A stretch of 53,453 nucleotides of DNA from Bacteroidales bacterium (GCA_003559475.1 PWLF01000193.1:1-53453), one strand, 5' to 3'; positions 1-53,453 are shown, counted from the stretch's first letter. Program-made: numbers and translations. Notes: generated by a model not told the origin, from the letters alone.

Positions 1-43
1 AATTCATTTTTGATAAAAGAAATTTTAGGCAGAAATTATCGCC

Positions 44-613
44 TTACAACTTTTTGTTCTTATGCGGAAATTTCATTTTATAATTAACATCAATATTTCC
101 TTTTGATATAGCATTTAACTTTCTTTTTAGAAGTTGCCGCTTGAAAGGTGATACTTTATCAATTAATACCTTGCCTTCCAAATGGTCATATTCATGTTGG
201 ATAATACGTGCAACAATGCCACCATATTTTTTTTCAATTAAATTGAAGTTCTCGTCATAATATTTTATAAAAACTTCACTTTTTCTTCTCACATCTTCTC
301 TGATAAGAGGAAAACTCAAACAGCCTTCGTTAAAAGTCCACTCTTTTCCACTTTCTTCTATAATAACCGGATTGATAAAAACTTTTTTGAATCCATCAAG
401 TTTTTCATTTTCTTCCTTGAAAGGTGTTGCATCTATTACAAAAAGTCTTATGCTTAAGCCAACCTGAGGTGCTGCTAATCCAACACCTTGAGCGTTGTAC
501 ATAGTTTCAAACATGTTGTTTATAAGATCATCCAATTCAGGATAATCTTTGTTTATTTCAGAGGTCTTGTTTTTTAAAACCTGATTTCCATGCGCAATAA
601 TGGGTAATATCAT
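44..613 (-). CDS. def: Peptide deformylase
   Basis: 189 aa with GVGLAAPQVG, EGCLSFP and QHEYDHLEG motifs of peptide deformylase. Confidence 0.97.
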   Translation of the reverse strand: MILPIIAHGNQVLKNKTSEINKDYPELDDLINNMFETMYNAQGVGLAAPQVGLSIRLFVIDATPFKEENEKLDGFKKVFINPVIIEESGKEWTFNEGCLSFPLIREDVRRKSEVFIKYYDENFNLIEKKYGGIVARIIQHEYDHLEGKVLIDKVSPFKRQLLKRKLNAISKGNIDVNYKMKFPHKNKKL

Positions 614-615
614 GA

Positions 616-1038
616 TTAATCTTTATTATTTAATTTTTCCATATAAGATTGGAGCATAATAGTAGCACTAATAGTATCAACAAGCGACTTATTTTGCCGT
701 GCTTTCCTTTTTAATCCAGCATCTTGCATTGTTTTTAGTGCCAATTGTGATGTGAACCGCTCATCTATACGTTCAACAGATATTTTGGGAAATTGTTTTT
801 TAACTTGTTTAACAAATGGTTCAATAAATCTTGATGCATCTGAGTCTTTACTCTTCATATCTAATGGTTTGCCGATTACAATACATTCAACATCTTCTTT
901 TTCAATATATTCTTTTAAAAATGACATTATGTCTTTTACATGTATTGTTGCCAAGCCATTAGCTATAATCTTATTTTTATCGGTAACGGCTATGCCGACA
1001 CGCTTTTGCCCGTAATCAATTGCAAGTATTCGCCCCAC
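616..1038 (-). CDS. ruvX: Putative pre-16S rRNA nuclease / Holliday junction resolvase-like (YqgF/RuvX family)
   Basis: 140 aa; MGRILAIDYGQKRVGIAVTD N-terminus and RIDERFTSQ motif typical of YqgF. Confidence 0.95.
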   Translation of the reverse strand: MGRILAIDYGQKRVGIAVTDKNKIIANGLATIHVKDIMSFLKEYIEKEDVECIVIGKPLDMKSKDSDASRFIEPFVKQVKKQFPKISVERIDERFTSQLALKTMQDAGLKRKARQNKSLVDTISATIMLQSYMEKLNNKD

Positions 1039-1194
1039 AGTTAATGTTTTAATTTTTTGCTAAATTATAAAAATCAATTAAATTATTACTAATAAAAGAA
1101 TGTTAATTAAATAATAGATATTGTTTATAAGTTTATATTGTCTAATTAAAAGTGTTTAATTAATTTTGTTTTTGAATTAAAAAAAGTATAAGTT

Positions 1195-3819
1195 TTGTCA
1201 AAAGGAGAAGAAAAAGAAGTTGCAACGCCTTTGATGCGCCAATATAACACCATAAAGGCAAAATATCCTGACTCGTTATTATTATTCAGGGTAGGAGATT
1301 TTTATGAAACTTTCGGCGAGGATGCTGTTAAAACATCACAAATTTTAGGAATAATATTGACAAAACGTGCTAATGGCGCTGCGTCCAGCGTTGAGTTAGC
1401 AGGGTTCCCTTATCATGCACTTGAATCATATTTGCCGAAGTTGGTAAAAGCAGGTCAACGTGTTGCAATATGTGATCAACTTGAAGACCCTAAGAAAGCG
1501 AAGAAAATTGTAAAAAGAGGTGTAACTGAGCTTGTAACTCCGGGAATAGCTTTTAATGACAGAGTGCTGGATGTGAAAGAGAATAATTTTTTAGCGGCTA
1601 TTCATTTTAGTGATAATAATTTAATTGGGATATCTTTTTTGGATGTTTCTACAGGTGAATTTCTATTAGAACAAGGCAACTTTGAATATATAGATAAGCT
1701 GATACAAAGTTTTAAGCCAAGTGAAATTGTTGTTCAGAAAAATAAGGTTAAAAAATTTCACGAAATATTTTCGGGGAAATTTTATACGACAACTCTTGAT
1801 GATTGGGCTTTTACAAAAGATTTTGCTGATGATATTCTTTTAAAACACTTTGATACTTTGTCTTTTAAAGGTTTTGGTGTTGAAGGTATTGATGAAGGAA
1901 TTATTTCTGCAGGAGCAATAATGCATTACTTGTCAGAAACTCACCATGACAAGCTTCATCATATTACAAAAATATCCCGTATAGATCAAGAGCAGTATGT
2001 ATGGCTGGATAAATTTACTATGAGAAATCTTGAGCTTCTTTATAGTCCAAATGAAGAGGCATCAACATTAATAAATGTTATTGATCATACAATATCTCCA
2101 ATGGGTAGCCGACTACTCAAACGTTGGACTGCAATGCCTTTGAAAGAAAAAACTTCAATTGAAGAGAGACATGACGTAGTAGAGTATTTGTTAAAAGATT
2201 ATGATTTATCAGAAAATCTTAGCAATTGGATAAAATCTATAGGTGATCTCGAAAGGCTTATTTCAAAAGTTGCAGTAAGAAAAATTAATCCTCGTGAAGT
2301 GCTTCAAATTAAAAAAGCTCTTGAATCTGTAGAGCCAATGAAAAAAGAGCTTGAAAAAACAGACAGCTATCCTCTGCAAAAAATATCGGAGCAGTTGAAT
2401 CCTTGTTCAATAATAAAAGACAGAATATCAAAAGAAATTAAAGAAGAACCTTCGGTTCTTATATCTAAAGGAAATGTTATAAATGATGGCGTTTCAGAAG
2501 AGCTTGATGAGCTTCGCTCAATACTTAATTCAGCAAAAGATTATTTGCTTGGTTTAAAACAAAGAGAACTAGAAAGAACAGGAATTCCATCATTAAAAAT
2601 TGCGCATAATAATGTTTTTGGTTATTATATCGAAGTTACTAATACGCATAAAAATAAAGTGCCTGAGGAATGGGAACGAAAGCAAACCCTTGTTAACGCC
2701 GAAAGATATATAACGCCGGAATTAAAAGAATACGAACATAAAATACTTGGTGCCGAAGAAAAAATATTAGTGCTGGAAGAAAAAATTTATACGGAGCTAT
2801 TACATGCACTTGAAGAATATATTCAACCAATTCAAATAAATGCTAATTTGGTTGCTAAACTTGATTGCTTGTTGTGCTTTGCGAATATTGCTAAGCAGTA
2901 CAACTATGTCAGACCTGAAATAAATGATAGTTATGTGATTGATATTAAAGAGGGACGACATCCGGTAATAGAACAAAGATTGCCGGTAGGAGAAGAATAT
3001 GTTGCCAATGATGTGTATTTGGATAATGAGACTCAGCAAATAATGATAATTACTGGTCCTAACATGTCAGGAAAGTCAGCTTTATTGCGACAGACTGCTT
3101 TGATAGTTTTGCTTTCACAAATGGGGAGTTTTGTTCCGGCTAAAAAGGCATCAATAGGTTTTGTTGATAAGATTTTTACCCGCGTTGGAGCATCCGATAA
3201 TATCTCTTCAGGAGAGTCCACTTTTATGGTGGAAATGAATGAAACAGCTTCAATTTTAAATAATATTTCCAACAGAAGTCTGATATTGCTTGATGAAATA
3301 GGCAGGGGAACAAGCACTTATGACGGCATAAGCATTGCATGGGCAATAGCAGAATATTTGCATGAACACCCGCTTTTCAAAGCTAAAACGCTTTTTGCTA
3401 CTCATTATCACGAATTAAATGAACTTGCAAGTTCATTTTCAAGAATAAAAAACTATAATGTAACAGTAAAAGAATTGCAAAATAAGGTCATATTTTTACG
3501 AAAATTAGCTAAAGGAGGAAGTGAACACTCATTTGGAATTCATGTTGCCCGTATGGCAGGAATTCCATCCATTGTTGTTGATAGAGCAAAATCTTTGCTG
3601 TCCGGTTTGGAAAAATCACATGCAAATGAAAATATATCAGGCTCTCCTAAGAAAAAAAATAATAAAAAAGAGGATTATCAATTAAGTTTTATACAACTTG
3701 ATGACCCTTTATTAGAACAAATTAAAGAGGATATTCTTAATACCGACATTGATACTCTTACACCTGTTGAAGCCCTTATGAAACTTAATGAGATAAAGAG
3801 ATTACTCGGGAAAAAGTAA
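1195..3819 (+). CDS. mutS: DNA mismatch repair protein MutS
   Basis: 874 aa; [53 protein letters not shown] Walker [18 protein letters not shown] start. Confidence 0.98.
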
Positions 3820-3975
3820 CACTTAAGTTTATTTTTTTGCTAAAGTTGTTTTTTTAAATGAACTTTGCAAACATTTTTTAAATTACTCGGTTTAAAGTAT
3901 TAAATCAATTTATATTTTTTTATAGAGTAAATTGCAAAATTTGTGGCATACTAAGCGATTATAAAATTTATACCG

Positions 3976-6840
3976 ATGAAGGATCCGTTTTTGTTTACAG
4001 GTAATGAAACGTTAAAAATATATGGCGCTAGAGAACACAATCTAAAGGATATTGATGTTGCTATTCCAAGAAATACTCTAACTGTAATAACCGGTTTGAG
4101 TGGTTCAGGTAAAACTTCATTAGCTTTTGATACAATATATGCTGAGGGTCAAAGACGTTATATAGAAACTTTTTCTTCCTATGCAAGGCAATTTATGGGG
4201 AATATGGAAAGACCCGATGTTGATAAAATTGAAGGTTTAAGCCCTGTAATAAGCATTGAGCAAAAAACTACCGGCAAAAATCCTCGTTCTACCGTTGGGA
4301 CAGTCACGGAAATATATGATTATCTAAGGTTGTTGTTTGCCAGAACAGCTTATGCATATTCGTATATAACCGGTAAAAAGATGATAAAATATAGTGATGA
4401 GAAAATTATAGACCTTATATTAAAGAAGCATCACAAAAAAAAAGTCATTCTTCTTGCGCCTTTGGTAAAGGGTAGGAAAGGTCACTATAGAGAGCTTTTT
4501 GAACAAATTTTGAGGCAAGGTTTTTTGAAAGTAAGAATAAATGGAGAAATAAAAGATTTGACTTATGGGATGAAACTTGACCGATATAAAACGCATGATA
4601 TTGAAATTGTTATTGATAAAATAAGTATAAATAATGAAAATCTTAAAAGATTAAATCAGTCTCTTCAAACAGCCATGAAGTATGGCAAAGGTTTGATAAT
4701 GCTCGTTGATGAAGAAAGCGGGGAGGTTTTTCATTTCAGCAGGAATCTTATGTGCCCGGAAACAGGTTTAGCATACGATGACCCCGAACCAAACACATTT
4801 TCTTTTAATTCGCCTTATGGTGCTTGCTCAAGGTGCAATGGACTTGGCTTTGTCAATGAAATCAGCATTAATAAAATTATCCCTGAAAATAAAAAATCTA
4901 TTCGTAATGGTGCAATAGTACCGCTTGGTAGCTATAAAAACAATTGGATTTTTAAGCAAATTGAAGCAATATTATTCAAGCATGGTTTTAATCTTGATAC
5001 GGAAGTAAAAAAATTGACTCAGGATACTTTAAATGATATAATGTATGGTGCAGATGAAATGGTAAAGATAAAAAATGAGAGCCTGGGAATAACAAATGTA
5101 TATACGCTTGATTTTGAAGGTATAGTTAATTTTATGGAAGATCAATATGATAATAGTTCTTCGAAAAATTTGCGTAAATGGGCGTATAAGTTTATGAAGA
5201 AAATGCCATGCCCCGAATGTAAGGGACAAAGATTAAAAAAAGAATCATTACACTTCAAAATTAATGATAAAAATATTGCTGATTTGGCAGAGATGGATTT
5301 GAAATCTCTTAAAGATGAATTAAATTCAATAGACAATAGTTTTGATAAAAGAAGAAAGAAGATTTCTAAAGAGTTGATTAGAGAACTTAATAACAGGTTA
5401 AAGTTTTTGCTTGAAGTAGGGTTGGGTTATTTGTCTTTGAATCGCTCTGTTAGAAGTTTATCTGGAGGGGAAAGTCAGAGAATCAGATTAGCAACGCAAA
5501 TAGGTACTCAACTGACAGGGGTGCTATATATACTTGACGAGCCAAGCATTGGTTTACATCAAAGAGATAACAGGCAGTTGACAAATTCATTAAAAAATCT
5601 CAGGGATATTGGGAACTCAATAATAGTTATAGAACATGACAGAGATATTATTTTATCGGCTGATTATATTATCGATATGGGACCCGGTGCCGGAAATAAA
5701 GGAGGGGAGATTATATCCCAGGGTTCTCCGGATGAGATTGTTAAACATAATACATTGACTTCACAATATCTTAAGAATAAAAAAGATATTGCTTTGCCGG
5801 AAAATAGAAGAAAAGGTAATGGTAATGTTATAAAACTAAAAGGTGCGAAAGGACATAATTTAAAAAATGTTAATGTGTCAATGCCTTTAGGTACACTTGT
5901 ATGTGTTACAGGTGTTTCCTGAAGCGGAAAATCTTCTTTAATTAACGAAACTCTTTATCCTTTGCTGAGTAATCACTTCTACAGATCAGATAAATCTGTT
6001 TTGCCATATAGCTCCATTGAAGGTATAAAAAATATTGACAAGGTAATAGAGATAGACCAGTCACCTATAGGTCGAACTCCTCGTTCTAATCCTGCTACAT
6101 ATACTAAAGTATTTGATGAAATTCGTAGAATTTTCGCTTCTTTACCTGAATCTCAGGTTAGAGGCTATAAGCCCGGGCGGTTTTCGTTTAATGTAAAAGG
6201 AGGTCGCTGTGAAACATGCAAAGGAGGAGGGAAAAAGGTTGTAGAAATGAATTTTTTGCCTGATGTACATGTGTTGTGTGAAACATGTCATGGACTTCGA
6301 TATAATAGAGAGACTTTAGAAGTTAGATATAAAGGCAAATCAATAAGTGATGTTTTAAATATGAACATAGATCAAGCATTATCGTTTTTTGAAAATGTTC
6401 CATTAATAGTTCAGAAGCTGAAAACATTGTCGGCAGTTGGTTTGGGTTATCTTACTCTTGGTCAAAGCAGCACATCTTTGTCGGGAGGCGAGGCTCAAAG
6501 AGTTAAACTGGCTGCTGAACTTTCAAAAAAAGATACGGGTAAAACTTTTTATATCCTTGATGAGCCAACAACCGGATTGCATTTTGATGATGTAAGAGTA
6601 TTGATGGGCGTTCTTAATAATCTTGTAGATAAAGGAAATACGGTTTTAATTATTGAACATAATATGGATGTAATAAAAGTTGCTGACTATATAATAGACC
6701 TTGGTCCTGAAGGAGGAAAAGACGGAGGTAAAGTAGTTTTTAGTGGAACACCCGAAGAGTTGTTAAAAATAAATAATAATCATACTGCTTATTTTTTAAA
6801 AGAAGCAATAGGAAGTTCTCAAAAAAATAAAAAAATGTAG
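3976..6840 (+). pseudogene. uvrA: Excinuclease ABC subunit A, interrupted by an in-frame TGA at 5920-5922 (ORFs 3976-5922 and 5962-6840 share one frame)
   Basis: First ORF has ITGLSGSGKTSLAFDT, CSRCNGLGF, CPECKGQ and LSGGESQRIRLA. Second ORF has [10 protein letters not shown]...[10 protein letters not shown] and [15 protein letters not shown]. The junction reads VCVTGVS[17 protein letters not shown], so the stop sits in the second Walker A. Confidence 0.93.
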
Positions 6841-6842
6841 CG

Positions 6843-7661
6843 TTATTCCTTTATTTTATGCATATATTTTCTGACGTCAAAACTAAAAGTTCTATCTACA
6901 ACCCACTGATTTAAATTGTTATCTATTTCAAAAAATCTTATATTGTCATTATTTAAAACTCCAATAACGCCCGGCTCGAATGGAATAATGGCCTCATAAT
7001 CATCTTCCATTTTCAAAACTATATCATTTTCGAAAATCCATTCTCCTTCATTATTTAAAAAATAGAATCCAATTTTGTTATCAAAAGCTATACCCATTTG
7101 CATATCTCCAATTGCAAAATATTCTTCAACTCCTTCCGGTACATTAAATAAGATATTTTCCATTTTTTGCCACTTACCATCACCTCCTAAATGATAAAAG
7201 GAGACAATGCCATCATTTTCAATACCAACGATACCCATATCATAAGTCATTTTCATAACAGTCAGCTTGTCAAATTTTTCAGGTAAAACAAGCATCATCC
7301 TGCTTTCTTTTGCCCACTGAAATTGACGATCAATATAGTAGAAATCAACAACATTGTCGTGAACAGCTCCCACATAACCCATTCCCAATCCAATAATACC
7401 GTCTAATCCTTCAGGTAAAATAAACTGTGATGCTCTGTCTAATTTCCATGTACGGTCACTTGAATAATAAAAAATGTGAAGCTTGTTTTCGCGAATCAAC
7501 CCAATTGTCCCTTGACCCGGAGTAATAATCTTATGAGCTTTTTCATTATGCTTTTGCTCAATGTTAATATTTGAAGGGGTGTCATCTTTACAAGAAATTA
7601 ATATTGTAAAAATAAATAGAACAAAAATTAAACCCTTAATAAAAAATACTTTGTTTGTCAT
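6843..7661 (-). CDS. Putative lipoprotein with degenerate propeller-like repeats
   Basis: 272 aa; signal ending FTILISC (lipobox-like); about five repeats of the pattern G-hydrophobic-G...FYYxD..W...P. Confidence 0.65.
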   Translation of the reverse strand: MTNKVFFIKGLIFVLFIFTILISCKDDTPSNINIEQKHNEKAHKIITPGQGTIGLIRENKLHIFYYSSDRTWKLDRASQFILPEGLDGIIGLGMGYVGAVHDNVVDFYYIDRQFQWAKESRMMLVLPEKFDKLTVMKMTYDMGIVGIENDGIVSFYHLGGDGKWQKMENILFNVPEGVEEYFAIGDMQMGIAFDNKIGFYFLNNEGEWIFENDIVLKMEDDYEAIIPFEPGVIGVLNNDNIRFFEIDNNLNQWVVDRTFSFDVRKYMHKIKE

Positions 7662-7995
7662 TTTAATATTTATATGATTATGGAGTTAAATAAAGAATAT
7701 TCAAAATATTTTGCAAAAATAGCAGAAATATTTTTTTAGTCAAAATAAACTTCTTGATTTATATGACGGTAATATTTAATAACCATAGCATAGCTTTTTT
7801 TATAATATCCTAATTCCGAGTTGAAATTAAACTACCTCCATAATTTTTTCATTGCTTGTGGGCGTTAGTTCTAATAAAAATGTAGTTGCTAAAAAAACAC
7901 TAATAATAATCGCTTAAAAAAGTTTTTAACAAATAAATAAGCTGTCAATTGCTTGATTTTTTTAATTTTGCATATTACTAACAAAATAAAATATT

Positions 7996-9750
7996 ATGAC
8001 TATGAGAACACATACATGTGGAGAACTAAGAATAGAAGATACCGGTAAAGAAGTTGTTTTGTGTGGTTGGGTTCAGCGTTCAAGAGATCTTGGAGGGATG
8101 GTTTTTGTTGATTTAAGAGATAGATATGGAATAACTCAATTGGTTTTTAGTGACAGTATAGACGAAGAGTTATACAAAAAAGCTAAAACTTTAGGAAGGG
8201 AGTTTGTTATTAAGGCTAAAGGGACAGTGGTTGAGCGAACTAATAAAAATCTTGAAATATCAACCGGTTATATAGAGATAGTTTCTAAATCACTTGAAAT
8301 ACTTAGTGAATCAGAAAATGTCCCTTTTACTATTGAAGAGGAAACAGATGGTGGTGAAGAATTAAGGATGAAATATAGGTATTTGGATTTAAGGCGAAAT
8401 GTTGTTCAAAATAATCTCATAATAAGACATCATTTGGCTTTTGAAGTGAGAAACTTTTTAAATCAATTTAGTTTTTTAGAAGTAGAAACGCCTGTTTTAA
8501 TAAAATCAACCCCTGAAGGAGCTCGCGATTTTCTTGTTCCTTCAAGACTAAATCCGGGACAGTTTTATGCACTGCCTCAATCTCCTCAAACTTTTAAGCA
8601 ATTGCTTATGGTTGGAGGAATTGATAAGTATTTTCAAATTGTAAAATGCTTTAGAGATGAAGATTTTAGAGCTGACCGCCAACCCGAATTTTCACAGATT
8701 GATTGTGAAATGTCTTTTGTTACAAAAGAAAAAATATATGAAATTTTTGAAAGCTTAGTTCGTCATCTTTTTGTTAGAATAAAAGGTTTTGAACCGGAAA
8801 AATTTTATGTAATGAAATATGACGATGCTATAAAATACTATGGCACAGATAAACCGGATACCCGCTTTGATATGAAATTTGTTGAACTTGACAAATTTGC
8901 TAAAGGTAAAGGTTTTAAAGTATTTGATGATGCTGAACTGGTTGTAGGGATAAAAATCCCCGGATGTGCTGATTATTCAAGAAAGCAGTTAGATTCACTT
9001 ACCGAATGGGTTAAAAGACCTCAAATAGGAGCAAAAGGATTGGTATATGTTAAAATAAATAGTGATGGCACTTATAAATCTTCGGTAGATAAATTTTTTA
9101 GCAATGAGGATATAAAAGAATGGGCTGATGCTTTTAATGCAGAAGAAGGCGATTTATTGCTGATTTTAGCAGGAGAAAATAAGCATACTCGTAAAGCTCT
9201 GGGAGAACTTAGATTGGAAATGGGAAATAGATTAGAATTAAGAGATAATAAAAAATACAAATGCCTTTGGGTTGAAGATTTTCCACTCCTTGAGTGGGAT
9301 GAGGAAACAAGCAGGTATTATGCTATGCATCACCCATTTACTACTCCTTTAGAAGAAGATATTCCTAAACTTGATAAAGACCCCGGAAATGTTCGTGCTA
9401 ATGCTTATGACCTTGTAATTAACGGTGTTGAGATTGCCGGAGGATCTTTAAGAATAAACAACAGAGAGTTGCAGTCAAAAATGTTTGAAGCTCTCGGAAT
9501 ATCAAAAGAGGAAGCAGAAAAACAGTTTGGGTTTTTATTGAATGCATTTAAATATGGTGTTCCACCACATGGAGGAATAGCTTTTGGATTTGATAGATTA
9601 TGTGCCTTGTTTGCAGGTACCGATTCTATAAGAGATGTTATTGCTTTTCCTAAAAATAACGCAGGACGTGATATTATGATAGACTCGCCGGCAGCTATAG
9701 ATGAAAAACAACTCAATGATATAAAGTTAAAGATTGACATTAAGAAATAA
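7996..9750 (+). CDS. aspS: Aspartyl-tRNA synthetase
   Basis: 584 aa; [49 protein letters not shown]; class II motifs [18 protein letters not shown] and GIAFGFDRL. Confidence 0.98.
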
Positions 9751-9761
9751 GAAAACCGAAA

Positions 9762-11714
9762 ATGATCATCGTTAACAAAATTTCTGTTCACTTTTCAGGA
9801 GATTACCTGTTTGAAGATGTATCTTTCATAATTAATAATAAAGATAGAATTGGGCTTGTCGGGAAAAATGGAGCAGGGAAAACTACTTTAATGAAAATTT
9901 TAAATAAGAATCTTTCCCCAGAGCAAGGTAATATCGAAATTCCAAAAAATGTAAAAATTGGTTATTTACCTCAAGAAATAAAGTTGAGAAGTGATAAAAG
10001 TGTTATTGATGAAACATTAACAGCTTTTAAGGAAGAACTTAAACTTCAAAATGATATTGATGAGCTGAACAATTTAATTTCTAAAAGAGATGATTATCAA
10101 TCTGATGAATATAACAAGTTGGTGCAAAAACTTGCCGAACTTACAGAACGTTTTGATATTCTTGATGGTCCAAGAATTGAGGTGAAGTCTCGGCAGGTAT
10201 TGCGTGGCTTAGGTTTTCTGGAGAGTGATATGAATGCCCCCTTGTGCAAATTTAGCGGTGGATGGCAAATGAGAGTTGAACTTGCAAAAATTCTTTTGAA
10301 AGAACCTCAACTACTAATGCTTGACGAGCCAACTAATCATTTGGATATCCAATCAATTACATGGCTGGAAAATTATTTGGCTGAATACCCCGGAGCGGTT
10401 ATTATTGTTTCGCATGATAGAGCTTTTCTTGATAATATAACAACAAGAACCCTGGATATTTCTAAAGCAAAAATATATGACTATAAAGCTTCTTTCTCAG
10501 AGTATGAAATAATGAGAAAAGAGAGGCTTGAGCTTGAAATTGCTGCAGCAAATAATCAGCAAAAACAAATTGAGCAAATAGAAAGATTTATTGAACGGTT
10601 TAGATATAAAGCAACAAAGGCAAAACAAGTCCAATCTAAAATCAAAATGCTTGATAAAATAGATAAAGCAGAAGTTGATGAAATGGATCAAAGCTCAATA
10701 TCTTTTCGATTTCCGCAAGCCGAACATTCAGGTAAAGTAGTGATAGAAGCATCAAATATAACTAAGAGCTATGGAGAAAAAAAAGTCCTTGATAACTTAA
10801 ACTTTATGATTAACAGAGGCGAGAGAATTGCTTTTGTTGGCAAAAACGGAGAAGGAAAAACAACATTATCAAGGATTATTGTTAAAGATCTTGATTATGA
10901 AGGAAATATTAAGCCCGGACATAATGTTAAAATAGGGTATTTTGCTCAAAATCAAGATGAATTACTCGATAAAGAAAAAACAGTTTTTCAATCTCTTGAT
11001 AGTGTCGCAGTTGGAGAAGTAAGGAAGAGAATACGAACTATCCTTGGTGGCTTTTTGTTTACAGGTGAAGATGTTGATAAAAAAGTAAAAGTGCTTTCAG
11101 GTGGTGAAAAATCCAGACTTGCAATTGCAAAAATGTTGCTCTCTCCCGTAAACTTCTTAGTGCTCGATGAACCTACAAATCATCTGGATATGCGTTCTAA
11201 AGATATACTAAAAAGTGCTTTACTCCAATTTGATGGTACTTTGATAGTTGTTTCTCATGATAGAGATTTTTTAAATGGTCTGACAAATAAAGTTTTTGAA
11301 TTTAAAAATAGACAAATAAAAGAGTATATCGGGGATATATATGATTTTATTGAAAATAGAAAATTAGATGATCTTGATGATCTTGAAACCGGAAAAATAA
11401 AGCAAAATGAAACGGTAAGCAAAAGGGCAAATAAAACGTCAGATAGCAAGAGTGAATGGCTTGATAGAAAACGAGCTGAAAGTGAAAAAAGAAAGTTGCT
11501 TAATAAAGTATCCGGCTCCGAAAAAAGAATAGAGAGTCTTGAAGTAAAGATAAAGGATATTGAAAAAGAATTATCCCGCCCGCAAAATAATTCCGATTTT
11601 CAAAATTCTGATGAAGTATTTGAAGAGTATAATAAACTAAAAGAAGCTCTGAAGGAAGAACTAGAATACTGGGAGAAGTTTAATTTGGAGTTGGAAAAGT
11701 TTCAATCAGAATAA
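9762..11714 (+). CDS. ABC-F family ATP-binding cassette protein
   Basis: 650 aa; two ABC domains (GKNGAGKTTLMK, GKNGEGKTTLSR; FSGGWQMRVELA, LSGGEKSRLAIA), no TM segments, charged linker and coiled-coil C-terminus. Confidence 0.95.
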   Translation: MIIVNKISVHFSGDYLFEDVSFIINNKDRIGLVGKNGAGKTTLMKILNKNLSPEQGNIEIPKNVKIGYLPQEIKLRSDKSVIDETLTAFKEELKLQNDIDELNNLISKRDDYQSDEYNKLVQKLAELTERFDILDGPRIEVKSRQVLRGLGFLESDMNAPLCKFSGGWQMRVELAKILLKEPQLLMLDEPTNHLDIQSITWLENYLAEYPGAVIIVSHDRAFLDNITTRTLDISKAKIYDYKASFSEYEIMRKERLELEIAAANNQQKQIEQIERFIERFRYKATKAKQVQSKIKMLDKIDKAEVDEMDQSSISFRFPQAEHSGKVVIEASNITKSYGEKKVLDNLNFMINRGERIAFVGKNGEGKTTLSRIIVKDLDYEGNIKPGHNVKIGYFAQNQDELLDKEKTVFQSLDSVAVGEVRKRIRTILGGFLFTGEDVDKKVKVLSGGEKSRLAIAKMLLSPVNFLVLDEPTNHLDMRSKDILKSALLQFDGTLIVVSHDRDFLNGLTNKVFEFKNRQIKEYIGDIYDFIENRKLDDLDDLETGKIKQNETVSKRANKTSDSKSEWLDRKRAESEKRKLLNKVSGSEKRIESLEVKIKDIEKELSRPQNNSDFQNSDEVFEEYNKLKEALKEELEYWEKFNLELEKFQSE

Positions 11715-12009
11715 AAAATAAATATTTTTTAAAATCAGATCAAAGCAATATAGCCTAAAACTTCTACTTAGATAAAAAAAATATATATAAATAACGCTTT
11801 TAACAAATTTTAACTTTTCAATATAGGGTTTTAAAAAAAAAAATTGTTTTTATTTGCATAGTATTTTATATTTTATTGTTGATAAAATTATTTTTTAGTT
11901 CGTTTAAACAATTTAAAAGATTGATTTTTAATTATTTTAACTAATTGTTTTTTTAAAACTTTTTATTATCAATTTATTTTATTAAGTTCACTAAAAAAAG
12001 GAGGTATAA

Positions 12010-12549
12010 ATGAGACACAAGTTTACTAAAACATTTAATCTTAAGGGATTTAAATATTTAGGCATTTTTATAATAATGCTTTTTGCTTTTTCGGTTTCAA
12101 TAATTGTTTCAGCTCAGGAAGCTATACCGGCAACAGGCGGGGATGCTTCAGGTAGTGGTGGCTCAGTGAGTTATACTATTGGGCAAGTTTTTTATACAAC
12201 GTCAACCGGAACCGAAGGATCAGTTGCTCAAGGTGTACAACAACCTTATGAGATTTATGTTATTAGCTCAATTGAAGAAGTGTCGGAAATTGAACTAACT
12301 TTTTCTGCCTATCCTAATCCAACCAGAGATTTCTTACAGTTGGAAGTTGAATTAGAAAATCTTCAACTATTATCAGATGATAATATAAAATATCAGCTTT
12401 TTGATATGAATGGAAAGTTGATTAAATCTGACAAAGTTGAAGATAATCTTACGACTATTACCATGAATGAACTTAACCCCTCAACTTACTTTTTGAGGGT
12501 AATAAGTGGTAATAAGTATTTAAAAACATTTAGAATTATTAAAAATTAA
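12010..12549 (+). CDS. Small secreted protein with T9SS type A C-terminal sorting domain
   Basis: 179 aa; signal peptide, ATGGDASGSGGSVSYTIGQVFYTT module, C-terminal FSAYPNPTRDFLQLEVE...YFLRVISGNKYLKTFRIIKN. Confidence 0.85.
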   Translation: MRHKFTKTFNLKGFKYLGIFIIMLFAFSVSIIVSAQEAIPATGGDASGSGGSVSYTIGQVFYTTSTGTEGSVAQGVQQPYEIYVISSIEEVSEIELTFSAYPNPTRDFLQLEVELENLQLLSDDNIKYQLFDMNGKLIKSDKVEDNLTTITMNELNPSTYFLRVISGNKYLKTFRIIKN

Positions 12550-12679
12550 TAGTTCAATTATTGTCAATATTTTTTACTGATTTTGATTCTTAGTAATATT
12601 GACAGAACTGAATTATTTATAAATTAATATGTTGAAGTTATTATATATTTAAATTTTTATAAATTAAAAACATAAAACT

Positions 12680-15600
12680 ATGAAAAGAAAAAATTACAAA
12701 CTAAAAAATTTACTGCTACTTACATTAGCAAATATGTTAATGATTACATCAATTATTTCACAAGCTCCCGCAAAAATGAGCTATCAGGCTGTGATTAGAG
12801 ATAATTCAGATAATCTTATTACTGAACAAGAGATTGGTGTGCAAATTAGTATTTTGCAAGGTTCTGAAGTTGGGACAGCAGTTTTTGTTGAAACTCATAC
12901 TGCTACAACTAATAAAAACGGTTTGGTGACTCTTATGATTGGTGATGGAACTGTTCAGCAAGGTGAACTAGAAAATATAGATTGGCAGGATGGTCCTTAT
13001 GTTATAAAAACAGAGACTGATGTTGACGGAGGAACTAATTATACTATTACAAGTTCAAGTATGTTGCAGAGTGTTCCTTATGCTATGCATTCAACAACAG
13101 CAGAAATCTTAACAGGTGAGATAACAGAAATAGATCCGCTTTTTAATGCAAGCCCTGCAGCTGATATCGAAACCACAGATATTGACAATTGGAATGAAGC
13201 TCATGGCTGGGGCGACCATTCAACAGAAGGGTACTTGACAGACTATGTTGTTACAGAAGAAGATGTTACTCAACATGAAGATGCTCTTAGTATTACTGAA
13301 AGCCAAATTTCTGATTTGCAAAATTATCTTACTTCGGACGATTATCAGGACTTACACCTTGATGATGGTACAGGTATTTTAACAATTACTCATTTAACAG
13401 ATCCAACAGAAATTAATCTTACTCCTTTTCTTGGTGAAAATACTGATAACCAGCAGTTATCTATTGATGGCAATGAGTTAAGTATTGAAAGAGGAAATAC
13501 TGTTACACTTCCTGATGAGACAGATCCTTTATTCACAGCATCGCCAGCTTCAGGAATAGAAACAGAGGATATTGATAATTGGGATGAAGCTCATGGCTGG
13601 GGTGACCACTCAACAGAAGGATATTTGACAGAATATGATGAGACAGATCCTTTATTCACAGCATCGCCTGCTTCAGGAATAGAAACAGAGGATATTGATA
13701 ACTGGGATGAAGCTCATGGTTGGGGCGATCATTCAACAGAAGGATATTTGACAGAATATGATGAGACGGATCCTTTATTCACGGCATCGCCTGCTTCAGG
13801 AATAGAAACAGAGGATATTGATAACTGGGATGAAGCTCATGGTTGGGGCGATCATTCAACAGAAGGATATTTGACAGAATATGATGAGACAGACCCTTTG
13901 TTCACAGCATCGCCTGCTTCAGGAATTGAAACAGAAGATATTGATGACTGGAATATGGCATACAGTTGGGGAGATCATTCAGCACAAGGATATATAACAG
14001 ATTATGTTGTTACAGAAGGAGATGTTACTCAACATGAAGCTGCTATTAACATAACAGAAAGTCAAATTACTGATTTGCAGGATTATTTATTGGATATAAC
14101 GGATGAAGATATAGATGATTTAAATAATGTGAATATTTTTGATATTGAACATGGAGAGATTCTTGTATATGACGAATCAGAGAGTGAGTGGATTAATGCT
14201 TTATTATCTGATAAAGAAACGGACCCTTTGTTTACTGCATGGGATAGGTCAGAAGGTATTGAGATAACTGAAAGTCAAATCACTGACTTAGAGGATTATT
14301 ATTTAGCTTCTAACCCACAAAACTATATTACCAATTTAGATGAAACTGATCCTGTATTTTCAGCATCACCTGCTGCCGGTATTGAAGCAGCTCATATTAG
14401 TATCTGGAATCTTGCTTACAGTTGGGGCGACCATTCAGAAGAAGGATATATAACAGATTATGTTGTTACAGAAGGAGATGTTACTCAACATGAAGCTGCT
14501 ATTAACATAACTGAAAGTCAAATCACCGACTTTGGAACTTATTATTTAGCTTCTAACCCTGCGGGATATATTTCAAATGCAGAAGAGACTGACCCTCTTT
14601 TTAGTGCATCTGCTGCAGCAGGAATTATAGCTGCTGATATAGATAACTGGAATGATGCTTATGATTGGGGAGATCATTCAGCAGAGGGATATCTTACCGG
14701 TTTTACCGAAGCTGACCCCACGTGGTCAGGAGCTCCCAATTTAGTTGGAAGTATTGGTAGAATGGGAGATGTTGGTATTGGAACCGATGACCCTCAAGCT
14801 AAACTGGAAGTAAGGGATAATGATGCTCTTATACATGGTATTACTGTTGGTAGAGGAAGTGGGGATGATGACAGGAATACTGTTTTTGGAAATCAAGCTT
14901 TGGCAGATAATACGTCAGGAAATAACATTGTTGCGATAGGTCTTAATGCACTTAATAGGAATATAGATGGTGATATGAATACTGCAATTGGAGCTAGTGC
15001 ATTAGCTTTAAATGAAACTTCCAATTATAATACAGCTGTTGGTTATGCTGCTTTATATTATAATGTTTCAGGTACAGGTAATAATACTGCTGTTGGTAAT
15101 CGTGCTTTGAAGTTTAATCTATCAGGATCTAATAATACAGCCGTTGGTTATCATGCTCTTAGAAATAGTCTTGGTTTTCAAAATGTTGCTATTGGAAGCT
15201 ATGCTATGGATGAAGGTACAGGTAATTATGCTACAGCCGTTGGCTATCAATCGCTTGAGCGAGTTTCGGGAGCTTATAATTCCGCTTTTGGACATCGTGC
15301 TCTTCAAAATACTACTTCAGGAGAACATAATACAGCCGCTGGTCACAGAGCTCTTGCAGATAATACTACCGGTCAAGGAAACACTTCAGTTGGCTATGCC
15401 TCCGGAGTAAATAACAATGATATGGTAAATACTACATTTGTTGGTAAATGGGCTTATGCAGTTGATGCAGCAGGGATATCTAATTCGGGTTCCTTCGGAT
15501 ATAACTCCAGGGTGAATGCCAGTAATCAATTAAGATTTGGAAATTCTTCTGTTAATGATATTGGAGGCCATGCCGCATGGTCAAATCTTTCTGATGAAAG

Positions 15601-16045
15601 GTTTAAAAATAATGTTAGAGATGATGTAGCCGGTCTTGATTTTATTATGAAATTACGCCCTGTAACATACAACTTGGATGCTCATAAGCTTGCAGGTTTT
15701 CTTCAGGAAGATAGAAAAATTGATGAAGATGGAAATGTTCTTTACGAAAAGAGTCAAGTTGATATAAAAGCTAGAGATGAAAAATCTGCTGTTACACAAA
15801 CAGGATTTATTGCTCAGCAAGTTGAGAAAGCTGCAAATGAGGCAGGTTTTGATTTTAGCGGTATTGTTAAGCCTGAAAATGAAAAAAGTCATTATAGCTT
15901 AAGATATTCTGAATTTGTTGTACCAATGGTTAAAGCTATGCAAGAACAGCAAGCTATAATTGAACAACAACAGCAACAAATTAATGACTTGCAAAGACAA
16001 GTTAATGAAATGAGGACAAATAGTCAATTTGAATCAAGTAACTAA
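12680..16045 (+). CDS. Secreted tail-fibre-like protein with tandem repeats and C-terminal S74 intramolecular chaperone domain
   Basis: 1121 aa; repeated ETDPLFTASPASGIETEDIDNWDEAHGWGDHSTEGYLTEYD, repeated NTAVGYxAL motifs, C-terminal NLSDERFKNNVRDDVAGLDFIMKLRPVTYN...GFIAQQVE typical of Peptidase_S74, then coiled coil. Confidence 0.9.
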   Translation: MKRKNYKLKNLLLLTLANMLMITSIISQAPAKMSYQAVIRDNSDNLITEQEIGVQISILQGSEVGTAVFVETHTATTNKNGLVTLMIGDGTVQQGELENIDWQDGPYVIKTETDVDGGTNYTITSSSMLQSVPYAMHSTTAEILTGEITEIDPLFNASPAADIETTDIDNWNEAHGWGDHSTEGYLTDYVVTEEDVTQHEDALSITESQISDLQNYLTSDDYQDLHLDDGTGILTITHLTDPTEINLTPFLGENTDNQQLSIDGNELSIERGNTVTLPDETDPLFTASPASGIETEDIDNWDEAHGWGDHSTEGYLTEYDETDPLFTASPASGIETEDIDNWDEAHGWGDHSTEGYLTEYDETDPLFTASPASGIETEDIDNWDEAHGWGDHSTEGYLTEYDETDPLFTASPASGIETEDIDDWNMAYSWGDHSAQGYITDYVVTEGDVTQHEAAINITESQITDLQDYLLDITDEDIDDLNNVNIFDIEHGEILVYDESESEWINALLSDKETDPLFTAWDRSEGIEITESQITDLEDYYLASNPQNYITNLDETDPVFSASPAAGIEAAHISIWNLAYSWGDHSEEGYITDYVVTEGDVTQHEAAINITESQITDFGTYYLASNPAGYISNAEETDPLFSASAAAGIIAADIDNWNDAYDWGDHSAEGYLTGFTEADPTWSGAPNLVGSIGRMGDVGIGTDDPQAKLEVRDNDALIHGITVGRGSGDDDRNTVFGNQALADNTSGNNIVAIGLNALNRNIDGDMNTAIGASALALNETSNYNTAVGYAALYYNVSGTGNNTAVGNRALKFNLSGSNNTAVGYHALRNSLGFQNVAIGSYAMDEGTGNYATAVGYQSLERVSGAYNSAFGHRALQNTTSGEHNTAAGHRALADNTTGQGNTSVGYASGVNNNDMVNTTFVGKWAYAVDAAGISNSGSFGYNSRVNASNQLRFGNSSVNDIGGHAAWSNLSDERFKNNVRDDVAGLDFIMKLRPVTYNLDAHKLAGFLQEDRKIDEDGNVLYEKSQVDIKARDEKSAVTQTGFIAQQVEKAANEAGFDFSGIVKPENEKSHYSLRYSEFVVPMVKAMQEQQAIIEQQQQQINDLQRQVNEMRTNSQFESSN
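13514..14005 (+). repeat. Four tandem 123-bp (41-aa) repeat units in the S74 protein gene; the fourth is diverged in its 3' half
   Basis: Units start GATGAGAC at 13514, 13637, 13760 and 13883, exactly 123 bp apart; diverged copies of the same peptide lie upstream near 13130 and downstream near 14340 and 14590. Confidence 0.93.
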
Positions 16046-16093
16046 AAAATTTTTTTTAACTTAAATTTATTGTTTAACTAAATATAATTAATT

Positions 16094-19000
16094 ATGAGAA
16101 GATTTAAAGTATTTTTATCCGTTTTTTTATTACTTTTTGCAATTAATGCACAATCTAATGATGAAGTAATAAAGTTAACTTTTAGTGCAACTTATGATGG
16201 AGAATGGACTCCTTTGGACAGGGTTTTACTGGAAAACTTGTCCCAAGGGGGAGAATATACCATTTTTTATCCCGATACAGTAATGGAATTGCCGACTCAT
16301 ACCGGTATTGGAGATATTCATGGAGAATATAAAAATCTGTATGTGTCGCAAAACTATCCAAACCCTTTCTCAAAAAAAACAAATATTAATGTGGGAGTGG
16401 TTGAGAAAGATGATTTTACAATTAATATTTATGACGTTGCAGGTAGAGAATTAGCAACTTATGAAGTAGAATTAGAACCGAATCTTCATAATTTCACATT
16501 TTATGCTTGTAGTGAGCAGATGTATATATTAACTGTAAAATCTAAAAAACACCTGGAAAAACAATTGATGATACAAACAGGTCCGGGTGGAGATAATTCA
16601 AAGATTGTTTATAACGGAACTGTCGCGAGAACAGAAAGCGGAGAACAATCATCAAAGACTTTCCCTTTCAAACCCGGAGATGTTTTAAGATTTACCGGAT
16701 ATAAAGGAGAGCAAAGTGAAGAGAAAGTTGACACACCAAATAAAGATACTGAATATACTTTTAAATTTAAGAGTTGTGAGCCTAATGCTCCTGTTGCAAA
16801 AGTTGCTTCAGATATTCAGGGTGATTCGTTTAAGGCAAACTGGAATTCTGTAACTGCTGACCCTGCTGTTACCAAGTATCTCCTTGATGTATCAGAGGAT
16901 GATGACTTTAGTACCTATATCTATGAACAAGAAGATGTTGGAAATAATACAGAATATACAGTTTCAGGATTGGATACTGAAACAGAATATTATTACAGAG
17001 TTTATGCTGTAAATAATTGCGGGGAATCAAAATCTTCAAATGTTATTTCTGTTATGACAACAACAGGATGTGTAAAGCCTGATGCTCCTGTTGCTACAGC
17101 CGCAACAAATATTGAAGGTCTTGAGTTTACGGCAAATTGGGATGCAGTAACTTCTGATCCTGCAGTTACTCATTATTTATTAGATGTTTCAGAAGATAGT
17201 GATTTTAGTACTTTTATTCTTGAAAAAGAGAATGTGGGTGATGTTACAGACTATGTCGTAACAGGACTAACTACTGATACTGAATATTTTTACAGAGTAT
17301 TTGCAGTAAATAGTTGTGGACAGTCAGATGCATCAAATGAAATTTCAGTTACGACTATATGTCCGCTACCTGATGCACCTGTTGCTACAGAAGCTACATA
17401 TGTTGATGAAACTGAGTTTACGGCAAATTGGGATGCAGTAATATCTCTTCCCGCTGTTACTCATTACTTATTGGATGTTTCAGAAGATAGTGATTTTAGT
17501 ACTTATGTGCTTGAAAAAGAAGACGTTGGTGATGTTACAGAGTATGAGTTAACAGACTTGGATGAAGAAACTCAGTATTTCTATAGAGTCTTTGCAGTTA
17601 ATGAATGTGGTCAGTCTGATGCATCAAATGTTATTGATGTTGAAACAGCAGTATGTCCTACTCCTGATGAAGCTCCTATTGCTGATCCGGCTACGGATGT
17701 TAATGCTGATCAGTTTAAAGCAAACTGGCAAGAAGTGACTTTTGACCCTGAAATAACAAGCTATCTTATAGATGTTTCAACAGAAAGTGATTTTAGTAGC
17801 TATATTTATGAAAAAGAAAATGTCGGAGATGTTACTGAATATATTGTAACAGGATTAGATGCAGGCACTGAGTATTTTTATAGAGTATATGCTTTTAATA
17901 TGTGTGGAGAGTCTGATCCGTCTAATGAGATATCAGTTACTACAACATGCCCTGTGCCATCTGCTGTAAATGTAAAAGATGCTTCAGATATCGGCGTAGA
18001 TGAGTTTAGAGCAAACTGGCTTGCTGTAACTTCAAGTCCTGAAGTAACTCATTACTTATTAGATGTTTCATTAGAAGAAGATTTTGGTTCTTATGTTTAT
18101 GAAAATGTAAATGTTGGAAATAATACAGAATATCTTGTTGACGGACTAGATGCCGGGACGGAGTATTATTACAGAGTTTTTGCTGTTAACTCTTGTGGAG
18201 TATCAGATCCTTCAAAAGGTGTTTCTGTTGAAACTGTATGTCCTGTTCCGGGACAGCCTGTTGCTACAGATGCTACAGATATAGAAAATGATAGATTTAC
18301 GGCAAACTGGGAAGATGTTACTGCAGACCCGGCTGTAACACACTATTTATTGGATGTTACTACTGATAGTGAATTTGATGTATATAACAGAATTAATGTA
18401 GGAGATAATACAGAATATGTTGTTGAAGGACTAGATATCGGGACTGATTATTTTTACAGGGTTTTTGCTGTAAATAGTTGCGGGACATCTAAACCTTCAA
18501 TAGTTGTTGATGTTACTACTTTATGTGATGTTGTGCCTGATGCTCCTGTTGCACAAGATGCTACGGACATCGGAGCTGTTTCTTTTGTGGCAAACTGGGA
18601 TGCTGTAGTTTCTGTACCGGAAGTAACCGGTTATAATTTAAGAGTTAGGGAAGTCAAAGGTGGTACACCAACTATAGTATTTAACCAAAATGTAGGAAAT
18701 GTTACAGAATATAAAGTTGGGGATTTAAACCCGGATACTGATTATATTTATATTGTTATAGCAATTAACCCATGTGGTACATCTGATATATCAAATGAAA
18801 TAGATGTAACTACTTTGTGTCCTGAGCCGGATGCTCCTACTGCCAATGAAGCCGGAAAAATCGAAGCTACTTCTTTTGTGGCAAACTGGGATGCTGTAGT
18901 TTCTGTACCGGAAGTAACCGATTATAATTTAGTAGTTGTAAAAAATCCTAATGGAGTTCCTACACAAGTATTTAATTCCGATGTAGGGGATGTTACACAA

Positions 19001-20047
19001 TATGAAGTTGAGGATTTAGAACCGGGTACTGAATATGGATATATTGTAAGAGCAATTAACTCATGTGGTAACTCTACTTTTTCAGACCCGGAAATACTTG
19101 TAACTACTTTATGCCCTACTCCTGATGAACCAACAGCTAACCCTGCTTCTAATATCGAGTATAACTCATTTGTGGCAAACTGGGATGCAGTAGTTTCTGA
19201 ACCGGAAGTAACCGATTATAATTTAAGAGTTATAGAAGACCCTAATGGGACTCCTAAACAAATATTTAATTCCAATGTAGGGAATGTTACAGAATATATA
19301 GTTGATGGTTTAGATCCGGATACTGAATATGCATATGTTGTAAGAGCAATTAATCCATGTGGTAACTCTTCTTTTTCAAACCCGGAGATATATGTAACTA
19401 CTTTGGAAGATCCTTGTAATGATCCCTCCAGTGGAGATATAACTTTTACTTATAATGGCGAGGAAGTCACTTATGGTATAGTTAGAAGCGGTAACAGATG
19501 CTGGCTTGATAGAAACCTGGGAGCTTCACAAGTTGCAACAGCAATAGATGATGAAGATGCTTACGGAGATCTTTTCCAGTGGGGTAGAGAAGATGATGGT
19601 CATCAAGAAAGAGATTCTGATGAGACCTCTACTTTAGCTGATTCTGACCAGCCCGGTCATGATGAATTTATTAAAGCTGTTGATCATCCTAATGATTGGC
19701 GTGAAGGTAATAATGATAACAGATGGAATGCTGATCCTATGGTTAATAACCCTTGCCCTCTTAGCTGGGCTGTTCCTAGTGTAGAAGATTGGAATTATGA
19801 AGTGGACAGGTGGAGCAGTAATGATAGTGAAGGTGCTTTTAATTCACCTCTTAAACTAACAGCCGGAGGTTATCGTGGGGTTTTAGGTTCTGTTTCAGGT
19901 GAAGGAACATCAGGGGCTTACTGGAGTAGCTCAGTTTTGTCAACAGCATCTAATCGTTTATATTTTGATGATGATAGCTCTAATACTAATTCACAACATC
20001 GTGTACGTGGTTCTTCAGTTCGTTGTATTATGGATAAAAAGAAATAA
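16094..20047 (+). CDS. Secreted multi-fibronectin-type-III protein with C-terminal FISUMP (Fibrobacter succinogenes major paralogous) domain
   Basis: 1317 aa; signal peptide; nine repeats of the form PDAPVAT.AT.IE...F.ANWDAV...P.VTHYLLDVS...EY.V.GL...TEYFYRVFAVNSCG.S..S; C-terminus CWLDRNLGASQVA...WAVPSVEDW...LTAGGYR...GAYWSSS...RVRGSSVRCIMD. Confidence 0.88.
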   Translation: MRRFKVFLSVFLLLFAINAQSNDEVIKLTFSATYDGEWTPLDRVLLENLSQGGEYTIFYPDTVMELPTHTGIGDIHGEYKNLYVSQNYPNPFSKKTNINVGVVEKDDFTINIYDVAGRELATYEVELEPNLHNFTFYACSEQMYILTVKSKKHLEKQLMIQTGPGGDNSKIVYNGTVARTESGEQSSKTFPFKPGDVLRFTGYKGEQSEEKVDTPNKDTEYTFKFKSCEPNAPVAKVASDIQGDSFKANWNSVTADPAVTKYLLDVSEDDDFSTYIYEQEDVGNNTEYTVSGLDTETEYYYRVYAVNNCGESKSSNVISVMTTTGCVKPDAPVATAATNIEGLEFTANWDAVTSDPAVTHYLLDVSEDSDFSTFILEKENVGDVTDYVVTGLTTDTEYFYRVFAVNSCGQSDASNEISVTTICPLPDAPVATEATYVDETEFTANWDAVISLPAVTHYLLDVSEDSDFSTYVLEKEDVGDVTEYELTDLDEETQYFYRVFAVNECGQSDASNVIDVETAVCPTPDEAPIADPATDVNADQFKANWQEVTFDPEITSYLIDVSTESDFSSYIYEKENVGDVTEYIVTGLDAGTEYFYRVYAFNMCGESDPSNEISVTTTCPVPSAVNVKDASDIGVDEFRANWLAVTSSPEVTHYLLDVSLEEDFGSYVYENVNVGNNTEYLVDGLDAGTEYYYRVFAVNSCGVSDPSKGVSVETVCPVPGQPVATDATDIENDRFTANWEDVTADPAVTHYLLDVTTDSEFDVYNRINVGDNTEYVVEGLDIGTDYFYRVFAVNSCGTSKPSIVVDVTTLCDVVPDAPVAQDATDIGAVSFVANWDAVVSVPEVTGYNLRVREVKGGTPTIVFNQNVGNVTEYKVGDLNPDTDYIYIVIAINPCGTSDISNEIDVTTLCPEPDAPTANEAGKIEATSFVANWDAVVSVPEVTDYNLVVVKNPNGVPTQVFNSDVGDVTQYEVEDLEPGTEYGYIVRAINSCGNSTFSDPEILVTTLCPTPDEPTANPASNIEYNSFVANWDAVVSEPEVTDYNLRVIEDPNGTPKQIFNSNVGNVTEYIVDGLDPDTEYAYVVRAINPCGNSSFSNPEIYVTTLEDPCNDPSSGDITFTYNGEEVTYGIVRSGNRCWLDRNLGASQVATAIDDEDAYGDLFQWGREDDGHQERDSDETSTLADSDQPGHDEFIKAVDHPNDWREGNNDNRWNADPMVNNPCPLSWAVPSVEDWNYEVDRWSSNDSEGAFNSPLKLTAGGYRGVLGSVSGEGTSGAYWSSSVLSTASNRLYFDDDSSNTNSQHRVRGSSVRCIMDKKK
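16775..19410 (+). repeat. Array of nine FN3-type repeats within the 16094-20047 CDS
   Basis: Nine copies of the F.ANWDAV / T.Y.YRV.A.N.CG peptide pattern; the last three (YNLRV type) form a sub-family with about 50-bp exact DNA identity between copies 7 and 8. Confidence 0.88.
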
Positions 20048-20080
20048 GAATTACCGGAAATTAGATTAGGTAATAGTTTT

Positions 20081-20120
20081 AAAAAAGCTTTGGCTCAGAT
20101 TTCTGAGCCAAAGCTTTTTT
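20081..20120. terminator. Bidirectional intrinsic terminator between convergent genes
   Basis: Perfect 19-bp inverted repeat AAAAAAGCTTTGGCTCAGA-TT-TCTGAGCCAAAGCTTTTTT between the convergent CDSs 16094-20047(+) and 20197-21144(-). Confidence 0.92.
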
Positions 20121-20196
20121 TATAAATCAAGAAAAATTAAAATATAATGATTTATATAAATAATATTTTACGTATTGCAATATCTCCTTAATAATT

Positions 20197-21144
20197 CTAC
20201 TTAACTCTTAATAATGTCTTATATATACGAAACACTAATTTTAAAACTAATGGCATTCGGTTAATTATTAAAGTTTGATAGTTAAGTTTTTTACTTCCAA
20301 AACCTTTGTAAAAATAAGCTGTTCCCGGGTGGTTAGATCCCTCAAAGTCAAGAATTAGCGAACTGCCGGCATTGTTATTTATAAAATCATCAATTAAATG
20401 ATTCATGGCTCCGGTTTCTTTTGCCTTCTCATCAGATCCTGAAAATAAAAAAATAATTCGGTTATGGCTTTTAACTAGTATCATACCACCACAAATATTA
20501 TTTTTATCTGTGTAAACAGAATGTATAAAAGCAATACCTTTATGTATGCATGAATATGCAAGATGCTTTAAGTTATTATACTCCGAATCTTTTATGGTTT
20601 TTAGTTTCTTTCCCTTGTTGTCCCTGAATAAAGTAATTATTTGTTCAGGTCTGTCAGCATAAGTTATAAATAAGTCGCTCTTTTTTGCTTTTTTTATGTT
20701 TCTTTTATTGTTTGTTGAATAGTTATCTTTTATTTTATCATATTGTTCTGATAAATCTAATTCAAAAGTTTGATTGTCAATTATCTTAAATTTTTTATTT
20801 ATAGGTAATTCGTTTTGAGTATTAAAGTTATAATAAATAAACTTAAATTTTTCGGGAATGGATTCTATAAATTTATTTATAAGTTCAGTATCGGCTTTTT
20901 CTTTTGAAAAGACTCCCAACTGCTGAACAAAAGCAGGTTGATAAATATAGTTAATGCCAAATTTTTTTCGGCAAGGCAGTGGCATAACGGCTTGATAATC
21001 ATCTTTTACCAAAGCATCCCAGTAATGCGATGTTATATCAAGATACCATGAATATCCGTATATAATTCCATTATGAGCATTTTCTATGCATTTGTCCCAT
21101 TTTTCAAAATCAATTTCTTTATGCTTTAAGTATCGTATTGTCAT
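20197..21144 (-). CDS. FemAB/GNAT-like acyltransferase
   Basis: 315 aa; overall FemAB-like pattern (YGYSWYLDI, NTNNKRNIKKAKKS-like segment, GG(M)ILVKSHNRIIFLFSGSD, LDFEGSNHPGTAYFYKGFGS). Confidence 0.7.
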   Translation of the reverse strand: MTIRYLKHKEIDFEKWDKCIENAHNGIIYGYSWYLDITSHYWDALVKDDYQAVMPLPCRKKFGINYIYQPAFVQQLGVFSKEKADTELINKFIESIPEKFKFIYYNFNTQNELPINKKFKIIDNQTFELDLSEQYDKIKDNYSTNNKRNIKKAKKSDLFITYADRPEQIITLFRDNKGKKLKTIKDSEYNNLKHLAYSCIHKGIAFIHSVYTDKNNICGGMILVKSHNRIIFLFSGSDEKAKETGAMNHLIDDFINNNAGSSLILDFEGSNHPGTAYFYKGFGSKKLNYQTLIINRMPLVLKLVFRIYKTLLRVK

Positions 21145-21297
21145 AAATTATAATACTTTTGTTGAATATACTTTTTTGCAAAATAAAGGTTACTAAATAT
21201 GATTAGAATTATTTAGTTTTTTCTAAATGTGAAATTACTGAATTATTCCATAAATTTGCCTTTTATTTAAAAATATTAAAAGAATAATGCTTTATTA

Positions 21298-22587
21298 ATG
21301 AGTTTCAAATTTAAGAAAATATTTGGTAATGAAGTCTTTAAGAATATAATGACTTTGTTTTCGGGTTCTACTTTGGCTCAACTTATTCCTTTTTTGATAT
21401 ATCCTCTACTTTCAAGGTTATATACTCCGGAAGAGTTTGGCACATTAGCATTATTTTCATCTTTAATGGTAATATTATCAATTTTTTCAACGCTTAAGTA
21501 TGATTTGGCGATAATGTTGCCTGAAGAAAAGGGAAAAGCAATTAATATTGCCGGGTTTTGTTTGTTTTTTATTGGTGTTTTTTGGGTATTGATTTCGGTT
21601 ATAGTGTTAATTTTCGGGAATCAGATTACGCAAATTTTGGGTGATGAGGGGCTGTACCCATGGATTTATTTATTGCCGTTTTCGGTAGTCTTCTTTTCTT
21701 CTTTTCAGGTATTAACTGCCGTTATGAACAGGCAAAAATCCTACACTGCAATGGCCACGAGCAGAGTGCTTCAAAGTATTACTGCCTCAGGAACAAAACT
21801 AAGTGGCGGATTCTTAAAATTCGGTAGTGTTGGCTTAATAATTGGTTCAGTATTTGGACATTTAGTCTCGTCGGCATATTTATTTATTCGTTTTATTAAA
21901 TCAAATAAAAATTGGCTGAAAATCATATCAAAGAGAACAATTAAGGAACAACTAATTAAATATAATAGATTTCCAAAGTTCTCTATGCTTCATTTTTTAT
22001 TTAACTCTTTGTCTGCAGCTCTGCCGATATTTATATTCACTCGATTTTTTACAGGGCATGATACAGGATTATATTCAATGAGTTATAATCTCATTTTTAT
22101 TCCTGTTTCATTGTTTTCAGGTGCAGTTGGACAAGTATTATATCAAAATATATCGGAGAAATTTAATTTAAAACAAAGATTAACGCCACTTGTTAAAGAT
22201 ACGACTATAACTATTGCATTAGTTTTTTTAATTCCGTTTGCTGTTTTGTTTGTTTTTTCTCCTGCTATTCTTGGTTTTGTTTTGGGCGAAGAGTGGTCAA
22301 CATCCGGTGAATATCAAAGAATAATATTGCCCTGGCTGTTTATGGTGCTTCTTTCAGCTCCGCTTTCTTTTATTCCTAATATTTTTGGAAGACAGAAGAA
22401 GACAATGTTGATAGAATTTGTTAGTTTTGTGTTTAGGTTTATAGCTTTATATGTTGGGGCCTATTTTAATGATATTTTATTAGGGTTGGTTTTATTTTCA
22501 ATAGTCAGCTTTACTAAAGTAAGCTATTATACATATTGGTGTTTTTATTTGTTGATTTCTTTTGATAAAAAAATAAGTAAAGAATGA
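21298..22587 (+). CDS. Polysaccharide flippase (Wzx/MATE-like)
   Basis: 429 aa multi-pass membrane protein; TLFSGSTLAQLIPFLIYPLLSRLYTPEEFGTLALFSS is a typical Wzx N-terminus. Confidence 0.9.
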   Translation: MSFKFKKIFGNEVFKNIMTLFSGSTLAQLIPFLIYPLLSRLYTPEEFGTLALFSSLMVILSIFSTLKYDLAIMLPEEKGKAINIAGFCLFFIGVFWVLISVIVLIFGNQITQILGDEGLYPWIYLLPFSVVFFSSFQVLTAVMNRQKSYTAMATSRVLQSITASGTKLSGGFLKFGSVGLIIGSVFGHLVSSAYLFIRFIKSNKNWLKIISKRTIKEQLIKYNRFPKFSMLHFLFNSLSAALPIFIFTRFFTGHDTGLYSMSYNLIFIPVSLFSGAVGQVLYQNISEKFNLKQRLTPLVKDTTITIALVFLIPFAVLFVFSPAILGFVLGEEWSTSGEYQRIILPWLFMVLLSAPLSFIPNIFGRQKKTMLIEFVSFVFRFIALYVGAYFNDILLGLVLFSIVSFTKVSYYTYWCFYLLISFDKKISKE

Positions 22588-23753
22588 AGGTTTTAGTTAT
22601 CCCTTCCTGGTATCCTCCTGACGGGGGTTCTTTTTTTCGTGAGCAAAGCGAAGCAATTGCTCAACAAGGCGTCAAGATTGATGTTTTGTCATTAAGAATA
22701 AAAGGGATTAAAGATATTTTCAAAAATCCCTTGTTGATAAAAAAACGCAATATATTAAAGAATAAAGAGGATAACCTTAATGTCTTCAGAGCAGTGTTTT
22801 TTAAATATCCTTTGACAGAAAAATATAATATCAAGCCCTGGTCGAAAAAATTGTTGCGTATTTTTGAAAGATATGTCAAAAAGGAAGGATATCCTGATGT
22901 TATTCATATTCATAGTTGCCTTTGGGCAGGTTATGCAGCGTCAATGATTGCAAAAAAATATAATATCCCTTATGTTTTAACAGAACATAGAAGCAGGTTT
23001 GTTGAAAATAATGTTTTTGCTCAAAAAAAGGTTAAACCGTTTCATGTTGAATGTGTTAAAAAGTCACTAAAAGATGCTTCAAAAATTATTCTCGTAAGCG
23101 AAAAGTTAAAAAAAACTTTATTGAATATAGAACCGGAAATTGGTAATCGCACAATAGTTATTCCCAATTTTATTGATACCGGTTTTTTCAAGCCAAATGA
23201 TATTGAATTGCCAAAGCGTCCATTTGTGTTTTTTAGTCTTGGAAACTTAGTTTATACCAAAGGTATGGATATTTTAATTAAAGCTTTTGCCATTTTAAAA
23301 CAAAATTATAAGCAAGATGTTTTGTTGAAGATAGGAGGTGGCGGAAATGAGTTATCTAAGTTGAAGAAGTTAACTGCCAAATATGGATTGATGCAGGATA
23401 TTGATTTTAAAGGCAGTTTAACAAGGCAGCAGGTGGTTGATGAGATGAATAATTCTCATGCTTTTGTCCTTGCTACAAGATTTGAAGCGTTTGGAGTTGT
23501 TCTTATTGAAGCAATGTCTTGTGGATTGCCTGTTGTTTGCACAAAATCAGGAGGCCCGGAAAATATAATCAATCCTGAAAACGGATATATAGTGCCGGTA
23601 AATGCCCCAACTGAATTGGCAATTGCAATGCAATCAATGATTGAAAATTACAGTAATTTTGATAAAGAAAAAATCAGAGATGATGTTATTGAAAAGTATG
23701 GTCAGGATAATGTTGCCAATAGAGTTATTAGTGTCTATAAAGAGTTAGTTTGA
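22584..23753 (+). CDS. Glycosyltransferase family 4 protein
   Basis: 389 aa; VIPSWYPPDGGSFFREQ, HSHLW-like HIHSCLWAG, LATRFEAFGVVLIEAMSCGLPVVCTKSGGPENI; 4-bp ATGA overlap with the upstream gene. Confidence 0.93.
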   Translation: MKVLVIPSWYPPDGGSFFREQSEAIAQQGVKIDVLSLRIKGIKDIFKNPLLIKKRNILKNKEDNLNVFRAVFFKYPLTEKYNIKPWSKKLLRIFERYVKKEGYPDVIHIHSCLWAGYAASMIAKKYNIPYVLTEHRSRFVENNVFAQKKVKPFHVECVKKSLKDASKIILVSEKLKKTLLNIEPEIGNRTIVIPNFIDTGFFKPNDIELPKRPFVFFSLGNLVYTKGMDILIKAFAILKQNYKQDVLLKIGGGGNELSKLKKLTAKYGLMQDIDFKGSLTRQQVVDEMNNSHAFVLATRFEAFGVVLIEAMSCGLPVVCTKSGGPENIINPENGYIVPVNAPTELAIAMQSMIENYSNFDKEKIRDDVIEKYGQDNVANRVISVYKELV

Positions 23754-25345
23754 TGATTGATGTCAGGTTAAAATATAATCATGGATATAAATGGCATTCA
23801 TATAAAAATATAAGTGCTAAAGGTTATCTTTTTGATAGTAAAGGGGAATTATGGAAAGGGGAGAAGCTTCCGCAGTTTTTTAGCGATTGCATGAATGTTG
23901 AAAGTTTTAAGAAAAAGCTTGAAGAAAGCAATGGGCTTTTTAGCGTAGTGATTAAAGAAGATGCTTTCTTGTTGGCGGCAGTTGATAAAATTAGAATGTT
24001 CCCGCTTTTTTATAAAATATCAAATTCAGATATTACTTTATCTGACAAATCTGAAATTTTTGCAGAGAACTTTTCTTTAAATCAGTTGTCTGTTCCGGAA
24101 TTCCTTTCTTTAGGATTTGTTTCAAGCAACGAAACTTTAATAGAAAATGTTTGTCAGATAGAAGCCGGTCAATTACTTTTATTTGAAAAAAATCAACATA
24201 GATCATTATGGTATGATAAGGTTGAAGGTAATGATGTTCGTGAAAAAGATTATCAAAAAAACGAAAAATGCCTTATTGAAAAAATTGAAGAGATGTTTTT
24301 TCGTACAAGCAAACTTCTTTCCAACAGAAAAATTGCAGTTCCCCTTAGTGGTGGTTATGATAGCAGATTGATAGCTTTGATGCTGAAAAAAAACGGGTTT
24401 GAGAATGTGCTTTGTTTTTCTTATGGAAGAAAAGATAATCCTGAATCTGTTATCTCGGAAAAGATTGCAAGAAAACTCGGATTTCAATGGGAGTTTGTCG
24501 AATACAATAAAGATATTTATGATAATTATCTTAATGAAAAAGATTTTAATGACTTTGCTGTTTTTTCTTCAAATTTCTGCTCAATGCCTTTTTTGCAGGA
24601 ATACTTCGCTGTAAAATATCTGAAAGAAAATAATTTTATTGATGAAAATACTGTTTTTGTGCCCGGCCATTCTATCGGCTCAATGGTTGGGGGCTCAACA
24701 ACACCTGAAAAAAGTAATAAGGAAAATATTGATGATATTACAAGTGTAATTTTTAATGATAATTATATTTTAAATAAAGTGTCGAAAGATTCAAAATTCA
24801 AACTTATTAATAAGATAAAATCTCATCAATTAAAACTGTTTAACAGTGATTTTTCAAGCAGTATTGATTTGTTTTTGAATTGGAGTATGAAGGAGCGACA
24901 GGCAAAATTTGTGGGTAACTCAACAAATGTATATAATTGGTTTGGATTTGAACATACTTTGCCTTTTATAAACTTGGATTTTGTCAAATTTTATGCTTCA
25001 ATGAGTCCTGATTTTATATACTACAAAAAGTTTTATGCGGATGTTCTGAGAAGCAAATATTTCCTTCCTAATAGCTTGTTATTAGATAAAGAAATTCAGC
25101 CAAAACCTGCTGATTTTAAAAAACATGCCGTCAAAAAAAGATTTAAAGCTATAGTCCCAAAATCCATATTAAAAAAGAAACTTGCAAAATATGATACAAT
25201 ATGTTATAATGAGCTTACTAAAAAAATGGAAAAACAATTAGACAACGATAATGTTATAGTTAAAAGGTCTTTTAACAGTTATAATGAAATAATTGTAAAA
25301 TGGTTTGTTGATTTTTTGAAAAAGAAGTATAATGTGGATTTATAA
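23750..25345 (+). CDS. Asparagine synthase-like protein with degenerate N-terminal GATase domain
   Basis: 531 aa; PP-loop VPLSGGYDSRLIALMLKKNGF and GLL/GFV architecture; start likely at ATG 23753; no N-terminal MCG nucleophile. Confidence 0.8.
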   Translation: MMIDVRLKYNHGYKWHSYKNISAKGYLFDSKGELWKGEKLPQFFSDCMNVESFKKKLEESNGLFSVVIKEDAFLLAAVDKIRMFPLFYKISNSDITLSDKSEIFAENFSLNQLSVPEFLSLGFVSSNETLIENVCQIEAGQLLLFEKNQHRSLWYDKVEGNDVREKDYQKNEKCLIEKIEEMFFRTSKLLSNRKIAVPLSGGYDSRLIALMLKKNGFENVLCFSYGRKDNPESVISEKIARKLGFQWEFVEYNKDIYDNYLNEKDFNDFAVFSSNFCSMPFLQEYFAVKYLKENNFIDENTVFVPGHSIGSMVGGSTTPEKSNKENIDDITSVIFNDNYILNKVSKDSKFKLINKIKSHQLKLFNSDFSSSIDLFLNWSMKERQAKFVGNSTNVYNWFGFEHTLPFINLDFVKFYASMSPDFIYYKKFYADVLRSKYFLPNSLLLDKEIQPKPADFKKHAVKKRFKAIVPKSILKKKLAKYDTICYNELTKKMEKQLDNDNVIVKRSFNSYNEIIVKWFVDFLKKKYNVDL

Positions 25346-25347
25346 TT

Positions 25348-25950
25348 TTGGAAATGATAAGTGCAAAAAATATATCCGTGTCCTATAATAATACTAATGT
25401 TATTCAAAATTTATCTTTTGATATCGGATTGGGAGATCATGCTTGTTTTTTCGGTCCGTCAGGCAGAGGAAAGTCGTCATTGTTGAAAATGCTTCAGGGG
25501 TATTTAGTGCCATCAACCGGTTATGTTAAAATAAAAGACATGGAGTTAAATCCGGTCAATATTAAAAATGTCAGGTCTTTGATGGCTTATATCCCTCAAA
25601 ATATAAATTTACCTACCGATAATGGCAGTGAGTTATTAAAGATGATGGATGCGTCAAAACGGGTTGAGAAAGTTGAATACTTTATTAACAGACTTGGAAT
25701 GTCTCTTGAAATGATTGAAAGCAGGTTTGATGAGATTAGCGGAGGACAAAAACAGCGAATAGTAATTGCTTTATGCTTATCGCTTGACAAAGAAATAGTA
25801 TTGTTTGATGAACCAACATCTTCTCTTGATTCAAATTCGATTAAAAAACTTTTAGATGTTATCAAAGAAGATATGAAGGATAAAACGGTTATTTCTGCGT
25901 CTCATAATTCTGAATGGATAAATTCGGCATCAAAAAAAATATATATTTAA
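25348..25950 (+). CDS. ABC transporter ATP-binding protein (FetA/YbbL-like)
   Basis: 200 aa; GPSGRGKSSLLKMLQG, ISGGQKQRIVIALCLSLDKEIVLFDEPTSSLDS; directly upstream of a FetB-like permease. Confidence 0.85.
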   Translation: MEMISAKNISVSYNNTNVIQNLSFDIGLGDHACFFGPSGRGKSSLLKMLQGYLVPSTGYVKIKDMELNPVNIKNVRSLMAYIPQNINLPTDNGSELLKMMDASKRVEKVEYFINRLGMSLEMIESRFDEISGGQKQRIVIALCLSLDKEIVLFDEPTSSLDSNSIKKLLDVIKEDMKDKTVISASHNSEWINSASKKIYI

Positions 25951-25960
25951 AAGTAAGATT

Positions 25961-26755
25961 ATGGCTGATATTGGCTTTTGGGATTTGGCTTTTGGATTTA
26001 CTATATTGGCAATACCATTATTTGTATTTATTTATTATAAAGTAAAGCTGGTAAATGATTTGCTTGTTAGTGTTATCAGGATGATAGCACAACTCTTTTT
26101 AGTTGCGGTTTACCTTGAATGGATATTTGAGATGAACAATGCATTAATAAATTCTTTATGGTTAGTGATAATGGTTATAGTTGGTGCCGGCACAACCGTT
26201 TACAGAGTAAAACTTAACTGGAAAGTATTTTTGATACCTTTTATAATAGCAGGACTTATTTCTATTACAATAATTGATCTTTTCTTTATTGGTCTGGTAA
26301 TCAGGTTAGATTATTTTTTTGATGCAAGATATTTAATTCCGATATCCGGTATGATACTTGGTAATTCAATGAATCATAATATAGTCGGATTAACTGCCTA
26401 CTTTGATGGATTATCTAAAAGCAAGGAGCTTTATTACTTTATTCTGACTAATAGCGGCAGCAGAAAGCAAGCTGTGCGCCCTTATATTCAGGAAGCGATA
26501 AGAAAAGGACTTAATCCTATGCTGGCTAATATGTCGGTAGTTGGCTTGATATCTTTGCCGGGCATGATGACAGGGCAAATTTTAGGTGGTGCGACTCCGG
26601 TTACTGCAATAAAATATCAAATAATGATTATGGTGGCAATATTGGCAGGTTGCACGCTAATCCTTATATTGAGTATTTTATATTCGAATTTTCTGGTTTT
26701 TGATTCGTATGGAAATATTAAAAATATTAGGTCAATTAATAAAAACAATAATTAA
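25961..26755 (+). CDS. UPF0014/FetB (YbbM)-like ABC transporter permease
   Basis: 264 aa; GMILGNSMN, REAIRKGLNPM-like QEAIRKGLNPMLANMSVVGLISLPGMMTGQILGGATPVTAIKYQIMIM hallmark. Confidence 0.9.
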   Translation: MADIGFWDLAFGFTILAIPLFVFIYYKVKLVNDLLVSVIRMIAQLFLVAVYLEWIFEMNNALINSLWLVIMVIVGAGTTVYRVKLNWKVFLIPFIIAGLISITIIDLFFIGLVIRLDYFFDARYLIPISGMILGNSMNHNIVGLTAYFDGLSKSKELYYFILTNSGSRKQAVRPYIQEAIRKGLNPMLANMSVVGLISLPGMMTGQILGGATPVTAIKYQIMIMVAILAGCTLILILSILYSNFLVFDSYGNIKNIRSINKNNN

Positions 26756-27071
26756 CTTCTAATGCCTGTGTATCTTAATATAAGAGGCATAGTAAAGCTT
26801 AGTTTTAACACGTTGAGTATTTAGCTATTTAATTAGGTATAATTATTTAGTTTAGTTTTTTTAATTTTTCCAATAATTTTGTTTTTTAAAGCAAAATTTC
26901 GCCATAATAATATAAAATGGCGTAAAAATTGCACTATGTTTTTAAAAAAAAGCTTATATTTGAGTTTTATTATATGGTTTGATGTAACCAACGAAATCAG
27001 ATAATTTATAAATAATCAATTAATTGGCTTTTTTAATAAAATGGTAATTCTTATTAATTAAAAATTATATA

Positions 27072-29015
27072 ATGAATAAATTAGTTTTTATTTTTATTTT
27101 GGCTTTGTTTTTTTCGGCTAATGATGTTTCTTCTCAGGAATCAGGGAGGGAATTAACTACATCTATACGAAGAGCTGAGCAAGCGTATTCAAATGCCTTT
27201 AATCAATTGCGTATGAGAAATGTGCAAGGGGCTAAAAAAGAGTTTCTCAGGGCTATAGAGATTGATCCTTATTTTGTTGAACCTTATGTCGTTTTAGGAG
27301 AACTCTCTTTTGATACTCGTGAGTATGAAAAATGTATTGAATATAATAGAGAGGCTATTAGAATAGATAAGGATTTTTATCCTAATAAGCACTATTACCT
27401 TTCTATTTGTAAATTAAGAACAGGTGATTACGAGAATTCAAAGTCTCGTATAAAAACTTTTTTACAATATGAGGATATAAGTGAAGGTATGGAGAGTAGA
27501 GCTGAAGCTATACTAGAAACTTGCAGGTTTGCTATTGAAGCTAAGAAAAATCCCGTACCTTTTGACCCTATAAATATTGGAGACAATATTAATACAGAAA
27601 ATGCTGAATATAGTCCGTCTCTAACTGCTGATGAGAGTACTATATATTTTACCAGAAAAAGGCAGAGGGAAACAAAATCTGTTTTTGAATCTGCAGATTT
27701 TGAAGATTTATACTCCAGTGTTAAGGTAGATGGTGTATGGCAACCGGCTGAAAATATTGGCTCTCCGGTTAATACATCAAACAATGAAGGGTTTTTAAGC
27801 ATATCGGCTGATGGTCAACATCTTTTTTATACAGCTTGTAATCGTCCTGAAGGTGTTGGTAGCTGTGATATCTATTATTCGCGACGAAGAGGTGGAAAGT
27901 GGGATGAGCCTGAAAATATGGGAACACCTGTTAATAGCAGCAGGTGGGATTCTCAGCCAAGTTCTACAGCTGATGGGAAAATTTTATACTTCTCAAGTGC
28001 CAGAGCCGGTAGTTTTGGAGAAATGGATATTTGGAGAACGGAGTTTAATGAACAGGATTCAACATGGAAAACGCCTGTAAACTTAGGCACTGTTATCAAT
28101 ACAACTGGAAGTGAAATGTCGCCCTTTATTCACCCTGATGATCAAACATTGTATTTCGCATCTGACGGACATCAAGGAATGGGTGGTTTGGATATCTTTT
28201 ACTCAAGGAGAGGAGAGGATGGTAAATGGCAAAAACCGGTTAACCTTGGTTATCCAATTAATACTCATAGAGATGAATTTGCACTATTTGTAGGAGCAAG
28301 CGGAAAGACAGCTTATTTTGCATCAGATTTTGAACAAGAAACAGGGCAAACAGATATTTATTATTTTGAGCTTTATGAAGAAGCCAGACCTGACCCGCTT
28401 ACATACATGAGAGGGAAAGTCTATGATAAATATACAGGAGAGCCCCTGGAGGCTAATTTTGAAGTTATTGACCTAAAAACCGACAGAGTGATTATTACCT
28501 CATCATCGGATGAAACCGATGGAAGCTTTTTGATCTCTATACCTACGGGAGTTAACGTAGGTATTAATGCTTCAAAAGAAGGATATTTGTTCTTCTCTGA
28601 GAATTTTTCTTTTGATAAAGCTTATACAGGAATCGAGCCATATCACGCAGATATACCGCTTAGACCTATTAAAACCGGAGAATCTACTATACTTAGAAAT
28701 ATTTTCTTTGAGTATGATAAATATGAACTAAAACCGGAGTCTAAAGCTGAACTTAACAGGCTTGTTGAAATGCTAAAGAACAACCCTGATGTTAATATTG
28801 AAATAGGTGGGCATACTGACAGCATAGGATCTTATGAATATAATATTAATCTATCGTTAAATAGAGCCAAGAGCGTCTATAACTATCTTGTTGAAAAAGG
28901 AATAAGTTCAGAAAGACTCAAATATAAAGGTTATGCTGATACAAAGCCTGTTGATACCAATGAAACGGAGGAAGGTAGAGCAAATAATCGGCGTACTGAA
29001 TTTACTATACTTTAG
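27072..29015 (+). CDS. OmpA family protein with TPR and WD40-like (PD40) repeats
   Basis: 647 aa; signal peptide, TPR-like N-terminus, repeated SADGQHLFYTACN/ADGKILYFSSARAGSFGEMDIWR, C-terminal FFEYDKYELKPES...IEIGGHTDSIGS...NRRTEF. Confidence 0.92.
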   Translation: MNKLVFIFILALFFSANDVSSQESGRELTTSIRRAEQAYSNAFNQLRMRNVQGAKKEFLRAIEIDPYFVEPYVVLGELSFDTREYEKCIEYNREAIRIDKDFYPNKHYYLSICKLRTGDYENSKSRIKTFLQYEDISEGMESRAEAILETCRFAIEAKKNPVPFDPINIGDNINTENAEYSPSLTADESTIYFTRKRQRETKSVFESADFEDLYSSVKVDGVWQPAENIGSPVNTSNNEGFLSISADGQHLFYTACNRPEGVGSCDIYYSRRRGGKWDEPENMGTPVNSSRWDSQPSSTADGKILYFSSARAGSFGEMDIWRTEFNEQDSTWKTPVNLGTVINTTGSEMSPFIHPDDQTLYFASDGHQGMGGLDIFYSRRGEDGKWQKPVNLGYPINTHRDEFALFVGASGKTAYFASDFEQETGQTDIYYFELYEEARPDPLTYMRGKVYDKYTGEPLEANFEVIDLKTDRVIITSSSDETDGSFLISIPTGVNVGINASKEGYLFFSENFSFDKAYTGIEPYHADIPLRPIKTGESTILRNIFFEYDKYELKPESKAELNRLVEMLKNNPDVNIEIGGHTDSIGSYEYNINLSLNRAKSVYNYLVEKGISSERLKYKGYADTKPVDTNETEEGRANNRRTEFTIL

Positions 29016-29047
29016 TGAAATTAATGATTAAAAATTAAAGCTTTTTT

Positions 29048-29803
29048 ATGTCTGGAAGATTTGAAAATAAAGATAACTTGTACTATATTAATTTAGAAAA
29101 AATTCTTTTTTTGGATGTTGAAACAGTGCCAATGTGTTTTGAGTTTAAGGATTTGCCCGATAAGTTCAAGCCTTTATGGCAAAAGAAAATGAAAACTATT
29201 AGTAAACAAGAAGAAAAAACTCCTGAAGAGTTATACTTTGAAAAAGCAGGAATATATGCTGAGTTTGGTAAAATTGTTTGCATTTCTGTCGGATTTTTTA
29301 GAATCCTTGATGATAACACAAAAACTTTCAGAGTAAAATCATTTTCAAATGATGATGAAAAGGTAATTTTGGAAGAATTTAAATGTTTATTAGAAAATCA
29401 TTTTAATAGTGAAGATAATTTGTTGTGCGGGCATAATGGCAAGGAATTCGATTTTCCATATATTTCCAGGCGTATGCTTGTTAATGGTATTCTTTTGCCT
29501 GATATGCTAAATAACTTTGCAAAAAAACCATGGCAAACAAAATTTATTGACACTATGGAACTGTGGAAATTTGGTGATTATAAGAATTATACTTCTCTGA
29601 ATTTGCTAGCAGCTGTTTTTGATATTCCAACACCAAAAGATGATATATCAGGAGAGGATGTAGCTGAAGTTTACTGGAAAGAAAATAATCTTCCTCGCAT
29701 AGCCCATTATTGTAATAAGGATGTTATAACTACAGCCAGATTATTTCTTAAATTCAGAGGAGAAGAAACCCTTAGTGATGATAATATAATTGTTGCAGAA
29801 TAA
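29048..29803 (+). CDS. Predicted 3'-5' exonuclease, PolB-like (DEDD superfamily)
   Basis: 251 aa; ILFLDVETVP, CGHNGKEFDFPYISRRML, YCNKDVITTARLFLKF. Confidence 0.85.
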   Translation: MSGRFENKDNLYYINLEKILFLDVETVPMCFEFKDLPDKFKPLWQKKMKTISKQEEKTPEELYFEKAGIYAEFGKIVCISVGFFRILDDNTKTFRVKSFSNDDEKVILEEFKCLLENHFNSEDNLLCGHNGKEFDFPYISRRMLVNGILLPDMLNNFAKKPWQTKFIDTMELWKFGDYKNYTSLNLLAAVFDIPTPKDDISGEDVAEVYWKENNLPRIAHYCNKDVITTARLFLKFRGEETLSDDNIIVAE

Positions 29804-29833
29804 ATATTTTTATTAATTTAAAATTTATTGATT

Positions 29834-30022
29834 ATGTATGATCTTTATTTATTATTTTTGATTGTAGGAATTATTGCTTATGTTTTAATAATTTTTACCT
29901 TTCTTACAGGTAAGAAAATTATTAAGGTTAGAAAATTTAGAACTCATAAGCATTTGGGGTTGTTTTCATTTATAGCAGCCTCTTTGCATGGGCTTTATAT
30001 GATTTATATTAACTTTTTTTAG
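29834..30022 (+). CDS. Small two-TM membrane protein with HKHLGLFSFIAASLHGLYMIY hairpin
   Basis: Track ORF 29828-30022; ATG at 29834 is the likelier start; two hydrophobic helices and three His residues. Confidence 0.6.
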   Translation: MYDLYLLFLIVGIIAYVLIIFTFLTGKKIIKVRKFRTHKHLGLFSFIAASLHGLYMIYINFF

Positions 30023-30082
30023 TTATTTTTCTTAAGTCCAAAATATTTATAAATCTATTTATTAACTTAAAATTTTATTAAA

Positions 30083-30427
30083 ATGAAAAAATTATTTTTT
30101 GTTGCTTTATTATGTTTGCCGGTAATGCTAAATGCTCATCCTCCTGGTGATATTAAACTTGGTTATGATAAAGATGAAGATGGCACTTATGTTCTTAGTA
30201 TTAATATTGAGCATAGTGTCAGGAATGTTGACAGACATTATATTGAGTCAATCACGGTAAGTATAAATGACGAGGTTTATGAAGAGCTTGAATACTCTTC
30301 TCAGCAGTCCAGTGATTCGCATAATATAAAGCTGGCACTTCCTTCAGGTATAAGTGAAGGTGATATTATAAAGGTGGATGCTGTATGCAGTAGAATAGGT
30401 TCCGATAGTGCAGAGTTTGAATTTTAA
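30083..30427 (+). CDS. Small secreted protein, desulfoferrodoxin/SOR-like beta-sandwich suspected
   Basis: 114 aa; signal peptide ending LNAHPPGDIKLGYD; NIEHSVRNVDRHYIESITVSIND segment. Confidence 0.6.
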   Translation: MKKLFFVALLCLPVMLNAHPPGDIKLGYDKDEDGTYVLSINIEHSVRNVDRHYIESITVSINDEVYEELEYSSQQSSDSHNIKLALPSGISEGDIIKVDAVCSRIGSDSAEFEF

Positions 30428-30435
30428 TATATTAT

Positions 30436-31296
30436 TCAGGGCTTACATTCGGGGTCTATTTCTTTTACATAGTTTTTTATAACGTTTAGTTTTGATGAAG
30501 TTTCAGAGCCATCAAAGCCGGAGATATCATTGTAACTTATTTTATTAATATAAGCTGTATAGTAATCATTAGCTACCGGCATATATGACCAGTGCCATTT
30601 TTCTTCCTCATAACCGCCACCTCTTTCTTTTCCATGAGGTGTGTATGGCTGACAGAATCCGTATTTTAATGCATTTTCCTGAAGCCATTGGTATATTTTT
30701 AAGCCATCACCACTTTTAAAGAAATTGTTGTTCAAACTGTTTAAATCAATGTCCGTGCCCCAATGATGCCTTGATGTGCCCGGCATTGCGCTAAAACGTA
30801 ATATTTCCAGAGCTCGCTTTGTAGGGCTTTCTATGTCTGTTGCATAAATATCTCCAAATAGTATTTGCCTGCCGTTCCACTTATTCTCCCATATTCTTTT
30901 TTGATGATCAAAAGTACGCATGGCAGAAATTATAATAAGATTAATGCCATCTTCTTGTGCAGCCTCATGCATCTTTTTAAAAGCCTCATAAGCTTCTTTG
31001 TGCATATATAAACCATCGCGGGATGAGTATATATTGCTGACTCTTGTCATTTTCGATGATTCAGCCGGAGTAACCTTTCCAAGCAAATAGTTTTTATCTA
31101 TATCAGGAACTATTTTCATATCATCTTGATTTATTTTCAAATCATTTACTTTGTTAGTATCAATTTTTTGTTCAACTTCCGAAGTTCTAAAAAAGGCTCT
31201 TTTTGCTCCTCTTTGCATTCTTGAAAGAACTAATATTACAGCAAGCAAAACTATTAATATTATAAGCCAATAGTTTACTTTGTTTTTTTTCTTCAT
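30436..31296 (-). CDS. M15 family D-alanyl-D-alanine carboxypeptidase (VanY-like)
   Basis: 286 aa; N-terminal TM, SAMRTFDHQKRIWENKW, SRHHWGTDIDLNSL, EKWHWSYMP zinc-peptidase motifs. Confidence 0.9.
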   Translation of the reverse strand: MKKKNKVNYWLIILIVLLAVILVLSRMQRGAKRAFFRTSEVEQKIDTNKVNDLKINQDDMKIVPDIDKNYLLGKVTPAESSKMTRVSNIYSSRDGLYMHKEAYEAFKKMHEAAQEDGINLIIISAMRTFDHQKRIWENKWNGRQILFGDIYATDIESPTKRALEILRFSAMPGTSRHHWGTDIDLNSLNNNFFKSGDGLKIYQWLQENALKYGFCQPYTPHGKERGGGYEEEKWHWSYMPVANDYYTAYINKISYNDISGFDGSETSSKLNVIKNYVKEIDPECKP

Positions 31297-31373
31297 TTGT
31301 AATAAAGTTAAAAGAAAGTTAAAAGATAAAAACTAAAAGTTAAATCGTAAGCTAACTACTTTAATTAAACAAC

Positions 31374-32384
31374 TTATTCTTTAAGTTTTTCAACTACTTT
31401 ATTCTCAATTTCTTCGAGCAATTCGGGATTATCATTAAGCATTTGTTTGACCGCATCTCTTCCTTGCCCAAGTTTTGTGTTTCCGTAGCTGAACCATGAA
31501 CCACTTTTTTTGACAATATCTTTGTCAGTAGCAATATCCAGCACTTCTCCGGTTTTAGATATTCCTTCTCCGTAAATGATATCAAATTCGGCTTGGCGGA
31601 ACGGAGGGGCAACTTTATTTTTCACTACTTTAACTCTAGCTCTGTTACCAACAACAACGTCGCCGTCTTTTATCTGGCTTAATCTTCTGATATCTAACCT
31701 AACAGATGAGTAGAATTTAAGAGCATTTCCACCTGTTGTGGTTTCAGGATTTCCAAACATTACGCCAATTTTTTCTCTAAGCTGATTAATAAATATGCAA
31801 CAACTATTGGTTTTGTTAACAGTTCCCGCAAGCTTTCGTAATGCTTGCGACATTAATCTTGCTTGCAACCCCATTTTTGAGTCACCCATATCACCTTCTA
31901 TCTCACTTCTGGGAGTTAGGGCTGCAACAGAATCAATTACAATAATATCAATAGCGCCTGAACGTATAAGGTTTTCAGTAATTTCCAGTGCTTGCTCACC
32001 ATTGTCGGGTTGACTTACCAAAAGGTTCTCAATATCAACTCCAAGCTTAGCAGCATAAGAACTATCAAAAGCATGTTCGGCATCAATAAATGCAGCAATA
32101 CCTCCCTTTTTTTGAGCTTCTGCTATAGCATGAATAGCTAGAGTTGTTTTTCCGGATGATTCAGGTCCGTATATCTCTATTACCCTGCCACGAGGGAAAC
32201 CACCCGTCCCAAGTGCATGATCAAGTGCAATTGAACCCGAAGGTATGCTCTCAACAGAAACAACAGCCGAATCCCCTAACTTCATTATAGAACCCTTACC
32301 ATAAGATTTTTCTATCTTATCCAGAGTCATCTTAAGTGCTTTTTGCTTTTCTGAATTTTCGTTTTTTGACTTTTCTTTACTCAT
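31374..32384 (-). CDS. recA: Recombinase A
   Basis: 336 aa; [66 protein letters not shown]. Confidence 0.99.
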
Positions 32385-32679
32385 AAAATATTTATAAAAG
32401 GTTAGACAATAAGGTTAATTAGTGTTTGATTTTTTATTTAAAAATGTTTAGATAATTATGCAAATATACATTAAAATATCCAAAATTTAATTTTTTTTTC
32501 AACGTTAGCAACATTCCACGCAAAGCACGCAAAATTATAAACACGGGAAGTTCATAAAGGAAGATAAAAATTAAGAACTTTGCGACCTTTAATATCTAAT
32601 CCCATCATTTTTTTGCGTGAATTTTCTTTCTTATTATCCTGATTTAGCAATATTTCAAAATAATTTATAATACTTATTT

Positions 32680-33378
32680 TTATACTGAAAAATAATCCTC
32701 TATCTCTTTCAAATTTGCTTGAGTATTTCTAATATCTTTTATAATTAAACCCTTTTCCAGTAAAACGATACGTGAACATATAGATGCTATATGATGAAGA
32801 TTATGGCTTGAAATTATTATTGTTGTCTTTCTCTCTTCGTTTATTTTTTTTAAAATGCTATTTATTCTTATTTGTGATGTTGGATCAAGAAAGTTAAAGG
32901 GTTCATCTAAAATTAATAACTCAGGCTCTGTTATTAAAGCGGCAATTATCCCGGTTTTTTGCTTATTTCCGGTTGATAACTGACGAATATATTTTTTCTG
33001 ATTTAAAATTTCATTATTCATTAAAGGCTCGAGGGTTTTTAATCTTTCATCTATCTCTGACCTGCTTATTCCATAAACTTCACCGGTAAAATAAAAATAT
33101 TCTTCAGGCGTCATAAAATCTATTAAAAAACCTTCATCAAGATAGCTGCCGGTATGTGATTTCAAGTTTTGAGTGTTTTTTACGTTTTCATTATTTATTA
33201 AAACTTTTCCGTTTGTTGGCTCTAATAAGTCTAAAACTATTCTCAAGAGAGTTGTTTTTCCTGCTCCATTGTTTCCGACAATACCAACAAGTTCCCCTTT
33301 TGATATTTGAAGATTGGTAATATCTAAAGCTTTATTATTGCCATAATATTTTTGAAGTTGTTCAGCTGATATATTCAT
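32680..33378 (-). CDS. ABC transporter ATP-binding protein
   Basis: 232 aa; GNNGAGKTTLLRIVLDLL, LSTGNKQKTGIIAAL, LLILDEPFNFLDP. Confidence 0.93.
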   Translation of the reverse strand: MNISAEQLQKYYGNNKALDITNLQISKGELVGIVGNNGAGKTTLLRIVLDLLEPTNGKVLINNENVKNTQNLKSHTGSYLDEGFLIDFMTPEEYFYFTGEVYGISRSEIDERLKTLEPLMNNEILNQKKYIRQLSTGNKQKTGIIAALITEPELLILDEPFNFLDPTSQIRINSILKKINEERKTTIIISSHNLHHIASICSRIVLLEKGLIIKDIRNTQANLKEIEDYFSV

Positions 33379-33395
33379 ATTTTTTAAATTAAAAA

Positions 33396-34883
33396 TTAAT
33401 TTTCTCTGAATTTTTGCAATTTAATATATTTCTTCCCAAGAAAATAATTAACCGCTTTTTTTATCCAATAAGGATGTGTTATCCAAAATATAATTCCTGT
33501 AAATATTAAAGTATAATATACTCCATAATCCGTATTAATGATATGTCCGATTACTAAAAATGGTATTATTGAGCACATAATAACAAATATCATTAAAAAT
33601 TGTATGCCACTGATTCCTTCAAAATTCATAAACGCCTTTTGATTTGGGTTTATGCGTGTAGAGTGGCTTATGCCTGCAAATAACATTATGCAAAAAGCAG
33701 CTCCTATAGTGTATGTCATAATCGAGAAATAAACTAAAACGTAAAAAGGGTTTATGTAATATAAAAACGGTAATAAGATCAGAAACTGTATTAAAGCAAT
33801 GCAGCTGTAAAAATAGTATTTGGCTTTAAAAAAATCTTTAAAGTTGATATTTTTTGAAGCTATATAGTCAAAATAGCGACTTTCCCAGGAGAGAAAAAAC
33901 TGAAGATGAAAAAAACCGTAAGAACCGGCAAACAACATTAAAAATACAAGCATGTTTGATATTGTTTCAGCAGGATACCACCAAAAAAAGAATAATAATA
34001 CAGGAAGCATTATCGGAAACTGGTAAAAATTATTTTTTGACCTTTTGTTGCGTGTGATTAGCTTCCATTCTAAATCCCAAAATTTACCATAAACAGGTAT
34101 TTTGCTGAAAAAACCACCCATAAAAGTTGATCCTGCAAGTAATGTGCTCTTAGATTCGCTGTCTTCAAATAAAAAATAAAACCCTCTTTTAAGATTATAT
34201 TTTGATAAAACTTGCAAACAAATAATTGAAATAATAAAAATTGCGAAAGTCAGTTTTGAGCCGCTCATAAAGCTATTCCCCAGAAGCAGGGAGATGTTAA
34301 ATAATTGCTCGTAATGAAAATAGCCGATAATTGCTAAAACTAAAGCGATGATCATTAAAGCTGTTCTGATTATGTTATTTTTTATTGAAATGGTTTTTAG
34401 CACTATTATCAATGAATGATTTAGTCCTGATAAAACTATTATGCCGGCAATTGAGTATAAAAATGCTTCACCGGAAACGTTAAAAGCTATTGTGTAATAG
34501 AAAAAAGGGATAAAAAATACAAGCAGATAAATATTAAAAATATTAAACCATGCTCTAATGATGAAAAAGTTAGCTATACTGTTTTTAGAAATCGGATAAT
34601 GAAAATAAGGTAAAATATTCTGAGCGGGGATTTTTTGCATGAACCACCTTGTGATAAGGTCACCAAACATGATAAAAATCAATACTTTAAAAACTAATTC
34701 GTGGATTTTTTCTCCGGGAAAAAAGTCATGTAATAAATGCGGAAGAAGCATACCCGCCAACATTATATAAATAAGGAAAAAAAGTATGGCAAACCCGATA
34801 ATTATATTTACCGTAAGGTTCTTTTCAAAAAAATGAGCCCTGCGATATGCCAATAATGTATGTTTGAAAAATTTGAAAAACAT
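33396..34883 (-). CDS. ABC transporter permease-like membrane protein (DUF5687-like)
   Basis: 495 aa multi-pass membrane protein directly upstream of the ATPase gene on the same strand. Confidence 0.7.
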   Translation of the reverse strand: MFFKFFKHTLLAYRRAHFFEKNLTVNIIIGFAILFFLIYIMLAGMLLPHLLHDFFPGEKIHELVFKVLIFIMFGDLITRWFMQKIPAQNILPYFHYPISKNSIANFFIIRAWFNIFNIYLLVFFIPFFYYTIAFNVSGEAFLYSIAGIIVLSGLNHSLIIVLKTISIKNNIIRTALMIIALVLAIIGYFHYEQLFNISLLLGNSFMSGSKLTFAIFIISIICLQVLSKYNLKRGFYFLFEDSESKSTLLAGSTFMGGFFSKIPVYGKFWDLEWKLITRNKRSKNNFYQFPIMLPVLLFFFWWYPAETISNMLVFLMLFAGSYGFFHLQFFLSWESRYFDYIASKNINFKDFFKAKYYFYSCIALIQFLILLPFLYYINPFYVLVYFSIMTYTIGAAFCIMLFAGISHSTRINPNQKAFMNFEGISGIQFLMIFVIMCSIIPFLVIGHIINTDYGVYYTLIFTGIIFWITHPYWIKKAVNYFLGKKYIKLQKFREN

Positions 34884-35248
34884 TTACCCTGTCATTTTTG
34901 TTATAAAAAAACAAAATTAATTTTTTATTTTTAAATTTTACTTAATTATTGTAGTGTTAAGTTTAATAATTTCACCTAAAAGGTTCTATATTTAATAAGT
35001 TTGCAAATTTATATATTTTTAATCAGTCGATTACAATTTCAACTGTGACTAAAAAACAGTTCAAAATATAATATTAAATCTATGTTTTTTTTGTTTATAT
35101 AGATAATTTTTTAATATATTTGTAAACAAAAAGCATGTATTTATATAGAAAAATTATATTTTTGTAAATAAACAAAATTGATTTTTGTTATTTTTATATA
35201 ATTAATAGCATTTTTATCTATATACATTTATTTTTTTCAACATTTGGT

Positions 35249-38200
35249 ATGCGATTATTTAAAAGTAAGCAAAAAAAATTTATTTTGGTTTTTTTTATAA
35301 AAGCTTTACTACTACTTTATAATACAGTTATATCCTCGCCTCCCCCACCTAATGTTGTAGAACAGACTATTCAGGTTTTTTGTGGAGAAAATGCTGAGTT
35401 TGAAATAGACAACCAGGACCCTGATTATATTTATTTTTGGTTTTCTGATTCCGAAGGAGAAGAACAGGTAGGATTAGGTGAAATTTTTGAAACTTCGGTT
35501 TTAACTTCAAATACAAGCTATTGGGTTGGAGCTGCTGAAGGAGAGATAATATCTGAAGAATTTACATTTACCAATTGTGATGCTACCGGTCGTTTTGGGC
35601 CTGATCAAAGTGCTGTAGATTCAGAATACAATGGGACTAATTTGGAAGGAGATGTTACGGTTATTGGAGATGGAATACAGGAATGGATTGTTCCAAAAAC
35701 AGCTACATATACTATTACTACTTATGGAGCAGGTGCAGGATATATAAACGAACAAAAAGGAGCAAAAATATCCGGCGAATTTGAATTAGAAGAGGGGGAT
35801 ACTTTAAGAATTTTAGTTGGACAAGTTGGCTTAGGAGGTGATACTGATGATGACGGTCGCTTTTGTGGTTCTGGGATGACAGCTGTTGCTAAATATCAAG
35901 AGAACGATGATGACATTCCTTTAATAGTAGCAGGAGGAGCCGGTGGAGTATCAGACGGAAGTATATCATCCCCTGTACAATCTTTTGGTATAGCAACAGA
36001 AACAGCAAATAGTGGAACTTCAGGAGGAAATCCTGATAATTCGGAAGGAACAGATGGTAATGCAGGTAGAAGCGGAAGTACAGGTACATGGGCACATCCG
36101 GGTTCAGGATTTTATGAGTCGGAAACAGTTGGTACTGATGGGGATAGATCTCAGTCATTTATTGATGGTGGTGTAGGTGCTTCCGGAGATAATAATGCCG
36201 AAGGAGGTTTTGGAGGAGGAGGAGTTGGAAGACATAATCAAAGAATAGGAGGAGGTGGCGGTTATTCCGGCGGTGGCTCGGGTGGAAACTCAAATAATGA
36301 TGTTGGAGGAGGTGGGGGCTCCTATAATTCAGGAAAAAATCAAACTAATAAATCGGGATACCATCAAGGAAATGGTTTAGTTGTTATTTCTTTAGAAGTT
36401 CCGGAAGTTGGAGAATTAAGTGATTTAACTCAAGTAGATGTGGAAATTGAAGAATTAAGTATTCCGGATGTTTCTGAATTAAACCCTGATATTTACTGTG
36501 GGACGTCAATAACTTTATCCGCCTCAGGAAGTTCTTCCAACTATGTATGGTATAACGATGAAGATGATATAGTTGGCACAGGAGAAAATTTTACTACTCC
36601 AAGTCTAACCGAAAATACTACTTATTATGTCGAAGCAGTTGATACTGAACCGGAAAATGTGGTTTTAGAGTTTACCAATTGTAAAGCAACAGGCAGAACA
36701 GGTCCTTCTCAAGCAGACTGTGATTTTGAATATTTGGGAACAAATCTTGAAGGAAAGGTTAATATAACCGGTTATGGAATTCAACAGTGGGTTGTTCCTT
36801 ATACTGCAACATATACTATTGAAGCTTATGGGGCTCAGGGAGGGTCCGGAATAAGAGGAGGTATTGGTGGAAAAGGAGCAAAAATGTCCGGCGAGTTTGA
36901 ACTTGAAAAAGGGCAAAAATTAGATATTTTAGTTGGTCAACAAGGTCGAGGGGGGTATTCAAATCAAGTAGGTGGTGGCGGTGGTACTTTTGTAGTTATG
37001 AGTAATGCTATTTATGAGGAAGATATTTTAATAATTGCCGGTGGTGGTGGGGGTTATGGTGTAGGAACAACTACTGTTAATCAGGATAAAGCGTATGGTT
37101 CGGTTGATGTCAATGCAAAAGATGGGGTTGGCGGAGAGTCCTGGGGTGCGGGAGGTGTTGATGGAAATGGTGGAGATGCTGCAGACTCAAGAGGTTCCGG
37201 TGGAGGAGGGTTTTTTAGTGATGGAGAAGATGGCTCCGGAAACGGTGGGAGGGGTGTTTCTTATATAAAAGGAGGACTAGGAGGGCATGGTAATACTGTT
37301 GATGGTGGATTTGGTGGTGGTGGAGCTACAGATGAAAATACCGGATGGGGTGCAGCTAGTGGTGGTGGTGGTTATACCGGTGGTGGTGGTGGATACTCTG
37401 ATAGTGAAGATGATGAAGCTGCCGGAGGAGGAGGTGGTTCATTTAACTCAGGAATAAATCAAAATAATGAAGAAGGTGTTAAAACCGGTCATGGATTAGT
37501 AGTTATATCTTACTCTGTTGAACCTCAATGTGCTTCAGATAGAGCCCCAATAAATATAACAGTAGAAGAAATAGATACACCGGAAATAGTTGACCCAAAT
37601 CCCATTATATCTTGTGGAGGTAAAGCCACATTATCTGCATCAGGTAGTACAGGAGAATATGTATGGTATAACGATGAAGATGAAATTGTCGGTATAGGAG
37701 AAAACTTTACTACTTCAATCCTGACAGAAAATACAACTTATTATGTTGCGGCTGTTAATAGCGAACCTGCGAATAGTATTTGGCGATTTACAAATTGTAG
37801 AAAAGAAGGAAGATTAGGTCCTACTCAAGAAGATGCAGATAATGAATATGAAGGAACTAACCTAGAGGGAGAAGTCACAATAATTGGTGATGGCATTCAA
37901 CAATGGACTGTTCCCAAAACAGCTACTTACACAATTGAAGCTTATGGTGCACAAGGAGGTGCAGGGACGAGAGGTGGTATTGGAGGTAAAGGAGCAAAAA
38001 TGTCAGGTGATTTTGAACTTCAAGAAGGCGAAGTTATTGAAATCCTTGTTGGTCAACAAGGTGACGGTGGATATTCTCAAGAAATAGCAGGAGGTGGTGG
38101 TTCTTTTGTAGTAATGGGAAATGCCAGTAATAAGTCAGATATTTTGATTATAGCAGGTGGTGGAGGTGGTTATGGTGTTGGAACAACTACTATTCATCAG

Positions 38201-41200
38201 GATGTAGCACATGCGACAATAAATGATAATGCAAAAAACGGAATTGGAGGTACCTCTTTGGGTATAGGAGGAGTTGATGGAGCCGGCGGCGGAGATGCTG
38301 AATCTAGAGGTTCAGGAGGTGGTGGATTTATAAGTGATGGTGCTGACGGTTCAGGAAATGGTGGTGGCGGTAAATCATTTTTAAATGGCGGACAAGGAGG
38401 AGTGGGTAACACTGTTGATGGTGGATTTGGTGGTGGTGGAGCTACAGATGAAAATACCGGATGGGGTGCTGCAAGTGGTGGCGGTGGTTATTCAGGAGGT
38501 GGTGGAGGATACTCTGATAGTGATGATAATGAAGCAGCCGGAGGTGGAGGTAGCTCATATAACTCTGGTGCTAATCAAAATAATCAAGCCGGTGTTAGAG
38601 AAGGGCATGGATTGGTTATTATATCCTCAATAGTTGAAAAAAAATGTGCTTCTGATAAAGTCCCCATAAATATTACAGTAGAAGAACTAATCTCTCCGGA
38701 TGTTACAGAATCAGATCCCATTATTTCTTGTGGTTCATCCATAACACTAAACGCTTCAGGAAGCACAAATAATTATGTATGGTTTAATGAGAATGATGAA
38801 ATAATAGGTTATGGTAATAGCTTTACTACTCCCAGACTTAAAAATGACACAATATATAAGGTTGCTGCTATTGATTTTCAAACTGAAGTAATAGAATATG
38901 AATTTACAAATTGTGGAGTAGAAGGTAGATTTGGTCCTTTTCAATCAAATGTTAATTCTGAGTATTCAGGAACAAACCTTGAAGGAAATGTGACCGTGGT
39001 TGGATACGGAATTCAGAAGTGGGAAGTTCCTTATTCAGCAACATACAATATTCAAGCTTATGGTGCACAAGGAGGTGTTGGCCCTAGAAGTGGAATAGGA
39101 GGTAAAGGAGCAAAAATATCAGGTTATTTTGATCTTGAAAAAGGTGATGTATTAGAAATCTTAGTTGGTCAAAAAGGAGGTGGTAGTGATATTGATACAT
39201 TAGAAATTGGCGGTGGAGGAGGATCTTTTGTAGTAATGGAAAATGCCAGCTCAGAAGCCGATATTTTAATTATAGCCGGAGGAGGTGGTGGTTATGGTGT
39301 AGGAACATCTACTAATCAACAAAATATAGCTCATGCTACAACAGAAAACAATGCAAAAGATGGTTTTGGCGGTAATTCATGGGGTACGGGAGGAGTTGAT
39401 GGAAGTGGTGGAAATGCTGCAAATTCAAGAGGTTCAGGAGGTGGAGGATTTTTTACTGATGGTGAAGATGGCTCGGGAAATGGAGGTAGAGGAAGATCTT
39501 ATCTAAATGGTGGTGTTGGCGGAAGAGGATATAGTCTAGATGGCGGCTTTGGTGGAGGAGGAGCTACAGATGAAGCTACATCATCCTTTGGTGCTGCCGG
39601 CGGTGGTGGCGGATACTCCGGTGGAGGTGGAGGATATTCTTCTAGTAGTTCTAACGAAGCTGCAGGAGGAGGAGGAGGTTCTTTTAACTCAGGTTTTAAT
39701 CAAAATAATGAAGAAGCATACATTGAAGATAGACATGGACGAGTTATCATATCTTATGAGAGAGAATTTTTATGCTTATCAGAAAAGGTGTCGATTAATA
39801 TCACTATTGATGATATGGAAAGCCCAAATATAAACGAAACAAACCCTGCTATCTCATGTGGAGGAATTACTACTTTAACTGCCTCGGGAAGTACAGGATA
39901 TTATCTGTGGTATGATGAAGTAAACGAAATAGTTGGGACAGAAGACAGTTTTAATACTCCTGTTCTTACAGAAAATACAGATTATCAGCTTGAAGCTATT
40001 GATATTGAAAGTGAAGAGATAGAGTATGTATTCACAAATTGCGGAGTTGAAGGAAGAACAGGTCCTTCTCAATTAGACTGTGATACTGAATATTCAGGGA
40101 CAAATATTGAATCAGAAGTTACAATAAATAGTGATGGCATTCAGGAATGGGAAATACCCGAAACAGGAGTATATACTTTTACTGCATACGGTGCAAGAGG
40201 TGGAGGAAAAGATATAAATGTGGGAAGGCATGGTTATGGAGCAATTATACAAGCTGATTTTGAATTAAATAAAGGAGATGAAATACTGATTTTAGTTGGA
40301 CAAAAAGGTTCTGATTATTCAGATGAAAATGGTAATGCAGGTGGTGGAGGAACTTTTATAGTAAAAGTTGACCCACAAGGAGATTATTTTATGGATGATA
40401 ATAGTTACTTGGGTTTAAAAGTTACACCATTGTTAGTTGCCGGAGGAGGTGGCGGAGCATTTAATGATAATCCTATTGCTGATAACGATGGTCAAACAGA
40501 TAGTTATAGTGAATATCTCGGAGAGTGGACTGATCAAGGTGGATTTCATTGGGGAGCTACAGGTTCCGGGGAAGGTGCCGGAGGTGGATTTTCCGGAACC
40601 GGCGAAGAAGATGGCTCTGAACCCACAGGAGGAGGGAGTTTCTTAAATGGATATAAAGGAGACAGAAATTACGGAATTGGTGGATATTATCTGGAAGAGT
40701 CTTCAGATTATGGAGGTTTTGGCGGTGGTGGCGGTTATGGTATATTTAATTACGGATCAGGAGGAGGAGGATTCAGAGGTGGTGATTTTTGTCCATACAA
40801 TAGTAACACATGTAAGAGTGGTGGAGGAAGTTATATTCATAAAAGTGCAATATCAGCCGCTACTTCAGACGGTAATTTTAATACTACTAATTCCGACGGC
40901 TTTGATGTCTATGATGGTCCTGTTGATAACTTGAATGAATATAATGAAGATGATCATGGAATGGTTATAGTAACTTATGCTATAGAACCTATATGTTTCT
41001 CTGATAGAGATTTCGTAACGGTAGAAGTAGAATTTGACTACTATCAAACACTATCTTCCGGAGATTGGGATAATGAAAGTACATGGGAGGAGTGTTGTAT
41101 GACAACATGCAACCCGGCTGAGTCATCTCCCTTATCTTTATTTGACAGAGATATCTCTATAAGAGACGGGCATGTGATTGATATTGATGGCGATTGGACA

Positions 41201-42538
41201 AACAATGCAGATATCATTAAAGAACAGGATAGCGAAATAAATATTACCGGCAACTGGATTAATCAAGGAACTGTTGATACTGAATTAGGAGGAGTGTTTA
41301 GATTTAGTGGTTCTTCCCATCAAACTATTGACCCCGGCGACAGTGATTTTAATGATATTATATTTGAGAACACTACTGGGTTATGTGGAGATTTAGAAAT
41401 AACCTCTCCAATGGTAATAAACGGCAATGCAGATTTTGATGACGGAGTTGTCTATTTCTCTGATACTGGATCATTATTATTTACAGAAGATGCTACATCA
41501 AACGAAGGCTCTGAAGATAGCTTTGTTGACGGTGAAGTTGAAAAAGAAGGAACAGACGCTTTTGTTTTTCCTATAGGAGAAAGTTGCATTTATGCACCTT
41601 TAGGTATTTCTGAAGCATCAGGTGGAGACCAGGGCGAGTCATTTACTGCAAGGTATTATCATATAGATCCTGATCTAGCCGGACTTGATGTGACAAGCAA
41701 AGAAGCGTCAATTAATAATGTTTCCAGAATGGAATACTGGATTCTTGATAGATCTGACGGAGGAACAAATGAGGTTCAGGTAACCTTAAGCTGGGAGGAT
41801 TCTAGAAGCGGAGGCATTGGAAATCTTAATGACCTAATAGTTGCCCGCTGGGATGATACTCAATGGAATGATAAAGGACAGTCATCAATAACCGGTGATA
41901 TTATGTCAGGCACAATTACCTCAAACTTTATAAGTGATTTTAGCCCGTTTACTCTTAGCTCCGAATCATGGGATAATCCTCTTCCAATCGAACTTCTGAG
42001 CTTTGAAGCAGAATGCGATAAAGATGGGAATGCTTTAATAACCTGGGAAACAGCTACTGAGATAAATAATGACTATTTCATATTGGAAAAATCCAAAGAC
42101 GGAAAAGATTTTACAGAGATAGCTATGATTGAAGGTCAGGGTTATAGCAACAGAATTGTGGAGTATTCATATATTGATGAACACTTGTTTTTCGGAGATA
42201 ATTATTACAGATTAAAACAAGTAGATTTTGACGGTACAACAACAGAATATAACATAATTCACATAAATTGTGATAAAAAATCAGATGAAGCAAAATCAGT
42301 AGTTTACCCAAATCCTTTCAGGTCGGAAATAATTATATATCTTGAGAATATTGAAGATAATCATGTATATTTTGAGATATATAGCGAAACAGGTAGTTTA
42401 ATAACTCGCAAGAGATACGGTATTGAAAGAGATTCTGATAGCTATGTGTTTGAACTTGATGATCTAGAACCCTCAGCATACTTGCTTAGAATAATCTCAG
42501 ACAGGCATTTGTTTAATCATAAGATAATAAAGAATTAA
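35249..42538 (+). CDS. Giant secreted protein: Ig-like domains alternating with five ALK/LTK-type glycine-rich domains, T9SS type A C-terminal sorting domain
   Basis: 2429 aa; five copies of FTNCxxxGRxGPxQ...GTNLE...GIQxWxVPxTATYTIxAYGAQGG...GxFELxxGxxLxILVGQxG...GGGGSFVVM...DILIIAGGGGGYG; CGxxxTLxASGSTxxYVWYND Ig-like linkers; C-terminal VVYPNPFRSEIIIYLEN...LLRIISDRHLFNHKIIKN. Confidence 0.9.
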   Translation: MRLFKSKQKKFILVFFIKALLLLYNTVISSPPPPNVVEQTIQVFCGENAEFEIDNQDPDYIYFWFSDSEGEEQVGLGEIFETSVLTSNTSYWVGAAEGEIISEEFTFTNCDATGRFGPDQSAVDSEYNGTNLEGDVTVIGDGIQEWIVPKTATYTITTYGAGAGYINEQKGAKISGEFELEEGDTLRILVGQVGLGGDTDDDGRFCGSGMTAVAKYQENDDDIPLIVAGGAGGVSDGSISSPVQSFGIATETANSGTSGGNPDNSEGTDGNAGRSGSTGTWAHPGSGFYESETVGTDGDRSQSFIDGGVGASGDNNAEGGFGGGGVGRHNQRIGGGGGYSGGGSGGNSNNDVGGGGGSYNSGKNQTNKSGYHQGNGLVVISLEVPEVGELSDLTQVDVEIEELSIPDVSELNPDIYCGTSITLSASGSSSNYVWYNDEDDIVGTGENFTTPSLTENTTYYVEAVDTEPENVVLEFTNCKATGRTGPSQADCDFEYLGTNLEGKVNITGYGIQQWVVPYTATYTIEAYGAQGGSGIRGGIGGKGAKMSGEFELEKGQKLDILVGQQGRGGYSNQVGGGGGTFVVMSNAIYEEDILIIAGGGGGYGVGTTTVNQDKAYGSVDVNAKDGVGGESWGAGGVDGNGGDAADSRGSGGGGFFSDGEDGSGNGGRGVSYIKGGLGGHGNTVDGGFGGGGATDENTGWGAASGGGGYTGGGGGYSDSEDDEAAGGGGGSFNSGINQNNEEGVKTGHGLVVISYSVEPQCASDRAPINITVEEIDTPEIVDPNPIISCGGKATLSASGSTGEYVWYNDEDEIVGIGENFTTSILTENTTYYVAAVNSEPANSIWRFTNCRKEGRLGPTQEDADNEYEGTNLEGEVTIIGDGIQQWTVPKTATYTIEAYGAQGGAGTRGGIGGKGAKMSGDFELQEGEVIEILVGQQGDGGYSQEIAGGGGSFVVMGNASNKSDILIIAGGGGGYGVGTTTIHQDVAHATINDNAKNGIGGTSLGIGGVDGAGGGDAESRGSGGGGFISDGADGSGNGGGGKSFLNGGQGGVGNTVDGGFGGGGATDENTGWGAASGGGGYSGGGGGYSDSDDNEAAGGGGSSYNSGANQNNQAGVREGHGLVIISSIVEKKCASDKVPINITVEELISPDVTESDPIISCGSSITLNASGSTNNYVWFNENDEIIGYGNSFTTPRLKNDTIYKVAAIDFQTEVIEYEFTNCGVEGRFGPFQSNVNSEYSGTNLEGNVTVVGYGIQKWEVPYSATYNIQAYGAQGGVGPRSGIGGKGAKISGYFDLEKGDVLEILVGQKGGGSDIDTLEIGGGGGSFVVMENASSEADILIIAGGGGGYGVGTSTNQQNIAHATTENNAKDGFGGNSWGTGGVDGSGGNAANSRGSGGGGFFTDGEDGSGNGGRGRSYLNGGVGGRGYSLDGGFGGGGATDEATSSFGAAGGGGGYSGGGGGYSSSSSNEAAGGGGGSFNSGFNQNNEEAYIEDRHGRVIISYEREFLCLSEKVSINITIDDMESPNINETNPAISCGGITTLTASGSTGYYLWYDEVNEIVGTEDSFNTPVLTENTDYQLEAIDIESEEIEYVFTNCGVEGRTGPSQLDCDTEYSGTNIESEVTINSDGIQEWEIPETGVYTFTAYGARGGGKDINVGRHGYGAIIQADFELNKGDEILILVGQKGSDYSDENGNAGGGGTFIVKVDPQGDYFMDDNSYLGLKVTPLLVAGGGGGAFNDNPIADNDGQTDSYSEYLGEWTDQGGFHWGATGSGEGAGGGFSGTGEEDGSEPTGGGSFLNGYKGDRNYGIGGYYLEESSDYGGFGGGGGYGIFNYGSGGGGFRGGDFCPYNSNTCKSGGGSYIHKSAISAATSDGNFNTTNSDGFDVYDGPVDNLNEYNEDDHGMVIVTYAIEPICFSDRDFVTVEVEFDYYQTLSSGDWDNESTWEECCMTTCNPAESSPLSLFDRDISIRDGHVIDIDGDWTNNADIIKEQDSEINITGNWINQGTVDTELGGVFRFSGSSHQTIDPGDSDFNDIIFENTTGLCGDLEITSPMVINGNADFDDGVVYFSDTGSLLFTEDATSNEGSEDSFVDGEVEKEGTDAFVFPIGESCIYAPLGISEASGGDQGESFTARYYHIDPDLAGLDVTSKEASINNVSRMEYWILDRSDGGTNEVQVTLSWEDSRSGGIGNLNDLIVARWDDTQWNDKGQSSITGDIMSGTITSNFISDFSPFTLSSESWDNPLPIELLSFEAECDKDGNALITWETATEINNDYFILEKSKDGKDFTEIAMIEGQGYSNRIVEYSYIDEHLFFGDNYYRLKQVDFDGTTTEYNIIHINCDKKSDEAKSVVYPNPFRSEIIIYLENIEDNHVYFEIYSETGSLITRKRYGIERDSDSYVFELDDLEPSAYLLRIISDRHLFNHKIIKN
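35561..40990 (+). repeat. Five tandem glycine-rich modules (approximate starts 35561, 36664, 37781, 38897, 40025)
   Basis: Each module opens with an FTNC...GP.Q motif and ends with (G/R)HG.V(I/V)IS/T; modules 2 and 3 share an exact DNA run of about 59 bp. Confidence 0.9.
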
Positions 42539-42714
42539 AATTGTGAATCGGCAAGTTTAATATATTGATATTAAGTTTTTTAATAAAAAATTAATATTTC
42601 TAAAGATGTCTGATTAGAGTAAACTAACTTTATGATATTTCAACTTTATAACGTTTTAAAATCAATTCGATAACGCCAATTTTTTATACAATCATTTATA
42701 AAAGAGTTTTTAAC

Positions 42715-42744
42715 TTTGCAATTTGTCAAAAAAACTTATTTTTG
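42715..42744 (+). promoter_or_regulatory. Candidate Bacteroidetes-type promoter upstream of the FecCD-like permease gene
   Basis: TTTG (42715-42718), 18-nt spacer, TATTTTTG (42737-42744), matching the -33 TTTG / -7 TAnnTTTG consensus; 46 bp before the CDS start. Confidence 0.45.
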
Positions 42745-42790
42745 TTTTTGATTTAACTAAAAGATAAGGTTTTTTTATACAATTAGCAAA

Positions 42791-43804
42791 GTGAAGAATA
42801 AAATTATTAGATGGGGCATTTTCTTATTATCGCTTGTTTTTTTGGCGATAATAGCATTTTTGGTTGCAATCTCGACCGGAGAGTTTAAAATTTCAATTTT
42901 TGATATTCCTCGTATTCTTATTGAAAAAGAGGGAACGGAATATACGATTATCAATCATCTGAGATTACCCAGAATACTTTTAGGAATAGCCGTTGGAGGT
43001 GGTTTAAGTTTGTCGGGAGCTATACTTCAGGGGATATATAGAAATCCTTTGGTAGAGCCATATACTTTAGGAATTTCCGGTGGTGCCGCTTTTGGTGTCG
43101 CTATGGCTATAGTTTTTGCTTTACCGATGACAATCGGTTACTTTATATTGCCTCTTGCAGGGTTTACCGGTGCTTTAATTACAATTTTTCTAGTCTATTT
43201 TCTTGGAATACGTCAGGGAAATATTAATATCAATAATATGCTTCTGATAGGAGTGATGATCAGCTTTGTCTCTTCAGCAGCTATGATGCTTTTAATGGCT
43301 ATTACAACATCTGATAATCTTCACAGTATTGTTTTTTGGATGATGGGCTCTCTTGATGAGCCAAATATGAGCATAATCCGGATAACTATGATAGTATCTT
43401 TATCCGCCCTTATTTTATCTTTGTTTTTTTCTAACTCTTTGAATGCTTTGCGTTTAGGAGAAACAAATGCGAAGCATTTGGGAATAAATACCGGAGTTGC
43501 TATTCGGATATTATTTGTATTAGCATCGCTTCTGGCAGGTATTTGTGTCGCATCTGCCGGTGTTATCGGGTTTGTCGGACTCGTGATTCCTCATTTGATA
43601 AGGTTGATTGCAGGGTCCGATTTCAGAGTCTTGCTCCCCGGTTCTTTTTTGGGTGGAGCAACATTTTTAATTATATCCGACACTTTAGCACGTACAATAA
43701 TTTCACCCAACGAATTACCAATAGGTGTTATAACAGGAATAGTCGGAGGGATAATGTTTATAATTATTTTGAGTAGATCAAAATCAAACTTTAAAATGAG
43801 TTAA
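42791..43804 (+). CDS. FecCD family (BtuC-like) ABC transporter permease
   Basis: 337 aa; LRLPRILLGIAVGGGLSLSGAILQGIYRNPLVEPYTLGISGGAAFG, GVIGFVGLVIPHLIRL. Confidence 0.95.
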   Translation: MKNKIIRWGIFLLSLVFLAIIAFLVAISTGEFKISIFDIPRILIEKEGTEYTIINHLRLPRILLGIAVGGGLSLSGAILQGIYRNPLVEPYTLGISGGAAFGVAMAIVFALPMTIGYFILPLAGFTGALITIFLVYFLGIRQGNININNMLLIGVMISFVSSAAMMLLMAITTSDNLHSIVFWMMGSLDEPNMSIIRITMIVSLSALILSLFFSNSLNALRLGETNAKHLGINTGVAIRILFVLASLLAGICVASAGVIGFVGLVIPHLIRLIAGSDFRVLLPGSFLGGATFLIISDTLARTIISPNELPIGVITGIVGGIMFIIILSRSKSNFKMS

Positions 43805-43807
43805 AAT

Positions 43808-44614
43808 ATGCCATCTTTTTTTTCAATAAAAGATTTTTCTTGTGGTTATTCAAACCGGTATGTCTTGGAAAATATAAACTTTGATATAAGCAAAGGTGTG
43901 TTGTCAGGCATTATTGGTCCTAACGGCTCCGGGAAAACAACCCTTTTCAGAGGGATAACAGGGCAGTTGTCAACAAAAAAAGGGGAAGTTTATCTCAATG
44001 GCAATGATTTGCAAAGAATGACTTATAAAGAAAAAGCAAGGCATATTGCCGTTGTTTCTCAACATACAAACGCAACCGATATTACCGTCGAAGATTACGT
44101 TTTGATGGGAAGACTGCCTCATAGAAAAAAGATGAGATTTTTTGAAACCGCTGAAGACTATGAGATTGCGTATAAGTTTATGGAACTAACAAATGTTATC
44201 CACCTTAAAGATAAACTTATGTCGAAAATAAGTGGCGGAGAACAACAGTTAGCCAACATCGCAAGAGCCCTCACTCAACAACCTGATTTGTTGCTTCTTG
44301 ATGAACCAACATCTCACCTCGATATTACTCATCAGGTACAAATATTAAACCTGATTCAAAAATTAAATCATGAGATGGGGCTTTCCGTATTAATGATTAT
44401 TCACGACCTTAACCTCGCAGGAGAGTACTGTGATTACTTGATAATGCTTAATGACGGCAAAATACACAAAAAAGGTCTTCCCGAAAAGGTGCTAAATTAT
44501 AAAGATATTGAAGAAGTTTATAATACGGTAGTGGTTGTTAAACCAAACCCAATATCAGATAAACCCTCTGTGTTTCTGGTGTCAGAAAAAATATTAAATA
44601 AAATGGAAGATTAA
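43808..44614 (+). CDS. ABC transporter ATP-binding protein (FecE/BtuD-like)
   Basis: 268 aa; GPNGSGKTTLFRGITG, ISGGEQQLANIARALTQQPDLLLLDEPTSHLDI. Confidence 0.95.
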   Translation: MPSFFSIKDFSCGYSNRYVLENINFDISKGVLSGIIGPNGSGKTTLFRGITGQLSTKKGEVYLNGNDLQRMTYKEKARHIAVVSQHTNATDITVEDYVLMGRLPHRKKMRFFETAEDYEIAYKFMELTNVIHLKDKLMSKISGGEQQLANIARALTQQPDLLLLDEPTSHLDITHQVQILNLIQKLNHEMGLSVLMIIHDLNLAGEYCDYLIMLNDGKIHKKGLPEKVLNYKDIEEVYNTVVVVKPNPISDKPSVFLVSEKILNKMED

Positions 44615-44628
44615 AAGGATTATATAAA

Positions 44629-46086
44629 ATGGATGTAAATAATGACTCTGTTAAATTAGTTTCAAACTTGTTTGAAAAATGGAAAGGCAAACCTTGTGAT
44701 AAAATGGTTAAATTGCCTCAAACTGCTTCTGACAGAGAATATTACAGAATATTTTTTGATAAAGAATCTGTAATTGGGGCGTTTAACCCGAATATTGATG
44801 AAAATATTGCTTTTATTGAATTTACTAAACATTTTTCTAAGCATGAAATTCCCGTACCAACCGTAATCTGTGAAAATACTCCGCTAAACAGTTATTTGAT
44901 AAGTGATTTGGGTGATACAACTCTCTTTTCTCTTTTACCATTGACAAAAGAACAAACGGATTTTTCACAAGATGTCATTCATATTTATAAAAAAGTTTTG
45001 GAGTGGTTGCCGGAATTTCAAATTACGGCAGGAAAAGATATTAATTATGATGTTTGTTATCCGCGGAAAGCATTTGATAGCCGGTCTATGTTTTGGGATC
45101 TTAATTATTTCAAATACTTTTTTCTGAAACTTGGAGATATCTTTTTTGATGAAGAAAAACTTGAAGATGAGTTTGTCAAATTAGTAGGTTGGCTAAGCCA
45201 AGCTCCATCCGATTTTTTTATGTTCAGGGATTTTCAATCGAGAAACATAATGATTTTAGATAACAAACCGCGCTTTATCGATTATCAGGGAGGAAGAAAA
45301 GGACCGTTGCAGTACGACCTTGCTTCACTGCTATTTGATGCAAAAGCAAATATCCCTTTTGACCTGAGAATAGAACTTCTGGATTATTATATTAAGCAAA
45401 TAGAAAAATATATTACGGTTGACAAAAAACAGTTTATACATTATTTCTACGGGTTTGTATTGATAAGGATTTTTCAAGCAATGGGGGCTTATGGTTTTAG
45501 AGGATTTCACGAGAAAAAACCGCTGTTTTTGCAAAGTATATTTTATGCTCAAAATAACCTTAAATGGCTGATTGAAAATAATTGCTTTCCGAGAAATTTG
45601 CCTTACTTAAAGGATATTGCTAAGCAAATAATTGAAACCAAAAAGTTTGACAAATATACCTGCGGAGATTATGATCAAGAAAAATTAACGATAACAGTCA
45701 ATTCTTTTTCATATAAAAAAACGCATCCTGTTGATATGAGCGGAAACGGAGGTGGTTTTATGTTTGATTGTCGCGCCCTACCTAATCCCGGAAGGTATAG
45801 TGAGTTTAAGAATCTTTGTGGAAAAGATAAGCCTGTTATAGAATATCTTTCTAAAGAACCTGAGGTTAATGTTTTTATTGAAAAAACATCAGATATTGTG
45901 CTGTCTTCAGCAAAGAAATACATAGATAGGGGCTTTAAGAATTTAATGGTTTCTTATGGTTGTACCGGGGGGCAACATAGATCGGTGTTTTGTGCAGAGA
46001 AATTAGCCGGTATAATTAAAAGTAAACTTGATGTAAATGTTGAAATAAATCATCAACAAGAAGGACTTTCATGGTCTTGTGATTAA
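44629..46086 (+). CDS. AmgK-like sugar kinase (aminoglycoside phosphotransferase fold) fused to RapZ C-terminal domain
   Basis: 485 aa; MFRDFQSRNIMILDNKPRFIDYQGGRKGPLQYDLASL kinase motifs; C-terminal MFDCRALPNPGRYSEFK...YGCTGGQHRSVFCAEKLA matching RapZ-C. Confidence 0.88.
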   Translation: MDVNNDSVKLVSNLFEKWKGKPCDKMVKLPQTASDREYYRIFFDKESVIGAFNPNIDENIAFIEFTKHFSKHEIPVPTVICENTPLNSYLISDLGDTTLFSLLPLTKEQTDFSQDVIHIYKKVLEWLPEFQITAGKDINYDVCYPRKAFDSRSMFWDLNYFKYFFLKLGDIFFDEEKLEDEFVKLVGWLSQAPSDFFMFRDFQSRNIMILDNKPRFIDYQGGRKGPLQYDLASLLFDAKANIPFDLRIELLDYYIKQIEKYITVDKKQFIHYFYGFVLIRIFQAMGAYGFRGFHEKKPLFLQSIFYAQNNLKWLIENNCFPRNLPYLKDIAKQIIETKKFDKYTCGDYDQEKLTITVNSFSYKKTHPVDMSGNGGGFMFDCRALPNPGRYSEFKNLCGKDKPVIEYLSKEPEVNVFIEKTSDIVLSSAKKYIDRGFKNLMVSYGCTGGQHRSVFCAEKLAGIIKSKLDVNVEINHQQEGLSWSCD

Positions 46087-46101
46087 TTAAAAAAACAAAT
46101 T

Positions 46102-46839
46102 ATGCCAAAAGCAATGATTTTTGCAGCCGGGTTGGGCAAAAGATTGATGCCTCTGACTACTGATAAACCAAAAGCATTAGTTGAAGTTGCAGGGAAACCG
46201 ATGTTGCATTGGGTGGTAGAAAAGCTTGTTAATAGTGGATTTAAGCAAATTGTGATAAATACACATCACTATGCTGAAAAGATGAGAGAGGCTATTGAAA
46301 AATTGCCTTATGATGCTGAATTTATCATTTCTGACGAAAAGAAAGAATTGTTAGATACAGGCGGCGGATTGCTTAAAGCTAAAGAATTTTTGCAAGGGGA
46401 AGAGCCATTTATTGTGCATAATGTTGACGTTTTTTCTGACTTGGATTTGAAACAATTATGGGATTTTCATATAAAAAATAAAGCTATCGCTACTCTTGCA
46501 ACCACAAATAGAAAGTCAACAAGGTATTTTCTCTGGCATAATAATCAATTAGCAGGTTGGGAAAATATTAGTACTAACGAAAAGATAATGACAAGAAACA
46601 TAAGCGAAAATTTTGAAAGAAAAGCTTTTAGCGGAATTCAGGTTTTAAGCCCTGAAGTATTTGATCATATTAATTTTTCAGGCAAATTTTCTATTAAAAA
46701 AGTTTATTTTAATTTAGCTGAGCAAAAAAATATTCTTTCGTTCAATCATAATTCTGATTTTTGGTTTGACCTCGGAACTATTGAAAAAATTAAAACTGCA
46801 GAGAAAATGATAAAGGAAAAAGATTTTTTAAATTATTAA
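46102..46839 (+). CDS. Sugar-phosphate nucleotidyltransferase (MurU-like)
   Basis: 245 aa; MIFAAGLGKRLMPLTTDKPKALVEVAGKPMLHWVVEKL; FIVHNVDVFSDLD. Confidence 0.88.
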   Translation: MPKAMIFAAGLGKRLMPLTTDKPKALVEVAGKPMLHWVVEKLVNSGFKQIVINTHHYAEKMREAIEKLPYDAEFIISDEKKELLDTGGGLLKAKEFLQGEEPFIVHNVDVFSDLDLKQLWDFHIKNKAIATLATTNRKSTRYFLWHNNQLAGWENISTNEKIMTRNISENFERKAFSGIQVLSPEVFDHINFSGKFSIKKVYFNLAEQKNILSFNHNSDFWFDLGTIEKIKTAEKMIKEKDFLNY

Positions 46840-46854
46840 TATAACTTTGCTGAT

Positions 46855-48087
46855 ATGACGTTTTTTAAAAATTTAAAAAAGATAAAGCTGCACTGGCAGA
46901 TATTAATTGCTTTAATTTTAAGTGTTTTTTTCGGTATATATTTTTCAGAGTATGTTGATTATGTAACCTGGATGGGTGACTTATTTTTGCGTGCTCTTGC
47001 GATGATTATTGTGCCTTTGATTTTCTCTTCAATAGTAACAGGCGTGTCGGGGATTGGAAGTGGTAAAAATCTTGGCAGGGTAGGGTTTAAGACTTTTGGT
47101 TATTACATTACCACAAGCTTGTTTGCTATATTTACCGGTTTGATATTGGTAAATTTGATTAGTCCGGGAGTTGGAGTGGATGCGTTAACTGAAAATGTTG
47201 AAGAGATTGAGCCTGTGCCTCTTCTTGATACAATAATAGGTATTGTTCCTTCAAATATTTTTCAGGCAATGGCTGAGGGTGATATGCTTGCAATAATTTT
47301 CTTTGCAATAATTTTCGGTTTTTTTACAACTCGTGTTTCTTCAAAATACAGTGCTCCGATAGAGAGTTTTTTTAAGGCGGTCTTTGAAGTAATGATGAAG
47401 GTAACAATGTTTGTTATCAGGTTTTCTCCGTTAGGGATTTTTGGTATAGTTTCCGGAACGGTAGCTGATCAAGCAGCTGACCCGGAAGCATTGCTTAATT
47501 TATTTGGTAGATTAGGGTTATACATGGCTACTGTTATTTTAGCATTGGCAATTCATTCAACTATTACTTTACCGCTCATTTTGGGAGGAATAGGCAGAGC
47601 AAATCCTCGTATTCACTTTAAGAATATGTCGGTACCTCTTCTAACAGCTTTTTCAACTTCATCGAGCAATGCAACTTTGCCACTTACTATGGATGCAGTT
47701 ACTACAAAAAGCGGTGTTTCAAAAAAAACATCCGGTTTTGTTTTACCTTTGGGCGCAACTATAAACATGGATGGAACTGCGCTTTATGAGTGCGTTGCTG
47801 TGATGTTTATAGCTCAGGCTTATGGGCATGATCTGGCATTTTTCGAGCAATTTTTAGTGGTTTTTACTGCACTTTTAGCATCTATTGGTGCTGCAGGAAT
47901 ACCTATGGCGGGCTTGGTTGTTATTACCATTATTCTTAGTGTTGTTGGAATACCATTGGAAGGAGTCGGGCTTATTCTTGCAGTTGACAGAATACTGGAT
48001 ATGTTCAGAACTTCGGTTAATGTATGGAGCGACTCTTGTGGTGCTGTCGTTATTGCCAAAAGTGAAAAAGAAGAACTAAAAGTTTGA
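46855..48087 (+). CDS. Dicarboxylate/amino acid:cation (Na+ or H+) symporter
   Basis: 410 aa; AFSTSSSNATLPLTMDAV, VLPLGATINMDGTALYE, AGIPMAGLVVITIILS motifs. Confidence 0.95.
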   Translation: MTFFKNLKKIKLHWQILIALILSVFFGIYFSEYVDYVTWMGDLFLRALAMIIVPLIFSSIVTGVSGIGSGKNLGRVGFKTFGYYITTSLFAIFTGLILVNLISPGVGVDALTENVEEIEPVPLLDTIIGIVPSNIFQAMAEGDMLAIIFFAIIFGFFTTRVSSKYSAPIESFFKAVFEVMMKVTMFVIRFSPLGIFGIVSGTVADQAADPEALLNLFGRLGLYMATVILALAIHSTITLPLILGGIGRANPRIHFKNMSVPLLTAFSTSSSNATLPLTMDAVTTKSGVSKKTSGFVLPLGATINMDGTALYECVAVMFIAQAYGHDLAFFEQFLVVFTALLASIGAAGIPMAGLVVITIILSVVGIPLEGVGLILAVDRILDMFRTSVNVWSDSCGAVVIAKSEKEELKV

Positions 48088-48091
48088 TTTT

Positions 48092-49666
48092 TTATTCAAA
48101 AGCATCTTCTTTTAATTTTTTAAGCTCCGGAATACCTTTTGTTTTATTATCTTTTATCAGAGCTTTAACAAGACTATAACAGCAAGCTAAAACAATTATA
48201 CTTTGCGGTAATCCTGCTGATATAGAAGCTGCTTGCAGAGAGCTCAAGCCTCCGGCTAAAAGTAATGCAGCCGCAGCAGCCCCCTCCGTTACACCCCAAA
48301 AAATACGTGTGCCGGTTAACGGATTTGGATTACCACCGGAAGTCATCATATCTGTTACTAAAGAACCCGAATCAGAAGATGTTATGAAAAATATTAGAAT
48401 AAGCAAAACTCCAAGCCATTGCGTAATTGTAGATATTGGCAAATGCCCCAATAATGCATGTAACGCCATGGCTTCATTATCCATAATAATATTTGATAAT
48501 CCACCATCACCGAAAATCTCAATGTTTAAAGCTGTCCCGCCGAATACCGAAAACCAAAAAAAGGTTACAATTGTTGGAATAAATAGTACGTAAAGAATAA
48601 ACTGTCGTATAGTCCTTCCCTTTGAAACGCGTGCTATAAAAATTCCTACAAAAGGACACCAGGAAAGCCACCAACCCCAATAAAATAAAGTCCAATTTGA
48701 CTGCCATTCAAAATCAGTACCAAAGTCAATCCTTAAGCTTGTACCTACTATGTTTTGAAGATAATCACCTAAAGTGCCTGTAAAAACACTTATTTGAAAT
48801 AATGTAGGACCAAAAATAAAAACAAACAGCATCAGCGAGAACATTAAAATTAAGTTTGTAATACTTAGATATTTTATGCCTCTGTGTAACCCCGTAACTA
48901 ATGAAACTACTGCTATGGCAGTTACTATTGTGATTATTATAACTTGTATATTGGTGCTGACAGGAATTCCTGTCAAAGCATTTATTCCCGAATTTAACTG
49001 CATGGCACCAAGCCCCAAAGAAGTAGCTACTCCCAATAATGTCGCGATTGTACAAAAAATATCTATAAAATGACCCGCCCAACCAAAAATCCTGTTACCA
49101 ATAATTGGATAAAACAGAGAGCGTGGCGCCAACGGAAGCTTATGACGAAAATGAAAGTATGAAATGCCAAGTGCAAAAATTATATATATCGCCCAGGGGT
49201 GAAAACCCCAATGAAAAAATGAATACCTCATAGACTCCCGAAAGGAATCCATGGTCTCAGGTTCAGATAAAGGTGGTTGTTTATAGTGCATTATCGGCTC
49301 GGCAACTCCCCAAAATACCAAACCCATGCCCATTCCGGCTGCAAATAGCATCGAAAACCACTCAAAGTTACTGAATTCAGGCTTTGAATCTACGCCACCA
49401 AGACGAATCTTGCCAAAACGACTCAAATATAACCATATAACAAATGTCAAAAATAATGATACTATAATAATATAATACCATCCAAAATTTTTTGATATAA
49501 AGTTTAAAACATTATTAAATAAAACTCCTGCCGACTCTGTCCAAATGGCTCCGTATAGAATTATTGAAAGTATGCCAATCGCTGCTCCAAGAAATACAGG
49601 TGGACTTACCTTATAAACCCATCCAAAAACTTTATTAAAAATTCTCTTAAATTGCCCGTTAATCAT
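48092..49666 (-). CDS. BCCT family (betaine/carnitine/choline) transporter
   Basis: 524 aa; FSMLFAAGMGMGLVFWGVAEPIMHY, FHWGFHPWAIY, FYWGWWLSWCPFVGIFIARVSKGRTIRQF, FFITSSDSGSLV. Confidence 0.95.
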   Translation of the reverse strand: MINGQFKRIFNKVFGWVYKVSPPVFLGAAIGILSIILYGAIWTESAGVLFNNVLNFISKNFGWYYIIIVSLFLTFVIWLYLSRFGKIRLGGVDSKPEFSNFEWFSMLFAAGMGMGLVFWGVAEPIMHYKQPPLSEPETMDSFRESMRYSFFHWGFHPWAIYIIFALGISYFHFRHKLPLAPRSLFYPIIGNRIFGWAGHFIDIFCTIATLLGVATSLGLGAMQLNSGINALTGIPVSTNIQVIIITIVTAIAVVSLVTGLHRGIKYLSITNLILMFSLMLFVFIFGPTLFQISVFTGTLGDYLQNIVGTSLRIDFGTDFEWQSNWTLFYWGWWLSWCPFVGIFIARVSKGRTIRQFILYVLFIPTIVTFFWFSVFGGTALNIEIFGDGGLSNIIMDNEAMALHALLGHLPISTITQWLGVLLILIFFITSSDSGSLVTDMMTSGGNPNPLTGTRIFWGVTEGAAAAALLLAGGLSSLQAASISAGLPQSIIVLACCYSLVKALIKDNKTKGIPELKKLKEDAFE

Positions 49667-49850
49667 AAATAAAATGTGTTTTTTGATTTTTTCGGCTCGA
49701 AAAATACAAAGAATTAATCAAACTAAAAACTTAAATTGCAAAAGTTTTTAAGTTTAACAATGTAATTATTTGTAGAGGTAAAATAAAAAAATTATATATT
49801 TACAAAAGTTTTTGGAACAATATATTTCAAAATACTATTGTCTGGTTAAA

Positions 49851-49947
49851 ATTTCGAGATTTCTCTCTAGCGGTCGAAATGACGGTTTAATTAGCATAAC
49901 AGGGGAGGATGGGGTTAGTTGCGGCTTCGCCGCCACTAACCCCATCC
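49851..49947. repeat. REP-like composite of two hairpins in a divergent intergenic region
   Basis: ATTTCGA(49851-49857)/TCGAAAT(49874-49880), followed by a 19-bp stem with one mismatch, GGATGGGGTTAGTTGCGGC-TTC-GCCGCCACTAACCCCATCC (49907-49947); GC-rich island in AT-rich DNA. Confidence 0.75.
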
Positions 49948-50027
49948 TTAACGTCGCAAATAGTGGTCATCCTATATTTGCAAAATGTTATTTTTGTCGG
50001 ACATTGCTGATTTTAAAATTTAATATT

Positions 50028-51317
50028 ATGCTTAATTACTTTAATATTAATAAAAGGTGTTTGCCTAACGGGGCTTTAGTTTTAAAGCTGTTTTTGATTT
50101 TAATTGTAATGAATAGTTGTAAATCAATTACTCGTATCTCAGACAGAAATTTAAAGTTTTTATATTACCATGAAGAAAACATAATAGGAGCTGATTTTTT
50201 GGTGTTTCATAAATCTTTTGATAAAAGTTCTTTGTATTACAGAATAAATAGAAGCAGTTTGGAGTACCGCAAATCTTCAGAAGAAGAGCCTTTTGTCGCA
50301 TCTGTAAACTTAAGTTATGAAATATTCGATTCATATTCAAGTAATGAACTCGTAGATAGCTTAAGTATTACTGTTTTTGATACTTTGGATAACGATAAAA
50401 ACGCTCATGATGCTTATATTAAAGATTTTATAGCACTCAATATTCCTTCAGGGACTAATTATGTTATGAAAATTGACCTGCAGGATGTAAACAATAAAGA
50501 AACTCGAAAAAAAGCTATTATTGATGTAAATAAAACCGAAGATGACAATTCTCAATACTTTAAATTGTATTATGAAGAAGATTCTTTGATTTTTCCACCC
50601 AATTTTTTAAAAAAAGGTAATTACACTTTAAAATATAAGCATGAAATATCTGAAATATATGAAGTGAGTATTTTTAAAGATAGAAAAGAAATTGCTTTAC
50701 CGCCTTTTTCGGAGAAAGGTATTGATATAAAAGATATTACTCATGATGCTGTTTTTCAGTTAGATTTTGAAAAAGGGATAGCATCATTGCAAATAGAAGT
50801 TGATGGAATTTACAGAGTGTCAAATGAGGATAATGCAGGCTTTTATGTTTATAATTTTTATGATGGTTATCCTGCAATTGTTGATGATTATCAAATGCTG
50901 TTACCTCTAAGGTACCTCTCAACCGGTAAGGAGTTTGAAAAACTGCTTGATTATGATGATGCAGCTGTTGCTGTTGATGTTTTTTGGACAGAAATGGCAG
51001 GAACGCCTTTAAGAGGTCGCAAAAAGGTTGATAGATTTTATGATAATATTGAAAAATCAAATAAGCTTTTTACAACATGGAAAGAAGGATGGAAAACAGA
51101 CAGGGGTATGATATATTCTGTTTTTGGAAGTCCTGACCATATTATTAAAAATGATGAATCTGAAAGATGGATATATCACGGAGGATGGGAAATTCCAAGA
51201 ACAGAATTTACTTTTATCAAAACGGAAATAATGTCGGGGATGCATTGCTTTGTATTAGACAGAAAACCTGAGTATAGTGATATTTGGTTTAGAATGGTTG
51301 ATAATATTAGAAATTGA
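50028..51317 (+). CDS. GWxTD domain-containing putative lipoprotein
   Basis: Track ORF 49812-51317, but the hairpin element lies in its 5' part; in-frame ATG at 50028 begins MLNYFNINKRCLPNG...FLILIVMNSC (lipobox-like); FWTEMAGTPLRGRKKVDRFYDNIEKSNKLFTTWKEGWKTDRGMIYSVFGSPD. Confidence 0.85.
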   Translation: MLNYFNINKRCLPNGALVLKLFLILIVMNSCKSITRISDRNLKFLYYHEENIIGADFLVFHKSFDKSSLYYRINRSSLEYRKSSEEEPFVASVNLSYEIFDSYSSNELVDSLSITVFDTLDNDKNAHDAYIKDFIALNIPSGTNYVMKIDLQDVNNKETRKKAIIDVNKTEDDNSQYFKLYYEEDSLIFPPNFLKKGNYTLKYKHEISEIYEVSIFKDRKEIALPPFSEKGIDIKDITHDAVFQLDFEKGIASLQIEVDGIYRVSNEDNAGFYVYNFYDGYPAIVDDYQMLLPLRYLSTGKEFEKLLDYDDAAVAVDVFWTEMAGTPLRGRKKVDRFYDNIEKSNKLFTTWKEGWKTDRGMIYSVFGSPDHIIKNDESERWIYHGGWEIPRTEFTFIKTEIMSGMHCFVLDRKPEYSDIWFRMVDNIRN

Positions 51318-51395
51318 GATTAGTTAAAAATACGGGTTTGTTAAAATAGGAATAAAACAATTGATTGATTATTTAATATTTTTAAATTTATTATT

Positions 51396-52130
51396 TTGGA
51401 AAATATAATTTATGGAATAAGGCCGGTTATAGAGGCTTTAAAAGAAGGAAGAAATACTGACAAGATTCTTATCCAAAAAGGTCTTACCGGAGATAATTAC
51501 GGCAGGCTTTTTAAGTATATAAGGGATAAAAACATTCACCATCAGTTGGTTCCTGCTGAAAAACTAAATAAAATAACAAAAAATAACCACCAGGGAGTAA
51601 TAGCTTATATCGCTCAGATAGATTATTGGAAGGTAGAAGATGTAATAACTAAAGCCTGGGATAGCGGAGAAACCCCCTTGCTGGTAATTCTTGATGGGAT
51701 TACCGATGTGCGTAATTTTGGAGCAATTGCACGAACGGTAGAATGTGCAGGAGCGCATGGTATTATAATACCAGCTAAAGGAAGTGTGACTGTAAATGAT
51801 GTTAGTGTTAAAACATCTGCAGGTGCGCTAAACAGAGTGCCTGTTTGTAAAGAAGATAACTTGCTGGAAACAATATCTTTTATAAAAGAATGTGGTCTAA
51901 AAGTTGTCGCAACATCAGAGAGAAGTAATAATGATATTTATAATTCTGAATTAAAAGAACCTATGGCTGTTATATTTGGCTCTGAAGATAGGGGAGTATC
52001 AAAAGCCTGCTTGAAACTGGCTGATAAATCAGTCTTTGTGCCTATGAGCGGGGAAACAGGATCTTTAAATGTCTCTGTTGCCACTGGCGTTGTTTTATTT
52101 GAAATAAACAGACAAAGAAAATATAAGTGA
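51396..52130 (+). CDS. rlmB: 23S rRNA (guanosine(2251)-2'-O)-methyltransferase RlmB-like (SpoU/TrmH family)
   Basis: 244 aa; IIYGIRPVIEALKEGR, LDGITDVRNFGAIARTVECAGAHGIIIP, IFGSEDRGVS, LNVSVATGVVLFE; TTG start. Confidence 0.93.
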   Translation: MENIIYGIRPVIEALKEGRNTDKILIQKGLTGDNYGRLFKYIRDKNIHHQLVPAEKLNKITKNNHQGVIAYIAQIDYWKVEDVITKAWDSGETPLLVILDGITDVRNFGAIARTVECAGAHGIIIPAKGSVTVNDVSVKTSAGALNRVPVCKEDNLLETISFIKECGLKVVATSERSNNDIYNSELKEPMAVIFGSEDRGVSKACLKLADKSVFVPMSGETGSLNVSVATGVVLFEINRQRKYK

Positions 52131-52175
52131 TTATTTGTAAAGAATGTTTTTAATATTTTTTAAAAAAAGTGTAAA

Positions 52176-52901
52176 GTGAAAATTAATGAAGTTGACATAT
52201 TTATTCCTTGTTTTATTGATCAACTATATCCTGAAACCGGGGCAAATATGGTTAAAGTACTCGAAAAAGCCGGCGTTTCGGTAACTTATAATCCGAAACA
52301 AACATGCTGTGGTCAAGTAGCTTTTAATTCAGGATATTGGAAAGAAGCCCGCTGTGTGGCTGAAAAATTTATAAAAGATTTTGAAGGGAAATCTATTATT
52401 GTTACCCCTTCAGCATCTTGTGCAAGTATGGTTAAAAACTACTATAACGAACTGTTTGAAAATTCATCTTTTCATCACTCAAGCCAGCAAATAGGCGAAA
52501 ACTTGTATGAGTTTACGGACTTTATGGTAAATGTACTTCAGATAGATGATATAAAATCGGTTTTCAATACTAAAGCTACAATACATGATGCTTGTACTGC
52601 TATAAGAGAGTATGGGCTTAAAGACGAACTTAGAAAACTGCTTGCTAATGTGAAGGGTTTAGAGATTGTAGAAATGAAAGACAGTGATGTATGTTGTGGG
52701 TTTGGAGGTACCTTTTCTGTAAAAAATGAACCAATATCTGTTGCAATGACTCAACAAAAGGTTGAAAATGCAATAAACTCAGGTGCTGATGTTATAATAT
52801 CAACAGAGCAGTCTTGCCTTATGAATATTGAGAGTTATATTAAGCATAATAACCTCCCAATAAAAACCATGCACATTGTTGATGTTTTAGCGCGGTTTTA
52901 A
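52176..52901 (+). CDS. (Fe-S)-binding protein, LutA/YkgE-like, cysteine-rich (CCG) domains
   Basis: 241 aa; VDIFIPCFIDQLYPETGANMVKVLEKAGVSVTYNPKQTCCGQVAFNSG, DSDVCCGFGGTFSVKNEPIS; GTG start. Confidence 0.92.
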   Translation: MKINEVDIFIPCFIDQLYPETGANMVKVLEKAGVSVTYNPKQTCCGQVAFNSGYWKEARCVAEKFIKDFEGKSIIVTPSASCASMVKNYYNELFENSSFHHSSQQIGENLYEFTDFMVNVLQIDDIKSVFNTKATIHDACTAIREYGLKDELRKLLANVKGLEIVEMKDSDVCCGFGGTFSVKNEPISVAMTQQKVENAINSGADVIISTEQSCLMNIESYIKHNNLPIKTMHIVDVLARF

Positions 52902-52928
52902 TTAAAAAAATAGTTTTTATAGAATTAA

Positions 52929-52958
52929 ATATGTCCTGATTCAGGAATCAGGACATAT
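52929..52958. terminator. Perfect palindromic hairpin, candidate terminator after the LutA-like gene
   Basis: ATATGTCCTGATTC-AG-GAATCAGGACATAT, 14-bp perfect stem, 27 bp after the stop codon; no clear downstream T-tract. Confidence 0.55.
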
Positions 52959-53120
52959 CAATTAGTAAACTAAAATTCTGGTTATCAGTTTAATTAGTTA
53001 TATTTTGTTAGTATTTAAAAAATATTAAATATTAAACTATATTATTTTTTTTATATATTTGAAGAATTAAATGATTTAATATCAAACAAAAACTATTATA
53101 AACAAAAATTAGATATAATT

Positions 53121-53453
53121 ATGCTTAAGAAAACTTTTACTTCGATTGTTTTAACGCTTGCTTTTATCTTTTCCGGTTATGCGCAAGTTTCAATAGGTCC
53201 TGATGGACAAGAAGCCCATGAATCAGCGATATTAGAATTAATATCCGGAGAAAAAGGATTTTTGATGACCAGAATTGCTGGTAACGACCAGATTGATAAT
53301 CCTGCAGAGGCACTAATAATTTATAACACTAACACAAACTGTTTTGAAATCTATCTCGAAGCCGAATGGCATGAGATATGGTGTTATGGAGGATGCATTG
53401 AATCTACAGACCCAACTGAAATTACCGGAGACGATCAAATTTGTGATGGTAGT
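53121..53453 (+). CDS. Secreted protein, 3' end truncated by the window
   Basis: Open frame to the window edge: MLKKTFTSIVLTLAFIFSGYAQVSIGPDGQEAHESAILELISGEKGFLMTRIAGNDQ...; signal peptide and the SAxLEL.S..KGFL.(P/T)R motif common in Bacteroidetes surface/tail-fibre-like proteins. Confidence 0.8.
   Translation, partial: MLKKTFTSIVLTLAFIFSGYAQVSIGPDGQEAHESAILELISGEKGFLMTRIAGNDQIDNPAEALIIYNTNTNCFEIYLEAEWHEIWCYGGCIESTDPTEITGDDQICDGS

Follow-up and report, generated by a model that had tools for sequence, protein, structure and literature searches.

Described relatives of the domain

The closest structures described for the glycine-rich domain (GRD) treated here are the TG domain of human ALK and LTK (PDB 7n00, 7nx3 and 7nx0) and C. 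elegans SCD-2 (7lir). In 2010 a GRD was described that Trichomonas BspA proteins share with a Flavobacteria strain and with C. difficile and its phages (PMC2843621); it is probably of the same kind as the Pfam family PF12810 (ALK_LTK_GRD), which is also present in the fungus Drechmeria (PMC4859500). In the tail fibre gp24 of phage Pam3, host-receptor recognition has been assigned to a TNF-like plus glycine-rich region that resembles C. elegans ALK with an RMSD of 2.6 A (PMC9608196). With these reports and several named viral entries, the GRD family is already catalogued in outline in bacteria and phages, as an earlier note on the present DNA had thought possible for the bacterial homologues.

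The window analysed here is a stretch of 53,453 nucleotides from a Bacteroidales bacterium (GCA_003559475.1, PWLF01000193.1:1-53453), in which that note had recognized an ALK-like protein. The observation is confirmed as real and correctly interpreted. What is striking at this locus is the five-copy architecture of a T9SS protein together with modules that are unusually ALK-like; ALK and LTK, in contrast, carry one GRD copy, and the predicted T9SS export is likewise a feature of the window protein.

Gene layout

A single uninterrupted ORF (35249-42538, + strand, 0 internal stops) encodes a protein of 2429 aa, in which PF12810 scores 83.6 bits against a curated cut-off of 24.5 and covers five stretches, and Ig_7 covers five stretches as well (Pfam). 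Together with the T9SS tail, these matches bear out both the five tandem ALK/LTK-type GRDs in one T9SS protein and the Ig-like linkers between them that had been read from the DNA. Modules are bounded by the FTNC motif and the G-V-I end strand, which gives the following layout.

35249..42538, + strand: whole gene, predicted exported multidomain surface protein (ORF, Pfam, NCBIfam)
35249..35350, end approximate, + strand: putative Sec signal region (MRLFKSKQKKFILVFFIKALLLLYNTVISSPPPP), judged by eye
35351..35566, + strand: Ig_7-type domain preceding module 1 (Pfam Ig_7; bounds by subtraction)
35567..36403, + strand: GRD module 1, divergent, one cap Cys
36404..36670, + strand: Ig_7-type linker 2, best Ig_7 stretch (aa 414-466; Pfam)
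36671..37522, + strand: GRD module 2, two cap Cys, predicted ALK-type fold
37523..37786, + strand: Ig_7-type linker 3 (Pfam; bounds by subtraction)
37787..38638, + strand: GRD module 3
38639..38902, + strand: Ig_7-type linker 4 (Pfam; bounds by subtraction)
38903..39766, + strand: GRD module 4
39767..40030, + strand: Ig_7-type linker 5 (Pfam; bounds by subtraction)
40031..40987, + strand: GRD module 5, two cap Cys, best Pfam stretch
40988..42300, + strand: C-terminal spacer, first part similar to the Saprospirales protein L004 (52% identity over 152 aa)
42302..42529, + strand: T9SS type A C-terminal sorting domain

The neighbours of the gene (RecA, ABC transporters, FecCD and a RapZ-like protein) are uninformative on its function.

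Homology to ALK and LTK

The 2429-aa protein alone retrieved ALK from the PDB by phmmer at E 2.5e-16. The profile comparison proposed earlier gave a highly significant match when it was run with all five modules, as human ALK was found at E 1.1e-24 (90.9 bits, covering positions 1-279 of 284), LTK at E 2.9e-23 and SCD-2 at E 1.2e-4. The local score of ALK was 88.2 bits against -19.4 for reversed ALK and a maximum of 1.5 among 500 ALK shuffles; because the shuffles stay that low, composition is excluded, and the resemblance between the modules and ALK is, judged on sequence, homology. A low-complexity artefact is ruled out at the same level by these shuffles.

ALK reaches only 53.8 bits against its own Pfam model, fewer than the 90.9 bits against the five-module profile, and its alignment to PF12810 begins after the N-terminal cap, which therefore seems to lie outside that model. 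Since the cap, FTxC...G..GPxQ..C, is common to ALK and the modules (LTK reads FSTCGASGRHGPTQTQC and module 5 FTNCGVEGRTGPSQLDC), the window subfamily stands closer to ALK than the Pfam model does. Pfam-strong bacterial members of PF12810 (genome G228) differ from the window modules in being without the cap and in carrying a GGGATDIR-like segment. ALK has the same residue in 28 of the 33 non-glycine columns whose conservation reaches 80% or more across the cap-bearing prokaryotic rows, about six of the 33 falling in the cap that was itself the criterion for choosing the set. When 173 sampled prokaryotic and viral domains were scored pairwise, module 5 ranked 1st for LTK and modules 2-5 ranked 2nd-5th for ALK, a rank not being a phylogeny.

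Predicted fold of module 2

Module 2 was modelled by AlphaFold2 without templates from a 14-row alignment (A2) of the module and 13 relatives, giving a pLDDT of 85.3 and a pTM of 0.89, the least confident part being the glycine region, with some blocks at 58-71. The structural check against the ALK/LTK GRD, also proposed in advance, was run on this model by Foldseek against the PDB and returned 21 matches with E <= 1e-3, all 21 of them ALK, LTK or SCD-2 (best E 2.1e-14, TM up to 0.73), with the next match at E 0.8. Neither this check nor the profile comparison refuted the earlier reading. The modules have landmark order and cap in common with the human and C. elegans domains, as module 2 has the predicted fold along its entire length, at structural-alignment identities of 26-30% to ALK/LTK and 19-20% to SCD-2. 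From the match to ALK, the glycine region would be expected to pack as a polyglycine-II bundle.

A two-module model from a three-row alignment (A3) was uninformative (pLDDT 44), so confidence in the fold hinges on the 14-row alignment. This disordered-looking model from a shallow alignment, and the glycine content of 23-30% in the modules, are what might be expected of a low-complexity look-alike, that is, a disordered or collagen-like glycine-rich protein unrelated to ALK; set against the shuffle control, the Foldseek result and the 28 non-glycine positions in common with ALK, such an explanation is scarcely credible.

Differences from the ALK receptors

No kinase domain was matched by Pfam in the window protein, no EGF-like domain follows the GRD as it does in ALK/LTK (Ig_7 domains were found there instead), and no transmembrane part was found, the C-terminus being the T9SS tail. 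The ALKAL contact residues of ALK (E859, Y966, E974 and E978) were followed through the alignment: the first two and E978 are not conserved in the modules, and at the E974 column module 3 alone has Glu. Membership of the ALK receptor family is rejected, as the protein is without a kinase, an EGF-like domain and conserved ALKAL contacts. A role as a signalling receptor for an ALKAL-like ligand in the bacterium is likewise disfavoured and very improbable, for although the predicted fold equals the ligand-binding part of ALK, it comes with a T9SS tail in place of transmembrane and kinase domains, and with those altered contact positions.

The five modules compared

Modules 2-4 are near-copies, apparently the outcome of later duplications (69-74% aa identity to module 2), while modules 1 and 5 are divergent, with 48% and 45% aa identity to module 2. 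The regularity of the array had been overstated in part: the strings GGGGSFVVM and DILIIAGGGGGYG, said to occur in every module, hold for modules 2-4 and fail in modules 1 and 5, and where modules 2 and 5 have the second cap cysteine, modules 1, 3 and 4 have Val or Ala.

The dN/dS values between modules 2, 3 and 4 are 0.22-0.26, indicating purifying selection, and the copies are therefore maintained. Columns of the jelly-roll and G-rich stretches have low entropy and those of the intervening loops high entropy, with 2.3-2.8 bits for residues 133-156, 181-192, 217-228 and 241-252 of the module. The same pattern of conserved glycine stretches and variable loops has been reported for phage tail-fibre tips.

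These data also bear on the main rival to a binding function, in which the product is a structural stalk, coat or biofilm-matrix protein whose GRDs are stiff spacers and whose loops bind nothing specifically. Tandem GRDs alternating with Ig domains and a high glycine content would suit such a protein, and relaxed constraint could also account for the variable loops; but the duplicated modules are under purifying selection, and the fold serves recognition in its phage (PMC9608196) and receptor (ALK) relatives. A structural role is accordingly judged a real but clearly less probable reading than that of an adhesin.

Relatives in phages

A scan of viral contigs with the A2 profile found 23 loci. 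The viral GRDs are mostly cap-bearing (FTTCGKTGRVGPTQ..., FTNASTTGYSGPS...) and are often C-terminal in proteins of ~350 aa or placed within large virion proteins; in one of them (L155) the GRD is fused to virion-structural, baseplate-wedge and tail-fibre families. Module 2 matches phrog_22713 at E 3.2e-36, and among named phage proteins the nearest is WJZ48558.1 (Actinomycetia phage DSL-LC01), which contains a GRD and is deposited as 'ALK tyrosine kinase receptor'. Foldseek against viral models gave 51 matches with E <= 1e-3, many of them from phages and several named 'receptor protein-tyrosine kinase'. Such names on phage proteins probably stem from the GRD alone and do not imply a kinase.

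Phage proteins of this kind (phrog_22713, Pam3 gp24 and WJZ48558.1) are kin of the window modules in sequence or fold. They differ in that nearly all the phage GRD proteins encountered bear one module each, and in being anchored in the virion, whereas the window protein bears five and is predicted to be T9SS-exported.

Searches by tblastn with module 2 in named phages and plasmids, and with two viral GRDs in named phages, gave no match; the virion parts of one such viral GRD protein matched 179 records, and the null results are likely due to masking of glycine-rich sequence. Module 5 alone as the query found nothing in the viral contigs.

Probable export by T9SS

The C-terminal tail reaches 23.2 bits against the TIGR04183 T9SS model (cut-off 23). 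For PF18962 the C-terminal part as query scored 28.0 bits against a cut-off of 27, the genome search gave 31.2, and the whole protein as query fell slightly below the cut-off (25.2 against 27). The genome encodes SprA (2653.5 bits) and has 81 matches to the T9SS tail family, which makes export to the surface or the medium likely, and the N-terminus resembles a Sec signal peptide by eye. The T9SS export proposed earlier is supported by the sorting domain, SprA and the 81 tail-family matches alike.

Spread in bacteria and archaea

The genome of the window (3.18 Mb, 93.8% complete) encodes one further GRD protein, likewise T9SS-tailed. None was found in the 46 other genomes of the family that were searched, and 62 of the 395 genomes sampled from the class (about 16%) have a GRD. 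The domain also occurs in two Woesearchaeota MAGs and one Myxococcales MAG, for which mis-binning is possible, although the two Woesearchaeota proteins are similar to each other around their GRDs. So scattered an occurrence suggests that the domain was transferred laterally or lost repeatedly. An empty site was sought in three congeners, none of which gave a clean one; the flank pairs DUF5687+ABC and FecCD+ABC were present, with different neighbours each time.

The protein L004 mentioned above, from a Saprospirales MAG (PWJP01000181.1), is like the window protein in its Ig_7/GRD array with at least four GRDs, on a contig cut at both ends, and in having the same C-terminal spacer, but unlike it in that some cap-bearing modules carry a GGGASDIR-like segment.

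Proposed function

The gene product is on balance probably a T9SS-exported, multivalent adhesin of the cell surface, built with ALK-fold GRDs. An adhesin was among the functions first proposed for it, and the proposal has gained support from the phage virion homologues and the Pam3 tail fibre (PMC9608196). It is the most parsimonious reading and is favoured because conserved glycine stems are combined with hypervariable loops and Pam3 gp24 offers a precedent. In such an adhesin, the protein would be secreted first by Sec and then moved over the outer membrane by a SprA-type T9SS via its C-terminal sorting domain, so that the five GRDs, joined by Ig-like linkers, would be displayed outside the cell. 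Each GRD would consist of an N-terminally capped TNF-like jelly roll bearing a polyglycine-II bundle, in which the conserved glycine stems may form a stiff framework and the variable loops between them a binding face, as in phage tail-fibre tips, and five copies would provide avidity.

Polyglycine-II ice-binding proteins exist, the snow-flea antifreeze protein being an example, and repetitive surfaces suit multivalent arrays, so the flat polyglycine-II face could instead bind to ice, to mineral or to repetitive polymers, polysaccharides among them. This alternative is considered unlikely, as homologues are found in phages and diverse bacteria and the nearest structural matches are ALK/LTK only.

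Origin of the domain

The GRD phylogeny that had been suggested was built with human ALK and LTK, taken from PDB sequences (the LTK row being partial), as the eukaryotic rows, and its outcome is mixed, since the placement of ALK shifts between runs and is stable neither way. In a quick tree ALK/LTK join the window and L004 modules, and in a careful tree they join domains of family f58, where their branch is long and the composition drew warnings. The AU test does not reject a constraint uniting ALK/LTK with the window and L004 modules (p-AU 0.316) or a window-only clade (p-AU 0.186); one well-supported node (100/98) places module 5 with L004, the modules of the two proteins being interleaved. 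As the position of ALK shifts between the trees and its branch is long, no direction of transfer can be claimed. That the cap-bearing prokaryotic (bacterial/phage) subfamily was the source of the animal ALK/LTK ligand-binding domain is held to be rather unlikely at present, though compatible with that constraint and with the high pairwise ranks of the window modules for ALK and LTK, and that the window protein is a relative informing the origin of the receptor domain, as the earlier note had it, is possible.

Full-length prokaryotic relatives of the ALK domain, including its cap, are documented here from bacteria and archaeal MAGs as well as from virion proteins of phages, and in one T9SS protein as an array of five. 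Two questions are thereby made testable, namely the origin of the animal receptor domain and whether recognition is the fundamental role of the ALK fold as a scaffold. If a cap-bearing prokaryotic GRD was indeed the source, a phage or bacterial recognition module would have been turned into the domain of an animal growth-factor receptor.

Cap cysteines

In the alignment of cap-bearing glycine-rich domains (GRDs), the first Cys of the N-terminal cap, at the position of ALK C688, is invariant, including in window modules 1, 3 and 4. Its disulphide partner in ALK is C701, and a Cys at that position is absent from the same three modules and from 26 of the 40 other cap-bearing domains. Most prokaryotic copies lack the C701-equivalent Cys yet retain that of C688.

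Other proteins of the window

12680-16045, + strand: 1121-aa protein, repeats and C-terminal Peptidase_S74
16094-20047, + strand: 1317-aa protein, FN3 repeats, T9SS-tail match and GNRCWLDRNLGA-type end

The 1121-aa product carries YadA-head-like NTAVGYxAL repeats and ends in a Peptidase_S74 intramolecular chaperone domain, and its gene contains a 123-bp DNA repeat (13513-14006, four copies, 92% match). It is a further adhesin-like surface protein. The 1317-aa product has nine FN3 repeats and is closed by the GNRCWLDRNLGA-type domain, with its T9SS-tail match at aa 88-159, near the N-terminus rather than the C-terminus; the gene is possibly a fusion.

GRDs in other loci

G000:C185 (L110:3-4532): second GRD protein of the window's genome, one module and a T9SS tail
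G228:C1:1953000-1992000 (L111 and L112): GRD gene cluster, at least six lipoprotein-like genes
L005:6001-6849: cap-bearing ALK-type GRD, Woesearchaeota MAG
L007:5707-6498 and 7153-7977: cap-bearing ALK-type GRDs, Woesearchaeota MAG

In the careful tree, the sister of the C185 GRD is a domain from genome G133 (100/99), not the window modules. The clustered GRDs of G228, a genome of the window's order, are of the GGGATDIR type without the cap. The archaeal GRDs sit within very large surface proteins. Among viral contigs, at least two GRD genes adjoin within each of L152, L154, L159 and L169, which suggests that phage tail regions contain GRD cassettes.
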